A stretch of DNA of 64,000 bases from Psychroflexus salis. GTDB taxonomy: Bacteria; Bacteroidota; Bacteroidia; Flavobacteriales; Flavobacteriaceae. Below are positions 1-64,000 of this stretch, in pieces; the stretch's first letter is position 1; every line of letters starts with the position of its first letter. The notes under the pieces are model-generated. The model saw only the letters and a program-made list of their open reading frames with translations. It did no database searches and was not told the DNA's origin. The position numbers were made by a program, and so were the translations under genes. Where the stretch lies: NCBI RefSeq assembly GCF_014640175.1, contig NZ_BMGL01000005.1:62001-126000 (forward strand). Direction: 5' to 3'.

Positions 1-2405
1 TTAACCACTTCATTGGTTTTACGGTCTTTACCACGCAATTTGGTATATTCAATTTCAATTTGCGGTATGTAATCGGTAGAAATTAATTCTAAGTACGAAT
101 CTTTATGATCTGAGATGATATTTTCTTCGCGTTCTTCATTTTCAACGAAAAAGCGCTTTACATAAAAGCGTTCTTTTTCTCCATCGAAGTATACAGCAGA
201 AATCGGTTTTTTAGGAATCCACTTTTCCATAACAATGATGTCTTTTTCGAAATGGGTAGTTAACTCTGGACGGATGGTTTTTACAATTCCACTTTGAGTG
301 ATAATTAAAATACGGTCTTCGCCCCTAAAAGCACCCAATAATTCGCCACGCTCATCTACATTTAAACGTTTTACAGTATCATCGAACCAAATTTTTCTAG
401 GTTTTAAAGTGGAAACGCCTTCTTCTTTAAGTTCTACTTTTTTTATGGCAAATTTAGTTACTAAATTACCTTTTGTAGATCGGCCTTTAATGGCTAAATC
501 TGCAAAATCGATATCGAATTTTACTTTTCGAATGCTCTTACTTTGGCGCAAATGTACAGAGACAGTTTCTGCTTCTCCATTGGGATTTGCAGAAAAATAG
601 TAAACTTTTGTGCCTGGTTTATCTTTACCAACAGAATAGGCTCTATTTCTAGTAATAGAAGTTACTGCAAAGCGTTTCATAAAACTGCTGCCATTTTTTC
701 CATCGCGGTAAATTAAATTGTAAATGGTACGTTTGTCTTTTTTCTTAAAAATACCTACGTAAAGGATATTTTTCCCTATAAATGTTTTTGAATCGACTTT
801 AGTAACCATCATGGTACCATTTTCTGTAAAGCAAATAATGTCGTCTATATCAGAGCAATCGGTTACGTATTCTTCCTTTTTAAGTGAAGTACCAATAAAA
901 CCTTCTTTGCGATTTACATAAAGTTTATGGTTACGAATAACTACTTTAGTAGCTTCTATATTTTCGAAGGGTTGTATTTCAGTTTTGCGTTCTTTGCCTT
1001 CTCCATAGGTTTTTTTAAGTCGCTCAAAATGGGCAATAGCATATTCAATTAAGTTAGCTAGGTGGTGTTTTACTTTTTCAATTTCACCTTCAAGCGCATC
1101 AATTTTTTGCTGTGCTTTATCTAAATCGAATTTAGAAATTCGCTTAATTTTAATTTCAGTTAAACGAATAATATCTTCTCGAGTAACTGCTCTTTTTAAA
1201 TGTTTTATAAATGGTTTTAAACCATCATCTATAGCCTGAATAACCGCTTCCCAAGTTTCTTGGTCTTCAATATCACGGTAAATTCTGTTTTCTATAAAAA
1301 TACGTTCTAATGAAGCAAAATGCCATTGTTCTTCTAACTCATCGAGTTTTATTTCTAACTCGCGTTTAAGCAAATGCACAGTATGCTCTGTACTTTTTCT
1401 AAGTAATTCTGATACACCTAAAAACTGTGGTTTATCTTCGTAAATTACGCATGATAGTGGAGAAATTGAGACTTCGCAATTGGTGAAAGCATAAAGTGCA
1501 TCAATAGTTTTGTCTGGTGAAATATTAGCGGGTAAATGAATCAGTATTTCAACCTGCGAAGATGTATTATCTTCAATTTTTTTGATTTTAATTTTTCCTT
1601 TGTCGTTGGCTTTTAAAATAGAATCGATTAGCGAACTGGTGTTTGTACCATGTGGAATTTCGTTGATTACCAGTGTTTTTTTATCTAGTACTTCTATTTT
1701 GGCTCGTAATCTTATTTTCCCCCCGCGTAAACCATCGTTGTATTCAGACACATCCATTATTCCTGCAGTAGGAAAATCTGGATAAATGGTAAAGCGTTTT
1801 CCTTTTAAATGCTTTATGGAAGCATCTATTAATTCTAAAAAATTGTGTGGTAAAATTCGTGTACTTAAACCTACAGCAATACCTTCGGCTCCTTGTGCTA
1901 GAACCATCGGGAATTTTACTGGTAAATTTACAGGCTCGTCTTTTCTTCCATCGTAAGAAATTTGCCATTGCGTAGTTTTCGGATTAAAAACTACATCTAA
2001 GGCAAATTTAGAGAGCCGAGCTTCAATATACCGCGAAGCTGCAGCTCGATCGCCTGTTAAAATATTTCCCCAATTACCTTGGGTATCGATAAGTAAATCT
2101 TTTTGGCCTATTTGTACAATAGCATCGGCAATACTTGCATCTCCATGCGGATGGTATTGCATGGTGTGCCCTACAATGTTAGCAACTTTGTTGTAGCGAC
2201 CATCGTCTAAGTCTTTCATAGAATGTAAAATTCTACGTTGCACGGGTTTAAAACCATCTTCTAAAGCAGGAACGGCACGCTCCATAATTACATAAGATGC
2301 ATAGTCTAAGAACCAATCTTGGTACATACCAGAGATTTTGATAAGCTCGTTAGCAGAATCTTGAGTATGTTCGTCTTCAGATGAAGGAAAATCTTGTTCG
2401 TTCAT
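1..2405 (-). CDS. parC: DNA topoisomerase IV subunit A (partial, 3' end off the left edge)
   Basis: This is the DNA-cleaving and rejoining subunit that works with ParE to decatenate and relax DNA. About 801 codons lie in the window; the frame runs through base 1 without a stop. The protein shows the YHPHGDAS motif near residues 84-91 and the catalytic tyrosine near residue 126 in AASRYIEARLS, followed by a long coiled-coil region and a basic C-terminal part. The ATG at 2405 is the only good start, 6 bases after the stop of the small gene at 2412-2882, so parE, the small gene and parC probably form one transcript. The pairing with an adjacent parE of the short ParE type favours topoisomerase IV over gyrase A. 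Confidence 0.93.
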   Translation of the reverse strand, partial: MNEQDFPSSEDEHTQDSANELIKISGMYQDWFLDYASYVIMERAVPALEDGFKPVQRRILHSMKDLDDGRYNKVANIVGHTMQYHPHGDASIADAIVQIGQKDLLIDTQGNWGNILTGDRAAASRYIEARLSKFALDVVFNPKTTQWQISYDGRKDEPVNLPVKFPMVLAQGAEGIAVGLSTRILPHNFLELIDASIKHLKGKRFTIYPDFPTAGIMDVSEYNDGLRGGKIRLRAKIEVLDKKTLVINEIPHGTNTSSLIDSILKANDKGKIKIKKIEDNTSSQVEILIHLPANISPDKTIDALYAFTNCEVSISPLSCVIYEDKPQFLGVSELLRKSTEHTVHLLKRELEIKLDELEEQWHFASLERIFIENRIYRDIEDQETWEAVIQAIDDGLKPFIKHLKRAVTREDIIRLTEIKIKRISKFDLDKAQQKIDALEGEIEKVKHHLANLIEYAIAHFERLKKTYGEGKERKTEIQPFENIEATKVVIRNHKLYVNRKEGFIGTSLKKEEYVTDCSDIDDIICFTENGTMMVTKVDSKTFIGKNILYVGIFKKKDKRTIYNLIYRDGKNGSSFMKRFAVTSITRNRAYSVGKDKPGTKVYYFSANPNGEAETVSVHLRQSKSIRKVKFDIDFADLAIKGRSTKGNLVTKFAIKKVELKEEGVSTLKPRKIWFDDTVKRLNVDERGELLGAFRGEDRILIITQSGIVKTIRPELTTHFEKDIIVMEKWIPKKPISAVYFDGEKERFYVKRFFVENEEREENIISDHKDSYLELISTDYIPQIEIEYTKLRGKDRKTNEVV

Positions 2406-2411
2406 GCAGTT

Positions 2412-2882
2412 TTAGGACTTGTTTTTTTTGATTAACTTATTTAATGATTGTTTTAAATAATTTATTTTTCGTGGACTTACAAAAGTAATGTTACAATGCC
2501 TAGAATAAGACTTGTTGTTACTTTCAATATAAATTATAAGTCTTTTGTAGATTAAGAAATTATAAACTTTATAATCTACAATTCTAGATCTTCTAATCTC
2601 GATAGCATTACCGCGATAGTTAAGAAAATTACTTAAAATTACTCCTCGGTTTAAAAATACAACTACTTCTCCTTCACTATCATATTCAAAATACTTCCAG
2701 CCAAAATAAACATAAACTAAGCCTACAAATATAGAGGCTAAAGCTAGGTAGTAATATCTTTTAGAAGGAAACAAAGTACCATCTAACTGAAAATTCAGAA
2801 AGATAATTAAGAAAAAAGATACTACTGAAAAGTAGTAAATTCCTGGTATAATTTTAATGGTATTATAATTGGTTAATCTCAT
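2412..2882 (-). CDS. Small membrane protein of unknown function between parE and parC
   Basis: I do not recognise the family. The 156-residue protein has two hydrophobic segments (about residues 17-32 and 44-62, the second ending in YVYFGWKYF) followed by a soluble, basic C-terminal half rich in beta-type and aromatic residues, a layout that resembles small membrane-anchored PH-like domain proteins; that resemblance is inference. Its ATG lies 20 bases inside the 3' end of parE and its stop is 6 bases before parC, so it is probably translated by coupling within the topoisomerase operon. The overlap and open frame support it as a real gene. Confidence 0.7.
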
Positions 2883-4737
2883 CTTGTATTTCTTCTACTA
2901 AATCTACTTCTAAGCGTAAATTATCGATTATAAATTCTTGTCGGTCTGGTGTGTTTTTTCCCATATAAAAGCTTAAAAGCTCATCTATGGTTTTATCTTT
3001 ATCAAGCATAACTGGATCTAGACGTATATCGTCTCCTATAAAGTTTTTAAACTCGTCTGGAGATATTTCACCTAAACCTTTAAATCGGGTAATTTCTGGT
3101 TTTCCTGTAAGTTTTTTTATGGCATCTCTGCGTTCTTGTTCTGAATAGCAGTAAATAGTTTCTTTTTTATTACGCACTCTAAATAAGGGAGTTTGCATGA
3201 TATACAGGTGTCCTTCGCGAATTAATTCTGGGAAAAATTGAAGAAAAAAAGTAATAATCAACAAACGGATGTGCATTCCATCTACATCGGCATCTGTAGC
3301 AATTACAATATTATTGTAGCGCAAATCTTCAATAGAGTCTTCTATATTTAATGCAGCTTGTAGTAAATTAAATTCTTCATTTTCGTACACAATTTTTTTA
3401 CTTAAGCCGAAAGAATTTAATGGTTTACCTTTTAAACTAAAAACAGCTTGTGTATTTACGTTTCTAGATTTGGTTATGCTTCCACTAGCCGAATCTCCTT
3501 CGGTAATAAAAAGTGTAGTATCTAAATAACCTTCTTTATTTATGTCGGATAAATGAATACGGCAATCGCGAAGTTTCTTGTTATGCAAGCTTGCTTTTTT
3601 AGCACGATCTTTAGCTAATTTACGAATACCAGAAAGTTCTTTCCTTTCTTTTTCTGCTTGCAAGATTTTACGCTGTAACTTGTCTGCCGTTTCAGTATTT
3701 TTATGGAGATAATTATCCAAATTTCTTTTTAAAAAATCTACAATATAAGTACGTACGGTAGGCAAGTTACCCCCCATATCTGTCGATCCTAACTTTGTTT
3801 TGGTCTGACTTTCAAAAACAGGCTCCATTACTTTGATGCTAATGGCTGCTGTAATGGATTTACGAATATCGCTAGGATCGTGATTTTTACCAAAGAATTC
3901 GCGGATGGTTTTAACTACAGCTTCCTTAAAAGCAGCTAAGTGCGTACCACCTTGAGTAGTGTGTTGACCATTCACAAAACTATGGTATTCTTCGCTATAT
4001 TGAGCTTTGCTAAACGTAAGTGCTACTTCTATATCTTCTCCACGCAAATGGATAATTGGGAAGAGTCTGTTTTCTTGTGCAATGCTATCGCCCAATAAAT
4101 CTTTTAAACCTTCTTCAGAATAAAACTTTTCACCATTAAAAATTATACTAAGTCCAGGATTCAGGTAGACATAATTTTTAAGCATTTTGGTAATGTATTC
4201 CTGACGGTAAGTATATTTTTTGAAAATTTCTTCATCTGGAACAAAAGTAACTTTGGTTCCTTTTCTTCTTGAAGTTTCTTCTAGTTGTTCTGTGTTTATT
4301 AAAACTCCTTTTTCAAATTCAGCAGAAACAGATTGGTTATCTCGTGTAGACTCTACTCGAAAATAAGACGATAAAGCATTAACTGCTTTGGTACCAACTC
4401 CATTAAGACCAACAGATTTCTTAAAAGCTTTGGTATCGTATTTACCACCTGTATTCATTTTAGATACTACATCTACAACTTTACCTAAAGGAATACCACG
4501 CCCATAATCGCGTACAATTAAGCGATTGTTTTGCAGCGAAATTTCTATCGTTTTACCCGAACCCATGACGAATTCGTCTATAGAGTTGTCTAAAACTTCT
4601 TTTAATAAAATATAAATACCATCATCGCCGCTAGAGCCGTCTCCAAGTTTTCCAATATACATACCTGGACGCATGCGTATGTGCGCCTTCCAGTCTAAAG
4701 ATTTAATATTATCTTCTGTATACTTAGTTTCTTCCAT
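2863..4737 (-). CDS. parE: DNA topoisomerase IV subunit B (ATPase)
   Basis: This 624-residue protein is the ATP-hydrolysing subunit that drives strand passage with ParC. The GHKL ATPase motifs are present in order: [10 protein letters not shown] (about residues 47-56), DYGRGIPLG, and [16 protein letters not shown]. The TOPRIM metal site follows with [10 protein letters not shown] and [13 protein letters not shown], then FKGLGE near the C-terminus. The length is that of ParE rather than of the longer GyrB, which supports topoisomerase IV. The ATG at 4737 is clear. The 3' end overlaps the next small gene by 20 bases. Confidence 0.95.
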
Positions 4738-4825
4738 GATTGTTGTAGATGGGCGAAATATAACAATTAATATTCAAGCCTAAAGTCAAATTAGCCTAAA
4801 AAAATTAACAACTTATCAACCTAAG

Positions 4826-5551
4826 TTATTTATACCTCAACCATTTTTCCATTAACACTTGGCCTTGAGTATCCCTACCGCTATGATGCCATAAATCGTG
4901 ATCAATTTTTTTATAAAAAGAAAGCGACCTACCAACATTGCTAGGATCTTTCGAAAAGAACTCAATATGCTCTATGTAGTTTTGGTCGTTACTAGTCCAT
5001 GTACCACCGCTCGAACCAACAAATTTTCCAGTTTCACTATTTAAAGCCAATACTTGGTATCGGTGGTTAGTTAATAGCTTTAAAGTTTTACGGGGTGCAT
5101 ATTCAATTCTTCGCCAATCTGGATCTCCTTCGTCTTGTTTTTTATGAATTCGCCAGCAAGTGGCCATTAACTTGTTGTCGGCTTCATCTATTTTTAGCCA
5201 TTTTTGCACTTCTCCAGTACTCAAATTTGTTATTCTTAAATTTTCAGCTTCCATTATAGCCTTATACGATGTGGTAGTTCCTGAGCGTTCTGGATTTGTA
5301 GAATCTATTTCGTAATTTTCTTTGTAGTTAAAAAATTCATATTGGTATGTTCCGCCACCAGCTTCAATAAACTCGCCTGTTGATTTGTGATAAGCGGCGT
5401 AAGTAAAATATAAATCGCTATGTAATTTAATCATTTCATAATCTACGGCAACTCCATCTTTTTCAATCAATTTCCATGCACCGTTTAAACTTTGAGAATT
5501 GGCAGTGTACGCAAATACAAATACTAAAAACAAGATTATTTTATTATTCAT
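4826..5551 (-). CDS. Secreted two-repeat protein of unknown function
   Basis: I do not recognise a characterised family. The ATG at 5551 gives a 241-residue product whose first 20 residues (MNNKIILFLVFVFAYTANSQ) form a typical signal peptide; a longer frame upstream would place 19 unlikely residues before it. The mature protein contains two related modules, about residues 22-120 and 125-241, each with a Trp near the start or middle, a GGTY/GGTW motif (AGGGTYQYEFF and SSGGTWTSND) and a C-terminal KWL motif (VQKWLKI and MEKWLRYK). This suggests an internal duplication of a lipocalin-like or DUF4488-like beta fold in the periplasm. It appears to be a single-gene unit. Confidence 0.75.
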   Translation of the reverse strand: MNNKIILFLVFVFAYTANSQSLNGAWKLIEKDGVAVDYEMIKLHSDLYFTYAAYHKSTGEFIEAGGGTYQYEFFNYKENYEIDSTNPERSGTTTSYKAIMEAENLRITNLSTGEVQKWLKIDEADNKLMATCWRIHKKQDEGDPDWRRIEYAPRKTLKLLTNHRYQVLALNSETGKFVGSSGGTWTSNDQNYIEHIEFFSKDPSNVGRSLSFYKKIDHDLWHHSGRDTQGQVLMEKWLRYK

Positions 5552-5848
5552 AATGAAAAATTTTATGTGTAAACAATTAAATAAAAATAATACCAAAAAA
5601 CATTCCACAGCTTCATTACAGTCAATTTTAATTTAATTTATTGGGTTTTTAACACTTGATAAACATCGTGAAAATATTGTTGTTTATATTTGGCAATGTG
5701 AAACTCATTTTAGCGTGTCCATGAGTATGGCAAATTCTTAGTTTTAAAAAGTCAACTTTATACTACATAAAATTTTCATACTTTTAAAAATCCTTTGCTA
5801 GCAAATAAATTGTTTAGTGAAGAATTATAGCTCTAAACGTATGATAAA

Positions 5849-7737
5849 ATGGCTGAAAAAGAAATTAAAACTTATTTTATATATGAAGAAGAAGCTTTTC
5901 GGGAAATAGATGAAGCGATAATTGAACATATTAAAGCTTCTTTTGATGAACTTATAAGCTATCAAAATCAAGTTTTCGATGAATTAAATGATACTTGTAA
6001 AGTTGCTGTATTTATTCCAGATGAAGCCATTAACAGCTGTATTTTAAAAGCTCATGAAAAAGGATTTAGTCTTGGCTTTTTACCACATCCAAAAGCAATA
6101 AAAGCTACAAACAGCTTTCACATTGAAGAAGACTTAGCACAAGCTGTAGATGAATTTTTAGATATAGAGCAACTTGTTGAAAGCGATTTATTGTATTGCA
6201 ATGAAATGCTTATCAACAATTATATGGTAATTGGAGATATTATAACCGAAATCACCAAAAAAGACCAACAAAATTCCACATTTCAAAAAGCCAAAAACTT
6301 TGTTCAATTTGCCAAAAAAATCAATCGCATTCGCCCTAAATCTTTAAGCCTAAAAGCTGATGATAAAGATGAATTTGAAACAGCCGCTGCTGGAATTCTA
6401 ATTACTCCCCATGCCAAAAACGCTGTAATTTCAAGAATTATTTTAGAAAATTCTTTTTTAAATGATGGGCTCTTTCATTGCTTAATCTTTTCGCCTAGAA
6501 GTTTTACTAAAGTTTTATTTGCATACATAAAAATGCTCTTTAGTTTTAAAGAAAAAAAGGCACAACTCATCTTTCATTTTTAGGACACATAAAAACTGAT
6601 GAATTAAAAATAAGCTACCCCAAAGAAGAGTCTTGTACCTTGGATGGCGAAATGATTAAAGCCAAAACCTTTCATATAAAAATAGATGGACATTTTAAGC
6701 TGGTGCCAAGCAAAAAATTGCTGTTTACAAATGAAGAAAAAGGAAATCAGCGGGTTTTTAAAATTTCACAATTACCAAAAGGAAAAGACCTTATCGAAAT
6801 GCTTTCAAAAAAGCTTCCTTTTATAGAAAATGCTTCCACTTCAGAATTTAAGGATTTGTTTACCGTCTTACGAGATAATGCAGAAACAAAGGCATCTTAT
6901 ATAGTGCTAATGGTACTTTCTACTGTATTAGCCACATTTGGACTGTTTGCTAATTCTAATCCTATTGTAATAGGTGCTATGATTTTAGCCCCTTTAATTT
7001 CACCAGTTATTTCTTTGTCTATGGGAACTTTACGCCAAGATAGAAGTTTGATAAAAGATAGTTTAATTACTATTAGTTGGGGCTTATTCTTTTCTTATTT
7101 AGCAGCGATTGTTCTTACATTAATTACGCCTTTGTATGCGGTAAATTCGGAAATTAGTTCACGTTTAGAACCCAATTTACTCGATTTAGGGGTTGCTGTT
7201 GTTTCGGGTGCTGCTGGCGCTTATGCACATGCCAACACAAATGTTGCTAAAACCCTAGCTGGTGTTGCTATTGCTGTTGCATTAGTACCACCTTTAGCGG
7301 TTTCAGGAATTGGCATAGGATGGGGAGATTGGAGTGTATTTATCGGTGCATTTTTGCTTTTAATAACCAACTTAACCGGAATGGTTTTGTCGGGAGCTTT
7401 TACTTTTTTATTAATGGGATATAGTCCTTTTAAAATTGCAAAAAAAGGTTTGTTAATTTCCTTAATTATTGTCTTAGCGGTTAGCATTCCACTAGGTTAT
7501 GGCTTTGTACAAGTGGTGAAAGAAAATAGCATTGTAAATTCTATCGATCAAACTCAGGTTGATGATTTAATTATAAAAGACGTAGAAATTATACAAAAAA
7601 AGCCTTTGAAGTTATCTATTAAACTAGTTGCTGAAAAAACACCCACTGATGCAGACCTTGAAAAGGTGAAAAATACTATTGAAAAGCGTCTTCAGAAAAA
7701 AGTGAGCTTAGAAATCAATATTAATTTAGAAAAATAA
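5849..7737 (+). pseudogene. DUF389 hydrophobic-domain membrane protein, split by a -1 frame change
   Basis: Two open frames encode one protein family. The first (5849-6583) gives a soluble N-terminal region with a weak diacylglycerol-kinase-like flavour. The second is open from 6550 and carries the TIGR00341/DUF389 membrane domain (SNPIVIGAMILAPLISPVIS, then several hydrophobic spans). A -1 change at the A-run 6552-6558 joins them as ...FKEKKGTTHLSFLGHIKTDEL..., giving about 629 residues. The nominal start of the second frame at 6640 is a TTG inside this domain and is unlikely to be real. The break site is the heptamer A AAA AAG in the frame used by dnaX-type programmed frameshifts, so the gene may be broken by an indel or may be recoded. 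Its stop directly abuts the next gene. Confidence 0.7.
6553..6559 (+). other. A AAA AAG slippery heptamer at the DUF389 frame break
   Basis: In the upstream reading frame the codons read GAA AAA AAG GCA, so bases 6553-6559 fit the X XXY YYZ rule exactly. Slipping back one base continues into the downstream domain with GGC. I see no convincing Shine-Dalgarno-like stimulator upstream and no strong stem-loop within the next 40 bases, which weakens the recoding interpretation against a simple homopolymer indel. Confidence 0.4.
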
Positions 7738-8976
7738 ATGCTGAAAAATTTTCAAAACATTGGTCCTGGTTTTTTGCTAGCGGGTGCAGCGATTGGGGTT
7801 TCGCACCTTGTTCAAGCTACTAGAGCTGGAGCAGAATATGGATGGATTTTAATTACTGCATTATTAATAGCTTGCATTTCAAAATATCCATTTTTAATGC
7901 TTGGACCTCGTTACACAGCAGCAACGGGTAAAAACTTAATTGAAGGTTATAAACGTTTAGGTAAGTTTCAATATTACACCTATGCCGTAATTACTTTAGG
8001 AAGTATGTTTATTATTTTAGCTGCTGTAAGTCTAGTTACAGCCGGTATTGCTGCTTATTTTATTCCTTTAGAAATCAGTTTGACTTCTTGGTGCATTATG
8101 TTGCTAACTTTGTGTTTTATCATTTTGTTTTTAGGAAAATATAGTGCGCTAGACAGTAGTATGAAAATTATAATTAGCCTACTTAGTTTACTCACTTTTT
8201 GTGCTGTAATAATTGCTGCTATTAAAGTTGATCATTCTAAAATAATGAATACACATCCAAGCCTAACAAGCATGAGCAGTATAGCATTTATAATTGCATT
8301 CATGGGTTGGATGCCCATACCGATAGATGCGTCTATTTGGCACTCTATTTGGACAAAAGAAAAAAGTATACAAACCGGTAAAAAAACAAGTGCTCAAGAT
8401 GCTATTTGGGATTTTAATATTGGTTATATAGCCGCATCAGCTATTGGGATTTTGTTTTTTATGCTTGGTGTTTTAGTAATGTATGGAAGCGGTATGGAGT
8501 TTTCGAGCAGCAGTGTTCAATTTTCTGCTCAATTAGTAAATTTATATGCTTTAACCTTAGGAGATTGAACAAAACTTTTTATTGCTGCTGCAGCATTTAT
8601 TACAATGTTTAGTACCACCTTAAGTGTAGCAGATGCATACCCAAGAGTAGTTACTGAGTTTTTTAGTATCGAAAAAAAACTTTTAAAAATTAATAAAAAT
8701 AAGGTCTACATAATTGCAATGCTATGTATTGGTTTGGTTTCTATAGGAATTATTCACTATGGAAGTAATAAATTTACATTGCTGGTAGACTTTGTAGCGA
8801 GCTTATCTTTTTTGGCATCGCCAGTTTTAGCGTGGTTTAACTTCCAACTTTTTACACAAAAAGAAATCCCAGATGAGTTTAAACTGAGTACAACTTTTAG
8901 ATTATTTAGCCTAGCTTGTTTGGCGAGTCTGGTAATTTTTAATATCGTTTACTTCTGGTTTAAGTTTTATGTATAA
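7738..8976 (+). pseudogene. Nramp-like membrane transporter interrupted by an in-frame TGA
   Basis: The frame starts at the ATG directly after the DUF389 stop and reads 276 codons to a TGA at 8566-8568, then continues in the same frame (TKLFIAAAAFITMFSTT...) to 8976. Together this is 412 codons, the normal size for Nramp-type transporters with about 11 membrane spans. The family resemblance is in GPGFLLAGAAIGVSHLVQ near the N-terminus and TMFSTTLSVADAYPRV after the stop. The canonical DPGN and MPH metal-binding motifs are not conserved (WMPIPIDASIWHS instead), so the substrate is uncertain. The interrupted position, LGD*TK, is one where a Trp codon (TGG) would fit, so a single G-to-A change would explain the stop. 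Readthrough or sequencing error are alternatives. Confidence 0.75.
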
Positions 8977-9004
8977 AAAAAACCACCTGAATCGGTGGTT
9001 TTTT
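8977..9004 (+). terminator. Rho-independent terminator
   Basis: A 7-bp stem (AACCACC at 8981-8987 with GGTGGTT at 8994-9000) with a 6-base loop is flanked by an A-run before and a T-run after. It lies directly after the Nramp-like gene and before the convergent stress-protein gene, so it may serve both directions. Confidence 0.85.
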
Positions 9005-9032
9005 AAATTAAAAATCGGTGAAGCTATATATG

Positions 9033-9872
9033 TTATTTATCTATTTTAAATGTAATAACAGGCAAAGTGGAGTGATTTACAACATCTTCTCCTATGCTTC
9101 CATTAAAAAAGTGAGAAATGCCACGTCTACCATGAGTCGGCATAGCTATTAAATCTGCTTTGGCATCTTTAGCTCCATTAAGCACACCTAGTTCTATGGT
9201 ATAATCATTATAAATCATAACATTTTCTTGGGCGTAAGGAACTTCTACTTTATGTAAAAATGCTCGCATTTGTTCTCTAATTTCTTCCGTACTATAAAAC
9301 TGATTGCCAGGTAAGTTTACGTAGAGCAACTTCATTTTGGCATCAAATTGTTTAGCGAATTCTTTGGCTTTTTCAAAAGGCTTCAAATTTTCTAACTCAA
9401 AGTTAGATGCAAAAATTACATTATTGATGGCAAAATCTTTCATTTCTTTTTTTACAACCAAAACGGGGACTTCCGATTTTCTAACAATTTTTTCAGTATT
9501 TGAACCGATTAAAACTTCTTTTAAACCGCTTGCTCCTACAGAACCCATAATTACTAAATCTACTTTGTTTTCTTCAACAGATTTATTAATCATAAAGGAT
9601 GTAGGACCAATTTCTACTTGGTCTTCAACATCAACACCTTCTAAATAGGGTTTTTCTAAGAATTTGGTGAAGCGCTTTTTAGCCATTTTTAAAAAGAACA
9701 TCACTTCTTGGTTGTCAACATTAAATTGGTCTGTTCCAAATAAGGACTCTGCCAATTCTACAACGTGAAGAATTACTATTTTCGAATTATTTTTTTTAGC
9801 CAATTGAGCTGCTACTTGAAGTGCGTTTTCAGATGGCTTTGAAAAGTCTACGGGTACTAAAATGGTTTTCAT
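9033..9872 (-). CDS. Universal stress protein, two tandem UspA domains
   Basis: The 279-residue cytoplasmic protein carries two UspA folds. The first (about 1-145) starts MKTILVPVDFSKPSENAL and contains the nucleotide-binding signature MGSVGASGLKEVLIGSNTE. The second (about 147-279) starts INNVIFASNFE and ends with MPTHGRRGISHFFNGSIGE and a typical LPVITF strand. Such proteins bind ATP or AMP and act in stress or oxygen adaptation. The gene begins 18 bases after the stop of hemN on the same strand, so the two are probably co-transcribed, which suits a low-oxygen response. Confidence 0.9.
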   Translation of the reverse strand: MKTILVPVDFSKPSENALQVAAQLAKKNNSKIVILHVVELAESLFGTDQFNVDNQEVMFFLKMAKKRFTKFLEKPYLEGVDVEDQVEIGPTSFMINKSVEENKVDLVIMGSVGASGLKEVLIGSNTEKIVRKSEVPVLVVKKEMKDFAINNVIFASNFELENLKPFEKAKEFAKQFDAKMKLLYVNLPGNQFYSTEEIREQMRAFLHKVEVPYAQENVMIYNDYTIELGVLNGAKDAKADLIAMPTHGRRGISHFFNGSIGEDVVNHSTLPVITFKIDK

Positions 9873-9889
9873 GTGGTTTGTTTTTTAAA

Positions 9890-11242
9890 TTAAATAGTCA
9901 TTGAGAATAATTTGCGCTTTGGAGTACGTGCTTTCATTCGTAAATCGAATGCCATACAAACATTTCTAATAAATGTTTTACCTTCATCGAGAACTTTAAT
10001 ATGATTTGAACTAAGCTTAACTAAGTTATCTTTTTCCATCTCTTCTAAAGCAATTAAAACATCTCCCATTTGTATAGAATACATCTCATTTTTATTCCAA
10101 CTTGTTTCAAATTTACACATTAAATTTAAAATATGTTGTCGTATTAATAAATCTTCTTTATTGAGCAAATGTCCACGAAAAACAGGAAGCTGATTGTTAT
10201 TTAAATGTTTGTAATAATCTTCTAATTTTTTTTCATTTTGTGCAAAAGCATTCCACGAATCACTTATTGCAGAAACACCTAAGCCTATCATTTGTTTGGC
10301 TTGGGTTGTGGTATACCCCATAAAATTACGATGAAGGTTTTTATTTTTCATCGCCTTAAACAACGGATCTTTAGCCAGTGCAAAATGGTCCATTCCTATT
10401 TCAAAATACCCATTTGCTTCTAGTAATGCTTTGCCATATTCGTATTGTTTGCGTTTGTTTTCTGGACTTGGTAAATCTTGATCTTTAAAACCGCGTTGGC
10501 CATTTCCTTTAATCCAAGGCGTATGTGCATAACTATAAAAGGCAATGCGATCTGGTTTTAGTTCTACTGTTTTTTCTATGCTAAATTTAATGTCTTCAAT
10601 GCTTTGAAAAGGTAGACCAAAAATTAAGTCGTGCCCAACAGAAGAATAGCCTATTTTGCGGGCTGTTTCTGTTGCTGTTTTTACATTGGTAAAGGGCTGA
10701 ATTCGATTAATCGCTTTTTGAACTTTTGGGTTGTAATCTTGTATTCCATAACTCACTCTAGAAAAACCTAGCTGATATAATTCTTCTAAATGCGCTTCAG
10801 TAGTATTGTTAGGATGCCCTTCAAAACTAAATTCATAGTGGTTTGCTTTATAGGCTAAGTCGAAAATCCCATCAATTAATAAACGTAAATTAGACGGAGA
10901 AAAAAATGTAGGAGTGCCGCCACCTAAATGAATTTCTTCAACTATAGGCATAAAACCAAGAGTTTCTACATACAAACGCCATTCTTTTAATACAGCAGTA
11001 ATATAAGGAGACTCAACCGAGTGTTGTTTGGTAATACGTTTGTTACAAGCGCAAAATGTGCACAAACTCTCACAAAATGGTAAGTGAATATATAAACTAA
11101 TGGGTTTATTTTCTGAAACTGATTCTGTTAATGAAGAAATCCAACCCCACCTTGAAAACTGATTTTCTTCCCAATAAGGAACGGTAGGATAGCTTGTATA
11201 TCGTGGCCCAGGTACGTTATATTTAGCGATTAAATTTTTCAT
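9890..11242 (-). CDS. hemN: Oxygen-independent coproporphyrinogen III oxidase
   Basis: This radical-SAM enzyme decarboxylates coproporphyrinogen III to protoporphyrinogen IX without oxygen in haem synthesis. The 450-residue length matches the family. The N-terminal PRYTSYPTVPYW and the iron-sulphur motif CESLCTFCACNK (CX3CX2CXC, about residues 57-68) are diagnostic of true HemN rather than HemW, and LGGGTPTFFS follows as the SAM-binding glycine motif. The ATG at 11242 is preceded by a -7-like box. The co-oriented stress protein follows downstream. Confidence 0.95.
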   Translation of the reverse strand: MKNLIAKYNVPGPRYTSYPTVPYWEENQFSRWGWISSLTESVSENKPISLYIHLPFCESLCTFCACNKRITKQHSVESPYITAVLKEWRLYVETLGFMPIVEEIHLGGGTPTFFSPSNLRLLIDGIFDLAYKANHYEFSFEGHPNNTTEAHLEELYQLGFSRVSYGIQDYNPKVQKAINRIQPFTNVKTATETARKIGYSSVGHDLIFGLPFQSIEDIKFSIEKTVELKPDRIAFYSYAHTPWIKGNGQRGFKDQDLPSPENKRKQYEYGKALLEANGYFEIGMDHFALAKDPLFKAMKNKNLHRNFMGYTTTQAKQMIGLGVSAISDSWNAFAQNEKKLEDYYKHLNNNQLPVFRGHLLNKEDLLIRQHILNLMCKFETSWNKNEMYSIQMGDVLIALEEMEKDNLVKLSSNHIKVLDEGKTFIRNVCMAFDLRMKARTPKRKLFSMTI

Positions 11243-11258
11243 CGACTCAACTTTTTAA

Positions 11259-11307
11259 CAAAGGTAACCGACAAACCCTATAATTAAAATGACATCAATC
11301 AGTTACA
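11259..11307 (-). promoter_or_regulatory. Possible hemN promoter with an upstream dyad
   Basis: On the minus strand a TACCTTTG box (11259-11266) fits the Bacteroidota -7 consensus TAnnTTTG 17 bases before the hemN ATG. No good -33 TTG is present, but an imperfect dyad (TGTAAC...TGTCA, 11290-11307) is centred about 40-45 bases before the expected start of transcription, the place where a CRP/FNR-family activator would bind. The dyad is weak. Confidence 0.35.
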
Positions 11308-11410
11308 AGTAAGATAATGCATTTTGTATATACACAAGAGCTTTTATACAACGAGAAGCTGAAGAAAAAGTCTAATTATATCAAAATTATTTTTCTATTT
11401 CAGTAGAAAT

Positions 11411-11794
11411 TTAATTTTGTAAAACCAAAATAGCTAATGAAAGAATGAGCATGATAAATGCTGGAAGAGATTTTTTAGCTTCATCTTTTACTTTAATATG
11501 CATTCCTATAGCGCCAGCCATTAATACAATTATACCGATACAAGAAATACTAATAAATGTTGGATATGCAATTCCAATTATTAAACCTAAAGCAAACAAG
11601 ACTTTTAAACCACCTACTACATACATCATATTTTCAGGTAAACCGTAGGTTTTAAATTCTTCTTTCATACTCGATGCATTTCCACCACGCCATGGGGTAG
11701 ACTTGTTAAAACGGAGAAGCCAGACATTTAAAATAGTTATTGCTACGATTATTTGTAAGATACTTTGTAAAATATCAATATTTTCTAAATCCAT
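11411..11794 (-). CDS. DoxX-like small membrane protein
   Basis: The 127-residue protein has four predicted membrane spans (about residues 8-25, 55-78, 80-97 and 110-125), with the intervening motif ENMMYVVGGLKVLFALGLIIG typical of the DoxX-like family. These inner-membrane proteins are linked to redox stress but the reaction is not established. The ATG at 11794 is preceded by a TATATTTG box. It is transcribed divergently from the NAD(P)-binding oxidoreductase gene at 11925, with a perfect inverted repeat between them, suggesting shared control. Confidence 0.8.
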   Translation of the reverse strand: MDLENIDILQSILQIIVAITILNVWLLRFNKSTPWRGGNASSMKEEFKTYGLPENMMYVVGGLKVLFALGLIIGIAYPTFISISCIGIIVLMAGAIGMHIKVKDEAKKSLPAFIMLILSLAILVLQN

Positions 11795-11810
11795 AAGTAT
11801 TGTTTTACTC

Positions 11811-11835
11811 CAAATATAGGTTTGATTATATCAAA
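11811..11835 (-). promoter_or_regulatory. doxX -7 box with adjacent inverted-repeat operator candidate
   Basis: TATATTTG on the minus strand (11811-11818) matches the TAnnTTTG consensus 17 bases before doxX. Directly upstream is TTTGAT-TAT-ATCAAA (11821-11835), a perfect 6-bp inverted repeat. Its position just upstream of the -7 box and between divergent genes would suit a repressor or activator site. The -33 element is poor. Confidence 0.4.
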
Positions 11836-11924
11836 TAAGTCATTTATTAGTATATTTTAATCATATTTTAAAATTTTAAAATCTTTTTTGACGAAAGTGA
11901 TGCTTATATTCAAAAAAATAATTT

Positions 11925-12560
11925 ATGGAAAAAATTTTAGTTATCGGTGCCAACGGTGCCACAGGTAAACATATTGTTAAAATATTAAGTAATATCGACA
12001 GGTATCACATTAAAGCACTTATAAGAAGTGAAGAACAAAAAGAAAACTTCGACTGCAAAGCAATAGAATTTTATGTAGGTGATTTAGAAAAAGATTTTAA
12101 CAAAGCTTTTGAAGAAGTTGATAAAGTAATTTTTGCAGCGGGTTCTGGTGGTTCAACTAGCGATAAAAAAACTATTGCTGTAGATCAAAATGGTGCTAAA
12201 AAAGCCATAGATTATGCAGTAGAATATCAACTTAAAAAGTTTGTCATGTTGAGTAGTATGGGTACAGAACATTCAGATAAAGTGAAAGGCTTAGAAGTTT
12301 ATCTAAAAGCAAAAAAAGAAGCTGATGATTATTTAAAAAATCAGCGTATTGATTATAGTATATTACAACCGGGGACGCTAACCAAGTATGAAGCAAAACA
12401 TAAAATTAAAAAAATTAAAGGAGTCGCTAATGGCAGTGTGTCTAGAGAAGATGTTGCTTATATTTTAGTTAAATGTTTAAACCAAAAAATTTGTAACAAC
12501 AAAAGTTTTAGCTTTATTAATGGAACAGAACCTGTAGATGAAGTCCTCAGTGAGATTTAA
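11925..12560 (+). CDS. Atypical short-chain dehydrogenase, NAD(P)H-binding
   Basis: The 211-residue protein starts with a Rossmann dinucleotide motif, ILVIGANGATGKHI, and has the layout of the YwnB/NmrA-like atypical SDR family: VIFAAGSGG after the fourth strand and FVMLSSMGT in place of the usual catalytic serine region, with YLKAKKEADDYL as the helix that carries the lysine. The substrate is unknown; family members act as quinone or NAD(P)H sensors or reductases. It is divergent from doxX and ends at a strong bidirectional terminator. Confidence 0.85.
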   Translation: MEKILVIGANGATGKHIVKILSNIDRYHIKALIRSEEQKENFDCKAIEFYVGDLEKDFNKAFEEVDKVIFAAGSGGSTSDKKTIAVDQNGAKKAIDYAVEYQLKKFVMLSSMGTEHSDKVKGLEVYLKAKKEADDYLKNQRIDYSILQPGTLTKYEAKHKIKKIKGVANGSVSREDVAYILVKCLNQKICNNKSFSFINGTEPVDEVLSEI

Positions 12561-12574
12561 ATTTATAAAACAAA

Positions 12575-12602
12575 AAAATCCGCTTCAATTGAAGCGGATT
12601 TT
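12575..12602. terminator. Bidirectional Rho-independent terminator
   Basis: A 10-bp perfect stem (AATCCGCTTC with GAAGCGGATT, loop AATT) is flanked by A and T runs on both sides. It separates the oxidoreductase gene from the convergent rpmE2. Confidence 0.9.
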
Positions 12603-12621
12603 AATTATATGAACCAAAAAA

Positions 12622-12873
12622 TTACTTTTTGAATTTTTTGTATTTGTTTTTGAATTTATCAATTCTACCAGCAGAATCTACAAGCTTAGTCTTACCTGTG
12701 TAAAATGGATGAGAAGTTCTAGAAATTTCAAGTTTCATTAGTGGGTATTCAACACCTTCTACTTCAATTGTTTCTTTAGTCTCTACAGTAGATTTTGTTA
12801 AAAATACATCTTCGTTAGACATATCTTTAAATGCAACCATTCTATAGTTCTCAGGATGTATATTTTTTCTCAT
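12622..12873 (-). CDS. rpmE2: 50S ribosomal protein L31 type B
   Basis: The 83-residue protein is bL31 of the zinc-free type B: it starts MRKNIHPENYRMVAFKDMSN, has SRTSHPFYTGKTKLVDSAGR in the centre and ends in a lysine-rich tail. The CXXC zinc ligands of type A are absent. It is monocistronic, with a well-formed Bacteroidota promoter upstream and a terminator downstream. Confidence 0.96.
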   Translation of the reverse strand: MRKNIHPENYRMVAFKDMSNEDVFLTKSTVETKETIEVEGVEYPLMKLEISRTSHPFYTGKTKLVDSAGRIDKFKNKYKKFKK

Positions 12874-12900
12874 TGCGTTTATCTTTCAAATTTCAGTTTG

Positions 12901-12932
12901 CAAATGTAAATAAAACATACATACTAAACAAT
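12901..12932 (-). promoter_or_regulatory. rpmE2 promoter
   Basis: On the minus strand TACATTTG (12901-12908) matches the -7 consensus TAnnTTTG, and ATTG (12929-12932) lies about 20 bases further upstream as the -33 box. The spacing and the 27-base leader to the ATG fit a Bacteroidota housekeeping promoter. Confidence 0.6.
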
Positions 12933-13212
12933 AAATTCAAAAAAATTTTAATCACTTAATTTTAAGCTTTAACTAATAAATATTCGTTTATAAAAAGGGA
13001 TAAAAAAACCCAATTTTTTAAATTTAAAAAAAGCTTCAAATTGGCATAATAGGCTCAACATCTCAAAAATTATTTAAGTAAAAAAGATCATTAAAATTTG
13101 TTTGAATTTTATTTCTTCTGAAAAAGCATACTTAAATTAATGTAAGCTTTACTAAACCATCGTTTTCAAAAATAAGATTACCCTTTATTATAAAAAAATG
13201 TGCTTCGAGTTC
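12933..13212. other. AT-rich intergenic stretch, nothing recognised
   Basis: Between the rpmE2 promoter and the higA-like frame I see only AT-rich DNA. No promoter, hairpin or remnant of a HigB-type toxin could be identified here. Confidence 0.4.
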
Positions 13213-13215
13213 TAA

Positions 13216-13551
13216 ATTAACGCACTTGGACGTTTGGAAATAATTTTTAATGCTCCGACTGCTACAAAAGAAGGCGATGAAGCCGAAATTCTCTTGTTGA
13301 TGATTAAAAACTATGAAAACGAACATTATACCATTGAATCACCTGATCCGATTGAAGCTATAAAAATCCGAATGGAAGAATTGAATATGCGTCAAAAAGA
13401 TTTAGTGGGTGTAATTGGTGGTAAAAGTCGAATATCCGAGATATTAAATCGGAAAAAGAAACTGACAGTTGAAATGATTAGAGAATTGGAGCGAGTACTT
13501 CAAATTTCAGCTTCTGTTCTAGTGAACAACTATCAACTCATGAAAAAATAA
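13216..13551 (+). pseudogene. 5'-truncated HigA-type antitoxin remnant
   Basis: The frame is open from 13216 and encodes NALGRLEIIFNAPTATKEGD..., then DPIEAIKIRMEELNMRQKDLVGVIGGKSRISEILNRKKKLTVEMIRELE, the helix-turn-helix of HigA-type antitoxins. Full proteins of this family begin about 15 residues earlier with a YEKALARLE-type segment. Here an in-frame TAA at 13213 cuts that off, and no ATG is available before the conserved region, only a TTG at 13234. No HigB toxin gene lies upstream. It is probably a relic, although expression from the TTG as a 105-residue regulator cannot be excluded. Confidence 0.6.
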
Positions 13552-13576
13552 CAAAGGCTAACAGCGTATAACAAAA

Positions 13577-13599
13577 ACCTGCCTTTGCTGGTCAGGCAG
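13577..13599. repeat. Short imperfect palindrome shared with 62850-62872
   Basis: The sequence begins ACCTGCCTTTGC and ends in CAGGCAG. It reappears, inverted and with a few changes, inside the inserted element near 62850. It sits directly after the higA remnant in a 277-base gap that otherwise holds only an imperfect CCC...GGG hairpin near 13668-13682. Confidence 0.5.
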
Positions 13600-13804
13600 T
13601 TGACGAGATTTGTTTTTGAAACGAGAGTTTAGTGTACTTTTAGAAACTTAATTTTAAACCGAAATCCCTAAGCTTCGGGAACGCATTTTAAGTCGCCACT
13701 TATGTTAAGCGCGAACCGATTAGAAAAAAAAATATTCACAACAAACAGTAAGTCTTATCCATATAATTTTAATACAAGCCGTGTTTTCAAAATTTTGAAA
13801 TTAC

Positions 13805-13812
13805 TATATTTG
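13805..13812 (+). promoter_or_regulatory. Putative -7 box for the DUF4199 operon
   Basis: TATATTTG matches the TAnnTTTG consensus 16 bases before the ATG at 13829. The -33 position holds only a T-run. It is the best candidate promoter for the four-gene run that follows. Confidence 0.4.
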
Positions 13813-13828
13813 TAGATTATTCTAAATT

Positions 13829-14350
13829 ATGGAAAATAAAGAACAATTTAAGCAATTAGGCTTTAAATACGGTGGATTTTATGCCTTGCTCTATATTTTA
13901 ATACTTGTTATCGAAGAGAGTTTTGCTTTAAAAAATCACATTGCGCTCAGCATTGGCGGACTTGTGCTTAGCTTTTTAATAGTTTGGCAAGCTACCAACG
14001 ATTACAGAAATAACGGAGATGGCAGTATGGAACTTTCACAAGCACTTAAAATAGGATTAGCTATTGGCGTTATTGGTGGATTAGGTTACGCTATTTACAT
14101 GTATTTAAATTATAGTTTTATCAACACTGAGTTTTTAGAAAAAGCACACGAAGAAATTCCGAAGGAATTGCAAAAACTAAAAGATAATGGTCAGATAAAA
14201 ACAGACGAAGAAATTGAGATGGCTACAAAAACAGCTTATGTATTTGCATCGCCATTTATGCTTGCAACAATTGCACTAATTGGTCAATTAATTAAAACTT
14301 TTATATTTAGCTTAATTATTGGTTTAATAGGTCGTGGAAAAAGGCAATAA
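13829..14350 (+). CDS. DUF4199 family membrane protein
   Basis: The 173-residue protein has four hydrophobic segments (about residues 14-30, 37-54, 70-92 and 140-168) and a charged region between the third and fourth containing EEIPKELQKLKDNGQIKTDEE. This is the layout of DUF4199, a Bacteroidota-specific inner-membrane family of unknown function. It is directly followed, with no gap, by the GT2 gene, a linkage often seen in this phylum. Confidence 0.85.
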   Translation: MENKEQFKQLGFKYGGFYALLYILILVIEESFALKNHIALSIGGLVLSFLIVWQATNDYRNNGDGSMELSQALKIGLAIGVIGGLGYAIYMYLNYSFINTEFLEKAHEEIPKELQKLKDNGQIKTDEEIEMATKTAYVFASPFMLATIALIGQLIKTFIFSLIIGLIGRGKRQ

Positions 14351-15328
14351 ATGAAACCAATTCAACTTTCAATCGTTATTCCTTTGCTCAATGAAGCAGA
14401 ATCTATCCAAGAATTGCATGAGTGGATTTCTTCCGTTTTAATTGAATCTAATTTTAGTTACGAAATTATTTTTATAGACGATGGTAGCACAGACAATTCT
14501 TGGACAATAATTAGCGATTTATGCAAAAAAAATGAGTTTGTAAAAGGAATTCGGTTTTTAAAAAACTATGGAAAATCACAAGCTTTACATGCGGGTTTTG
14601 AAGCTGTCCAAGGCGAAGTTGTAATCACCATGGATGCAGACCTGCAAGACAATCCTGAAGAAATTCCTGAACTTTATAACCTAATAAAAAATGAAGGATA
14701 TCATTTAATATCGGGTTGGAAAAAAGTTCGTTATGATTCTTTTTTTGCTAAAAATTTACCTTCTAAACTCTTTAATGCGGTTGCACGAAAAACTTCAGGT
14801 TTACAACTACACGATTTTAATTGTGGGCTAAAAGCTTATCAAAAAGAAGTAGTTAAGCACATTAAAGTAACTGGAGAGATGCATCGCTATATTCCTGTGC
14901 TTGCTAAAAACGAAGGTTTTACTAAAATTAGCGAAAAAATAGTGCAACATCAAGCAAGAAAATACGGAGATACCAAATTTGGCTCCGAACGATTTATCAA
15001 TGGATTTTTAGATTTAATCAACATCTGGTTTTTAAGTAAATTTGGCAAAAGACCCATGCATTTTTTTGGTGCTTGGGGTGTAGTTATGTTTAGTATTGGA
15101 TTTTTAAGCGCAGCTTGGATTGGTGGTAGTAAACTTTACAAATTATACCATCAGGAGCCTGCCATTTTAGTGACTAATAACCCATGGTTTTATATCGCAC
15201 TAAGTGCAATGTTAATGGGATTGTTGCTTTTTATAGCTGGATTTCTAGGAGAACTTATACTTTTGAATACTAACACAGGAAAAAATTATAAAATAAAATC
15301 AACTAACAATATTAAAAGTCATTTATAA
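14351..15328 (+). CDS. Family 2 glycosyltransferase, polyprenyl-phosphate sugar synthase type
   Basis: The 325-residue protein resembles GtrB/ArnC/dolichol-phosphate mannose synthases, which load a sugar from a nucleotide donor on to a lipid phosphate. It shows VIPLLNEAESIQEL at the start, IIFIDDGSTDNSW, the DXD-type metal site TMDADLQDNPEE, and two C-terminal membrane spans (about residues 232-255 and 272-300). The stop and the next start overlap (TAATG), implying coupling with the phosphohexomutase that would supply activated sugar. Confidence 0.88.
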   Translation: MKPIQLSIVIPLLNEAESIQELHEWISSVLIESNFSYEIIFIDDGSTDNSWTIISDLCKKNEFVKGIRFLKNYGKSQALHAGFEAVQGEVVITMDADLQDNPEEIPELYNLIKNEGYHLISGWKKVRYDSFFAKNLPSKLFNAVARKTSGLQLHDFNCGLKAYQKEVVKHIKVTGEMHRYIPVLAKNEGFTKISEKIVQHQARKYGDTKFGSERFINGFLDLINIWFLSKFGKRPMHFFGAWGVVMFSIGFLSAAWIGGSKLYKLYHQEPAILVTNNPWFYIALSAMLMGLLLFIAGFLGELILLNTNTGKNYKIKSTNNIKSHL

Positions 15329-17046
15329 TGGAAGATATTCTTAAAAAAGCAAATTATTGGCTTTCTAGTTTTTTTGATGAACAAACCCAAAAAGACACGC
15401 AAAATTTAATTGATCATGATCCTAAAAATTTAGAAGAAAGTTTTTATCAGAATTTAGCATTTGGCACAGGTGGAATGCGCGGTATAATGGGTGTTGGCAC
15501 CAATAGAATTAATAAATATACCCTAGGAAAAAACACGCAAGGCATATCAAATTACTTAAAGAAGTCTTTTCCAGACAAAAAGGAAATTAAAGTAGCTATC
15601 GCCTACGATTGCCGAAAAAACAGCGATATCTTGGCTAGAGTTGTAGCCAATGTTTTTGCAGCCAACGGCATAAAAGTACTTTTATTCTCAGAGTTAAGAC
15701 CAACCCCACTCCTATCCTACACGGTTAAAAAATTTGGTTGCCAATGCGGAATTGTTCTAACTGCAAGCCATAACCCACCCGAGTACAATGGTTACAAAGT
15801 ATATTGGGAAGATGGCGGTCAATTAGTTCCACCACAAGATGAAGAGATTATTGCTGAAATTGAAGCCCTTCAATTTGATGAAATTCAATTTAAAGGAAAA
15901 GAAGACTTAATTCAGTTAATAGACCAAGAAGCAGACCAGGTTTATATGGAAGAATCCGTTGCCAATGGAACATTTAATGTTCCTGCAAAAGATCGCGAAA
16001 ACCTAAACATTTGCTTTACTTCACTCCATGGAACATCCATTAAATTAGTACCGCCTATCTTAGAAAAAGCCGGATTTACGCAAGTGCATATCGTTGAAGA
16101 ACAAGCTGAGCCCGATGGGAATTTTCCAACTGTAAAATCGCCAAATCCTGAAGAACCTCAGGCCTTGAGTATGGCTATAGAACTGGCCAAACAAAAGGGA
16201 AGTGATATTGTAATAGGTACAGACCCAGATGGCGACCGATTAGGGATTGCTGTACGAAATGAAAACAACGAAATCGAGTTGCTTAATGGTAATCAAACCA
16301 TGGTACTTATGACCTGGTTTTTATTGGAAAAATGGAAACAAAAAGAACAACTAACAGGAAAAGAGTTTGTTGCATCTACAATTGTTTCTACCCCAATGAT
16401 GAAGATTTTAACCGAAAGTTACGGCGTAACATATAAAGAAGGGCTTACTGGTTTTAAATGGATTGCTAAATTAATAAAAGACCATCCAGAACTCAATTTT
16501 ATTGGCGGTGGCGAAGAGAGCTTTGGTTATATGGTAGGTGATTTTGTTAGAGATAAAGATGCCAACACTTCCATAGTATTAGCTTGCGAGATGGCAGCTG
16601 AATTAAAAGCTAAAGGAAAAACTTTAATCAGTAAGTTAAAAGAACTTTATGTTGAACATGGCTATTACCAAGAACATTTAGTTGCTTTGGTGAAAAAAGG
16701 CCTAGATGGCGCAGAAGAAATCAAACAAAAAATGATTGATTTACGGAAGAATCCATTATCGGAAATCAATGGTGAAAAAGTGGTTTTAGTTGAAGATTAT
16801 GCTACTTCTGAAGCTACTAATTTTCAAGAAAATAAATCTTACTCCATTAACATTCCAAAGTCTAATGTTTTAATTTATTATACTGAAAAAGGAACCAAGG
16901 TAGCAGCAAGGCCAAGTGGTACAGAGCCTAAAATTAAATTCTATATAAGTGTAAATACCACATTACAAACAGTTGAAGAGTTTAGTGCTAAAAAAGTAGA
17001 AGCAGAAAAAAAGATTAATCATATTTTAGAAGAAATGGGAGTTTAA
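15328..17046 (+). CDS. Phosphoglucomutase/phosphomannomutase family enzyme
   Basis: The 572-residue enzyme interconverts hexose 1- and 6-phosphates. The active-site phosphoserine loop is TASHNPPEYNGYKVYW, the metal loop is GTDPDGDRLG, the sugar loop is GGGEESFGYMVGDFVRD and the phosphate loop is RPSGTEPKIKFY, all in the usual order. The length and sequence style are those of the PGM2-like bacterial group. It overlaps the upstream glycosyltransferase gene by one base. Confidence 0.92.
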   Translation: MEDILKKANYWLSSFFDEQTQKDTQNLIDHDPKNLEESFYQNLAFGTGGMRGIMGVGTNRINKYTLGKNTQGISNYLKKSFPDKKEIKVAIAYDCRKNSDILARVVANVFAANGIKVLLFSELRPTPLLSYTVKKFGCQCGIVLTASHNPPEYNGYKVYWEDGGQLVPPQDEEIIAEIEALQFDEIQFKGKEDLIQLIDQEADQVYMEESVANGTFNVPAKDRENLNICFTSLHGTSIKLVPPILEKAGFTQVHIVEEQAEPDGNFPTVKSPNPEEPQALSMAIELAKQKGSDIVIGTDPDGDRLGIAVRNENNEIELLNGNQTMVLMTWFLLEKWKQKEQLTGKEFVASTIVSTPMMKILTESYGVTYKEGLTGFKWIAKLIKDHPELNFIGGGEESFGYMVGDFVRDKDANTSIVLACEMAAELKAKGKTLISKLKELYVEHGYYQEHLVALVKKGLDGAEEIKQKMIDLRKNPLSEINGEKVVLVEDYATSEATNFQENKSYSINIPKSNVLIYYTEKGTKVAARPSGTEPKIKFYISVNTTLQTVEEFSAKKVEAEKKINHILEEMGV

Positions 17047-17067
17047 AAGCTTCAGAAAATAGAATAC

Positions 17068-18891
17068 ATGAACTATTTTAAGAAAATTCTTCGTTTTGCG
17101 AAGCCTTACAAATCCTATGCAATTTTAAACATTGTTTCTAATGTATTTTTTGCATTGTTCAGCACGCTATCCATGCTGTCTCTTTTTCCTTTGCTAAAAG
17201 TTTTATTTGGAGAAGATGAACCAGTAAATGTGCAACCTACTTGGCAAGGATTCGATCAATCTAAAACCTATATCGAAGATTCACTTAATTATTTTGTTAC
17301 ACAAAAAGCAGAACAGGGCGTAGATGATGTCTTGATTTATATGGTAGGACTTGTCATCAGTATGTTTTTAATGAAAAACATATTTAATTATTTAGCCATG
17401 TATTTTATAACTTTTCTTAGAAATGGTGTGCTAAAAGATGTGCGAAATGCCATGTACAAGAAAACGGTAGAGTTGCCACTTTCCCATTATTCAGAAAAAC
17501 GAAAAGGCGACACCATTGCTCGTATTACCAGCGATGTACTAGAAGTGCAACATTCATTTTTATCTATTTTAGAGTTGGTTGTTCGAGAACCGCTTACTAT
17601 TTTATTTACCATTGGTGCAATGGTTTACATTAGTTGGGAGCTAACCATATTTGTGTTTATTTTTATTCCTGTCTCTGGATTTATTATATCTAGAATTGGA
17701 AAATCTTTAAAAAAGAAATCCGATCGTGTTCAAAAAGAACAAGGCATGTTTTTGTCTATTTTGGAAGAAACATTAGGAGGACTAAAAATTATTAAAGGCT
17801 TTAATGCAGAAGGTATTTTCAACAGAAAATTCAAATCTTCTACACAAGAATTTTACAATTTTTCAAACAAATTGTTGAATCGTCAAAATTTGGCTTCACC
17901 TACTAGTGAATTCTTAGGCATTGGTGTAATTGCCATTTTGTTATGGTATGGTGGCCGGATGGTTTTAATCGATGGAACACTCGAAGCCAGTATGTTTATT
18001 GCATATATGGGACTTTCCTATCAAATTTTAACACCAGCAAAAGCCATTTCTAAAGCTTCGTATAGCGTTAAAAAAGGAAACGCAGCGGCCGAACGTATTT
18101 TAGAAATCTTAGAAACCAAAAACGAAATTGAAGATTTACCCCATGCGATTGAAAAAAATAAATTCAATTCAACTATCGAAATCAACAACATCAACTTTAA
18201 GTATGAAGATGATTATGTGTTGAAGAATTTTTCTGTGAAAATTCCGAAAGGTAAAACGCTTGCTTTAGTAGGTCAATCTGGAAGTGGAAAATCTACCATT
18301 GCTAACTTGCTTACGCGTTTTTATGAAGTTAATGAAGGCGAAATTAAAATCGATGAACTTCCTATAAAACAAATGAAACTACAAAGCTTACGCGGCTTAA
18401 TGGGTTTGGTTACTCAAGATTCGATTTTATTTAACGATAGCATTCGAGAAAACTTAAAGCTTGGAAAAGAAAATGCAAGCGATGAAGAGTTGATAGATGC
18501 TTTAAAAATAGCCAATGCCTACGATTTTGTAATGCAATTACCCAAAGGTTTAGAAACGAATATTGGAGACAGTGGAAACAAACTAAGTGGTGGACAAAAA
18601 CAACGAATTTCGATTGCTAGAGCAGTGCTTAAAAATCCACCGATTATGATTTTAGATGAAGCCACTTCTGCACTCGATACCGAAAGTGAACGCTTGGTTC
18701 AAGAAGCCTTAGAAAACATGATGAAAAACCGAACTTCGGTGGTTATTGCGCATCGACTTTCAACCATTCAAAATGCAGATGAAATTATTGTTTTACATCA
18801 GGGAGAAATTGTAGAACAAGGCAATCATCAGGATTTAATTGCAAAAAATGGCACTTACAAGAAGTTAGTCGATATGCAGAACTTAAACTAA
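17068..18891 (+). CDS. MsbA-like ABC transporter, fused permease and ATPase
   Basis: The 607-residue half-transporter has six membrane spans in the first 330 residues, then an ATPase domain with Walker A GQSGSGKST, signature LSGGQKQR and Walker B IMILDEATS. Homologues flip lipid A or other lipids across the inner membrane, or export drugs. It is the last gene of the run starting at 13829, 21 bases after the mutase, so a role in lipid-linked glycan or lipid A export is plausible but not shown. Confidence 0.9.
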   Translation: MNYFKKILRFAKPYKSYAILNIVSNVFFALFSTLSMLSLFPLLKVLFGEDEPVNVQPTWQGFDQSKTYIEDSLNYFVTQKAEQGVDDVLIYMVGLVISMFLMKNIFNYLAMYFITFLRNGVLKDVRNAMYKKTVELPLSHYSEKRKGDTIARITSDVLEVQHSFLSILELVVREPLTILFTIGAMVYISWELTIFVFIFIPVSGFIISRIGKSLKKKSDRVQKEQGMFLSILEETLGGLKIIKGFNAEGIFNRKFKSSTQEFYNFSNKLLNRQNLASPTSEFLGIGVIAILLWYGGRMVLIDGTLEASMFIAYMGLSYQILTPAKAISKASYSVKKGNAAAERILEILETKNEIEDLPHAIEKNKFNSTIEINNINFKYEDDYVLKNFSVKIPKGKTLALVGQSGSGKSTIANLLTRFYEVNEGEIKIDELPIKQMKLQSLRGLMGLVTQDSILFNDSIRENLKLGKENASDEELIDALKIANAYDFVMQLPKGLETNIGDSGNKLSGGQKQRISIARAVLKNPPIMILDEATSALDTESERLVQEALENMMKNRTSVVIAHRLSTIQNADEIIVLHQGEIVEQGNHQDLIAKNGTYKKLVDMQNLN

Positions 18892-18955
18892 CAACAGGCT
18901 AGCTTAAATCCACATTTAAAATTCAAAACAAAGCTTGTATAAGCAGTTCATAAGC

Positions 18956-18985
18956 TTGCACAATTCAATTTTAGCTTTATTTTTG
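18956..18985 (+). promoter_or_regulatory. Promoter of the peptidyl-prolyl isomerase gene
   Basis: TTG (18956-18958) and TATTTTTG (18978-18985) are separated by 19 bases, a near-perfect Bacteroidota -33/-7 pair. It argues for the ATG at 19003 as the start, since the GTG at 18985 would lie inside the promoter. Confidence 0.7.
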
Positions 18986-19002
18986 TGCGAAAAACAAAAA
19001 CA

Positions 19003-19935
19003 ATGCAAGACGGAATTTACGCCCATTTTCATACTACAAAAGGAAAAATCAGTATTCAACTTACCTATGAAAAAACACCGGGAACAGTTGGTAATTTTAT
19101 TGGTTTAGCCGAAGGAAAGATTAAAAATAAGGCTAAAGCACTTGGTGAAGCCTATTATGACGGATTGATTTTTCATAGAGTTATTCCTGATTTTATGATA
19201 CAGGGTGGCGATCCTAAAGGCAATGGAACAGGAAACCCAGGCTATCAATTTGAAGATGAATTTCATCCTGATTTAAAACACAACCGACCAGGCGTGCTAT
19301 CTATGGCAAATGCGGGTCCAGGCACCAACGGAAGTCAGTTTTTTATTACCCATAATGAAACACCTTGGTTAAATAACAAACACAGTGTTTTTGGCTTTGT
19401 AACAGAAGGACAAGATGTGGTAAATGCCATTGCACAAGGCGATGTAATTGAAAAGCTTGAAATAGAAAAAGTAGGAAAAGAAGCTGAAGCTTTTGATGCA
19501 GTACAAGAATTTAAAAAATTTACTCAGGCAAAAAAAGAAAGAGAAGCTAAAGCTAAACAAGAAAAAGAAGCTGAACTTGAAAAACTAAGTGCTGGTTTTA
19601 AACAGACTGAATCTGGTTTGCGCTACCAAATTATTCATGAAGGAGACGGAATTCGTGCAAAAAAAGGAAATATTGTAAAAGTACATTACAAAGGAAGCTT
19701 GCCCGACGGAAAAGTTTTCGATTCTTCCTATTCCAGAAAACAACCTATCGAATTTCCTTTAGGTATAGGACAAGTTATTGCGGGTTGGGATGAAGCTATT
19801 CAACTTTTAAATGTGGGTAGCAAGGCTAGATTAGTTATTCCCGCAGAATTGGGCTATGGCGATCGCGCAGTTGGTGGTGTTATTCCAGCTAATTCCATTT
19901 TGTTGTTTGATGTGGAATTGGTTAGCTTAAAATAA
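19003..19935 (+). CDS. Peptidyl-prolyl isomerase, cyclophilin-FKBP fusion
   Basis: The 310-residue protein has two isomerase domains of unrelated folds. The cyclophilin part (about 1-160) includes FHRVIPDFMIQGGDPKGNGTGNPGY and GSQFFITHNETPWLN. A charged helical linker rich in K, E and A (about 165-205) follows, and then an FKBP domain (about 210-310) with VKVHYKGSLPDGKVFDSSY and PAELGYGDRA. No signal peptide is seen, so it probably acts in the cytoplasm in protein folding. It is transcribed alone and ends at a strong terminator. Confidence 0.92.
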   Translation: MQDGIYAHFHTTKGKISIQLTYEKTPGTVGNFIGLAEGKIKNKAKALGEAYYDGLIFHRVIPDFMIQGGDPKGNGTGNPGYQFEDEFHPDLKHNRPGVLSMANAGPGTNGSQFFITHNETPWLNNKHSVFGFVTEGQDVVNAIAQGDVIEKLEIEKVGKEAEAFDAVQEFKKFTQAKKEREAKAKQEKEAELEKLSAGFKQTESGLRYQIIHEGDGIRAKKGNIVKVHYKGSLPDGKVFDSSYSRKQPIEFPLGIGQVIAGWDEAIQLLNVGSKARLVIPAELGYGDRAVGGVIPANSILLFDVELVSLK

Positions 19936-19990
19936 ATTAATTTTTTTTTGAATTAAATCTTAGTTTTCAACTTATAATTTAAAATAAAAC

Positions 19991-20023
19991 AAGCCACTAA
20001 TGCATCATTTTAGTGGCTTTTGT
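19991..20023. terminator. Rho-independent terminator
   Basis: A 9-bp stem (AAGCCACTA with TAGTGGCTT) with an 11-base loop is followed by a T-rich run. It lies between the isomerase gene and the convergent regulator gene. Confidence 0.8.
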
Positions 20024-20047
20024 TTGTCTCATAAACTTAAATTTTGA

Positions 20048-20806
20048 CTAGCCTAACCAAGCCTTAAAATCTTTTACACGTTCTCTACTTACAATGAGTA
20101 ATTCATCTAAATCCCTGTGCAATTTCAAAACTAATCTAGAATTAGAATAACTCAATATTTCTTTTATAGCTGAATGCTTTACAATATGTTTTCGACTAAT
20201 TCTAAAAAACTGTTTAGGATTCAACTCAATCTCCAATTGGTCTAAAGCTGCATCAATTAAATACGAACGCGCATCTGTGTTGCGTAAATAAGTAGCTTTA
20301 TTTTGACTGTAAAAGAGCTCTATTTCTTGTACAGTATAACTTTTTAAATGTTTTCCTACCCATACCGAAAAACGATCTTTATATTGATTTTGCTGAATTT
20401 GATTTTGTAAAAATGCTTGTAATTGTTGCAAATTAACTTGCTTATTAAGCTGTTGATTTTTAAATTTTTCTACAGCCGTATGCAATTCAAATTGATCTAT
20501 AGGTTTTAATAAATAATCTATGCTATTAAGTTTAAATGCTCTTAAAGCATAGTCATCGAAAGCAGTTGTAAAAATTACAGAAGCATTTACTTTCACTTTT
20601 TCAAAAATTTCAAAAGATAAACCATCACCTAATTGAATATCTAAAAACAAAAGTTCTGGATACTGATGATTTGCAAACCAATCTACTGCTTCTTCAACTG
20701 AAGCTAACTTTGCTAAGCAATTTAAATCTTCATGCTTCAACAAGCGTTCTAACCTTCTAGCTGCAGCTTGTTCATCTTCAATAATTACACAATTTATTGG
20801 TTTCAT
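20048..20806 (-). CDS. LytTR-family response regulator
   Basis: The 252-residue protein has a receiver domain (1-120) with the acidic pair in CVIIEDEQAA and the phosphoacceptor aspartate in LLFLDIQLGDG, plus the conserved lysine in DYLLKPID. The C-terminal part (about 145-252) is a LytTR DNA-binding domain (FFRISRKHIVKHSAI, SRERVKDFKAWLG). The gene is 4 bases from the kinase gene, so they form a two-component pair. Confidence 0.92.
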   Translation of the reverse strand: MKPINCVIIEDEQAAARRLERLLKHEDLNCLAKLASVEEAVDWFANHQYPELLFLDIQLGDGLSFEIFEKVKVNASVIFTTAFDDYALRAFKLNSIDYLLKPIDQFELHTAVEKFKNQQLNKQVNLQQLQAFLQNQIQQNQYKDRFSVWVGKHLKSYTVQEIELFYSQNKATYLRNTDARSYLIDAALDQLEIELNPKQFFRISRKHIVKHSAIKEILSYSNSRLVLKLHRDLDELLIVSRERVKDFKAWLG

Positions 20807-20810
20807 ATAT

Positions 20811-21830
20811 TTATTTAAATAATAAAGGTAAATAAATTTTGAATGTATGCTGATTTTGTTCGATGTGAAGCTGTTGATTACTAACCAATTGGTAACGGTA
20901 TTTTATATTTTGTAAACCAACTCCATTTCTTGTAGATAATTGCGTTTTAGGTTGAAGTGAATTTTCTATAATTAAATGGGTGTCATTTTTTAGAATACGA
21001 ATCTTAAGTGGTTTCTGCTTGCTGATTGTGTTATGCTTCACTGCATTTTCTAACACCAATTGAAGCGATAACGGAATTAAATATAAATTTTGAGTCTCAA
21101 AGCTATCAATTTGCATTTGTACGCTGTCTTCAAAACGCATTTTCAATAAATCTACATAGCGCTTGGCAAAGTTTAATTCTTCTTGCAAGGCAACTCGACC
21201 TTTTTCTTTTTGTTCTAAAACATAACGGTAAATTTTTGAAAGTCCTGTGGTAAAATTTTGTGCATTGGTAGGATTTTCTTCAATTAATGAAGTTAGAACA
21301 TTTAAACTATTGAACAAAAAATGCGGGTCTAATTGGTCTTTTACGGCTTGTAATTGAGCTTTTTGAACAGCAGCAATACTTGATTGTTCTTTAATTTTTG
21401 AATCCTTTAATTCCTTGTAAAAATAAAACAAATGAAAAATTAGCGTTATAATAAAAGCAATTAACATTGAAAAAATGTAGTTACTAATGTGTTCAATTTC
21501 TAAAAATTGAGTAAAATAATAATTTTCAATCCATACAATATGTACAACTCTAGCCAAAAAAAAGGATAAAGTTGAAATCAATACTGAGCCAATTACACCT
21601 TTAAAAATCATTTGCTTTGGTTGCTTTTTCCAAGCATCTTCGGTATTGATTATTTTAAAGAAGATAATGTTGGCTATCCCAATAATTGCTGCGTATAAAT
21701 AATTGATTAGAATTGGTTTCCAACTCCACAAAAAGCTGTAATCAAACCCCGTAGAAGAAAAATTGATTAAATGGATTACCAAAGCAATGCCTATAGTAAT
21801 AAATAAATACGTGAAAATTCTTTTTTGCAT
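20811..21830 (-). CDS. LytS/YehU-type sensor histidine kinase
   Basis: The 339-residue protein has four hydrophobic segments in the first 140 residues without a recognisable sensor domain, then the His_kinase domain with LDPHFLFNSLNVLTSL carrying the phosphorylated histidine, and a short ATPase domain with LVLENAVKHN and GVGLQNIKYR. It would phosphorylate the LytTR regulator encoded directly downstream. The signal is unknown. Confidence 0.9.
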   Translation of the reverse strand: MQKRIFTYLFITIGIALVIHLINFSSTGFDYSFLWSWKPILINYLYAAIIGIANIIFFKIINTEDAWKKQPKQMIFKGVIGSVLISTLSFFLARVVHIVWIENYYFTQFLEIEHISNYIFSMLIAFIITLIFHLFYFYKELKDSKIKEQSSIAAVQKAQLQAVKDQLDPHFLFNSLNVLTSLIEENPTNAQNFTTGLSKIYRYVLEQKEKGRVALQEELNFAKRYVDLLKMRFEDSVQMQIDSFETQNLYLIPLSLQLVLENAVKHNTISKQKPLKIRILKNDTHLIIENSLQPKTQLSTRNGVGLQNIKYRYQLVSNQQLHIEQNQHTFKIYLPLLFK

Positions 21831-22044
21831 AATATTAATTTTATGTAAATATCATTCGCAATAAGCTAATCTAATTAAAGAATGTACCGAAATGTTGATT
21901 TTCTTAGATGAATTGTAATAATTTGGGAATGTAATAATTTAAAGATTTGGTAATTTGAAAAATGAAATACCTATACAAGGTAGCAGTGTAGCAATAATCT
22001 AATGAGACAATTTGATATGAGAGATTTGGTAATTGCACAGTAAA

Positions 22045-23187
22045 TTATCGCCTGCTTCCTTCGTAGATATCATATTTTACCAGACGTGCTTCAATAGGAC
22101 CGTTATACAATTTGATTTTTCGAGAGGGTTTTAATCCTACATTTTTAATGGCTTCAAGATTTCCGACTATCATCCAAGCTTGGGTTCCCGGATAATGTTG
22201 TTTTAGGGTGTCGCCTACTTTTCCATAAAATTCAGGGATGTTTATTTCTAAACGTTCGCCATAAGGTGGGTTTGAAACCATGTGTAAAGGACCTTGAACT
22301 TCTTTTTTAGAATTAAAAAAATCTTTAATTTCAATATCAATAAATTCATCTAAATTGGCATTTGCCACATTCTCAATCGCTTTCATTACTGCAGAAGGAG
22401 CTTTGTCGTAACCCATAATTTTAAAAGGAAAATCGCGTACTTTTTTCATCACCGAATCAACAATGGTGTTGTATAAATCTTGGTCCCAATCTTTCCATTG
22501 CATAAAAGCAAATTTTTTCCGGTTGATGTTAGGTGGAATGTTACAGGCCATCATAGCCGCTTCAATCAACAAAGTTCCACTTCCACACATGGGGTCCATA
22601 AAATTGGTTTTTCCATCCCAACCCGAAAGTTTTAACATACCAGCTGCCAGGACTTCATTGATAGGTGCAATATTGGTGTCGGTTTTATAACCTCGTTTAA
22701 ATAAAGGATCGCCCGAAGAATCCAGCGAAAGCGAACAGAATTTTCGATCGATGTGAATATGAATATGAATATCGGCGGTTTTTGTATCTACATCCGGCCG
22801 ATTTCCTGTTTTATTCCGCATCCGGTCTACAATAGCGTCTTTGGTTTTAAATACTGCAAATTGCGTATGATTAAATAAATCTGAAAAAACCGACGAATGA
22901 ATTACAATGCTTTGATTTTCGCCGATAATTTTTTCCCAAGCCAAATCATAAACTTGATGATATAAATCGTCTACACTTTCAATTTTAAATTGTTTGATGG
23001 GCTTTAAAATATTAATCGCCGTGCTTAAGTTAAGGTTTGCTTTGTATAAAAAACCTAAATCTCCTACAAATTGAACCGATCGGTTTCCTTTTTTAATGTG
23101 CATTGCACCAAGCATCTGCAGTTCTTTTTCTAGCACATCTTCTAATCCAAATTGTGTGCGCGCAAGCATTTTAAAATTATTTCCCAT
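22045..23187 (-). CDS. THUMP-domain class I RNA methyltransferase
   Basis: The 380-residue protein is a SAM-dependent methyltransferase of the RlmL/Trm14 type that modifies guanosine N2 in rRNA or tRNA. An N-terminal THUMP domain (about 40-150) precedes the Rossmann methyltransferase with MDPMCGSGTLLIEAAMMA as the SAM loop and VSNPPYGERL as the catalytic NPPY motif. I place the start at the ATG at 23187 (MGNNFKMLARTQFG), because the longer TTG frame begins inside a -7 box. Confidence 0.9.
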   Translation of the reverse strand: MGNNFKMLARTQFGLEDVLEKELQMLGAMHIKKGNRSVQFVGDLGFLYKANLNLSTAINILKPIKQFKIESVDDLYHQVYDLAWEKIIGENQSIVIHSSVFSDLFNHTQFAVFKTKDAIVDRMRNKTGNRPDVDTKTADIHIHIHIDRKFCSLSLDSSGDPLFKRGYKTDTNIAPINEVLAAGMLKLSGWDGKTNFMDPMCGSGTLLIEAAMMACNIPPNINRKKFAFMQWKDWDQDLYNTIVDSVMKKVRDFPFKIMGYDKAPSAVMKAIENVANANLDEFIDIEIKDFFNSKKEVQGPLHMVSNPPYGERLEINIPEFYGKVGDTLKQHYPGTQAWMIVGNLEAIKNVGLKPSRKIKLYNGPIEARLVKYDIYEGSRR

Positions 23188-23208
23188 CAATAAATCTGTT
23201 TTAAACTT

Positions 23209-23216
23209 CAAAAATA
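23209..23216 (-). promoter_or_regulatory. Putative -7 box of the THUMP methyltransferase
   Basis: TATTTTTG on the minus strand fits TAnnTTTG and lies 21 bases before the ATG at 23187. The -33 element is weak. Confidence 0.45.
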
Positions 23217-23303
23217 CATTAATTTTGCACTTTTATAAGCCTACATCAATTTAAAGTGAAGCTACTTTGCTGGGTGTATATAAAATAATTTCCGTTTAAT
23301 ACT

Positions 23304-23981
23304 ATGAATATATTACTTCCTATTCTTGCTGTATTTGCTGGTTTTGGTATTGCTTACTTCATAAAATACCAGGCTAATACCATCAATCTTTTGTTGGCCT
23401 TTAGTGGTTCTTTTTTATTGTCGATTACGGTGTTGGAATTTATTCCCCATGTATATAGAAATACAGAAATTTCGGTGGGAATATTTATAATGGCGGGAAT
23501 TATCTTGCAGCTAGTGCTCGAATTTCTCTCAGGTGGAGCTGAGCATGGACATTTACATCAGGAAAAAATGGAAAATCACTTTCCTTGGGTGTTGTTTATC
23601 AGTTTATGTGTACATGCTTTGTTTGAAGGTTTTCCAATAAGTCATACCTCATCTTTACTCTTAGCTGTGGTGGTACATAAAATTCCCGTTGCAATAATTA
23701 TTAGTAGTTTTTTGTTTAAAGCGAACTTATCGACTTTTAAAATTACAGGGTTTTTAGTCTTGTTTGGATTAATGACTCCACTGGGAAGTTATATTGGAGA
23801 ATACACCGATTTTTTAAAGGACTATGCCGTTTACATCGATGCCATTGTAATTGGAATTTTCTTACACATCTCTACCACTATTTTATTTGAATCTTCTAAA
23901 AATCATCGATTTAATGCTTCTAAATTTATCGTGATTTTAATTGGAATTGCAGTAGCCTATTTTCTAGGACATGGACATTAG
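23304..23981 (+). CDS. ZIP-family metal transporter
   Basis: The 225-residue inner-membrane protein has seven or eight hydrophobic spans. The conserved metal-site histidines appear in HALFEGFPISH and VVHKIPVAIII, the counterparts of the ZIP TM4 and TM5 motifs. A histidine-containing loop GAEHGHLHQEKMENH lies before TM4, as is common in zinc transporters. It probably imports zinc or another divalent metal. It stands alone. Confidence 0.85.
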   Translation: MNILLPILAVFAGFGIAYFIKYQANTINLLLAFSGSFLLSITVLEFIPHVYRNTEISVGIFIMAGIILQLVLEFLSGGAEHGHLHQEKMENHFPWVLFISLCVHALFEGFPISHTSSLLLAVVVHKIPVAIIISSFLFKANLSTFKITGFLVLFGLMTPLGSYIGEYTDFLKDYAVYIDAIVIGIFLHISTTILFESSKNHRFNASKFIVILIGIAVAYFLGHGH

Positions 23982-24050
23982 GTTAATTTGAAAATGTGTT
24001 AATTTGATGATTTGAAGATGGAGTGGTTTGGAAATTTGATGATTTGGGGT

Positions 24051-24106
24051 TGATGATTTTGGATTGATGATTTTGGATTGGTGATTTTGGATTGGTGATT
24101 TATTGC
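24051..24106. repeat. 14-bp tandem repeat, about four units
   Basis: Units of TGATGATTTTGGAT and TGGTGATTTTGGAT follow each other without gaps; the fourth is degenerate. The period equals that of the unrelated array at 41866. Confidence 0.7.
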
Positions 24107-24121
24107 ATTGTTTATATTAAG

Positions 24122-24175
24122 CCCTAATACTCCCTAAGTATCCCCTAAATACATCCCTAGTATGTCCTAAGTATT
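24122..24175. repeat. Five CCCTA iterons at helical spacing
   Basis: CCCTA or CCTA words start at 24122, 24132, 24143, 24155 and 24166, spaced 10, 11, 12 and 11 bases apart, each followed by a variable A/T-rich tail such as AGTAT. The phasing would put them on one DNA face. Confidence 0.5.
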
Positions 24176-24530
24176 GCCATAGAGTTAATGACTTATATTG
24201 TATTGAATTTATGGTGAGTTTTCGTTCTTTTCCTATTTAGGTAGTGTATTAAAAATTGAAATCTCATCTGCAAAGATTTTAGTGATTTTTTTTTCTTCCT
24301 AGAGCGTTTCTTATATGGTTCACGGAAAGTTCGCTAAGGTCTTGGGTTATCTCACAAAGACAAACAAGACTTTGAGTTGAAAATTTTCACGCAAAAGCGC
24401 AAAGACGCAAAAGGCTTTGAATTAAAAGATTTTCGCTATAAGCTGCTAAGGCTAGATAGTTGGTAGTTATTAGTTGGTAGTTCGTAGTTGGTAATTTTTT
24501 TTTGTATTGTTTTAAAACAAATGTATTATC

Positions 24531-24572
24531 ATGAGATTCCGTATAAATTTGTTTGAAAATTATACAGAATGA
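24531..24572. repeat. ATTCCGTATAAATTT hairpin element, copy 1
   Basis: An imperfect inverted repeat of about 14 bp (GATTCCGTATAAATTT against AAATTATACAGAAT) that matches elements at 61935-61976 and 62962-63001. It is preceded by a G/T-rich tract, as in the first of those copies. Confidence 0.7.
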
Positions 24573-24630
24573 TAAATGATAGGCTTTAAGAAGGCTTACC
24601 TTTATTAAATATGATTTAAGATTGTGGTTT

Positions 24631-25638
24631 TTATTGAAGAATTTCTAGCCATTGATGCTTTACAGTTTGCCAATCGAATGCTTCTACTTTTTTGCGACCT
24701 TTGATAGAAAGTTCTTCAACTTTAGCTGGAGATTCAAGTAATTCTGTTATTGCATTAGTCATAGCCATTACATTATTTGGTGGAACTAATAAAGCTTCAT
24801 CTTCCTTTAGCAAATAAGGTATTCCACCTACATTCGTAGTCACTACAGGTAAACCTAGCGCCATGGCTTCTATAACACTTACTGGGGTATTGTCTACATT
24901 AGTGGTATTGATGAATATATCGAAGTCTTTAGCATATGCTAGCCAATCTTCTTTTGGCATTCCGCCCGTAAATGTGACTGGTAAATTATTTGCTTTTGCA
25001 AAAGCTTTGCATTGGTCTATGGAATCATCCTTAAATGGGCCGATCATACTTAAGTTGGCTTTGGGATAGGTTTGTACTATTTCTTTTAAGACTTTAAGTG
25101 CTAATAGAGGATTGTATATATGAGCAAAGGAACGCACATACAATAAGTTAGGTTCAGCTTTTTTACGAAGTTGAAAAGGGTATTTTTCAATTTCAATGGT
25201 GTTGGGTATAAATTTTAGGTTTTTAAAACCTGCTTTTTGAAAAGCTTCCAATAAATAATGAGATGGGGCTATGTTTAGGTAAGCCTTGCCAAATAAATGT
25301 TGACACAACTTAGGATTGTTTTTTAAACGGTCTGGTAGGTTACCGCCTCTGAGTATGGGTATATATTTTAATTTAAATATCCTTGATAAAACACTAGATG
25401 TGTAAGAAAACCAAAAACCAGTTGTAGAATAGGTATCAATTAAAATATAATTTATCTCTGATTTAAAACGTAGAATATACCACCACATATCAACTAACCT
25501 TAATAACTGATTTTGAAGAGATGAAGCCTTTATTACTTTAAAAGACTCATTTTCTAACCAATTTCCTAAAGTTTCAATAGAAGTAGGAGTGTTTCCTTTT
25601 GTAGCAAGTTTATTGCCTAGATAAAGTAAGGTTTTCAT
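24631..25638 (-). CDS. Family 4 glycosyltransferase
   Basis: The 335-residue GT-B enzyme has a C-terminal donor-binding domain with VSVIEAMALGLPVVTTNVGGIPYLL, the EX7E region of GT4 enzymes. I choose the ATG at 25638 (MKTLLYLGNKLATKG), since the longer frame starts at a TTG. The gene overlaps the 3' end of the O-antigen ligase gene by 29 bases, so they are translated from one message. The sugar donor cannot be told from sequence. It is the last gene of the glycan cluster on this side. Confidence 0.88.
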   Translation of the reverse strand: MKTLLYLGNKLATKGNTPTSIETLGNWLENESFKVIKASSLQNQLLRLVDMWWYILRFKSEINYILIDTYSTTGFWFSYTSSVLSRIFKLKYIPILRGGNLPDRLKNNPKLCQHLFGKAYLNIAPSHYLLEAFQKAGFKNLKFIPNTIEIEKYPFQLRKKAEPNLLYVRSFAHIYNPLLALKVLKEIVQTYPKANLSMIGPFKDDSIDQCKAFAKANNLPVTFTGGMPKEDWLAYAKDFDIFINTTNVDNTPVSVIEAMALGLPVVTTNVGGIPYLLKEDEALLVPPNNVMAMTNAITELLESPAKVEELSIKGRKKVEAFDWQTVKHQWLEILQ

Positions 25639-27031
25639 TTTTAAATGATTTGTTGGATGCAGCAACTCCTACTTTTTTCTTTTTCTTTCTATATTGAATG
25701 TTTAACATAGCAAAGCCATACATGAATCCTGGAGCTGCAATTCGCATAGCAGAATGGTTAATAGTAGCCCCCCAAAAAATCAATAATGAAATCATGAATA
25801 AGTTTTGAGGATTTTTTAAAAATCGAAAAGCAGGGATAAGCAATAATACTAAAATACCAACCAGACCAAAACTACCATGTTCTGATAACATTCGTGTTAA
25901 CTCGTTGTGCGATGCGGCCGCTTCTTCATTTTCTAGTCGGGCATACTTACCAATACCTACACCCACTCCAAAAATAGGATTTTCACTAAAATTATTAAAT
26001 TCAGTTTCAATAAGATCAAATCTGCCCGCTGAAGCATCTTCTTTTTGTATACCCCTCGCATTTTTATTGGTATATCTGTTTGCTAATTGATTATTAGTCT
26101 GTACTAATGTATAGGACCAAACTAAAATAGCACCCAAAACTAACAGCCCTAATTTTGGAACTAATTTTAACTTCGATTTTGCTGGAGCATAAAAAGCATA
26201 TAAAACTAAAAACACAACAAACATTAGAATTGCAACAACAACTCCTCCCCTAGACAATGTGGCTAATGCACGATAGGATATGGCTGCTAAAATTAGCATC
26301 ATAATTAGTTGAACTAATTGGTTTCTATAAGGAACAATTAAACGGATTAAAAGAATAAAAATGCCTATACCTAAAGTGGTTGAAACTTGATTAGGACCAA
26401 AACCACCAGATGCTGCAAAATTAGATTGGGAACCTATAATAACTGCTTTTAAGTCTGGAGTATATAAAAATAAGTAGGTAGTCATAGTAATTACAGGAAG
26501 TACTATAATATTTAATATTCCTAAAAAGCGTTTTAATGATATCTTTAAATCGTAACAATATAATGTGGTTACAACCAATGAAAAGGGACCACTTAAATTA
26601 AACAATACAAATTTACGAAAGCTGTCTTCTAAATGAATAGACTGATAGGTAAAGTAAATGGAAGGAATTAAAGCCAAAAAATAAATTAAAATAGGAAGCC
26701 CTTTCAGTTTAAAACTATGAAAATACATCCCCAATAAAAAAAATAATATAACGGCGTATTTTCCAGACTCATAAAACACCATACCATTAGTCATCCGTAA
26801 AAAAACTTCTACAGCCATGATATAAGCTGCAGCTTCTATGGGAACAAATTTATCCTTTTGGTTTTTTATTATTTTAAAAATGTAATATGCTAAAATACCA
26901 AGTAAATAGATTAGTGATAAAAATTTAAAAGAATAAATTAATATTCCAATCAATACATGGAAAATAACAAAATTAAGATACATCACACGTGTGGGTTTCT
27001 TTAGTTTTTGTTTTAGATTTTTTTTAAGCAT
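25610..27031 (-). CDS. O-antigen ligase/polymerase-like membrane protein
   Basis: The 473-residue protein has about eleven to twelve hydrophobic spans and a large periplasmic loop (about residues 300-375) containing FSENPIFGVGVGIGKYA and ASHNELTRMLSEHG, the histidine motif of the Wzy_C family. Such proteins either ligate completed glycan to lipid A core or polymerise repeat units. In a locus with an ABC exporter the ligase role is more likely. The basic tail and overlap with the downstream glycosyltransferase are notable. Confidence 0.88.
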   Translation of the reverse strand: MLKKNLKQKLKKPTRVMYLNFVIFHVLIGILIYSFKFLSLIYLLGILAYYIFKIIKNQKDKFVPIEAAAYIMAVEVFLRMTNGMVFYESGKYAVILFFLLGMYFHSFKLKGLPILIYFLALIPSIYFTYQSIHLEDSFRKFVLFNLSGPFSLVVTTLYCYDLKISLKRFLGILNIIVLPVITMTTYLFLYTPDLKAVIIGSQSNFAASGGFGPNQVSTTLGIGIFILLIRLIVPYRNQLVQLIMMLILAAISYRALATLSRGGVVVAILMFVVFLVLYAFYAPAKSKLKLVPKLGLLVLGAILVWSYTLVQTNNQLANRYTNKNARGIQKEDASAGRFDLIETEFNNFSENPIFGVGVGIGKYARLENEEAAASHNELTRMLSEHGSFGLVGILVLLLIPAFRFLKNPQNLFMISLLIFWGATINHSAMRIAAPGFMYGFAMLNIQYRKKKKKVGVAASNKSFKNENLTLSRQ

Positions 27032-27050
27032 TTTTTATAAAGTTTAACCA

Positions 27051-28049
27051 CTAATTTAGGTCAGTTTTATTTAAAAAACTCCAGGCATCCAAATCTCTAT
27101 TTAGTTTCTTTCCGATTACAGATAAATAATTTGAAGCATCAATACCCTTATTTTTCGGTTTTTTGGCTTCTAAATCTTCAAAACGCAATATATGCCCTTT
27201 AGGCAAGTATTTATTGACCGCTAAAGATTTTTCAAAAATAGCTTTTAAGCTTGAAAATTCGTAATGATTAGCTTTATCTATTGGATTTTTTAAGGCAGTA
27301 CAAATTGTTTGAGTTGCTTTTACTAAAGCTGATGTTTCTTCTAAAGTTAAAGAAGCATTTACATCGGGACCAAACATTTGTTTATGAAAAACCACGTGAA
27401 ATTCTAAGATTTCAGCTCCTAATGCCGTGGCAGCAATTCCAGCAGCAGTAGTGCCAGAATGATCTGAGAATCCAATTTTTAGATCAGGATAACGCTGATG
27501 AAGCTCTGTAATTACATTCAATCCATATTGTTCAGGTTGTGTTGGATAAGCGGTGGTACATTGCAAAATGCTTAAATCTACTTTCCGTTCTAAAAGAAAT
27601 TGCACTGCCGCATCCAATTCAGTATAAGAACTCATACCACTCGAAATAATAACGGATTTTTGAGTTTGGGCTACTTTTTCTAACAAAAGAAAATTGGTGA
27701 CTTCACCACTCCCTATTTTATACTTTTCAACCCCCGCTTCTTCCAATACATCTACTGCTGCATTAGAAAATGGACTGCTAATAAAGTCTAAACCTTTTGA
27801 TTTGGTATACTCACCAATTTTATTCCATTGCTCTTGGGTAAACGACATGCGCTCCCAATATTCATACCTGGTTAGATCTTGTTTCGAAAATTTCACCCGA
27901 AAAGGTTCAAATTCGCTACTTTCTGCATGGGCAATATGCGTTTGAAATTTGATGGCATCTACTCCAGTTTTAGCTACAGCATCAACGTAGGCGTATAGCA
28001 TTCCTAAACTGCCATCATGGGCTTGTCCTATTTCAGCGATTAAATACAT
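27051..28049 (-). CDS. NeuB-family sugar acid synthase, first paralogue
   Basis: The 332-residue protein belongs to the family that condenses phosphoenolpyruvate with an N-acylated sugar to a nonulosonic acid. Hallmarks are YLIAEIGQAHDG, DAIKFQTH, SSPFSNAAV, KIGSGEVTN, GFSDHSGT and EFHVVFHK in the barrel domain, and a C-terminal SAF domain with LPKGHILRFEDLEAKKP. It sits 20 bases upstream of the ligase gene, away from the main nonulosonic cluster, and is one of three NeuB paralogues in the window. Its exact substrate is not predictable. Confidence 0.88.
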   Translation of the reverse strand: MYLIAEIGQAHDGSLGMLYAYVDAVAKTGVDAIKFQTHIAHAESSEFEPFRVKFSKQDLTRYEYWERMSFTQEQWNKIGEYTKSKGLDFISSPFSNAAVDVLEEAGVEKYKIGSGEVTNFLLLEKVAQTQKSVIISSGMSSYTELDAAVQFLLERKVDLSILQCTTAYPTQPEQYGLNVITELHQRYPDLKIGFSDHSGTTAAGIAATALGAEILEFHVVFHKQMFGPDVNASLTLEETSALVKATQTICTALKNPIDKANHYEFSSLKAIFEKSLAVNKYLPKGHILRFEDLEAKKPKNKGIDASNYLSVIGKKLNRDLDAWSFLNKTDLN

Positions 28050-28392
28050 TTGTTTTGTTTTTTGTGATTAGTGAACCCTTCGACATGCTCAGGATAAATA
28101 TTGAATCGTGTTGGGTTTTTGTTTACGGTTATCTAGTTTCAGATTTCCTTATAGCTCGTGGCTTTTAGCTTTTAGCTCTTAGACCGTGTTCAAGGTGAAT
28201 CGTGAACTGTGAACTGTGAACCCTTCGACATGCTCAGGGTAAATAGTGAATTGTGTTGGGTTTCTGTTTACGGTTATCTGTTTTCAGTTGTTTTTTGTAG
28301 CTTATTGCCTGTATATATTGACTCTTTGAACTAAGCTCAAGGTGAACTTGATAGTTATCTTTGATCTTTTCTCTTTTTAGCTACTATTGACT
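28050..28392. repeat. Intergenic region with a 145-bp period direct repeat
   Basis: The block starting GTGAACCCTTCGACATGCTC occurs at 28071 and again at 28216 and is conserved for about 72 bases (through GTTTACGGTTATCT). CTTCGACATGCTCAGG is the sort of short palindrome-derived word that recurs between flavobacterial genes. No gene is seen in this gap. Confidence 0.7.
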
Positions 28393-29487
28393 TTAAATTA
28401 CCGAACTATATACCTGAATTACTTGTTCTATTATTGTATTTGGATTAAATTCATTATTTACTTTTTCATGTAAAGCTTGTGCATCTTTTTCAGCTTCAAT
28501 AGGATTTTCTATATAAAACTGAATGGCTTCAGCTAAAGCTGTAGCATCGTTTGGGGCTACTAACTTACCGTAGTTTCCTATCACTTCAGCGCACTGTCCC
28601 ACATCAGTAACTACTACCGGTTTTTTTGCCATAGCATATTCAATTAATGCCATGGGTAGTGCTTCAACATCTGATGACAAAACAGCAATTTTAGATTGAT
28701 TAACAATATTGCTTACGTCTGAGCGTTGACCTAAGATTAAAACTTCTTGAGTTAAAGATGAATTACTTATTAATTTCTTAAGCGATTGAGCATATTCATC
28801 ATTTTTATTGTCTCCAACTAAAACCAACTTCCAGCTTTTATAAGCATCATTGTTTTTAATAATTTTAAACGCATTGATTAGATTAAAATGGTTTTTGAGT
28901 TTTCTTAGATTAGCAACACATACTATACATGGCTCATTTAACTTAAAAGTTCCTGAAATATTTTGATTAGTATCTGCCGATACAAAATTATTGATGTGGC
29001 TAATCGAATTGATCTTTAAATTGGTTTTTGACCATTTAACCAAATCATTACTCACACAAAATACATGCGAAAAATATTTTGAAACTTGTATTAGTATTTT
29101 ATTATTCAAATGTTTTGTTTCGTTTATTCGATTTCCATGGTGGTCGTGCCAGACTATTTTTAGGCTAGAATCCACTAATTTCAATAAAAAGGCGAAAAAA
29201 AAGGAACTCCCATGTGCATGAATTATGTTAACCTGATACTTGTTAATAAAATTCAATGTTTTCCTTAAAGCTACAAAGTCAAAAATTCTTTTTTTGTCAC
29301 TGTAATAATATACCGTTTTTGTATTTAATAAGCTTCTTAAAACTCCTTCCTTTCGCGTACACACCAAACCTGAAAAGGCGACTTTTCCGGCTAAGGTATT
29401 AGCAAGATTTACAGCCATACGCTCTCCTCCTCCCGCGTCTAGCGAGTCGATGAGTTGGATCACTCGGATTGTATTCTTTTTGGGCAT
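28393..29487 (-). CDS. Family 4 glycosyltransferase
   Basis: The 364-residue GT-B enzyme begins IRVIQLIDSLDAGGGERMAVNLA, the acceptor-side glycine-rich loop of GT4 enzymes, and has AVLSSDVEALPMALIEYAMA and KPVVVTDVGQCAEVI in the donor domain. It has repeat-rich DNA on both sides (28050-28392 and 29488-29731) and so looks like a separately transcribed module. The donor and acceptor are unknown. Confidence 0.88.
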   Translation of the reverse strand: MPKKNTIRVIQLIDSLDAGGGERMAVNLANTLAGKVAFSGLVCTRKEGVLRSLLNTKTVYYYSDKKRIFDFVALRKTLNFINKYQVNIIHAHGSSFFFAFLLKLVDSSLKIVWHDHHGNRINETKHLNNKILIQVSKYFSHVFCVSNDLVKWSKTNLKINSISHINNFVSADTNQNISGTFKLNEPCIVCVANLRKLKNHFNLINAFKIIKNNDAYKSWKLVLVGDNKNDEYAQSLKKLISNSSLTQEVLILGQRSDVSNIVNQSKIAVLSSDVEALPMALIEYAMAKKPVVVTDVGQCAEVIGNYGKLVAPNDATALAEAIQFYIENPIEAEKDAQALHEKVNNEFNPNTIIEQVIQVYSSVI

Positions 29488-29492
29488 TTTTT

Positions 29493-29520
29493 TAGTTGTT
29501 GGTTTTCAGTTGTTGGTTGT
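29493..29520. repeat. G/T-rich tract next to a start codon
   Basis: GTTGTTGG-type words start 6-8 bases upstream of the ATG at 29487 (read as CCAACAAC words in the transcript). This is one of a family of such tracts found next to start codons in this locus. Confidence 0.6.
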
Positions 29521-29523
29521 CTT

Positions 29524-29622
29524 ACCGATTCACTACGTTTATCGGGATTAATTCCCATGACTATCGATACATCGAGAGATTGGGCAGGCGATTACGCAAT
29601 TATAAATTGCTATTTCATTAGA
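29524..29622. repeat. About 100-bp dispersed repeat, copy 1
   Basis: The block contains TCGGGATTAATTCCCATG and GGGCAGGCGATTACGCAATT and ends at a GCAATT-ATA-AATTGC dyad. Related copies lie at 46761-46860 and 47005-47103. The 5' hairpin arm is degenerate here. Confidence 0.8.
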
Positions 29623-29731
29623 GTTGTTACTTACTTTTAAACTATTATTTCATAAAATATAATGAAATAGGTTTATTGTGTAACTTACTATGACAAACTT
29701 TATATGAACTTTAGTTTTAAAATGCACAATA

Positions 29732-30853
29732 TTAAGTGGCCAATAGTTTTTTTACTTCTTTTTCAAACTTATCTAAGGTATATTGCCTTGACCATTGGGC
29801 TGCTTTTTCGGCCATGTGTTCCAATTGACTTGGTTGATTGATTAGCGATTGAATACTACTTGCTGATTCATTTAGTTTAGTATCCTGCATCAAAATACCA
29901 CGTTTCCCATTATCTAGCATCCAAGGTACACAGGAAATAGGAGTAACTATAGGAATACAGCCCCAAAACATGGCTTCCGCTACTACTTTTGGCCAGCCTT
30001 CTGATTTGCTAGGTAAGATTAAAAAATGAGCCTGTTGTATGGCTTTTTTTACTTTTTGTTTGGGTTGATTTCCATAAATCAATACCGTATCCGTTAATTG
30101 ATGAAGCTGGATGTAATTGCTTACAGCTTCTCGTTCAGTTCCATCCCCATAGATGTGTAAAATTGCATCTTTACCTTTTTGTTGCAATTCCTGCACGAAT
30201 TGAATGGCCTTTAAAGGTTGTTTGCCAGGTGCTAAACTGCCTACAAAACAAAAATGAAGTGTTTGGGTATAATTTCTAATCTTGATAGGTTCTTTCTCGC
30301 TTTCTTGATAAGTAGCCGTAAAAAAAGCTTTGATGTTTTGTGTTTGATTTGGCCAGTTACCGTAGACTAAGACCTGCATTTTTTTTGTGAGTAAAGTATT
30401 GCTCAAAATCCATTTTTGAAGTTTATAGCTCCAAGGTTGCTTTGCTTTTGGATCCCAATTGCCAGCATATTTAGCCGTTTTTGGGGTTTTAGGAAATAAA
30501 ATTTGAACGAAACAACCCAATAAACCCATGCTTCCTGGACACCGCAAATGAATATGATCGGCTTGTTTCATGGCTTTGTAAAGCGTACTTAAAATTTTAG
30601 GCAGTTTAGTTAAAGTTGATAATTTTTCTTTCAAGCCAATTAATGAAAATGCCGGAACTTCCTCGATAGAAATATTAGGGTGTTTATAAGCTAAACTGAT
30701 GTTTTGATCAAAGTTATTCGATACAGGCGCAACAATATTAACTTGATCTACATGTTTCAACCATACATTCATTTCTCGGACATAAGGTGCGTAGGCGTAA
30801 AGGTGATCGTTGACTTGATAATGATTGGTATGTGAGATGATCAGGAAGGTCAT
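29732..30853 (-). CDS. Family 4 glycosyltransferase
   Basis: The 373-residue GT-B enzyme shows CFVGSLAPGKQPLKAIQF at the start of the donor domain and LILPSKSEGWPKVVAEAMFW with IPIVTPISCVPWML as the EX7E region. Its ATG overlaps the stop of the interrupted sulfotransferase gene (TAATG at 30851-30855), showing these were once coupled. The sugar is unknown. Confidence 0.87.
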   Translation of the reverse strand: MTFLIISHTNHYQVNDHLYAYAPYVREMNVWLKHVDQVNIVAPVSNNFDQNISLAYKHPNISIEEVPAFSLIGLKEKLSTLTKLPKILSTLYKAMKQADHIHLRCPGSMGLLGCFVQILFPKTPKTAKYAGNWDPKAKQPWSYKLQKWILSNTLLTKKMQVLVYGNWPNQTQNIKAFFTATYQESEKEPIKIRNYTQTLHFCFVGSLAPGKQPLKAIQFVQELQQKGKDAILHIYGDGTEREAVSNYIQLHQLTDTVLIYGNQPKQKVKKAIQQAHFLILPSKSEGWPKVVAEAMFWGCIPIVTPISCVPWMLDNGKRGILMQDTKLNESASSIQSLINQPSQLEHMAEKAAQWSRQYTLDKFEKEVKKLLAT

Positions 30854-31644
30854 TAAGTATATTTATAATATGTTAAAGGCTCTTGAAGGAGTTTATTAAT
30901 TAATTTAATTTCATCATTAGTATATTTACTTTTATAATGAGACCAACCTATTTTTCTAATTTGTCTGTTTTTTACTTGAGAAGCATGATATTCTGAAAAA
31001 TCAAGGCCAAAATCTTTAAGCAAGTTTCTCATGAATTTTTCTGGATTATCGCACAAATCTTCATAAAAGACTAGTTTTCTCTTTACTGATTTTGAATTAT
31101 TAAAAACTCTCATATAGTAACTTGAATAAAACTCGATTTTATCCTTTTTGGACAACTTTTTATATTCCAGAGGCTTGTCTTTATAAAACCATTGTTGTTT
31201 TATGTAGGAACTTACAACAACCCTAGGGTCTCTTTCGATCCATAATATTTCAAATTGATCAAATATATTATCGAAAACATTTTTTCTTAAATCGCCCGTC
31301 ACTTTTGTGATAAAATGAGATTTATTACTTCTTGTTTTGATGAGATTGATCACAAAATTAAGCTTATCTATTTCTGATGATGTTGGATTATGTTTATCAC
31401 TAAACTCTTTAATATAATAGTTCCAAAAATTATAAGCCTAAGCTGGTTTTGGTGTTTTAGGTAAATCAGAAATATCAATTCCAAATAAATTTGATCTATA
31501 CAAAAAATTAAAATAAGCTAACATCGTTAAATTTGGATATCTATTTAACCAACCTGATATCCAAGTAAAATCTTGATGATAGCTGAATAATTGACTCAGC
31601 AAAGTTGTACCGGATCGACCTGGACCATTTATTATGATATTCAT
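30853..31644 (-). pseudogene. Sulfotransferase gene interrupted by an in-frame TAG
   Basis: The N-terminal part MNIIINGPGRSGTTLLSQLF holds the PAPS 5'-phosphosulphate loop (GPGRSGTT). After 68 codons a TAG at 31438-31440 stops the frame, but the same frame continues without interruption (AYNFWNYYIKEFSD...) to the TAA at 30853, including ILWIERDPRVVVSSYI, the 3'-phosphate motif. The two parts add up to 263 sense codons, a normal size. The stop follows KPA, where a GAG glutamate codon would suit the family pattern, so one base change would explain it. Start and stop overlap their neighbours (ATGA at 31641-31644), so operon structure is intact. Confidence 0.8.
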
Positions 31645-32792
31645 TTTATTTTTATTAGGTTATTATACATCTCAACATTCTGATTCATTAGCACCTCTAA
31701 ACTAAAGCGTTTTTTAACATCTTGAATAGCATTCTGTCCCATTTGATGAGCTTCTTTTCTGTTTTGCAGCATATAGATGACTTGTTTGGCTAAATCACCA
31801 ATATCTAAAGGATTACACAATAGTCCTGTTTCACCATGTTTTACCGCTTCTGGCCCCGGACCTAAATTGCTAGCTACAAAGGCTTTGCCCATGCTCAATA
31901 CTTCTATCCAGGCTAAGGGCATGGCTTCCATGTGCGATGGATAGGCACAAACTTCCGCTTTTTCTATTTCTTTGGGTATTTGTGTATTTTCTATAGGACC
32001 TAAAAAATGAATATCCTTTTTAACTTCATCTGGTATTTCAGTTTTTAAGTAATCTAGATATGAATCTTGTGTGCCTCGAATTTTTGTATCACGACCTGCT
32101 ATAACGAGATAGGCTTCTGGTATAGCTTGTTTGATTTGGGGCATGGCTTTAACGAGTTGCCTTATGCCTTTCTTTTCACATATTGAACCTGCAAAAAAGA
32201 TGCGGCCTTTTATCTCTTTAGATAAATCCGCTTTGTAAAACATGTCTAAGTTAGCGGGATTAAAAATTACTTCTCCACGTTTAGATTCAAAATCTAAAAA
32301 TTTAGCCGTATGATTCAGCACATATTTACTTACACCTATGATATGGTCAGCTTTTTGGAAACTACGCTTTTCTTGATAAGCTTTCCAAGTTTCTACATCT
32401 CTATTTTCAGACTCTGCAAAGAAATGATGACCGCCATTCATTCGTATTAAATACTTTATTCCTTTTATTTTTTTTATAAATGCTAGGCCTAATTCGGTTG
32501 CTTCAACTACATCTATGGGTTGGTTTTGATGTATTTTTTTTATTAACTTGTCAAAGTTACGACTATTGTAAAACCAAGAAAAGCCTTTAGCTTGGGATGG
32601 TTTTAACCGATAAATATCAACCCCATTTATGGTTTTAGTTTCTTCTTTATGTTCATAAATATTAATGCCAACTATGCTCACTTTATGGTTGTTCCTAACT
32701 AAGTATTCAGCTAAGGATTTTATAAATGTACCAACGCCACCATGAGGAAAGCCTTTTTTTGGATATTCTTGAGTTTTAAAAAGTATATGCAT
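31641..32792 (-). CDS. Family 4 glycosyltransferase
   Basis: The 383-residue GT-B enzyme begins MHILFKTQEYPKKGFPHGGV and has FAGSICEKKGIRQLVKAMPQI and MEAMPLAWIEVLSMGKAFVAS in the donor domain. A 24-codon relative of its N-terminus survives as a remnant at 36338-36430. The stop overlaps the start of the interrupted sulfotransferase gene by four bases. The donor sugar is unknown. Confidence 0.88.
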   Translation of the reverse strand: MHILFKTQEYPKKGFPHGGVGTFIKSLAEYLVRNNHKVSIVGINIYEHKEETKTINGVDIYRLKPSQAKGFSWFYNSRNFDKLIKKIHQNQPIDVVEATELGLAFIKKIKGIKYLIRMNGGHHFFAESENRDVETWKAYQEKRSFQKADHIIGVSKYVLNHTAKFLDFESKRGEVIFNPANLDMFYKADLSKEIKGRIFFAGSICEKKGIRQLVKAMPQIKQAIPEAYLVIAGRDTKIRGTQDSYLDYLKTEIPDEVKKDIHFLGPIENTQIPKEIEKAEVCAYPSHMEAMPLAWIEVLSMGKAFVASNLGPGPEAVKHGETGLLCNPLDIGDLAKQVIYMLQNRKEAHQMGQNAIQDVKKRFSLEVLMNQNVEMYNNLIKIK

Positions 32793-32800
32793 TTTGATAG

Positions 32801-33703
32801 TTAAATATTATAGTCAAAATATTTTTTTATTGTTGATTTTAAAAAGTTATAATTTTCATTTAAAATCAGGCTTCGTGAAATACCATTATTATTTTGCGGT
32901 TTTTGATTATTAAATGTTTTTGATTTAGTTTTTTTTAAAGTGAATTTTTCACCAAGTTCAGCTTTTAATCTTTTTAATATATATTTATTTCTATCTTTCA
33001 AATCTTCATATCTCAACATTAAAATTTGATTATTAGATTTTGCATAAGTGTAAGGTTTATAATTTTCAAAAGCCCAGCCTATAATATATTTCATTAGTAT
33101 ATTGTCTGTTTCTAAGTATATTGTTTTCAATTTTTTAAATTCTTTAGGATATTTTTCAACAGCTTTATACTTTATCAAACTATCTCCAGAAATTCCATAA
33201 TTATAATTAATGTTACTCAATGAAGTATCCAAAGGGTTCCTAATCAAATAAAAAATAATGATATCCTTTTGTTCAGTAAAAAAATCAATTTTTTCCTTTA
33301 AAAAGAATATTTTAAAAATTTTTCGTTCATATAAAAATTTAAATTCTTTTGAAAACACATTCCATGTAGAATTTATATTTATGTTGCCATTAACTAATTT
33401 ACTCCAATAAGCATTTAATTTTTTATTTTCACTATTACTTAAGTTTATAAAGTGAAAGTTATCATTATTTATCGGAAGTTTATTTTTATAAACATTATTG
33501 TTAAAGAAACAATCATAAGGTTGATTTATATGTTTAGCACGAAGAGATAATAAGATTGATTCTACAAACCAAGTACTACCACTCCTGCTGGATGTTAGAA
33601 TTACAATATTTTTTTTCTTTTTAATTCTATAACCTATTCTGCCTAATGTATTAAATAGAATAATTCTAATATTTTTTTTAAAAATATTTTTTAGCTGATC
33701 CAT
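32801..33703 (-). CDS. Sulfotransferase family protein
   Basis: The 300-residue protein has the PAPS-binding loop IVILTSSRSGSTWFVES (about residues 32-48) and a second nucleotide motif IIIFYLIRNPLDTSLSNI (about 148-165). It would add sulphate to a glycan or lipid-linked sugar in the cytoplasm. It overlaps the upstream FemAB-like gene by 13 bases and is 8 bases before the next glycosyltransferase. The very lysine- and asparagine-rich composition suits the AT-rich locus. Confidence 0.85.
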   Translation of the reverse strand: MDQLKNIFKKNIRIILFNTLGRIGYRIKKKKNIVILTSSRSGSTWFVESILLSLRAKHINQPYDCFFNNNVYKNKLPINNDNFHFINLSNSENKKLNAYWSKLVNGNININSTWNVFSKEFKFLYERKIFKIFFLKEKIDFFTEQKDIIIFYLIRNPLDTSLSNINYNYGISGDSLIKYKAVEKYPKEFKKLKTIYLETDNILMKYIIGWAFENYKPYTYAKSNNQILMLRYEDLKDRNKYILKRLKAELGEKFTLKKTKSKTFNNQKPQNNNGISRSLILNENYNFLKSTIKKYFDYNI

Positions 33704-34764
33704 TTTGAAACCTTAGTTTTATATTTTTTTAGAAAACGATCTGCCACTTTAAAACTAATATAAAGTAAATTATTGTGTATAATATGATAATCAGGCTCTA
33801 CAAAATAAATTTCTTCAGCTCCAAATTTGCTTTTAAAATCTTTTACACCTTTTGAACCACCCATTGAAATATTGTAACCTTTATAACCTTTAGAAATTGA
33901 TAATTTTATGTTTTCTGAATGTATAGAATATCCTGCTTTTGTATCAGGTTTTAAACGCATAGTACCTCCAAATAAATAAACTTGGTAGTTATTTGTATCA
34001 ATAGTAAAACCTGTACTTACTATTTTATCATTTAAAACAGTATAGTTACAAATAAGCTTATCTTTTCTTAATAAAAAATTGAAGGGTTTTTTTAAACTCG
34101 AATAAGACTTTACTGAGTAATTATTTTCACTAGCATTTAATTCTATTAACTTATAAATATCTGATAACCTAAAGTCATTATTTTTACCAAAGGTATTGGT
34201 GTAGCTATTTTTTCTATAAGATAATCTAATATTCCGCCTAACCTGAGCTTTTAAAGTTAAGAGATACTCTTCGAAATCATTAAATTTTTCAAGATCAACC
34301 CAATTCATCCCATAACCTGCATAAACATATTTAAAAATTTTACCTAATTTAAATTTATAAGGAACCTTATTTTTTAAGTCAGTCTGAAATGTAAAGTCTT
34401 TAATTTTTGGGTGATTTGAAAATGGAATAGATACTTGTAAAGCTGTACTTTTTAGGACTTTAGACCTTTTAATCGCAAAATTTAATATCTTTTTAAAAAC
34501 GTCAGTTTCTACTTCTTTACTAACTATTGGCCCTTGTGGTATAATATAAAATTTAAATATACTTTTTCTGGCTATTACGGCAAGATAGCCCCCTAAAATC
34601 TCTTTGTCATCAGATATACATAATACTAGATCAAGGTCAAACCCGTAGGCTTTATATGAAGAAAGCCAGGTCGGGTCTTGCAGATGATTTCCAAGAAGTT
34701 GAGACTGATTGAATTCATCCCATTTTTTAAACCATTTTTTGTCTTTTGTATGAAATATATTCAT
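33691..34764 (-). CDS. FemAB-like GNAT-fold acyltransferase
   Basis: The 357-residue protein resembles FemAB/CelD-type transferases with two GNAT modules: AVIARKSIFKFYIIPQGPIVS in the first and TGFTIDTNNYQVYLFGGTMR followed by GYNISMGGSKGVKDFKSKFGA in the second. In polysaccharide loci such enzymes are thought to attach an amino acid or acyl group to an amino sugar. That role here is inference. Start and stop overlap neighbours (ATGA at 34761-34764). Confidence 0.75.
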   Translation of the reverse strand: MNIFHTKDKKWFKKWDEFNQSQLLGNHLQDPTWLSSYKAYGFDLDLVLCISDDKEILGGYLAVIARKSIFKFYIIPQGPIVSKEVETDVFKKILNFAIKRSKVLKSTALQVSIPFSNHPKIKDFTFQTDLKNKVPYKFKLGKIFKYVYAGYGMNWVDLEKFNDFEEYLLTLKAQVRRNIRLSYRKNSYTNTFGKNNDFRLSDIYKLIELNASENNYSVKSYSSLKKPFNFLLRKDKLICNYTVLNDKIVSTGFTIDTNNYQVYLFGGTMRLKPDTKAGYSIHSENIKLSISKGYKGYNISMGGSKGVKDFKSKFGAEEIYFVEPDYHIIHNNLLYISFKVADRFLKKYKTKVSKWIS

Positions 34765-36338
34765 TTTATGTATCTTGTTAATAGATAATTTTTTTCTTTA
34801 AACACTACTTTGTTAGAAGCATCTAAAGTTAGTTCTGAATTAAAAAGGGGTCGCATGTATTCTATTAATTCCGTTAAAGTTGGGTTCCATAATTTTGATG
34901 ATTTAATGTGATGACTTAAAATCTTGAAATTATGTTCAACTGCTGGATTTACTGTGTGATCATCAATTAATAAACGTCCCTTATGATAATTTAATTTTAC
35001 TGAGAAATAAGTGTGTAATATTACAAAACCTTTATCTTTAAGGAGTTGATTTTGATTAGAATTACTTAATCCATTTTTAAAGTCATTGATTTCAACAGTT
35101 TGAAAAAGAAAGGTATTATTAATAAATGGAAATACTATTGGTTTATACATAGATAATGGAAATATCTTATTCTTATACTTTAATGACAGTAAAGGTGTAA
35201 TAACTAAAGATGATAAACGTACAATTTGCTTCAAAAAAAGAAATAGATTTTTAACATTCATGCGCTGTTTAAATGATTTGTATGATGAAGCTATCATTTT
35301 ATAAACAAGCACAGCTTTTTTAGATTCATAATAATAGAATAATACACCTTTAATCCTTAAAGACCATCGATGTACAAAACCAAAATGTTGGGTTGCTTTT
35401 AGTAGCTGATTTAAACTAAAACTATTGGCATCTAACTGGTTAAGGATGCCTTTTTGCGCACTAGCATTATCAATATAGGTCCAAAAAAAACTTATTTTTT
35501 TTGTCCTAGCAGTTTTCATAAAAGCTTCTATTGTTTTGTTTTTTTGAGATAGCGTAAAATTGTACGGCTGATAACCATGATCTATCCAAGTCTTTGCATT
35601 TTGTAGTGGTGTAAAATTTTCAAATTCTTTAAGTGCTTTTGTTTTTTCACGTATAGACTGTGTAAGTGAGTGATAAGCTAATTCGTGTCCATCTTGTTCC
35701 CAAGATTTTAATTCACATCTATCTGTTTCATAAGAAGCATTTGTTTCTCGTTTTGAGAATTGGTTAAGAAAAATCCCTTTGGTTGTTTTAATATGGTACT
35801 TTTTGAAAAAAGTCCTTATGGTTTTTAAATTATCGCGTGTATCAAAATCACAATGATCTGTAAAACAAACAACTGGAGTAAAACCAATCTTTGAACGACT
35901 GAACTCTAATGGATGCTTAGTAGCTAGTAACTTCAAAATTGAAAGGTTGATTGTATATTTGTGATGTTTGGTTATTTTTTGATTATTACTATTTTCATAC
36001 TGTGTATATGGATATTGATAAGGTTGGTTGAATAACCAATGCAATGTTGTATTATCAGGTGAAATTGTCCAAGCACCTTTTACTGTGTTAGCTTGTATGT
36101 AAAGACCATTAGACAGCTGTAAAATTTTTGGACATAACTCTGAAGCTAAATAACTTTTATTAGGTTTTACCCAAGTATAGTCATGATTTCTAAGCCTTAA
36201 AATAGGATATTTAAATTTAAATTTTAAGCTAAAACTATCTGAGAAATTCATCTCTGGTAGATGAATCCTATTCTCAAAATATTTAAAATTTATATTTTGA
36301 ATATAACCATCAAAGCAAATTTCAATACTCTTTATCAT
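34761..36338 (-). CDS. NodB-like polysaccharide deacetylase family protein
   Basis: The 525-residue protein contains VVCFTDHCDFDTRDNLKTIR (about residues 160-179), matching the catalytic aspartate and metal ligands of NodB-type deacetylases, and WEQDGHELAYHS (about 221-232), matching the histidine motif. The N-terminal 150 residues are beta-rich and the C-terminal part is not recognised. The ATG at 36338 overlaps the stop of a 30-codon remnant frame (TGATG), so translation may be coupled to it. The longer frame would use a TTG at 36347. Confidence 0.65.
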   Translation of the reverse strand: MIKSIEICFDGYIQNINFKYFENRIHLPEMNFSDSFSLKFKFKYPILRLRNHDYTWVKPNKSYLASELCPKILQLSNGLYIQANTVKGAWTISPDNTTLHWLFNQPYQYPYTQYENSNNQKITKHHKYTINLSILKLLATKHPLEFSRSKIGFTPVVCFTDHCDFDTRDNLKTIRTFFKKYHIKTTKGIFLNQFSKRETNASYETDRCELKSWEQDGHELAYHSLTQSIREKTKALKEFENFTPLQNAKTWIDHGYQPYNFTLSQKNKTIEAFMKTARTKKISFFWTYIDNASAQKGILNQLDANSFSLNQLLKATQHFGFVHRWSLRIKGVLFYYYESKKAVLVYKMIASSYKSFKQRMNVKNLFLFLKQIVRLSSLVITPLLSLKYKNKIFPLSMYKPIVFPFINNTFLFQTVEINDFKNGLSNSNQNQLLKDKGFVILHTYFSVKLNYHKGRLLIDDHTVNPAVEHNFKILSHHIKSSKLWNPTLTELIEYMRPLFNSELTLDASNKVVFKEKNYLLTRYIK

Positions 36339-36430
36339 CAATTGCAATCTAAAACTCTTATAAATGTCCCTACTCCACCATGTGGAAAGCCTTTTTTTGG
36401 ATATTCTGATGTTAAAAAAACAATGTGCAT
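36338..36430 (-). pseudogene. 30-codon remnant of a family 4 glycosyltransferase N-terminus
   Basis: The frame from the ATG at 36430 encodes MHIVFLTSEYPKKGFPHGGV followed by GTFI. Twenty-one of these first 24 residues are identical to the start of the glycosyltransferase at 31641-32792. Homology then stops, six unrelated residues follow, and a TGA overlaps the ATG of the deacetylase-like gene. This looks like the joint left when most of a glycosyltransferase gene was replaced by the genes now downstream. It may still act as a leader frame. Confidence 0.75.
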
Positions 36431-36432
36431 TT

Positions 36433-37812
36433 TTAGTTGTTTGTAAGGTATTGATTAATTAAATGGCTTGATGATACTCGAAGTTCTTTTGGAATAATTC
36501 GTTCACACCAGGTTTGCATATCTTCTTTTGTTTGTTGATGGTATTTACCCAAGTTCATGATAATTTCAGGTAAGTCTTTTTTATCATTCAACCAAATAAC
36601 GGGTGTAAGCTCTCCCATACTTCTAAAATGTTGAAATTTATAAACCCTTTTAATCGACCAATTTGAATTTGGTTTAACTTCATAATTTAAATAGATAGCA
36701 GGTTTATGATGCATGCCAAAATCTAAAGCCATGGTTGAGCCTACATTAATGACAGCATTAGCGTGTTCGCATAAGCTCGATAGTATATTTAAATCTGTTT
36801 CTTTAGGATAAACATCAGACCAATTTGAAGACATCACCCAATCTGCCCCTGTTTTTTTTATAATTTCAGGATATCGATCAATGATCTCTTGATATTTATC
36901 AAAGCCTTCTACAGGTACAGGCCTTAATAAAATTTGCCATTCAGTAGCTAGACCCGAACTGTATATTTCTTCAGCTATATCTTGTAAGTATTCCGGGTCA
37001 AAAGGCGAAGTAGTTTTATCGTCTCCACTAAAGCACAACCATTTTTTATTTAAGTCTAAATCATAAAATTCAGCCAACTTTTCTTTTGTCCATAAATAAG
37101 AGTCGTCATAATGAAACTGAAATTGTGGTGTACCTAGTATTTTTATTTGTTGATCTTTAATTTCAGGATAGTAGGTTGTTAATTCGTCTTTCATATAAGG
37201 ACTCCAAACCAAATATTCATCTGCTCTCAGAGCTAATCTAGCCTTAGGTAAATTATCCCACGAATAGATAGCTGTAAGCGTTTTTATACCTGCATCTTTA
37301 GCTGCAGCAAAAATTGGTGCAGCAATCACAGCACGTTGATGTGTACAAAATAATTTAGTGGGTTGATGCTCTTTAAAATAATTATAATAATATTGATATA
37401 CCTTTGAAGACCTTATAGCTTTTTGATATTGAATTTCTAAATTTTGAATTTGACCTTGAGAAATATAAAACTTCGAGCAGAATTCAACAATAGCATAAAA
37501 TAATTTAAGTTTTAGCGCATTTTTCTTAGGCATATAATTACTCAATATGCTTGAGTTAGTTTTTATTTTGGCATTATACTTTAATCGCACTAAATGGATA
37601 AGTTCACGGTAAAACTTTTCCTGAAAGCTTTCTTTATAGGTTTTTAGTTGTTCCAGTTTTATAGATTCATGTAAACTGAAATCATTAATAGTGTTTGGAT
37701 TAAAATTATGTAGTATTTTAATATCTACATCAAACTTATCAAAGTTACTTGAATATATGTAATTCCTGATTCCTACTCCATCAGGCATGAGTATGTAAAT
37801 CTCACTTTTCAT
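36433..37812 (-). CDS. GT-B-fold glycosyltransferase-like protein
   Basis: The 459-residue protein has a helical N-terminal half and a C-terminal half with KWLCFSGDDKTTSPFDPEYL, QILLRPVPVEGFDKY and ANAVINVGSTMALDFGMHHKPAIYLNY, a pattern of GT-B enzymes related to CDP-glycerol transferases and surface-carbohydrate synthesis proteins. The exact family is not certain. The ATG at 37812 overlaps the 3' end of asnB by 11 bases. It ends just before the glycosyltransferase remnant. Confidence 0.65.
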   Translation of the reverse strand: MKSEIYILMPDGVGIRNYIYSSNFDKFDVDIKILHNFNPNTINDFSLHESIKLEQLKTYKESFQEKFYRELIHLVRLKYNAKIKTNSSILSNYMPKKNALKLKLFYAIVEFCSKFYISQGQIQNLEIQYQKAIRSSKVYQYYYNYFKEHQPTKLFCTHQRAVIAAPIFAAAKDAGIKTLTAIYSWDNLPKARLALRADEYLVWSPYMKDELTTYYPEIKDQQIKILGTPQFQFHYDDSYLWTKEKLAEFYDLDLNKKWLCFSGDDKTTSPFDPEYLQDIAEEIYSSGLATEWQILLRPVPVEGFDKYQEIIDRYPEIIKKTGADWVMSSNWSDVYPKETDLNILSSLCEHANAVINVGSTMALDFGMHHKPAIYLNYEVKPNSNWSIKRVYKFQHFRSMGELTPVIWLNDKKDLPEIIMNLGKYHQQTKEDMQTWCERIIPKELRVSSSHLINQYLTNN

Positions 37813-39520
37813 AATCAATAAATTTACTTACACTTATCCATTGCCATATATGAAAACTTGAGTCTTGTTCTCCTTGTTGATACTTCTTCCATTCTTTTTG
37901 TAGTTGTTGCGTATCAAATAGAACTGCTAAATTACTTTTTTTAATGCTAATTATTGCATTTTCAACCATAGCACTTAGGTCTTCTGCTAGCCATTCACGT
38001 TGTGGTGTTTGTAAAGGTCTTTTAGGAGCAAAAGCCAGATTTTTACTATAATCGCTTAAAATTTCCCGGAGTAAGTATTTGCCTTGATTATTCCTTATTT
38101 TCATTTTTGTAGGTAATGAAAATGCATATTCAACTAAACGGTAATCTAAAAAAGGTTCGCGTAATTCGGTAGTTGATGCCATCGAAACCCGATCATTAAA
38201 GCGTAATGCTCTGGGTATCTTTGTATAAAACAAGTCGCGGTACTGTTTGTTCAATACATCCTCTTCAAAGGGTTTTGGGTATGTTGGTTTTTCAGCTTTA
38301 GTTAAAAAAGTAGTCGCTAAAACATTCGTTTTAAACGGACTTGTATTGGTTTGCCCTTGGATGGTACTATTGGAGTTATTTTGGTAGTAGTCATATCCTG
38401 CCCAGGCTTCATCCATTCCTTGTCCATCTAAAATCACTTTTATACCTTGCTTAGCCATAGTTTCAAATACTTTTGCATACGCGATGGTGGGAATGCCTCC
38501 ATAGGGTTCGTCTTGGATTTTCGCGAGTTGGTAATGACGTTTATTTATTTCCTCTGGTTTTAAAAGCACTTTTTCAAGTTGTGTTTGTGTTTTTAAAACC
38601 ATTTGCTTAACCCAAGGTAATTCATCATAACGTTCATCTTCTGTATAAAAAGTAAATGCTTTGATATTTTTTGCTTCTTCACGTTGATTGACTAAGGCTA
38701 ATAATAAAGATGAGTCTACTCCACCACTTAAGGTAAAACCAACGGGGACATCTGCCCGAAATCGTAAATCAATACTATTTTTAAGCAATTTTTTATACTC
38801 TTCTTTTGCTTCATTTTGACCTATGTTTTGAAGCTCTAGAATTTTTTTATTCGTTCTAGAAACGAAATCATACCATTGTGTAATTTGTAGCTTATTTTTA
38901 TTGTAATTTAAAAAATGCCCCCCAGGTAATTGTTTTATACCTTCATAAAAACTTTCATTAGGCATACCATAACTGCCATAAGCTATGTAATTGGCTAAGA
39001 CCTTTTCGTTAAGTTTTGTATTTACTAATTGCCTTATTGCTTTTATTTCACTCGCAAAAATAAAATTTTCTTCGTCATGGTAATAATATAAAGGCTTTAC
39101 TCCAAAGCGATCACGAGCTGTAAACAATTCTTTGGTTTCTGTATTCAAAAATGCAAAAGCAAACATACCGTTTAACTTTTCTAAACAATTTTCTCCCCAT
39201 ACTAAAAAGGCTTCATAAAGAACTTCTGTATCTGAGTGTGTCACAAAAGTTCGCCCTTTGTTAGCTAATTCACTTTTGATCTCAAGATAATTGTAAATTT
39301 CTCCATTAAATACTAAAATCCATGGATTTCCATTTTTATGAAAGGGTTGATTTGCTCCTTCATTTAAATCAATGATAGAAAGTCTGTTGTGACCTAAAGC
39401 AAGTTTTTCATCAATGAAATGACTTATGTTGTCACTTCCTCGATGAATAATTGCATCAGTCATTAAACTAATGTTTGTTTTAGTGGCTTTAGGGCCTATT
39501 ATGCCGGATATTCCGCACAT
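37802..39520 (-). CDS. asnB: Glutamine-hydrolysing asparagine synthase-like amidotransferase
   Basis: The 572-residue enzyme starts MCGISGIIG, so Cys2 is the amidotransferase nucleophile, and has VFNGEIYNYLEIKSEL in the glutaminase domain and the ATP loop FTLSGGVDSSLLLAL in the synthetase domain. In polysaccharide loci AsnB relatives often amidate uronic or ulosonic acids rather than aspartate; this is an inference from position. The start is 5' of a repeat-packed region, suggesting its own promoter somewhere in 39521-40082. Confidence 0.88.
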   Translation of the reverse strand: MCGISGIIGPKATKTNISLMTDAIIHRGSDNISHFIDEKLALGHNRLSIIDLNEGANQPFHKNGNPWILVFNGEIYNYLEIKSELANKGRTFVTHSDTEVLYEAFLVWGENCLEKLNGMFAFAFLNTETKELFTARDRFGVKPLYYYHDEENFIFASEIKAIRQLVNTKLNEKVLANYIAYGSYGMPNESFYEGIKQLPGGHFLNYNKNKLQITQWYDFVSRTNKKILELQNIGQNEAKEEYKKLLKNSIDLRFRADVPVGFTLSGGVDSSLLLALVNQREEAKNIKAFTFYTEDERYDELPWVKQMVLKTQTQLEKVLLKPEEINKRHYQLAKIQDEPYGGIPTIAYAKVFETMAKQGIKVILDGQGMDEAWAGYDYYQNNSNSTIQGQTNTSPFKTNVLATTFLTKAEKPTYPKPFEEDVLNKQYRDLFYTKIPRALRFNDRVSMASTTELREPFLDYRLVEYAFSLPTKMKIRNNQGKYLLREILSDYSKNLAFAPKRPLQTPQREWLAEDLSAMVENAIISIKKSNLAVLFDTQQLQKEWKKYQQGEQDSSFHIWQWISVSKFIDYEK

Positions 39521-39597
39521 GCTGTTGTTTTGTTAATTTTTTTGTGTCTTCTCGACTTAGCTTGTCTTGAGCTCAGACGAAAGGCTCGAAGCTACTT

Positions 39598-39909
39598 CTC
39601 GACTCCGCTCGAAGCTAAACAAAAATGTTTTATTTAAATTTTGTGTTGTTTTGTATTAGAGAGCATAATCTAACTTTACTTATTATAAACTAGCTAGAAA
39701 CTAAATGATTGTAAATGTTTCAAGTTCGAGCGGAGTCGAGAACAGTTTTTCTTCTCGACTCCGCTCGAAGCTAAACAAAAATGTTTTATTTAAATTTTGT
39801 GTTGTTTTGTATTAGAGAGCATAATCTAACTTTACTTATTATAAACTAGCTAGAAACTAAATGATTGTAAATGTTTCAAGTTCGAGCGGAGTCGAGAACA
39901 GTTTTTCTT
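39598..39909. repeat. Perfect tandem duplication of a 156-bp unit with 16-bp inverted ends
   Basis: Two copies (39598-39753 and 39754-39909) look identical. Each begins CTCGACTCCGCTCGAA and has the inverted partner TTCGAGCGGAGTCGAG 127 bases later (39725-39740 in copy 1). The junction forms an 18-bp hairpin (39725-39742 with 39752-39769, 9-base loop). The interior carries no gene. Confidence 0.9.
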
Positions 39910-40083
39910 CTCGACTCCGCTCGAAGCTAAACAAAAATGTTCTATTTAAACTTTCTGTTTTTTTTACATTAGAAAGTGTAATTTGACTTTTCTCTCTATA
40001 AACTGGCTCGAAGCTACTTCTCGACTCCGCTAGAAGCTAAACAAGATGCCCAATTGTTTCAAGTTCGAGCGAAGTCGAGAACC
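39910..40083. repeat. Diverged third copy of the 156-bp unit, plus a 71-bp 3'-end module
   Basis: The first 45 bases match the tandem units, then the sequence drifts. Its last 71 bases (40013-40083) match 40700-40770 closely and end in GTCGAGAACC, which abuts the stop codon of the GIY-YIG gene. Confidence 0.8.
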
Positions 40084-40397
40084 TATTTTTTATTACTAAA
40101 GTGTGTCTCATTCTTACAAACAGCTAGCTCTTTCAGTTTATCCCAATTTTGATTAATTAAAGCTTCTTTTTTGGCTTTGCTCCACTTTTTAAGTTTACGC
40201 TCAAAAGCATAAGCTTGATTAACATCATTAAAAATTTCACAGAAAACTAATTTTAAAGGTTTCCTTTTGTAAGTATATGAATCTGGATTTTCTTCACTAT
40301 AACAATGCTCTTGCCAACGCCTATTGATATTATTGGTCATTCCTGTGTAATAAGTAGTGTCGGAACATTGAATGATGTAAACATAGTAGGTTTTCAT
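40083..40397 (-). CDS. Small GIY-YIG nuclease domain protein
   Basis: The 104-residue protein is a minimal GIY-YIG domain of the UPF0213/YhbQ group: MKTYYVYIIQCSDTTYYTGM covers both halves of the GIY-YIG motif, NNINRRWQEH holds the catalytic arginine and histidine, and a glutamate in AYAFERKLKKWSKAKKEALI is the metal ligand. I place the start at 40397, because the longer frame is made of repeat sequence. The gene is unrelated to glycan synthesis and is enclosed by 156-bp-family repeats on both sides; its TAG shares a base with the downstream repeat. Confidence 0.88.
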   Translation of the reverse strand: MKTYYVYIIQCSDTTYYTGMTNNINRRWQEHCYSEENPDSYTYKRKPLKLVFCEIFNDVNQAYAFERKLKKWSKAKKEALINQNWDKLKELAVCKNETHFSNKK

Positions 40398-40745
40398 TTT
40401 GATAGTGTGTGAGTGTGTGTTCTCGACTACGCTCGAACCTAAACAGACTCTACTTCGTCTTTGCTCTGTATAAACTACTTCTCGACTTCGCTCGAAACTA
40501 AACAAAAATGTTCTATTTAAATTTTGTGTTGTTTTGTGTTAGAGAGCATAATCTAACTTTACTTATTATAAACTAGCTAGAAACTAAATGATTGTAAATG
40601 TTTCAAGTTCGAGTGGAGTCGAGAACAGTTTTTCTTCTCGACTTCGCTCGAAGATAAACTAAACGGAGCTTGTCCTGAACATTTGATGAAGGGCTCGTTG
40701 CTACTTCTCGACTACGCTCGAAGCTAAACAAGATACCGAATTGTT
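40398..40745. repeat. Repeat block upstream of the GIY-YIG gene with a fourth 156-bp unit
   Basis: A CTCGACTACGCTCGAA word at 40421-40436, a full 156-bp unit at 40481-40636 (stem sequence slightly changed to TTCGAGTGGAGTCGAG), and the first part of the 71-bp module at 40700-40770 fill the gap. A frame at 40603-40791 is made of this repeat and is not a gene. Confidence 0.85.
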
Positions 40746-40770
40746 TCAAGTTCGAGCGAAGTCGAGAACC
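40700..40770. repeat. 71-bp module forming the 3' end of the CMP-sugar synthetase gene
   Basis: This copy matches 40013-40083 at all but a few positions. Bases 40746-40770 are translated on the minus strand as the last residues of the cytidylyltransferase (VLDFART) and its TGA. Confidence 0.8.
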
Positions 40771-41462
40771 ATCTCCTCCGCCTTTTTCCAATCATCCATA
40801 GTATCTATATTAACATATATATCTGGGTTTGATTCGATATAACTCAGTTTTTTACCAAAAAAGCTTCCTTTTTTGATTACTTCTGTTTTAGTGATGTAAA
40901 TGCTTCCATCTCTAAAATAAGCTTTAGGTAGATCTTGTCTGCGTTTTATAATTTGCTTTTCGCCTGTGGATATTTTTAAATTATCATTCTCATCAGTTTC
41001 GAATACCCAATGTGGATTGTATTCATGTGGCACTGGTAAAACGCTTACTAAAGCATCTACATCTGATTGTATAAACTTTTGAATAGCTTGGTCAATGAAA
41101 CCCTTCAATCTAAAAGGCGATGTTACTTGCAACAAAATAACTGCATCAAAATATTCTCCTTGATTTTCAAAAAACTGAATAGCGTTTTGTACAACTCCTA
41201 AACTCCCTGATTGATTTTGTGCTAATTCACTTGGTCGTTGAAAAGGGACATCTAATCCACATGACTTACCAACCTTCATAATTTCTTCGTCTTCAGTAGA
41301 CAAAATTATTTTGCTAATTAAATTTGATGCTAGTGCAGCTTCTGCTGTATAAGCTAATAAAGGTTTTCCGCCAAGTTCCTTGATGTTTTTTCTAGGAACT
41401 CCTTTGCTTCCACCACGGGCGGGAATTATTGCGAGGATTTTAGTTCTTGGTTGCTGGTTCAT
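40746..41462 (-). CDS. neuA: CMP-nonulosonic acid synthetase (acylneuraminate cytidylyltransferase)
   Basis: The 238-residue enzyme activates a sialic-acid-like sugar with CTP. It has the CTP loop ILAIIPARGGSKGVPRKNIK, LQVTSPFRL and the C-terminal NIDTMDDWKKAE. By position it would supply CMP-sugar to the glycan, possibly as LegF for legionaminic acid. The final residues VLDFART and the stop lie inside a repeat also found after the GIY-YIG gene, so the natural C-terminus was probably replaced. The start lies next to a G/T-rich tract. Confidence 0.88.
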   Translation of the reverse strand: MNQQPRTKILAIIPARGGSKGVPRKNIKELGGKPLLAYTAEAALASNLISKIILSTEDEEIMKVGKSCGLDVPFQRPSELAQNQSGSLGVVQNAIQFFENQGEYFDAVILLQVTSPFRLKGFIDQAIQKFIQSDVDALVSVLPVPHEYNPHWVFETDENDNLKISTGEKQIIKRRQDLPKAYFRDGSIYITKTEVIKKGSFFGKKLSYIESNPDIYVNIDTMDDWKKAEEMVLDFART

Positions 41463-41512
41463 TGTTGGTCGTTGTTGGTTGCTGGTTGCTAGTTCATGGT
41501 TGTTGGTTGAGT
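41463..41512. repeat. G/T-rich tract next to the neuA start
   Basis: GTTGGTTGCTGG-type words fill the 50 bases between the four-helix-bundle gene and the neuA ATG. They resemble the 14-bp array on the other side of that gene. Confidence 0.7.
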
Positions 41513-41860
41513 CTAAAATTTTGTTTTCAAATAACGCTTTAGACCGTTTAAAAGTTTTTTAAGCTGTGTTATCTCTTCTAATATACTATCACTTTTCAAA
41601 TATCCTAAGCGAATTGATATAAGGACTTGTGTTTCTAATTCAACAGTTGAACCATAAGCTATTTCAATAAACCGATAATAGTCTTTAAAAGAATTTCTAG
41701 AAGATCCTTCTGCAATATTTGAAACAATTGAAACAGCTGATCTCCTCATTTGAGAAACTAATCCATATATTTCTTCACTAGGATACGATTTCGTTTCATC
41801 ATAAATCAAACTCACTAATTCAAAACCGTGTTTCCAAGCATCTAGTTTTTTATAATCCAT
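41513..41860 (-). CDS. Four-helix-bundle protein of the S23/IVS family
   Basis: The 115-residue protein MDYKKLDAWKHGFELVSLIY... with EIYGLVSQMRRSAVSIVSNI and AEGSSRNSFKDYYRFIEIA is typical of the family first seen in 23S rRNA intervening sequences and related to the Avd accessory protein of diversity-generating retroelements. Its activity is not known beyond nucleic-acid binding by relatives. It lies between neuC and neuA, bounded by G/T-rich repeats on both sides, and so appears to be inserted into a sugar-acid operon. No reverse transcriptase or variable repeat was seen. Confidence 0.9.
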   Translation of the reverse strand: MDYKKLDAWKHGFELVSLIYDETKSYPSEEIYGLVSQMRRSAVSIVSNIAEGSSRNSFKDYYRFIEIAYGSTVELETQVLISIRLGYLKSDSILEEITQLKKLLNGLKRYLKTKF

Positions 41861-41865
41861 TTTTT

Positions 41866-41949
41866 GGTTGTTCGTTGCTGGTTGTTCGTTGCTGGTTGTT
41901 CGTTGCTGGTTGTTCGTTGCTGGTTGTTCGTTGCTGGTTGCTTGTTGCT
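41866..41949. repeat. 14-bp tandem array directly upstream of the four-helix-bundle gene
   Basis: Five perfect units GGTTGTTCGTTGCT and one variant (GGTTGCTTGTTGCT) follow each other, then shorter GTTGTTC units run to about 41990. The array starts 6 bases from the ATG, so the message would begin with C/A-rich repeats such as AGCAACGAACAACC. Confidence 0.92.
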
Positions 41950-41990
41950 GGTTGTTTGTTTTTCGTTGTTCGTTGTTCGTTGTTCGTTTT

Positions 41991-42187
41991 TATTTTTATT
42001 TTATTGACTATGAAATTAGTACGCGAAAAAAAATAAATACTCTAAAATTCATTGATTTTTTCCCCAACCCTAAAGGGAGAAATCAAGGAAAATAAGGCTT
42101 CCTCTAGGGTTGGGGCAGAACTGATTTGACGTGTTTCAATTTTTGTCGTGTACTTTATACTATGAACTATCAACGAACAACCAAAAA
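41991..42187. other. Intergenic DNA with a 16-bp inverted repeat
   Basis: The only feature in this part of the 327-base gap is CCCCAACCCTAAAGGG (42062-42077) facing CCTCTAGGGTTGGGG (about 42101-42115), an imperfect hairpin of REP type or a terminator for neuC. A short C/A-rich run lies near 42170. Confidence 0.5.
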
Positions 42188-43342
42188 CTAATACACTATC
42201 GTCTTATGAAACTTCAATTCAACCTTTGCTAAAACGGCAGCTATCTTTTCTCCTGCATCGCCTTCTCCGTAAATAGTGGCTGGTGTGGGTCTTGGGTTGG
42301 TTTGAATTTGGTTCATGGCTTGGGTGATTTCTTGAGTACTATAATTGACATCCATAACATTTTTACCGCGTTGGCGGCGATTTTGTCGACTTCCGATATT
42401 AATAACCGGGACACCAAGATAAGCGCACTCGCGTATGCCCACCGAAGAGTTGCCGATTAAGCCAATAGATTGGTCTAATAGATTTAAAAAATCATTCCCT
42501 TGCATATTTTTAAAGAAATGAACATGACTTAAATCGTATTTTTCTCTGTAAGCTCGAATACCGGTAGATGTGCCATCGGAGCCTGCATCTACATTGGGCC
42601 AAAACCATAAAACAGGAACCTCGGTTTGTTGGCGAATGGCTTCTAAAGTAGTTTCTACATGCTTTCGCGAGTTTTGATATTCGTTAGTAACGGGATGTTG
42701 CATGACCACCCAATAGCAGTTGCTTAAATCAGGTTGCGCGCCCACGCCACCATATTTTTCATAGGGGTTAAAATTCAGTTGGTTGAGTCCCTGAACTTCT
42801 TTGGCTAAATCTATGGATGGGCAGCCTGTATTAAAAACCGAAGTAGGTTCTTCTCCTAATTTTAAGACGCGTTGTTCTGCATCTTGTGAAGCGACCAAAT
42901 GGTAATCGGCTAGTTTGGTAATGCTGTGTCTTACTTTTTCATCGATATTGCCTGTGACCTCTCCGCCTTGAATGTGGGCTAAAGGAATGTTCATGTACGA
43001 AGCGGCAATGGCCGTTGCCATGGTTTCAAAACGATCGGCGACGGTTACCACAATATCGGGTTGAAGATTCTCAAACACACTCGAAAGTTCTAAAATACCG
43101 ATACCCGTTGTTTTAGCTGCTGCGGTTAAATTTTCACCTTCCAACACATTAAATACCTTAGCAACGATATGAAAACCATCCGCTTTAATATAATTGACTG
43201 CCGTTCCGTAGCGTTCTAATAAAGCTGAAGCCGCTACCACCAATTGTAACTCCAAATTAGGATGCTCTTGGATAGCTTTTAAAGCGGTTTTTATTCTGGA
43301 ATAGGAAGGGCGTGCTGTAATGACGACGCAGATTTTTCTCAT
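42188..43342 (-). CDS. neuC: Hydrolysing NDP-sugar 2-epimerase (NeuC/LegG type)
   Basis: The 384-residue enzyme removes the nucleotide from an NDP-HexNAc derivative while inverting C2, giving the ManNAc-type precursor of a nonulosonic acid. It has ICVVITARPSYSRIKTAL at the start, VVTVADRFETMATAIAASYM, AHIQGGEVTGNIDEKVRHSI and IGNSSVGIRECAYLGVPVIN, all typical of this family. With PtmE, LegB and LegC in the locus, a legionaminic-type substrate is likelier than plain GlcNAc. The stop is followed by repeat-rich DNA before the four-helix gene. Confidence 0.9.
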   Translation of the reverse strand: MRKICVVITARPSYSRIKTALKAIQEHPNLELQLVVAASALLERYGTAVNYIKADGFHIVAKVFNVLEGENLTAAAKTTGIGILELSSVFENLQPDIVVTVADRFETMATAIAASYMNIPLAHIQGGEVTGNIDEKVRHSITKLADYHLVASQDAEQRVLKLGEEPTSVFNTGCPSIDLAKEVQGLNQLNFNPYEKYGGVGAQPDLSNCYWVVMQHPVTNEYQNSRKHVETTLEAIRQQTEVPVLWFWPNVDAGSDGTSTGIRAYREKYDLSHVHFFKNMQGNDFLNLLDQSIGLIGNSSVGIRECAYLGVPVINIGSRQNRRQRGKNVMDVNYSTQEITQAMNQIQTNPRPTPATIYGEGDAGEKIAAVLAKVELKFHKTIVY

Positions 43343-44596
43343 TTAATTCAATTTATTTAATAAAGCCTCAATCCAATTTTCCGGAAAAACAACTTTTCTT
43401 TTGTCATGAGAAACATTAAGTTCAAAAATTGTATTATTAATATACTTACAATAAATTAATTCAAGAGCTTTATATAATTCTTTTTCATTTCCATTTTCTA
43501 TACATAATGCATAATCGTAACCCAATAATCTGGCATTTTCTGATTTCTTACTTGTTAGAGCTAGAATTGGCTTTTCATACGTAAAATAATCTGCCATTTT
43601 ACCATGCATAATAGGTGAAACATCTGTAACTGGTTCAATAGTAAATAATACATCAGACTGTTTCTGAATATCTAAACTTTCTGAATATGAAATTCTTTTC
43701 TCAAATATTTTTATGTTTTGTGATGTTGCCTTAAGACTTGACCAAAAATTAGTTACTTTACCAATTACATTTATATACATCACATCTTTCGCTTCTGGAT
43801 TATTTTTTAGGAATTCATTAAACACTTTAAATAGAATTCTTGGTTCACGATGCCCGATTAATGTTCCAGTGTGCGTAACGTTTAGACCTTGATTTAACTT
43901 GATTGTGTTTTTGGAATTATAATCTGTTAAAATAGACTCCAATTCATTTTTATTTAATCCAATATGATGTTGTATTATGGATTTATTTTCAAGCTGACTC
44001 CCATAATGGTTTTGCATCCATTTTTGTAACTCTAAAGATGGATATGATAAAATATCTGCTTTATTAACAACGCACCTAAACTTTTTGAATAAAATTTGTT
44101 CAATTCTATTTTTTTTTATTTTGTAAGGCGTAGGATAACAGCTTACTGGATAAGGATCATGAATAAACTGTAAATATTTACCATATAATTTTCTTTCTAC
44201 TTTTATCATAGCCATCGATGGTAAATGACTTATACCCGTCGCCAAAACAACAATTAAATCTTTATTATGTTTATTTAATATATTAACAATGTTTTCTTGC
44301 CAAAGTTTTATTGTTTTTAGATTTTTCAAATTGAAACCATATAAGTAAGCAGGTATAGCCTTAATTTTTGGTATTTTATTTAAAAAACCTAAATTGATAT
44401 TTGTAGTGTCTATATAATTATATTTTACATTAACCAGTTGTTTAAATTGATCCTGAGGAGTTGTAGTTAAAACTTCTACATCTTTAAAATATCTTTCATA
44501 AAGTAGAATTTGTTTATTGCTTCGCAAACCTGATGAAGTTCGATTCACTTCAAGGTTTTCTGCAAGTATTAAGACTTTTTTAGAGATTTTTTTCAA
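43343..44596 (-). CDS. Probable GT-B glycosyltransferase
   Basis: The 417-residue protein has VLILAENLEVNRTSSGLRSN at the start and, in the second half, LNVTHTGTLIGHREPRILF, VLFTIEPVTDVSPIMHGKMA and YEKPILALTSKKSENARLLG, which match GT4-like enzymes of capsule loci that lack a strict EX7E motif. The only start consistent with the upstream stop is the TTG at 44596, 6 bases after it. It abuts neuC, so it may use the product of that pathway. Confidence 0.78.
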   Translation of the reverse strand: MKKISKKVLILAENLEVNRTSSGLRSNKQILLYERYFKDVEVLTTTPQDQFKQLVNVKYNYIDTTNINLGFLNKIPKIKAIPAYLYGFNLKNLKTIKLWQENIVNILNKHNKDLIVVLATGISHLPSMAMIKVERKLYGKYLQFIHDPYPVSCYPTPYKIKKNRIEQILFKKFRCVVNKADILSYPSLELQKWMQNHYGSQLENKSIIQHHIGLNKNELESILTDYNSKNTIKLNQGLNVTHTGTLIGHREPRILFKVFNEFLKNNPEAKDVMYINVIGKVTNFWSSLKATSQNIKIFEKRISYSESLDIQKQSDVLFTIEPVTDVSPIMHGKMADYFTYEKPILALTSKKSENARLLGYDYALCIENGNEKELYKALELIYCKYINNTIFELNVSHDKRKVVFPENWIEALLNKLN

Positions 44597-44602
44597 TTGA
44601 AT

Positions 44603-45757
44603 TTAGTTTAGCCTAAAGCAATTAATAAACATTTTTTTAGCAATACTAGAATGATATTCATTTAAATATCGTTTTCTTCCATTTTTGCCATGGTTTTCAA
44701 TCAATTTGGGATTTTTGATATACTCCAGCATATAATTAGATAATTCAATATGGTCGTCATTATCATTTAAAACAAACCCATTATGGTCATTTATAACCCG
44801 ATTAGGCACATCACCTACATTTGTGGAAATTACAGGTAGCCCTGAAGCCATAGCTTCTAATACAGTAATAGGACCACCTTCTGACCAAGATGAACATACA
44901 AAAACATCAATATCCTGATAAGCTTTATACCTATTATTATAATTAATACTGTCCATAAAATTAATTTTATTATAAAGTTGAAGCTTAGAAACATATGATT
45001 TTAGACTTTCAGCTTCATTTCCATCGCCATAAATTAACACCTTAAAATTATCATTTTTAATGAGCTTTGTGGCTTGTAGTAACAATTGTATGTTTTTTTC
45101 TTTATCAAGTCTTGATATTAGCCCAAAAGTAACATGTTTATTTAACTTTAATTTCGAATTTAAAAACTCATTTTCATGCGTATAAATCCATTGTTTAATT
45201 CTCTTGAATCTTGGTTTAGCATTTAGTTCATTGATTTTATTAAATTTACTATCGCTTGAAATTAGCAGAATATCTTTTTTTGTCAATGATTGGTAAAATG
45301 AGCTATATTTTTGATGAGGCTCAGCTATTTGATGAAAAATAAATTGTCGCTCATTTTCATTACAAAATTGTTGAATATGACTTACCATTTTTTGAGGATG
45401 TAACGAACAAAAAATAAGATCATCAACTTTTGTGAATTTTAATAGATATGGATTAAGCAATTGAGGGTAACGACTTAGATAGGTTCTAATCGTTTTTTTA
45501 AAATTAATTTTAGATTTTATTAATACCTTAAAAAACCAAACCGATAAACATTTAAATACTATAGAATTTTTTAATTTGACAAACTCTGCGTTACTGTTTA
45601 TTAAAGCTTTAGATTCTCTATCAATTTCTATCGATAACACTTTAACCTTTAAATCGCTGTTTTCGACTAAAGCATTGATAAAACCTATATTTTCGAGCTG
45701 TAAACCACCATAACCGGTCAGTTTGGGTAAAATGATTAAAATTGATTTATTACTCAT
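44603..45757 (-). CDS. Family 4 glycosyltransferase
   Basis: The 384-residue GT-B enzyme has GYGGLQLENIGFINALVEN near the start, HVTFGLISRLDKEKNIQLLL in the donor domain and GGPITVLEAMASGLPVISTN as the EX7E region. Start and stop overlap neighbours (ATGA at 45754-45757). The donor is unknown. Confidence 0.9.
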   Translation of the reverse strand: MSNKSILIILPKLTGYGGLQLENIGFINALVENSDLKVKVLSIEIDRESKALINSNAEFVKLKNSIVFKCLSVWFFKVLIKSKINFKKTIRTYLSRYPQLLNPYLLKFTKVDDLIFCSLHPQKMVSHIQQFCNENERQFIFHQIAEPHQKYSSFYQSLTKKDILLISSDSKFNKINELNAKPRFKRIKQWIYTHENEFLNSKLKLNKHVTFGLISRLDKEKNIQLLLQATKLIKNDNFKVLIYGDGNEAESLKSYVSKLQLYNKINFMDSINYNNRYKAYQDIDVFVCSSWSEGGPITVLEAMASGLPVISTNVGDVPNRVINDHNGFVLNDNDDHIELSNYMLEYIKNPKLIENHGKNGRKRYLNEYHSSIAKKMFINCFRLN

Positions 45758-46692
45758 TTATTTTTTAGCTTTTTTTTAATTTTTCTGTATAATTTATTGG
45801 GAAAGGAATGATATTTTATTTGCTCTTTAAAAAAGGTTTTGTTTTCTGTAATCAACTCGGGGTAGGTTCTTGTTAATTTCATGTACAAGAAAAACTTTGC
45901 ATTTTTAATGTAATTGTCGAAATCTTGATCCAATAAATTTAAATAGCTTTCTATTATTCTCCAACTGAATATTGAATGTTTCGCTTTTACTTTGTCACTA
46001 AAATTACTGGTATTCTGATTAGATTCGAACCTATAAAGACCGTGGGATATTTTTGAAAAAAAAATCTGATTTGAATTGAGTATTACTCTACAGAAAAACT
46101 CACCGTCTTGATTGATTTTCAAATACTCATTCCATAATCCTGATTTTAATATTACATCTCTAGTTATCATGTAACAAAACGGTAGGAAGTAGTTACCTTT
46201 AATTCCAAAATCCTTGATAAGTAAATGTGCTGGTCTATAACCTTTAAAAATATCTAATTCCTTCAACTCAAAATTATCTTTTTGTTCAAATCTACCCCAT
46301 TTACAAGTGCTGACAGCATAAGATTTACCTATTATTAATTTTAATTGCTCCTCAATTTTATTTTCAGAAAATAAATCATCACTATCCAACCAATTCACAT
46401 ATTCGCCTTGACTCATCTTGAACCCATAATTACGGGCACCGTTTCCGCCTGGTAAATGTTCGTCTGGTCGGTGATAATACTTAAAACGAGCATCCTTTCT
46501 AACGTATTCACCTACCACTTCATCGGTATTGTCCTTAGAGCCATCATCTACAATGATGCATTCCCAGTTTGGGTAGGTTTGTGCTAATACCGAGTCGAGC
46601 GTTTCGCCTATTAAATGGGCACGGTTGTAGGTTGGGATGATGATGGAAACAAGAGGTTGTTCTCGCATATGTATTGATTGGTTTGTGGGCAT
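45754..46692 (-). CDS. Family 2 glycosyltransferase
   Basis: The GT-A enzyme has VSIIIPTYNRAHLIGETLDS, CIIVDDGSKDNTDEV, the metal-binding NWLDSDDLFSENKIEEQL and a C-terminal helical part. Two ATG starts are possible, 46692 and 46668; the second gives MREQPLVSIIIP, a more usual length. The first 100 residues are closely similar to the GT2 gene at 47228, implying duplication. The gene follows a repeat-rich gap and would be the first of a new unit. Confidence 0.88.
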   Translation of the reverse strand: MPTNQSIHMREQPLVSIIIPTYNRAHLIGETLDSVLAQTYPNWECIIVDDGSKDNTDEVVGEYVRKDARFKYYHRPDEHLPGGNGARNYGFKMSQGEYVNWLDSDDLFSENKIEEQLKLIIGKSYAVSTCKWGRFEQKDNFELKELDIFKGYRPAHLLIKDFGIKGNYFLPFCYMITRDVILKSGLWNEYLKINQDGEFFCRVILNSNQIFFSKISHGLYRFESNQNTSNFSDKVKAKHSIFSWRIIESYLNLLDQDFDNYIKNAKFFLYMKLTRTYPELITENKTFFKEQIKYHSFPNKLYRKIKKKLKNK

Positions 46693-46760
46693 AATGTTAC
46701 GACGTGTTTAGTTGTCGGTTTTTGGTTGTCAGTTTTCGGTTGGCTGTTGTCAGTTTTTGT

Positions 46761-46860
46761 CCCGAATCGCATTGCTCTCGGGATTAATTCCCTAAGCTAT
46801 CTAAATAGATAGATAGACAGGGCAGGCGATTACGCAATTATAAATTGCTATCTAATTGAA
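46761..46860. repeat. About 100-bp dispersed repeat, copy 2
   Basis: Starts with a CCCGA...TCGGG hairpin (GAATCGCATTGCTC loop region), then GGATTAATTCCC, and ends with GGCAGGCGATTACGCAATT and AATTGC. Copies are at 29524 and 47005. Confidence 0.85.
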
Positions 46861-47004
46861 TCTGTCTTCTGTGAACTGTGACTTGTGATTGGTGAACCGC
46901 TATTCTTGTTGTAAAAGTTATGGCGTTCATAAACTCACTGTTGTGGCGCTGCGCTGTTTTCAGTTGTCGGTTTTCGGTTTTCGGTTGTCTGTTTTCTGTA
47001 TTTG

Positions 47005-47103
47005 TCCCGAATCGCGTTGCTCTCGGGATTAGTTCCCATGGCTATCGATAAATCGACAGCTTGGGCAGGCAATTACGTAATTGTAAATTGTTGTTTCATT
47101 GAA
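47005..47103. repeat. About 100-bp dispersed repeat, copy 3
   Basis: The same order of elements as copy 2, with small changes such as GGGCAGGCAATTACGTAATT, in which the terminal dyad is partly preserved. Confidence 0.85.
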
Positions 47104-47227
47104 GTTGGTGGTTTGCAGTTGTAATGTTTTCCCTTGTTAAACGGTAGGAAAGTAAAAGTTATAGAGAACTAAGACTTTCCATGAAAAATTTACACTAATT
47201 TGATTTTAAGACATCATCAAGTATTGA

Positions 47228-48160
47228 CTAGTATTTCAATGCCATTCTTTTCAGAAAATACATACGATTTGTAAATTTATTGATAAAAAAATAGAACAGT
47301 CTAGTAAATGCATTAAATCTAAAATAACTAAATATACAACTCCAAAATCTTATTTTATCTATACCTTTAGGAATACTTTTATTACTCAAGATAGTGTAAT
47401 AAGTTTTGTTAAGTAAAAACTTTTGATTTTCTAGATTTAAGAAATCTTTGGTATCCATAAAAATATGCCAATTAGTAACAGATTGGTTTTTTGCATAATT
47501 AACTCCATTAGCTAAAGTTGTTCTTTTAGAATTTTCATGGTAGCGTCTTAAACTGACTGTTTTATCTAAAAAAACACCTTTAGCAGTCAAGCAAACCAAT
47601 TTTGAGAAATAATTGTACTCCTGCCCTATTTTTATGTTTTCGTTAAAACGAATAGATTTTGCAACAGATGATTTTATAATCACGTCTAATGTTAACCAGT
47701 TTAATTTTTGTAGAACATAATTGTCTCTTGTAATATCTTTGGTTGTAAAGTTATAATACCTATCAATAAACTTATTGGTATAGTTGAAATATTTTGTTCT
47801 AGTAATCCCAAAATCATACGCACCAGATGTAATTAAATCGTATTTAACCTGGAGGTGATCTTCCGTCATCAAATCATCACTATCAAAAAATACAATATAA
47901 TTGCCTTGTGCTAAATCTAAACCATAGTTTCGCGCACCATTCCCGCCAGGTTTATAATTCTCATTTCTTTTTACATAAATAAAGCGATTATCTTTTTTTA
48001 CATACTCAGCAAGCAACTCTTCCGTATTGTCGCTTGAACCATCATCTATAACAATACATTCCCAGTTTTGGTAGGTTTGTTCCACAATAGAATCCAGTGT
48101 TTCGCTAATTAAATCTACACGATTGTAAGTGGGGATGATGATGGATAATAAATTAGACAT
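47228..48160 (-). CDS. Family 2 glycosyltransferase
   Basis: The 310-residue GT-A enzyme has LSIIIPTYNRVDLISETLDS, CIVIDDGSSDNTEELLAEYV and the metal site IVFFDSDDLMTEDHL. Its N-terminal half is closely related to the enzyme at 45754-46692, while the C-terminal halves differ, as expected for duplicated transferases with different acceptors. It is 3 bases from the acetyltransferase gene. Confidence 0.9.
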   Translation of the reverse strand: MSNLLSIIIPTYNRVDLISETLDSIVEQTYQNWECIVIDDGSSDNTEELLAEYVKKDNRFIYVKRNENYKPGGNGARNYGLDLAQGNYIVFFDSDDLMTEDHLQVKYDLITSGAYDFGITRTKYFNYTNKFIDRYYNFTTKDITRDNYVLQKLNWLTLDVIIKSSVAKSIRFNENIKIGQEYNYFSKLVCLTAKGVFLDKTVSLRRYHENSKRTTLANGVNYAKNQSVTNWHIFMDTKDFLNLENQKFLLNKTYYTILSNKSIPKGIDKIRFWSCIFSYFRFNAFTRLFYFFINKFTNRMYFLKRMALKY

Positions 48161-48163
48161 TCA

Positions 48164-48934
48164 TTAGACTTTATTGAGCTTAAATTCTTCTTGAAATAAT
48201 TTTTTGTTAGAGACAATTTCCTCAACGCTCCATTCCCACCATTTAAGATTTAATAAATAATTTCTTGTTTTTTCATCGAACCGATAACCAATAATTTTGG
48301 AAGGTGTTCCTCCAACAATGCTATACGGTTCTACGTTTTTTGTAACTACACTATTAGAAGCAATAATAGCACCATTTCCAATTTCTACACCTCCTAAAAT
48401 AATACAATCTGAACCTATCCAAACATCGTTTTGAATATTAATATCACCTTTAGATATAATCTCATCATCCCAACTTTCCTTAAATAAATTCTGACCAATA
48501 TAATACGATGTTATTTTCTTGAAATTATGGTTATAACTTTGAAAAGACACATTGCGTGCTATTGAACAAAAACTACCAATTTCAAGTTTATTTTTTTTTA
48601 CTCTAATATTTAAATTCGGACCCCATAGAGATGAGAACCTACCTAACTTAACATTTCCAATTATATCACACTTAGATAGTCTGCAGTTTTCTCCAGTTAA
48701 AATTACACCACTAAAACTTACATTTTTAACTAAATTTTTGTCACCAAGGCTTATACTACCTAATAAATTCGAATCATAAATATTAGAATAATCCCCAATA
48801 ATCACTCCTGCGCCTATCTTACTACCTATAACTTTAGTATGCTTACCGATATGAGCAGATTTAGATATCGTGTTTTTCTGTTCTATGTAAGTAATTAGTC
48901 TATTTACTAAACTATTTTTTAGCTTATTTATCAT
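48164..48934 (-). CDS. Left-handed beta-helix O-acyltransferase
   Basis: The 256-residue protein is built of hexapeptide repeats (IGAGVIIGDYSNIYDS, CDIIGNVKLGRFSSLW) and ends with IGNGAIIASNSVVTKNVEPY and SIVGGTPSKIIGYRF, the signature of CatB/NodL-type acetyltransferases. The catalytic histidine is probably in FQSYNHNFKKIT. It would acetylate a sugar in the glycan or its precursor. Its start overlaps the stop of the next gene (ATGA at 48931-48934). Confidence 0.85.
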   Translation of the reverse strand: MINKLKNSLVNRLITYIEQKNTISKSAHIGKHTKVIGSKIGAGVIIGDYSNIYDSNLLGSISLGDKNLVKNVSFSGVILTGENCRLSKCDIIGNVKLGRFSSLWGPNLNIRVKKNKLEIGSFCSIARNVSFQSYNHNFKKITSYYIGQNLFKESWDDEIISKGDINIQNDVWIGSDCIILGGVEIGNGAIIASNSVVTKNVEPYSIVGGTPSKIIGYRFDEKTRNYLLNLKWWEWSVEEIVSNKKLFQEEFKLNKV

Positions 48935-50421
48935 TTAGGAAATAAATTTTGATCATAACTTATTGCTTTCCCCCAAGTATAGACACAACTAGTATTTATT
49001 TGTTCAAGCACTAAATTAATTTTTTTCTTGAAATCTTTATCTTTAAAATCGATATATACAGCTTTGTCCTGTTTTATTAATACAGGAAAAGAGTTTAGGC
49101 CTATTTCATTAAACAATATAGTCTTTACACCAAACAATGATGCTTCAATAGAAGTCCCTGAAAAATGTGTTAGGTTTAACTTTGATTTATTCAAAAGAAT
49201 TGGCAAGGCTTCTTTAGTTGCGTATTCAAGATTGGACTTATTGTAAATACCTTTATCTTTAAGTAATTTTATAATATTTTTTTTTTCTGACATTTGCCTA
49301 GGGTGCAATCTAACCAACCATTCTTCTTCTGATGATTTAATTAAATTAATAATAGCAGTAGTAAACAATTGTTCAATTCTAACTGGGCTTGGCTGCAAAC
49401 TATATAAAATATACTTTTTATCGTTTGTTGAAGTTTGCTTTTCTTTCCAATAATTGATCCAAGGGTGACCAACTATTTTAACTTCATTTTTATTGTTATT
49501 CGACGCCCATTTTTTGATAATATTTCCTGATTCTTGATCCCAACACCAAAATTCGCTTGGTAATATATCATAACCTTTTATTGGTAAATTTGACCAATTA
49601 CCATATGCTAAATGTAAATCTGTTTGTGGACCATGCTGCATTTCTACAGTTTTAATATTTAAACGGTTTGCAGAAGCAAGCAAAGCGAAATTAAAATCTG
49701 AATAGTAACATAAAAAATGTATTTGTTTTGGTTTAATCTTTTTTAATAACATTTCAGAATAACGCACTTTTGGCATATAACTATTTATCAACCATTCTTG
49801 AAACTTATTTTTATTGTAATATTTAGCAAAATTTGAAGTAATAGGGATTTTATTTAAAAGTTCTTCAAATTTAGAATAACCTTCCCATTGGAATGTATGA
49901 ATATGTTTTTTAAATTTATCAAAAGTTATAAAATGATTGTAATAGGGTTCATGAAAACGTACTTGATTTGCCAAATATTGATTAAACACAATTTTGTTTC
50001 CATATTCAAAATATAAGCTTTTTTCTCTAATTTTATTTTTATCTATCAATACATCAAAAAAACGATTAAATCGACTTGACTTGTAATCAACTCTATGCAC
50101 ATCGCCTGCAATGAAAAGATAATCTTTTTGCGGTAGTTTTAAATACCAGTTAAAAAGTTTAAATAATTTTAAAACTAACTTAATTTTAGATTTAAATTTA
50201 TTAACTACAACTTTAGTAAATACTTTTTTATCAGGTTTTTTATATACAGTTTTAGTGGTCTTTTTGGGAATAGGTTTTATTTCTAATTGTCTTATTAAAT
50301 AAAAATAAAGTTTAATTCTAAGAATAGGCCAGATATGTATATCATCTACTCTCCATTGATTTATTTTGAAATTACTTTCAATATAAACTATAAAATCTTT
50401 TATATCTGTACGGTTTCTCAA
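48931..50421 (-). CDS. GT-B-like surface glycan protein (KpsS/sialyltransferase-like)
   Basis: The 496-residue protein has a basic N-terminal region and a GT-B-like C-terminal domain with VKIVGHPWINYW, WLVRLHPRQMSEKK and LNLTHFSGTSIEASLFGVKTI. The HP and (S/T)-(S/T)-E pattern is that of capsule-type transferases that use CMP-activated ulosonic acids, which would suit the CMP-sugar pathway here; this is an inference. The start is a TTG at 50421 directly after the upstream stop. It is next to the Wzt-like ATPase gene. Confidence 0.62.
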   Translation of the reverse strand: MRNRTDIKDFIVYIESNFKINQWRVDDIHIWPILRIKLYFYLIRQLEIKPIPKKTTKTVYKKPDKKVFTKVVVNKFKSKIKLVLKLFKLFNWYLKLPQKDYLFIAGDVHRVDYKSSRFNRFFDVLIDKNKIREKSLYFEYGNKIVFNQYLANQVRFHEPYYNHFITFDKFKKHIHTFQWEGYSKFEELLNKIPITSNFAKYYNKNKFQEWLINSYMPKVRYSEMLLKKIKPKQIHFLCYYSDFNFALLASANRLNIKTVEMQHGPQTDLHLAYGNWSNLPIKGYDILPSEFWCWDQESGNIIKKWASNNNKNEVKIVGHPWINYWKEKQTSTNDKKYILYSLQPSPVRIEQLFTTAIINLIKSSEEEWLVRLHPRQMSEKKNIIKLLKDKGIYNKSNLEYATKEALPILLNKSKLNLTHFSGTSIEASLFGVKTILFNEIGLNSFPVLIKQDKAVYIDFKDKDFKKKINLVLEQINTSCVYTWGKAISYDQNLFPK

Positions 50422-50423
50422 TT

Positions 50424-51728
50424 TTAATTATTCAGTATACTTATTGAAGCTTCTTGTATAAAACCATTAGGTCTATTATAAATACCTGCACCCCAATAAT
50501 CTCCTGTTAATACTTTCAATTCTATTGCATCAACAATATGGTCTATAACCTTATGGGGAGTATTATGCGATAGTTTTTCACTTACCATAAATGTTAATTT
50601 ATATTCTCCCTCTCTTAATTGTAATTTTGGTATATGGATTTTAAAAACACCTTTTTTGCCAACTTTATTAAACTTAATACCCATCTCATCGGTTGCTATG
50701 GTAGTTACTATTATATCTTCGTTATTTTTTAATTGTATTAAGAAATTTAATTGTTTAGGGTCTATTGATTCTTTACTAATAAAATTAAAACATATATCAT
50801 ACTCTTCTCCTGTATGTAATTCGTTTACTTTTTGCTGATCGGCGTTAGTTACATAAATAGCTGTAATTTTTAATTTAAAATTACCTTTCCGATCTTTTCG
50901 GTCTTCTAAACTAAGTTGTGCTTTTTTATTAGCACTTTCTAAATAATAATTTACAGCTTCATTACTACCTCCACTAAAAACTGTCTTTCCATTTTCTAAT
51001 ACAATGCCTTTTGTACATAGGTTTTTAACAGCTGTCATATTGTGGCTTACAAACAAGACTGTTCTACCATTATTAGAAGAAATGTCTTTCATTTTCCCTA
51101 TGGCTTTTTTTTGAAAGTCAACATCGCCCACTGCTAGAACTTCATCCACTATTAAAATATCGGGTTCTAAATGTGCAGCTACGGCAAAAGCCAAACGCAC
51201 GCGCATTCCTGAAGAATAGCGTTTTACCGGTGTATCAATATACATGGCACAGCCAGAAAAATCAATAATCTCTTCTTCTTTAATTTTAATTTCAGCTTTA
51301 GTCATACCTAAAATTGCTCCATTTAAATAAATGTTTTCTCTTCCTGTTAACTCAGGGTGAAAGCCTGTTCCTACTTCTAATAATGAAGCTATACGTCCTT
51401 TTGTTTTTATGATACCAGTGGTAGGTGAAGTTACGCGTGATAAAATCTTTAGTAAAGTAGATTTTCCTGCACCATTTTTGCCAATTATACCTAATACATC
51501 GCCATCTAAAACATCAAAATTAATTTCCCGTAATGCCCAGACATAATCGGTTTCGGCTTTTTTACTTCTATCATTTTCTGCACCTATTTGCAAATAAGGG
51601 TTTTCTTTACCTCTAATACTAGCCCACCATCTATTTAAATCGTGACCTAAAGTACCCGTACCAACTAAGCCAAGACGATATTGTTTCGAAATATTTTGAA
51701 CACTTAATATGATATTATTTTTTTCCAT
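50424..51728 (-). CDS. wzt: ABC exporter ATPase with C-terminal glycan-binding domain (Wzt-like)
   Basis: The 434-residue protein energises export of finished O-polysaccharide through the Wzm-like permease. The ATPase domain (1-270) has Walker A IIGKNGAGKSTLLKIL, signature RYSSGMRVRLAFA and Walker B DILIVDEVLAVGD. The C-terminal part (about 295-434) is beta-rich and resembles Wzt_C domains that recognise the non-reducing end of the glycan. I place the start at the ATG at 51728. The permease gene lies 9 kb upstream, an unusual separation. Confidence 0.9.
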   Translation of the reverse strand: MEKNNIILSVQNISKQYRLGLVGTGTLGHDLNRWWASIRGKENPYLQIGAENDRSKKAETDYVWALREINFDVLDGDVLGIIGKNGAGKSTLLKILSRVTSPTTGIIKTKGRIASLLEVGTGFHPELTGRENIYLNGAILGMTKAEIKIKEEEIIDFSGCAMYIDTPVKRYSSGMRVRLAFAVAAHLEPDILIVDEVLAVGDVDFQKKAIGKMKDISSNNGRTVLFVSHNMTAVKNLCTKGIVLENGKTVFSGGSNEAVNYYLESANKKAQLSLEDRKDRKGNFKLKITAIYVTNADQQKVNELHTGEEYDICFNFISKESIDPKQLNFLIQLKNNEDIIVTTIATDEMGIKFNKVGKKGVFKIHIPKLQLREGEYKLTFMVSEKLSHNTPHKVIDHIVDAIELKVLTGDYWGAGIYNRPNGFIQEASISILNN

Positions 51729-51812
51729 GATAATATTTAAAAATTCATAATTTAAAAAATATAGGAGCATCAGCTATATTGATAGAGTATTCGATATAAT
51801 TTACATAAAATA

Positions 51813-52448
51813 TTAATCAATTACTTTTATAATTTGGTTGAATAATATATTGTGACCTTTTGCATTCAGGTGATGCTGATCAGACATTAAACCGTTTTGT
51901 AAAACTACATTATCTGTTTTAATAACATTTTTAAAAGTATTAAAAATAATGTGATTATAGTTTTCAATTTTATCTTTAACTCCTGGGACTAATTTCTCAT
52001 ATTCATCTGCTGCAGGAATTATACCTAGAACAATAATCTTGCTATTTTCAAAATGAGATTTAAACTTAATCAAGTTAGATTTAAATTCATTTTCATTTAC
52101 ATATGAAATTTTTCTGTATTTCCTAATCGATTTTTTATTACAGAATGCCCTTATTTTTTTTCCTAAATTTCCTAAACTGTAGGAAATGTCTAATTCTAAT
52201 CTTGACATAAATCTTGGTACACAATCAACAATTCCTACTTGTAGTATGACTATATCAGGATAAAACATTTTGTGATAATGTACTTGTTTTAAAATTTCTT
52301 TTGAAGTTGCACCACCTATAGAAACTTGATGAATATTAAAGTAACCTTTTGCTCTAAGTAGGCTAGGCCAAGTTTCTTTATATTCACATACTTCGGGTAT
52401 AGGTCTTGCTAATGCTAAGGAATCAGACATTATTAAAATCTTCTTCAA
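51813..52448 (-). CDS. SGNH/GDSL-family hydrolase
   Basis: The 211-residue protein has KILIMSDSLALARP (block I serine), VSIGGATSKEI (block II), VILQVGIVDCVPR in the block III position and GLMSDQHHLNAKGHN with the DXXH pair of block V. It may be a carbohydrate O-acetylesterase or acetyltransferase-like enzyme. It starts at a TTG that overlaps the stop of the YhcH/NanQ-like gene (TTGA), so the two are coupled. Confidence 0.78.
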   Translation of the reverse strand: MKKILIMSDSLALARPIPEVCEYKETWPSLLRAKGYFNIHQVSIGGATSKEILKQVHYHKMFYPDIVILQVGIVDCVPRFMSRLELDISYSLGNLGKKIRAFCNKKSIRKYRKISYVNENEFKSNLIKFKSHFENSKIIVLGIIPAADEYEKLVPGVKDKIENYNHIIFNTFKNVIKTDNVVLQNGLMSDQHHLNAKGHNILFNQIIKVID

Positions 52449-52882
52449 TTTACAGGTATTTTATATACTATTTTCTTAACAACACTGCTGCTAAATTCAT
52501 TAACTTTTCCACCTGCTACATGTGGTTCGTGTTCAAATAAAATTAAAAACTCACCTTCTTTTAATTCAATAGTTTCATTTAAAGCGCCATCAAATAATTG
52601 GTAGTCGTTTTGTTCATTGTATTCCATATTTGGCTTAATATCGTCAAACCTTGCTAAGCCAATTTGTTCACTGCCACTTATAATATAATGGATATCAATA
52701 TATTTTTGATGATTTTCAAATTTACTTACATCAAAACTTTTAGTTTCATATTCTAATGGAATAGCCTTAAATGGTGCTTCAATTTCATCTAAATTTTTAC
52801 TTTCACTCATTATCTTTTTAAATCTTTCAAAAGCATCATTAATTTTGTATTTATCAATGTTGACTAATTTATCTTTTATCAT
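52445..52882 (-). CDS. YhcH/YjgK/YiaL (NanQ-type) cupin-like protein
   Basis: The 145-residue protein matches the DUF386 beta-barrel family: KYIDIHYIISGSEQIGLARF, GEFLILFEHEPHVAGGKVNE and VVKKIVYKIPV. NanQ, the characterised member in E. coli, speeds anomerisation of sialic acid during catabolism. Here it is embedded in a biosynthetic cluster beside a NeuB paralogue, so it may act on a free ulosonic acid or precursor made in this pathway. That role is an inference. Confidence 0.82.
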   Translation of the reverse strand: MIKDKLVNIDKYKINDAFERFKKIMSESKNLDEIEAPFKAIPLEYETKSFDVSKFENHQKYIDIHYIISGSEQIGLARFDDIKPNMEYNEQNDYQLFDGALNETIELKEGEFLILFEHEPHVAGGKVNEFSSSVVKKIVYKIPVN

Positions 52883-52956
52883 TTTCCTTAACTTAGATTC
52901 TTAAATTACGCGTTTAATTTTTAATCTCAGTTTACATTAATAACTAAGATTGAAAA

Positions 52957-53940
52957 CTAGAAATGCTTTGCAGTAAAAGGTTCATCCTTTTTAATAGTTC
53001 TCTTTAATTTTTTACCCTGAATATGGTTTGGTTCTGTAAAGCAATCTTCAGGATTATGTACCATTTTAAGAAAAATATTTTCTTCAGTTAAAAATTCGCC
53101 TTCATTAAAATCTTTTTTTGCAACGCACACTAACTGTCTGTTTCTGTAAGCAATTTCCTCTTCCTCCATTATAAATGAATTCTTTTTATTTATAATGTAT
53201 TCTTCAATGAATTTAAGACGTTCAATTATCTCTGATATTTTAGAAGCATTAACAGCTGAAGCTGCATCAACTCTTTTCTCTCCTTCATCAATAGTTATAT
53301 GCTTTTCAAAAACTGTAGCTCCAAGTAACCGAGCGTAATCATTGCTTAATATTGCATAATTATCATCAAAAGCAGAATGATCAGTATATCCAATCTCAAG
53401 ATCAGGAAAGATAGATTTGAGTTGTTCAATTTTAGCTATTTTTATTTTTTCAAGTTTCGATGGAAAGGATTGAAAGCCCACCATTAAAATTTTTAGTTTA
53501 TTACCAAAATTATTTTTTTGAAGGATAATCTCATCCAAGGTTCGCCCTCCTACACCTAATATTATCTCAACATCTGATTTTTTTATAGCTTTAAGAAGTG
53601 ATGTGTCGTTAAAAGAAACTGAATGAATATCTATATATTTTACCGAATGTTTTTTTAATAAATCCAAGGCTTGGATATTAAGAGGCATCAATATAATATC
53701 TAAGTTCAAACTTTTTGTATAACTGAATATTTCATCCCATTGCTCTATACTTAAGCAATAATCTGATAACTCATCATAAGCTTTGTGATATGTACTAACA
53801 AAATCATCAATATTAGTTAAAACCTGAAATTTAACCCCACTAGAACCTGCGTTTTTAGAATTAAGTATTAATTTTTTTAAAAAATTAATATCACCTTGAT
53901 GGTGAAAAGCTGTTTCAGTATAAAGATAAAAATTATTCAT
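52957..53940 (-). CDS. Divergent NeuB-family synthase, second paralogue
   Basis: The 327-residue protein has the NeuB barrel and C-terminal SAF layout (SGVKFQVLTNIDDF, LEIGYTDHSAFDD, ATVFEKHITIDEGEKRVDAA, then NEGEFLTEENIFLKMV). The usual AEIGXNHXG entry motif is altered to YTETAFHHQGDIN, and the region after GVGGRTLDE differs from LegI. It may make a different ulosonic acid. It overlaps the next gene by 8 bases and belongs with the SpsF-like and NanQ-like genes. Confidence 0.82.
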   Translation of the reverse strand: MNNFYLYTETAFHHQGDINFLKKLILNSKNAGSSGVKFQVLTNIDDFVSTYHKAYDELSDYCLSIEQWDEIFSYTKSLNLDIILMPLNIQALDLLKKHSVKYIDIHSVSFNDTSLLKAIKKSDVEIILGVGGRTLDEIILQKNNFGNKLKILMVGFQSFPSKLEKIKIAKIEQLKSIFPDLEIGYTDHSAFDDNYAILSNDYARLLGATVFEKHITIDEGEKRVDAASAVNASKISEIIERLKFIEEYIINKKNSFIMEEEEIAYRNRQLVCVAKKDFNEGEFLTEENIFLKMVHNPEDCFTEPNHIQGKKLKRTIKKDEPFTAKHF

Positions 53941-54748
53941 TTAGACTCATTTTTAAAGATTCATTTTTCCTTCTATTCATATCTTTAGTAAACTCTTCAA
54001 AGCTAATTAACTTGTCATACGGCATTTTGACCATTTCTTGAGCTTCAAAAGATTTAACTGGCAACTTAATGTTGTCATTCTTATATATCTTTAAAATATC
54101 TGAAAGTTGAATTTCTCTGAAATCAATTTGTTTCAAGTGACTTAAAGTTAATCTTGTCCTTTCTAAATCAGCTTTTGTATCAACAGTCAACGAATATTTC
54201 GAATTATCTTCATTTGTAATTTCGATAATACCACAATTAAAATTTCTTGGTTCAAACAAATACAACATCAGATATTCACTTACATTGGGATCCATTTGTT
54301 CATGACACTTTTTTAAAGCTTTGTATCTAATAACTTCCGCAGTCGACCCTATTGGTGTGTTAATAAGTCTTACATAATCTAGATTCTTCTCATTCAAAAA
54401 TTCAATTTGCTGTCCTATATATTCAATGGAAGTGAATGGGTTATCGCCTGTGATTCTTATTATATTATCTGCTTTTTCTATTTCACCCACTGCTAATAAT
54501 CTCTCTGTAACCTGATTTGCAGAACCCCTATAAATTTTTATATTATTTCTAAGTGAAATATCCTCAAAAATATCATCCACAGGTTCAGATGATGTGCAGA
54601 TATAAATAGAATCAATCGAATTAATAGTCTTTAGTCTTTCGATTAAAAAATCAATCATTGTAATATTTGGCAACAAATCTCTTAAAACTTTAAGTGGAAG
54701 CCTTGTAGAAACAGTTCTTGCTACTATACACGCAACTGATTTTGCCAT
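53933..54748 (-). CDS. SpsF/NeuA-like cytidylyltransferase family protein
   Basis: The 271-residue protein has an N-terminal nucleotidyltransferase domain, VACIVARTVSTRLPLKVLRD, with IYICTSSEPVDDI and IIRITGDNPFTSIEYI, then a C-terminal stretch of about 60 residues of unknown role. The loop RTVSTRLP replaces the RGGSKGVP of the NeuA at 40746, which is characteristic of SpsF-type proteins. Paired with the adjacent NeuB paralogue, it may activate that product with CTP. Confidence 0.8.
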   Translation of the reverse strand: MAKSVACIVARTVSTRLPLKVLRDLLPNITMIDFLIERLKTINSIDSIYICTSSEPVDDIFEDISLRNNIKIYRGSANQVTERLLAVGEIEKADNIIRITGDNPFTSIEYIGQQIEFLNEKNLDYVRLINTPIGSTAEVIRYKALKKCHEQMDPNVSEYLMLYLFEPRNFNCGIIEITNEDNSKYSLTVDTKADLERTRLTLSHLKQIDFREIQLSDILKIYKNDNIKLPVKSFEAQEMVKMPYDKLISFEEFTKDMNRRKNESLKMSLNE

Positions 54749-54778
54749 ATTAAATTTTTATTAAATTAGATGAAATCA

Positions 54779-55822
54779 TCAATTTATATGTTTTATAAAT
54801 TCCTGAGCTCTTTTATAGTCTGAAGGACTTCCTATATCAATCCAATAACCTAAAATAGGGTTATAAATAAGTTTTTTAGCTTCTAATACATTTTTTTCCA
54901 TTAAATCTGTAATATCATAGAATTGATTTTTAGGAATTTTCCTTATTAGCTCTGTTTTGAACATATAAACTCCAGCATTGGAATGATACACGTAAGATGG
55001 TTTTTCTTTAAAACTTTTTATCTGTCTTTTTTCGGTTTCAAATACTGCAAATGGCACATCTACTTTATATTCTGTTGAGGCTATAACCATATCTGCTTTT
55101 TCATTTACCAAATCGAGATATAAATCTTCAAAGTCTACGTCTGTAAACAAGTCGCTATTCATTAATAAAATATATTCAGAATCGAAACTATCAACTAGAG
55201 ACAATGCTCCTGCTGTACCTAAAGGTTTATCTTCCCAGACATATTCAATCGCTATTCCTTTACTACTTCCATCTCCAAAATAATCTTGGATTTGCTCTCC
55301 TAAATATTTTACAGATATATAAATTTTTTTCACACCATAACTGATTAAACGATCAATATTATGTTCTATAATAGGTTTGCCTCCTAAAGGTAACATGGGT
55401 TTAGGAATACTATCTGTTAAGGGGCTTAGACGTTTACCTCGTCCTCCAGCCATAATCATGCACTCTACTGGTAATATTGACTTTTTCTTCTCTAAATCAA
55501 CAATTTTAACCATTTTGAATTGCTCATCTAAAACAGGCAGTATTAAAATATTTTTCTTTTTATACTTTTTCAATTCGACATAACCATCTTTATTGTAAAT
55601 AAACTCAAAGTTTCTGTTACAAATCGAACCAACAGTTTTATTTATATCTTCATTTGAAGCAAGTGATCGCCTTATATCTCCATCTGTAAGTGACCCTATA
55701 ACCTTATCACCATCATCAACTACAAACAAAATAAGCCTACTTACGTCCCTAACCTCATTTAGTTTTTTGAGAGCATCTAATATGCTTTGATTCTGATGAA
55801 TTTGTATTTGATTAAGCTCCAT
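54779..55822 (-). CDS. ptmE: CBS-domain nucleotidyltransferase (PtmE-like)
   Basis: The 347-residue protein has two N-terminal CBS repeats (about 1-115, with VVDDGDKVIGSLTDGDIRRS) and a sugar-phosphate nucleotidyltransferase domain with CMIMAGGRGKRLSPLTDSIP and KPMLPLGGKPIIEH. This fusion is that of PtmE, which makes GDP-GlcN in the Campylobacter legionaminic pathway. It is 10 bases from legI. The gene is strong evidence that the nonulosonic acid here is legionaminic-type and GDP-linked upstream. Confidence 0.88.
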   Translation of the reverse strand: MELNQIQIHQNQSILDALKKLNEVRDVSRLILFVVDDGDKVIGSLTDGDIRRSLASNEDINKTVGSICNRNFEFIYNKDGYVELKKYKKKNILILPVLDEQFKMVKIVDLEKKKSILPVECMIMAGGRGKRLSPLTDSIPKPMLPLGGKPIIEHNIDRLISYGVKKIYISVKYLGEQIQDYFGDGSSKGIAIEYVWEDKPLGTAGALSLVDSFDSEYILLMNSDLFTDVDFEDLYLDLVNEKADMVIASTEYKVDVPFAVFETEKRQIKSFKEKPSYVYHSNAGVYMFKTELIRKIPKNQFYDITDLMEKNVLEAKKLIYNPILGYWIDIGSPSDYKRAQEFIKHIN

Positions 55823-55832
55823 TATAAAAAGG

Positions 55833-56888
55833 TTATATTAAATTTTCCCATTTCAATAAGCTATCTTCTTCCATGTTGGTCTTAAGAATTCTTCCGACAA
55901 CATATTGTATTTCATTGGGAGGTATCTGCGTTCCCGGCCGCTTTGCAGTCAAATCTTCTCTAGTCAAAACATGACCTTTTGGAAGGTTACTTTTTATAAC
56001 TATGCTTCGTCTGAATCTTTCTTTTTTATTTTCTTCTGCTTCAGAAACACTTCTCGTGAAGCTTCCTAATGAACTGACTATGTTTTTAGACTCTGTACAT
56101 ATAATTTTTAACTCTTCAGGATTTGCTGAAATCTCATGATCCCATCCTGGTAAGTCTTTGTCTAATGTAAAATGTTTTTCTATTAAACAAGAACCTAAAG
56201 CTACGGATGCTAAAGGAATTGATGTCCCAATTGTGTGATCTGAAAATCCAACAGGCAGATTAAAAGCCTGTTGAAGCATAGAAATATTATTTAGATGAAT
56301 ATCCTTATACTCAGGTGGATAAATCGATATACAATGAAGTAATATAATCTGTTCATTCCCAACACTACGGCAGGCTTCTATAGCTTTTTCAATTTCAGCT
56401 AAGGTTGCCATACCTGTAGATAATATAATAGGTTTCTTAAAAGATGCGACGTGTTTAATAAAATCAATATAATTGATATCCATAGACGCTATCTTAAAGA
56501 AATCAACATTCAAACGATTTAATAAATCTGCTTCTTCTTTAGAAAAAGGCGAAGAGGCGAAAGCAATATTATGACTATCACAAAAATCTTTTAACTCACG
56601 ATGTTGCGCTTCTGTGAGTGCATATTTTTCTACCATTTCCTTTAAGGATCCAAAATGCTTTTTTTTGGAATCGTTGTAGGTTTGATTTCGCTCATATTCT
56701 TCTTTTGAAACTAATGATGTTGGAGTCCATGATTGAAACTTTACACAGTCTGCCCCAGCTTCTTTTGCACTTAAAATCATTTTTTTTGCAAGTTCCATAT
56801 CGCCGTTGTGGTTGGCTCCAATTTCGGCTATTACATATGGTGTTTGATAATTAGCCACTTCTTTACTACCTAGAGTTATTTTGTTCAT
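55833..56888 (-). CDS. legI: Legionaminic acid synthase-like NeuB enzyme
   Basis: The 351-residue enzyme condenses PEP with a 2,4-diacetamido sugar. All family motifs are conserved: PYVIAEIGANHNGDMELAKK, DCVKFQSWTP, FASSPFSKEEADLL, FKIASMDINY, GFSDHTIGTSIPLA and LIEKHFTLDKDLPGWDHEIS. The SAF domain ends the protein (LPKGHVLTREDLTAKRPGTQ). The position between ptmE and the transferase-LegC-LegB genes supports the legionaminic assignment over neuraminic or pseudaminic acid, though only by context. Confidence 0.9.
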   Translation of the reverse strand: MNKITLGSKEVANYQTPYVIAEIGANHNGDMELAKKMILSAKEAGADCVKFQSWTPTSLVSKEEYERNQTYNDSKKKHFGSLKEMVEKYALTEAQHRELKDFCDSHNIAFASSPFSKEEADLLNRLNVDFFKIASMDINYIDFIKHVASFKKPIILSTGMATLAEIEKAIEACRSVGNEQIILLHCISIYPPEYKDIHLNNISMLQQAFNLPVGFSDHTIGTSIPLASVALGSCLIEKHFTLDKDLPGWDHEISANPEELKIICTESKNIVSSLGSFTRSVSEAEENKKERFRRSIVIKSNLPKGHVLTREDLTAKRPGTQIPPNEIQYVVGRILKTNMEEDSLLKWENLI

Positions 56889-56903
56889 CTATTAAAATTT
56901 TAA

Positions 56904-57722
56904 TTATGTTTCCCACCAAAAAGAATCATGTCTTGATTCTAATGTGTTTGTAATTGAATTAAGCTTTATATTCTTTAAATTAAGACTTTCTAGTTTCATA
57001 TCATAACCAGCAGACTCCAAACCTTCGTAGTGAGCCTTTCTGACTTTAATTAATCTTTCTAATGCTTCATTACTTGTTTTGTGTAAAGTTGAGATATTAT
57101 TTTGATGTTGTCTGTAGTAAGTGGATGTCTCCGATGTAAATATTGCGTTGATTGTATGGTCCTTCAAAAGTTGATAAAAAATAAACCAATCTGCTGCGTA
57201 AATTTCTCTATTAGCAGTTACTATATTTAAATCAATCAACACATTTTTTTTTATTGATGTATTTCCTAGTCCAATAATATTTTTATCATTGATAAATTGA
57301 TCATTTATTTTAAAATTATTTTTAAGTCTATCACTCCAAATATTTTCTCTATATAAATCTCCATTATAAGTCATCAATGATAAATCATTAACAACAAGGT
57401 CATGTTTTTTCAACTTACCTACAACAACCTCTATTCTTTTTGGACCCATTAAATCATCAGCATCTTGAAAAATAATGTAATCCGTATTTAAAGTTTTTAA
57501 GAACTCAAAAGCTTCCAGCCTATTTTCGAATGGAGTTCCTTTTACTTGAATAATTTTAAAGTTAATTTTTAACTCTTCTAATTCTTCTTCAACGCCTTCC
57601 ATATTGTCATTAAACACTATTAGTTCATTAGGAAGTAACGACTGTTCATTTATCGATGCCACTAAACCAAAAATAAAAGACTTTACATTTGGATAAAAAA
57701 AAGTAACTAGAGTCGATTTCAT
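56904..57722 (-). CDS. Family 2 glycosyltransferase-like protein
   Basis: The 272-residue GT-A protein has LVTFFYPNVKSFIFGLVASI, ELIVFNDNMEGVEEELEELK and the metal site YIIFQDADDLMGPKRIEVVV. It lies between the LegI gene and the acetyltransferase gene, so it may add the ulosonic acid or its neighbour sugar. The first motif differs from typical GT2 entry sequences, and the family is less certain than for the others. Confidence 0.78.
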   Translation of the reverse strand: MKSTLVTFFYPNVKSFIFGLVASINEQSLLPNELIVFNDNMEGVEEELEELKINFKIIQVKGTPFENRLEAFEFLKTLNTDYIIFQDADDLMGPKRIEVVVGKLKKHDLVVNDLSLMTYNGDLYRENIWSDRLKNNFKINDQFINDKNIIGLGNTSIKKNVLIDLNIVTANREIYAADWFIFYQLLKDHTINAIFTSETSTYYRQHQNNISTLHKTSNEALERLIKVRKAHYEGLESAGYDMKLESLNLKNIKLNSITNTLESRHDSFWWET

Positions 57723-57729
57723 ATTATCA

Positions 57730-58350
57730 TTATTTAATCTTGCCAGGTACTCCTATAACCAAACTTTCTGAGTCAATATTTTTAGTTACTAGGCATGAAC
57801 CTCCTATAATATTGTTTGAACCAATTTGCAATTTTTGAAGGATTATACTTCCTACTCCAAATAAATTATTGGAACCTATTTTTACTTCTCCAGATATATT
57901 CGCAGAAGGATTTATAACATTAAAATTTCCTATGTTAGAATCGTGACCGACCGTACTATTTAAGTTGAAGATATTAAGATTTCCTATTTTTATATTTGCT
58001 GTGAACACAACATTTTGAGTAATAATATTTCCATAACCTAAAGAAACATCTATACCAATATTAGCTTTATCACTTATAATATTCGGAAAATTAAATCCAG
58101 AAAATTTTTGGTGAATTTTTTTAATTTTATTTGGATCACCAATACCTATTGCAATATTAATATCCTTTTTATTGCTTAATAAAAATTCTGTCTCATCAAA
58201 AATGGGAACATTTTCATTATTTATTTTCAAATAGTTAAACTCAGAATTATAGTCAATAAAACCCTTTACTTCATACTTCCTTTCAGTTACAATAAGACTA
58301 TAAACTTCTTTTGCAAACCCTGATGCTCCAATAATAAAAATCTTTTCCAT
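57730..58350 (-). CDS. NeuD/PglD-type sugar O- or N-acetyltransferase
   Basis: The 206-residue protein has a Rossmann-like N-terminal domain MEKIFIIGASGFAKEVYSLI followed by a hexapeptide beta-helix (IGNLNIFNLNSTVGHDSNIG) with the catalytic histidine in STVGHDSN. Such enzymes N-acetylate the C4-amino sugar made by LegC-type aminotransferases (LegH) or O-acetylate sialic acid. The ATG at 58350 lies 1 base from the legC stop. The position next to legC favours the LegH role. Confidence 0.85.
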   Translation of the reverse strand: MEKIFIIGASGFAKEVYSLIVTERKYEVKGFIDYNSEFNYLKINNENVPIFDETEFLLSNKKDINIAIGIGDPNKIKKIHQKFSGFNFPNIISDKANIGIDVSLGYGNIITQNVVFTANIKIGNLNIFNLNSTVGHDSNIGNFNVINPSANISGEVKIGSNNLFGVGSIILQKLQIGSNNIIGGSCLVTKNIDSESLVIGVPGKIK

Positions 58351-58351
58351 A

Positions 58352-59500
58352 TTACTTAACACTACTTGGTATATTTACAACTCGATCTTCTAAATACTCT
58401 GCATTTTCAAGATTGGCTTTTGGGCAATCCTGAAACATAGCTAATTTGGTCATCAATTGCCAAATGGGTCTGGTCATGACACCAGCGTCATTCATTTCTT
58501 TTAAAAATAAATTTCTCTCTCCCAAAGATTCTAAAATAACTGCATTTAACCAATAGTTAGACATTTCATCGGTTCTTTCCTCAAAAGTTTTGATGCCTTG
58601 TTTTTCAAAAAAGGTTTTATATGCTTGAGCTAAATTTCTCTTTTTCTCAAGGAATTGGTCGAGTTGTTCCAGTTGAGCTAAACCCAATGCTGCATTTAAG
58701 TTGGGCATTCTGAAATTATACCCAATTTCATCATGATGGTATTCCCATGAATGTGGCGTTTTGGCTTGTGTACTCAAATGCTTGGCTTGCTGTGCTAGTT
58801 CTTCATCATCAGTAACAATTACACCTCCACCACCGGTAGTCATAATTTTGTTACCATTAAAGCTAATTGCGCCTAATTTTCCAAAACTCCCTAAATGTTG
58901 ACCTTTATACTTGCTTCCCATAGCTTCAGCTGCATCTTCCACCAATTCGATATGGTATTCTTTACAAATCTGCCTAATTTCATCTATTCTACAAGCATGA
59001 CCAAAGGTATGCATTGGTAAGCAAGCTTTAATACGTCTTCCGGTGTTTTTGTTGTAACAGGTCATTTTTTTCACTTCAGCATTTTGCCCTAAAAAATTGA
59101 GCATCGACTTTGGTGATAAACCCATAGTATCTATATCCACATCTACAAAAACAGGAATGGCATTGGCATAGGTAATGGCGTTTGTTGTGGCGATAAAAGT
59201 TAAAGGCTGAGTAATGACCTCATCGTTTGATTCAACACCAACTAACTTCAAACATAAATGAATTGCATTGGTCCCATTCACACAAACTACCGCTTTTTTC
59301 ACACCAACATATTTTGCTAGTTTTATTTCAAACTCATCCACAAATTTACCAACGCTCGAAACAAAAGTAGAGTTAATACATTCGTTTAAATAAGCTTTTT
59401 CATTTCCATTAAAAACTGGAGCATGTAGCGGAATAAAATCTTTTGTCCCGTAATATTTCCTAATAAAATTGATGATATGTTGGATTTTTACTTGGTTCAT
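58352..59500 (-). CDS. legC: LegC-type PLP-dependent sugar aminotransferase
   Basis: The 382-residue DegT/DnrJ/EryC1-family enzyme transfers an amino group to the 4-keto sugar made by the dehydratase encoded next to it. It has AVVCVNGTNAIHLCLKLV, VEDAAEAMGSKYKGQHLGSF and the PLP lysine in GAISFNGNKIMTTGGGGVI. The N-terminal 15 residues and the final RVVNIPSSVK match the LegC group. It is 12 bases from legB. Confidence 0.9.
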   Translation of the reverse strand: MNQVKIQHIINFIRKYYGTKDFIPLHAPVFNGNEKAYLNECINSTFVSSVGKFVDEFEIKLAKYVGVKKAVVCVNGTNAIHLCLKLVGVESNDEVITQPLTFIATTNAITYANAIPVFVDVDIDTMGLSPKSMLNFLGQNAEVKKMTCYNKNTGRRIKACLPMHTFGHACRIDEIRQICKEYHIELVEDAAEAMGSKYKGQHLGSFGKLGAISFNGNKIMTTGGGGVIVTDDEELAQQAKHLSTQAKTPHSWEYHHDEIGYNFRMPNLNAALGLAQLEQLDQFLEKKRNLAQAYKTFFEKQGIKTFEERTDEMSNYWLNAVILESLGERNLFLKEMNDAGVMTRPIWQLMTKLAMFQDCPKANLENAEYLEDRVVNIPSSVK

Positions 59501-59512
59501 TATAAAAGTTAA

Positions 59513-60724
59513 TTACATTTTACCATCTAAATATTTACCTGTCTCTTTGTGTCCAAAATTAGAAATCATTTTATTGAATAAGCTTACTATTTCTGTTTTA
59601 TTCCACTTTCTGTTTTGAAGCATTTTATTGATTTCATCTTCGAAATAATTTAACTTCTTTTCATCAAGTTGAAGTTCGTTTTTAATTACGCCTAAATTTT
59701 CAAATTTATTCATGTCTAAAACTTCATCATTTGTGTAGAATTCTTCAAAATCCTTTTCCCCTGTGGTATCACTTTTTGTAAATAAACAAGGCCACACTTT
59801 ATCTTTGTTAGTTGATTGTCCAATCTTTTTTTCATTTTCAAAAAACTTTCTGGCTTCTTCTTCTGATGAACAGATATATGGTTTATATCCCAATTGTTTT
59901 AGATAATTTTCAGCAATTTCAGAAAATGTAATTAAATGCAATTCTTCACTTAATTTAGGGAAATATATATCTCGATTTTCACCAAAAACACTTGACATCA
60001 AGCACAATTCTCCAGATTCTTGGGGGATTACAAAATAGCGTTTTATGTCGTGAGGGGCAACTATTGGTTGTTGTTTTTGAATACGTTGATTAAATCCATG
60101 AAGAAGAGACCCATCAGAAAAAGCAACGTTAGCAAAACGAGCAGTGGAAATTTCAATCTCTTTACTTCTGCGCATCAAAAACATTTCCATGATTCGTTTA
60201 GAAGCACCCATGATGTTTACAGGGTTAGCTGCTTTATCTGTCGATACACAAAAGTATTTTTTTACGCCTTTATTTATTGATTGTTGGAGTGTTTTATCTG
60301 TATTAAAAATATTAACCTGAATCATCCGCATTAACGTATAGGGATCTTTTTCAGAGCGAACATGCTTAAGAGCAGAAAGGTTTAGCACAAAGTCATAATT
60401 ACCATCAGCTTCCCAAAATGCATCGTATTCCACAGAACCAATATCTAAAGCAAAGGTTTGAAAGTCACCATTAATATAACCGAACGAACTTCTTATATCT
60501 CTAACCAACTCTACCATATTGTTTTCGCTGATATCTACAACATGTAGTTTCCTAGGGTTACGTTTAAAAATTTCTTTGGTTGTTGCCGCTCCAATTGTTC
60601 CTGCTCCTCCAAGAACTAGAAATTTAGAATTTAAAATAATTCTTGACAAATGTTTATCTACATTATTTAAATCACTAAAAAATAATTTTTTATTTCTACC
60701 TATAAGCTCTAATAAATCTATCAA
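59513..60724 (-). CDS. legB: LegB-type NDP-GlcNAc 4,6-dehydratase
   Basis: The 403-residue extended SDR has the dinucleotide loop LVLGGAGTIGAATTKEIFKR, SALKHVRSEKDPYTLMRM and the catalytic VSTDKAANPVNIMGASKRIM, where Met replaces the usual Tyr as in soluble FlaA1/CapD relatives. The start is probably the TTG at 60724, because no ATG precedes the conserved region in frame. It makes the 4-keto-6-deoxy intermediate for legionaminic-type acids and is 17 bases from the exporter permease gene. Confidence 0.88.
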   Translation of the reverse strand: MIDLLELIGRNKKLFFSDLNNVDKHLSRIILNSKFLVLGGAGTIGAATTKEIFKRNPRKLHVVDISENNMVELVRDIRSSFGYINGDFQTFALDIGSVEYDAFWEADGNYDFVLNLSALKHVRSEKDPYTLMRMIQVNIFNTDKTLQQSINKGVKKYFCVSTDKAANPVNIMGASKRIMEMFLMRRSKEIEISTARFANVAFSDGSLLHGFNQRIQKQQPIVAPHDIKRYFVIPQESGELCLMSSVFGENRDIYFPKLSEELHLITFSEIAENYLKQLGYKPYICSSEEEARKFFENEKKIGQSTNKDKVWPCLFTKSDTTGEKDFEEFYTNDEVLDMNKFENLGVIKNELQLDEKKLNYFEDEINKMLQNRKWNKTEIVSLFNKMISNFGHKETGKYLDGKM

Positions 60725-60741
60725 ACTAATGTTACTTTAAA

Positions 60742-61605
60742 TTAAACCGTATCTACAAAACTCTTTTCTGTGCGATTAAAAATTCCTAAGCCCAAAAAGA
60801 AGACCACTAAGGAAAAACCAAGTGCGTAAAAGAATCCCCACCAGGTGAACATTCCTGTGTCTAAGGTCATATAACGGAAGCCTTCTATAATTTGTGCTAA
60901 GGGATTGTATTTAAATACCCAGAAATATTCGGGTTTCTTTTCTAAAATTTCCCCCATAGGGAAAGGAACAGCAGAGATGTACATTAACAGCTGCACACCA
61001 AAACTAATTAGTACCGTAAGGTCTCTATATTTAGTGGTCATAGCGGAAAGAATCATTCCCAAACCTAAGCCTGTTGTTCCCATGATAAATACATAAGCTG
61101 GGAATAAAACTAAGTTGGCGTTGGGATTCACGGGACTTCCTGAAAGTACGAAGTAAATATAAAACCCGATAAAAATACTTAGCTGTATGCCGAGCTTTAA
61201 TAAGTTAGAAACAGTAATGGACATGGGCATAATTACTCTTGGAAAATACACCTTTCCAAAAATACTTGCGTTTTTTGTAAAAGTATTAGATGTTCCGGTC
61301 AGACATTCTTTAAAATACGTCCAAGCTGTGATTCCCGCTAGGTTAAACAAAAAACTAGGCACTGTGCCGGTTTGTATATTGGCTACATTATTAAATACTA
61401 AAGTAAAGATGACCGAAGTAAAAAGTGGCTGAATTAAAAACCATAATGGCCCTAAAACGGTTTGCTTGTATACGGTAACAATATCTCGTTTTACAAAGAG
61501 CACTAATAGGTCTTTGTAGCGCCATATTTCCTTAAAGTTAAAATCGAATAAGCTTTTTTCTGAGTTGATCTCATAAAGCCATTCCTTAGATTCTGTTTTG
61601 TTCAT
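60742..61605 (-). CDS. wzm: ABC-2 type polysaccharide exporter permease (Wzm-like)
   Basis: The 287-residue inner-membrane protein has six hydrophobic spans and the family features LLVLFVKRDIVTVYKQTVLG near the N-terminus, GPLWFLIQPL, and KYNPLAQIIEGFRYMTLDTG before the last spans. It would pair with the Wzt-like ATPase at 50424. Two of the four non-glycan boundaries of the locus lie here: legB follows directly, and repeat copy A precedes it. Confidence 0.9.
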   Translation of the reverse strand: MNKTESKEWLYEINSEKSLFDFNFKEIWRYKDLLVLFVKRDIVTVYKQTVLGPLWFLIQPLFTSVIFTLVFNNVANIQTGTVPSFLFNLAGITAWTYFKECLTGTSNTFTKNASIFGKVYFPRVIMPMSITVSNLLKLGIQLSIFIGFYIYFVLSGSPVNPNANLVLFPAYVFIMGTTGLGLGMILSAMTTKYRDLTVLISFGVQLLMYISAVPFPMGEILEKKPEYFWVFKYNPLAQIIEGFRYMTLDTGMFTWWGFFYALGFSLVVFFLGLGIFNRTEKSFVDTV

Positions 61606-61617
61606 CTTTTGTACAAT

Positions 61618-61686
61618 GTTGTTAGTTGGTAGCTGTTAGTTGGTAGTTTTTGGTTTTTAGTTTGTAGCAGTTGATTGTAAGCCTTT
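61618..61686. repeat. G/T-rich tract next to the wzm start
   Basis: GTTGTTAGTTGGTAGCTG-type words begin about 13 bases upstream of the wzm ATG and continue for 70 bases into repeat copy A. Confidence 0.7.
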
Positions 61687-61980
61687 GGTCGTTAGTTATT
61701 AGCTAATAATTTTAAATTCATAAATCTTGATTCTAAAATCTAATATCTCAATTCTTAAATCTAATTTCTAAGCTGATAAATTTAAAGATTTGAATTGTTT
61801 CCTCCCTTGCTTGTGCTGAGTTAAACCAAAGTAAGGGAGTCCCGATAATTATCGGGAAAGGTTGGTGTTTAGTTTAGTGAGTTATTTTTCTTACAATTCA
61901 AATCAAGTTTGCTTTAAGTCCTGGCTTTGATTCATGAGATTCCGTATAAATTTCTTGGGAAATTTTACGGAATGACAGTT
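61687..61980. repeat. About 294-bp direct repeat copy A flanking the toxin-antitoxin pair
   Basis: Copy A contains, in order, GATTCTAAAATCTAATATCT, a CTCCCTT...AAGGGAG outer stem with the perfect palindrome CCCGATAATTATCGGG (61841-61856), GTGTTTAGTTTAGTGA, and the GATTCCGTATAAATTT hairpin (61935-61976). Copy B at 62624-63005 has the same order. It starts beside the wzm ATG and ends 26 bases before the toxin stop. Confidence 0.88.
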
Positions 61981-62006
61981 CTATTTGAACTTCTACCAGG
62001 TGATTT

Positions 62007-62327
62007 TTAATTCAGTTTCAGCAAACTGATTAAGGAATTATTTAAATCTGCTATTTCCGCATGTTTTAATTCTCCTAGTTTCCCAATGGCTAAATTTTTA
62101 TTTAAGGTAACTATTTTCCCAACTCGGATGAGTGAATTCATTTTTAGACCATTCAATTCTGTAGGTTTAATAATCATGTCATGATTAGTTTTCCACTTTA
62201 ATTGAGTTGTCATGAAACTTACCGTTATGTCATCTTTAGCTTCCACTAAAATTACTGCTGGTCGTTTTTTAATTCCAGATAAATCAGTAAACGGAAATGG
62301 TATGAGTACAATATCTCCTTTTTTCAC
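62007..62327 (-). CDS. MazF/PemK-family endoribonuclease toxin
   Basis: The 106-residue toxin has MKKGDIVLIPFPFTDLSGIK, KRPAVILVEAKDDITVSFMT and a C-terminal IGKLGELKHAEIADLNNSLI, matching PemK/MazF-type mRNA interferases. The start is a GTG at 62327 overlapping the antitoxin stop (GTGA), a classic toxin-antitoxin arrangement. It is not related to glycan synthesis and lies between repeat copies A and B. Confidence 0.88.
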   Translation of the reverse strand: MKKGDIVLIPFPFTDLSGIKKRPAVILVEAKDDITVSFMTTQLKWKTNHDMIIKPTELNGLKMNSLIRVGKIVTLNKNLAIGKLGELKHAEIADLNNSLISLLKLN

Positions 62328-62551
62328 TTAAAACGTTCTTTTAAATCTGATTCATCATACAAGTCATCGTCATCGGCTAAAAAGTCGAATGTCTTAGCAT
62401 CTGTAGCTAATTGCTCAATATTTTTCTGTACTATCTGATTATCTAGCTTGCTCAGTAAGTATTCAACATAATCACTGACATCTTTAAGTTTATTCTCAGG
62501 CAAATACTGTAAATTTTGAGTAGCTTGTTGTATTAATTTTTCTCGATTCAT
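62324..62551 (-). CDS. Antitoxin partner of the MazF-type toxin
   Basis: The 75-residue protein MNREKLIQQATQNLQYLPEN has an N-terminal helical region predicted to dimerise or bind DNA and an acidic tail (FDFLADDDDLYDESDLKERF) that should bind the toxin. Position directly upstream and overlapping the toxin identifies it. The family is not certain from sequence alone. Confidence 0.78.
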   Translation of the reverse strand: MNREKLIQQATQNLQYLPENKLKDVSDYVEYLLSKLDNQIVQKNIEQLATDAKTFDFLADDDDLYDESDLKERFK

Positions 62552-62566
62552 TATGCTAGGATTTAG

Positions 62567-62623
62567 TTGTTAGCTGTTAGCTGGTAGCTGTTAGCCTGTA
62601 GTTGTTAGTTGGTAATTTTAGTT
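62567..62623. repeat. G/T-rich tract next to the antitoxin start
   Basis: TTAGTTGTTAGCTGTTAGCT-type words lie 15-70 bases upstream of the ATG at 62551 and resemble the tract next to wzm. Confidence 0.7.
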
Positions 62624-63005
62624 GGTCGTTAGCTAGTCATTTTAAATTCTTAAATCTTGATTCTAAAATCTAATATCTCAATTCTTAAATCTTATTTCTA
62701 AGCTGATAACTTTAAAGATTTGAATTATTTCCTCCCTTGCTTGTGCTGAGTTAAACCGAAGTAAGGGAGTCCCGATAATTATCGGGAAAGGTGGGTGTTT
62801 AGCTTAGTAAATTATTTTTTATTCTGATTAATTAGACACTGAAACAAGCCTGTCTGACGGCAAAGGCAGGTTCAGTGTGACAGGTTTAATCAGTGTTTAG
62901 CTTAGTGAATTATTTTTTATAATTAAAATTAAGTTTGCGATAAGTCTTGACTTTGATTCATAAGATTCCGCATAAACTTCTTTGAAATTTTACGGAATGA
63001 CAGTT
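62624..63005. repeat. Direct repeat copy B with a 98-bp internal insertion
   Basis: Copy B follows copy A in order, including the palindrome CCCGATAATTATCGGG (62771-62786) and the GATTCCGCATAAACTT hairpin (62962-63001). It is longer because a 98-bp segment is inserted at 62823-62892, flanked by a 28-bp direct repeat. It ends 9 bases before the epimerase stop. Confidence 0.88.
62795..62920. repeat. Insertion flanked by 28-bp direct repeats inside copy B
   Basis: GTGTTTAGCTTAGTAAATTA... at 62795-62822 recurs at 62893-62920 with one change (G for A). Between them lies a 70-base segment with an inverted repeat (CACTGAA facing TTCAGTG, and GCCT facing AGGC). The same inner word occurs inverted at 13577-13599. 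Confidence 0.75.
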
Positions 63006-63014
63006 GAAATTTGT

Positions 63015-64000
63015 TTATTCCCCTTTGGGGATTGAGGGGCTGAACTTCTCCCATGTAATTTTTAATCCATCTTTTACCGAAAACTTAGGTTTATAATCTA
63101 ATAGGTTTCTTCCTTTTGAAATATCGGCTAATGAATCTCTGACGTCTCCTTGTCGTGGCGGACCGTAATTGGCTTGTAATTGAATCCCTGAAATAGCTTG
63201 TAAATCTTTCCATAATTGATTTAAACTGATGCGTTCGCCAAAGGCTACATTATACACTTGGTTGGTAGCTTCTTTAGGAGCAAAAGCTGCTTTGATGTTG
63301 GCTTGAATGGCATTTTCTACAAAAGTAAAATCTCTGGTTTGCTCGCCATCACCATTGATTGTAGGTGCTTTTCCGTCTTTTAGTGCTTGCATGAATAGTG
63401 GAATTACCGCAGCATAAGCTCCATTTGGACTTTGTTTGGGTCCGAATACATTAAAGTAACGCAAACCTATAATTTCAATTCCATAGGTTTTTGCAAATAC
63501 ATCTGCGTATAACTCATTTACATATTTGGTCACTGCATAAGGCGAAAGTGGCTTTCCGATGTTCTCTTCTACTTTGGGAAGTGCTTTTGAATCGCCATAA
63601 GTGGAAGATGAAGCGGCATACACTAATCGTTTAACGGTGTTGGATTCTTTTTGGGCTACCAGCATATTTAGAAATCCATCGATATTGACTTTATTAGTGG
63701 TAATCGGATCATTAATAGAACGTGGAACAGATCCTAAAGCTGCTTGATGCAATACAATGTCGATACCAGTCATGGCTTTTTTACAGATTTCCAAATCACA
63801 TATATCGCCTTCTATAAATTCAAAGTTAGGATGGGTTTCAAATTCTTTGATGTTATGATAGTAACCATTTGAAAGGTTATCTAGTACAACTACTTTAGGA
63901 CAACTATTTTTTAATAAGAATTCAACGATGTTGGAGCCGATGAACCCTGCGCCCCCTGTTATCAGGAACTTGTTGTTTTTTATGTTTTTGTTTTGTGTCA
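63015..64000 (-). CDS. UDP-HexNAc 4-epimerase-like enzyme (complete except for the first base)
   Basis: The frame runs from a stop at 63015 to the right edge. Its last in-window codons, read as (A)TG ACA CAA AAC, show that the start codon straddles base 64000, so all but one base is present (329 codons). It has KFLITGGAGFIGSNIVEFLL, LHQAALGSVPRSINDPITTN, the catalytic Tyr-Lys in SPYAVTKYVNELYADVF and RDFTFVENAIQA, matching WbpP/TviC-type epimerases that convert UDP-GlcNAc to UDP-GalNAc or their acids. The nearer TTG at 63794 is inside the Rossmann domain and is not the start. Confidence 0.88.
   Translation of the reverse strand, partial: TQNKNIKNNKFLITGGAGFIGSNIVEFLLKNSCPKVVVLDNLSNGYYHNIKEFETHPNFEFIEGDICDLEICKKAMTGIDIVLHQAALGSVPRSINDPITTNKVNIDGFLNMLVAQKESNTVKRLVYAASSSTYGDSKALPKVEENIGKPLSPYAVTKYVNELYADVFAKTYGIEIIGLRYFNVFGPKQSPNGAYAAVIPLFMQALKDGKAPTINGDGEQTRDFTFVENAIQANIKAAFAPKEATNQVYNVAFGERISLNQLWKDLQAISGIQLQANYGPPRQGDVRDSLADISKGRNLLDYKPKFSVKDGLKITWEKFSPSIPKGE

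Follow-up and report, generated by a model that had tools for sequence, protein, structure and literature searches.

The junction between two genes of Psychroflexus salis, a member of the Flavobacteriaceae, raises the question of whether a small GIY-YIG nuclease gene and the palindromes which enclose it constitute a nuclease-repeat system comparable to that of the RAYT transposases and their REPs, as the preliminary description of this DNA had proposed. The window, i.e., the whole stretch of 64,000 nucleotides that was analysed, belongs to contig C5, in a genome of 2.87 Mb. The block of interest separates two open reading frames (ORFs) which we take, from their sequences, to be an asparagine synthetase-like (asnB) and a CMP-sugar synthetase-like (neuA) gene, and it contains the following features:

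39539 to 40769, no strand: whole block of REPs and gene, at the asnB/neuA junction
39595 to 39621, minus strand: REP (sequence reading and pattern match)
39716 to 39743, plus strand: REP (sequence reading)
39716 to 39777, no strand: REPIN-like dimer, tags outward, folding at -24 kcal/mol (z -8.16)
39751 to 39777, minus strand: REP (sequence reading and pattern match)
39872 to 39933, no strand: REPIN-like dimer at the second, identical junction (sequence reading)
40017 to 40043, minus strand: degenerate REP with a TAGC core (sequence reading and pattern match)
40055 to 40082, plus strand: REP 3' of the gene, abutting its stop codon, tag TGTTTCAA directed away from the gene
40083 to 40397, minus strand: GIY-YIG nuclease gene, 104 amino acids, predicted UPF0213-like fold (PF01541, E 4e-17)
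40419 to 40445, minus strand: REP 5' of the gene, tag TGTTTAG directed away from the gene
40478 to 40504, minus strand: REP (sequence reading and pattern match)
40599 to 40660, no strand: REPIN-like dimer, diverged (sequence reading)
40704 to 40730, minus strand: REP (sequence reading and pattern match)
40742 to 40769, plus strand: REP which also codes for the final residues (...VLDFART) of the neuA-like ORF

The neuA-like ORF (40746-41462, minus strand) ends within the last REP, and REP-derived C-termini, e.g., SSTSSG and PSTSSG, also close several of the GIY-YIG relatives discussed below. Another ORF of 115 amino acids (41513-41860, minus strand), which may resemble the four-helix proteins inserted in 23S rRNA genes, adjoins the block. 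Intergenic DNA of the sugar gene cluster contains short tandem repeats whose periods are 7, 14 or 21 bp (24001-24493, 41443-41988, 46707-46996 and 61620-62699). No Rfam family matched positions 37000-43000 of the window at gathering thresholds.

The repeats had been described as 156-bp units, and most elements of that description were recovered, namely two identical tandem units (39595-39750 and 39751-39906), a diverged and partial third unit (39907-40016, 83%), a 16-mer starting at 39598 with its inverted partner starting 127 bases further on, at 39725, a junction hairpin with perfect inverted arms of 18 nt separated by 9 nt, and the 104-residue GIY-YIG gene among the repeats. The fourth copy, previously called full, is present (40478-40633) and differs at 5 of its 156 bases. 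What did not hold is the 156-bp period as the unit: of the 17 BLAST matches of the 156-base sequence in the genome, those outside the block comprise the REP ends only. The 156-bp unit was accordingly rejected as an element, and consists of REP dimers plus spacer; the working unit is a tagged REP of about 28 nt, along with the dimer of about 62 nt that two such REPs form facing outward. A chance origin of these repeats is excluded because the REP pattern, with up to two mismatches, matches 8 times in the window versus a mean of 0.00 in 100 shuffles, and the 16-mer, at the same tolerance, 35 times genome-wide versus 0 for the reversed control.

Each REP of the window is an imperfect hairpin of about 28 nt in which a tag (TGTTTAG or TGTTTCAA) is followed by a 4-nt stem, then GAG, a loop of 5-6 nt, CGA and the complementary 4 nt. 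Two REPs placed about 27 nt apart with their tags outward give the REPIN-like dimer of about 62 nt, and the closest brackets of the gene are the single REPs at 40055-40082 and 40419-40445. The conserved GAG..CGA would place two G-A mismatches in the stem. With DNA parameters, single GAG..CGA REPs folded no better than their shuffles (z -0.07, 0.27, -0.05 and 0.35), possibly because the scoring gives no credit to tandem G-A mismatches. Beyond the block, a REP core of the window kind was found at 12 of 13 other genomic places inspected, and outward dimers, six in total, occur at four of the 13. None of the eight PF01541 matches of the genome lies at an inspected place of dispersed REPs, the nearest pair being 2.9 kb apart on contig C2. 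The genome also harbours one Y1_Tnp gene (C6:94905-95249), 4.9 kb from a dispersed REP (C6:100166).

PF01541 is the sole Pfam family matching the window protein, and NCBIfam gave no family for the three proteins searched. The AF2 model (pLDDT 89.0) best resembles the UPF0213 structures 1zg2 and 1ywl in Foldseek (E 8.6e-6 and 3.8e-4), followed by Slx1 chains and HIGLE (E 8e-3 to 7e-2), Slx1 being a branched-DNA nuclease according to the titles of the matched structures. Because of these fold matches, the modelled protein is plausibly an active, structure-reading nuclease. Residues Y7, Y17, G19, H31 and E66 are invariant over 60 aligned rows and R27 is conserved in at least 90%, residues of the GIY-YIG catalytic site being among them. 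The gene is usually present in low copy number (1-8 matches per genome), as RAYT genes are. Two other GIY-YIG genes of the same subfamily in the P. salis genome (L001 and L002) lie in or abut palindromes which, judged by eye, follow the GAG..CGA plan with another sequence, and none of the other five PF01541 genes of this genome has a REP within 300 bp.

At least 516 relatives in 587 stretches were detected by scanning genome contigs, and the best 80 loci, all of them from Bacteroidota, were kept. Using a generalised REP detector ([CT][GC]TCA-N4-GAG..CGA-N4'), 193 REPs were found in the 47.0 kb lying within 300 bp of the genes versus 32 in the 625 kb lying more than 1.5 kb away, an 80-fold higher density, and three altered-pattern controls gave 0 everywhere in the 80 loci. 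A REP occurs within 300 bp of the gene in 69 of the 80 loci, so that the gene is not, as a refutation of the proposal would have it, mostly devoid of linked palindromes; an outward pair is present in 40 loci, and this detector found no REP in 11. A narrower motif gave 108 matches in 77.8 kb near the genes versus 9 in 625 kb far from them, with 36 of 80 loci represented, and in 49 of the 80 loci the best inverted repeat surrounding the gene scored above the 99th percentile of 948 control positions. As negative controls, eight GIY-YIG genes of other subfamilies were examined, and none has a REP within 300 bp. Within 130 bp of the gene, tags point outward in 53 and 50 cases versus inward in 10 and 18. 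Including the window locus, 67 of 81 loci contain the core GAGC-N2-3-GTCGA within 700 bp, with 222 copies altogether, the tag being exactly TGTCA in 147 of them. Among these non-independent copies, the four stem positions form Watson-Crick pairs in 212, 210, 206 and 185 cases versus 133, 120, 57 and 78 expected, and pairing stops at position 5 (92 versus 88 expected). Depending on the locus, the loop has 2-3 nt between C and GT, takes the form GAG-5-CGA (L045, L078) or encloses a second hairpin (L053, L069, L072, L076).

The type of REP follows the type of protein. On the protein tree, a single quick tree of 106 columns in which 34 of 77 inner forks stayed open and from which an over-long and a truncated frame (L086 and L038) were omitted, the stem type (44 CT and 14 TC, five loci with CC or TT stems set aside) changes twice, versus at least 9 times in 300 shuffles (mean 12.6), and the loop length (47 and 15 loci) also changes twice, versus at least 9 times (mean 13.7). 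The match is not merely a consequence of host descent, because Flavobacterium loci split by type, three (L020, L035, L068) having TC REPs and proteins that group with TC proteins and six (L011, L012, L015, L017, L026, L034) having CT REPs and proteins of another clade, and because one Flavivirga genome contains two genes (L043, L059) with two REP types. Another genome likewise possesses two gene types (L030 and L038), and its REP type differs with the protein clade. The closest relative among the best 80 of at least 516, from Psychroflexus halocasei (L009, 73% identity), is the sister of the window protein (SH-aLRT 99) and shares its odd TGTTT tag; the protein of another Psychroflexus (L040) belongs to another clade and is accompanied by the tag TGTCA. 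The pairing of REP and gene is thus well supported.

The number of repeats was also expected to track the presence of the gene. The motif TGTCANNNNGAGCN{2,3}GTCGA was counted in 149 genomes of the family, relatives reaching at least E 1e-22 being taken as close-subfamily genes and absence being defined as no match at E 1e-10. This TGTCA-type motif occurs in 86 of the 149 genomes (reversed control 0 among the columns listed), and 806 of its 1004 copies belong to the 53 genomes with a close-subfamily gene. Far from being equally abundant in genomes lacking the gene, the repeats have a median of 10 in these 53 genomes, 1 in the 43 with distant relatives only and 0 in the 53 with none. In 18 of the 149 genomes, four or more motifs occur although the close-subfamily gene is missing; five of these 18 lack any relative at 1e-10. 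Conversely, seven of the 53 genomes with a close-subfamily gene have no TGTCA motif, and the P. salis genome counts among them because its REPs bear another tag.

Within the genus (27 genomes), the window-type REP has a median of 10 in the ten genomes with a gene match at E 1e-30 versus 1 in the 17 others (p 7e-4), and nine of these ten have a REP within 100 bp of the gene among the places listed. Of the 17 others, eight have no window-type REP and four carry 7 to 11. Once the copies near the gene are removed, the excess of dispersed REPs in the genus is not significant (p 0.13, the dispersed copies of G173 being taken as 0 among the matches listed). Five of the nine congener gene loci were scored for REPs, the others (L142-L145) yielding no intact frame in the automated reading. 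Broken relatives of the gene occur at G163:C12:473473-473703 and G160:C31:234849-235110, and REPs may outlive a decayed gene. In two congeners (G169:C9:145006-146643 and G173:C1, around 2742209), window-type genes stand in long arrays of REPs of the same orientation (at least 24 in G169), an arrangement that differs from the window's dimers.

Sites lacking the block exist in sister genomes. In five congeners (G167, G170, G152, G171 and G172), the genes flanking the window's asnB/neuA junction are 67-190 bp apart versus 1,250 bp in the window, and the block is absent; one of the five, G172, has a single REP-like element of another type at this site. Gene and REPs are both present at the site in G159. 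This comparison covers six of the eight genomes with both flanks on one contig, G160 and G002 having been set aside. A similar situation prevails in Azospirillum lipoferum 4B, in which a block made of a REP dimer, the gene and a second REP dimer separates sufB from sufC by 617 bp, versus gaps of 91, 87 and 129 bp, devoid of the block, in A. ramasamyi, A. oryzae and Azospirillum sp. B510. In both Azospirillum (L098), where it stands between sufB and sufC, and Shinella (L105), the GIY-YIG gene immediately precedes a sufC-like gene, perhaps an independent use of one site.

Outside the Bacteroidota, GIY-YIG genes of Alpha-, Beta- and Gammaproteobacteria and of one cyanobacterium were found to have hairpins with a CGTC, TGTC or CCTC tag on both sides. 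The sample was drawn from a plasmid collection in which some records are chromosome-sized, and comprised 7 of 11 plus 13 of 32 records, from different organisms, picked before their flanks were seen. An untuned detector of head plus stem found 41 hairpins in 10.2 kb near the genes versus 68 in 67.4 kb far from them (4.0-fold, 14 of 17 loci), and three control heads gave 0.9-1.0-fold. A strict detector, tuned after the flanks had been read, gave 46 near versus 17 far (18-fold), with REPs within 300 bp in 16 of 17 loci, or 16 of 20 when the three Bacillota loci used as controls (L093, from Clostridia, L113 and L114) are included. Proteobacterial loci such as L094-L099 and L102 display a CGTC or CCTC tag, an 8-bp stem and a TCC(A) tail. 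Protein type and REP class are not related one-to-one, because L091 and L092 combine a Proteobacterial-like protein type with GAG..CGA hairpins. The cyanobacterial locus (L092, 3001-6195) lies between genes for an MmeI-type restriction enzyme and a DISARM helicase.

These hairpins recall a superfamily of REPs which, in the available parts of a 2013 survey by Di Nocera, "apparently lack a dedicated transposase" (PMC3733652). As described there, the CGTC superfamily, whose tag is often TGTC or CCTC, occurs in Bacteroidetes and Proteobacteria, with carriers such as Azospirillum lipoferum, Sinorhizobium meliloti, Novosphingobium aromaticivorans and Neisseria, and its units have a stem of 8-9 bp, a loop of 4-5 nt and a CCA tail and form dimers, predominantly of the HH type (PMC3733652). 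The same parts of the survey report no case of CGTC units on either side of a tyrosine transposase gene, and propose that the missing enzyme became extinct or that other transposases are used (PMC3733652). We infer from tag, stem length and tail that the Proteobacterial hairpins found here are those of Figure 2 of that survey. The Bacteroidota and Proteobacteria relatives agree with the superfamily in the CGTC tag, or its TGTC and CCTC variants, and in the dimers, but the window's own tag is TGTTTnA, and the Bacteroidota REPs have a 4-bp stem with GAG..CGA and no CCA tail. The survey examined transposase genes and, in counting genes carrying REPs, excluded hypothetical proteins of less than 120 amino acids (PMC3733652), an approach which, as far as these parts of it show, would probably have overlooked small GIY-YIG genes. 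The open PMC literature, subscription papers and preprints lying outside this scope, yielded no paper linking GIY-YIG proteins with REPs or palindromes and no match to six exact REP core strings, and the GIY-YIG/REP pairing is provisionally regarded as novel. Both kinds of term did co-occur in a phage genome paper and in a Moraxella study, the mentions in the latter being unrelated.

Taken together, the locus is probably a GIY-YIG "REPtron", i.e., a gene bracketed by its cognate outward REPs and coding for a RAYT-like REP nuclease. The gene could instead be a homing-type passenger which inserts in REPs, as some insertion sequences do, the REPs being spread by other means. Its position between two outward REPs, as if inserted into a REP dimer, is what such a passenger would show, REPs do occur in some genomes without the gene, and a restriction to REP-bearing genomes would also yield co-occurrence. 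This reading is nevertheless improbable, given that the REP type shifts with the protein clade, even within one genome (L043/L059 and L030/L038), that few REP-rich genomes lack any relative at 1e-10 (5 of 53), and that no other enzyme is apparent. The most obvious alternative enzyme, a Y1/RAYT-type transposase to which the GIY-YIG link would be secondary, finds some support in the Y1_Tnp gene situated 4.9 kb from a dispersed REP, yet it is hardly credible: among family genomes, the median number of REPs is 11 without Y1 (n=28) and 9 with it (n=25) when a close GIY-YIG gene is present, and 0 with or without Y1 (n=62 and 34) when it is absent. The effect of the GIY-YIG gene thus persists both in genomes with Y1 transposases (p 2e-5) and in those lacking them (p 8e-9), and Y1 by itself shows no effect (p 0.56 and 0.40), to which the lack of a reported tyrosine transposase gene flanked by CGTC units in the available parts of the survey may be added (PMC3733652). 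Y1/RAYT transposases were rejected as the sole explanation, REP number following the GIY-YIG gene and not Y1.

It is equally unlikely, as in the case of the passenger, that the nuclease has been domesticated by the host and trims or resolves REP hairpins or cruciforms, or regulates genes, without mobilising anything. The fold neighbours of the Slx1 type, which by the titles of their structures act on branched DNA, and the low copy number, which is also that of RAYTs, would suit such a function; the patchy presence at one site among congeners would not, and the broken copies in the genus (G163, G160) suggest that the gene plays no essential role. A mere coincidence, in which small mobile genes gather in repeat-rich intergenic DNA, deserves hardly any credence: gene and REPs are both intergenic, but the 80-fold local enrichment, the zero controls, the outward orientation, the matching of types and the GIY-YIG genes of other subfamilies lying without REPs in the same genome all speak against it, and chance or a hot spot was rejected on the linkage over 80 loci (193 near versus 32 far, controls 0).

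Returning to the GIY-YIG REPtron, the protein would recognise the tag, which is YGTCA in most relatives and TGTTTnA in the genus, and the folded hairpin NNNN-GAG..CGA-N'N'N'N' in single-stranded or cruciform DNA and cut at or near the tag, after which repair or replication would copy the REP pair, or the REP-gene-REP assembly, into new intergenic sites; the dispersed REP dimers would be the non-autonomous offspring of the gene-bearing REPtron. Since DNA cleavage by GIY-YIG enzymes is hydrolytic and passes through no covalent intermediate, the spread would rely on the host's repair to copy the element that has been cut. By analogy with TnpA-REP, the marks that are read would likely be the unpaired tag and the conserved GAG..CGA mismatches: in the available parts of the corresponding study, TnpA-REP reads the unpaired tag and a mismatch bulge in the folded single-stranded REP, and the conserved mismatch bulge of E. 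coli REPs is required for activity (PMC8266576). Of the system first suggested, linkage, type matching and co-occurrence have thus been observed, the first two being strong and pan-bacterial, as have the anatomy of the locus and the variable presence of the block at one site, whereas recognition, cutting and mobilisation of the palindromes by the protein are what we infer from the RAYT parallel.

With respect to known systems, the locus resembles the REP/RAYT elements (TnpA-REP, group 2/3 REPtrons) in its small nuclease gene bracketed by tagged REPs, its imperfect hairpins with conserved mismatches beside an unpaired tag and its dispersed REPIN-like dimers. It is not a member of that group, because both the enzyme, of the GIY-YIG type (PF01541) instead of the Y1 HUH transposase (PF01797) of RAYTs, and the tag, YGTCA or TGTTTnA instead of GTAG, differ. 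UPF0213/YazA-type proteins (1zg2, 1ywl) share the fold and the domain, but the Bacillus subtilis yazA and the Radiobacillus copy occur without REPs in the conserved order trmNF-yazA-rsmI. Slx1 and the GIY-YIG homing endonucleases share the catalytic fold, whereas the window gene has no intron or partner subunit and is linked to short tagged palindromes. Like MITEs, the REPs are short, non-coding and dispersed, with inverted ends.

REPs are among the commonest bacterial repeats, and a partner enzyme is known for their GTAG superfamily, whereas none had been found for CGTC/TGTC in what is available of the 2013 survey (PMC3733652). The chances are about even that the whole CGTC/TGTC/CCTC superfamily in Bacteroidota, Proteobacteria and Cyanobacteria has its dedicated enzymes in the GIY-YIG nucleases, and a small, expressible candidate makes the question of the CGTC/TGTC partner directly testable. 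If the proposed reading is true, the locus would represent another kind of REP-nuclease element, the second to be known and of independent evolutionary origin, and the first in which the reading of tagged DNA hairpins and the spreading of non-autonomous palindromes fall to a GIY-YIG enzyme alone, and a function would be provided for many small genes annotated as "GIY-YIG nuclease family". In this respect, bacterial palindromic repeats form two great families, and the partner that one of them lacks may be this protein.
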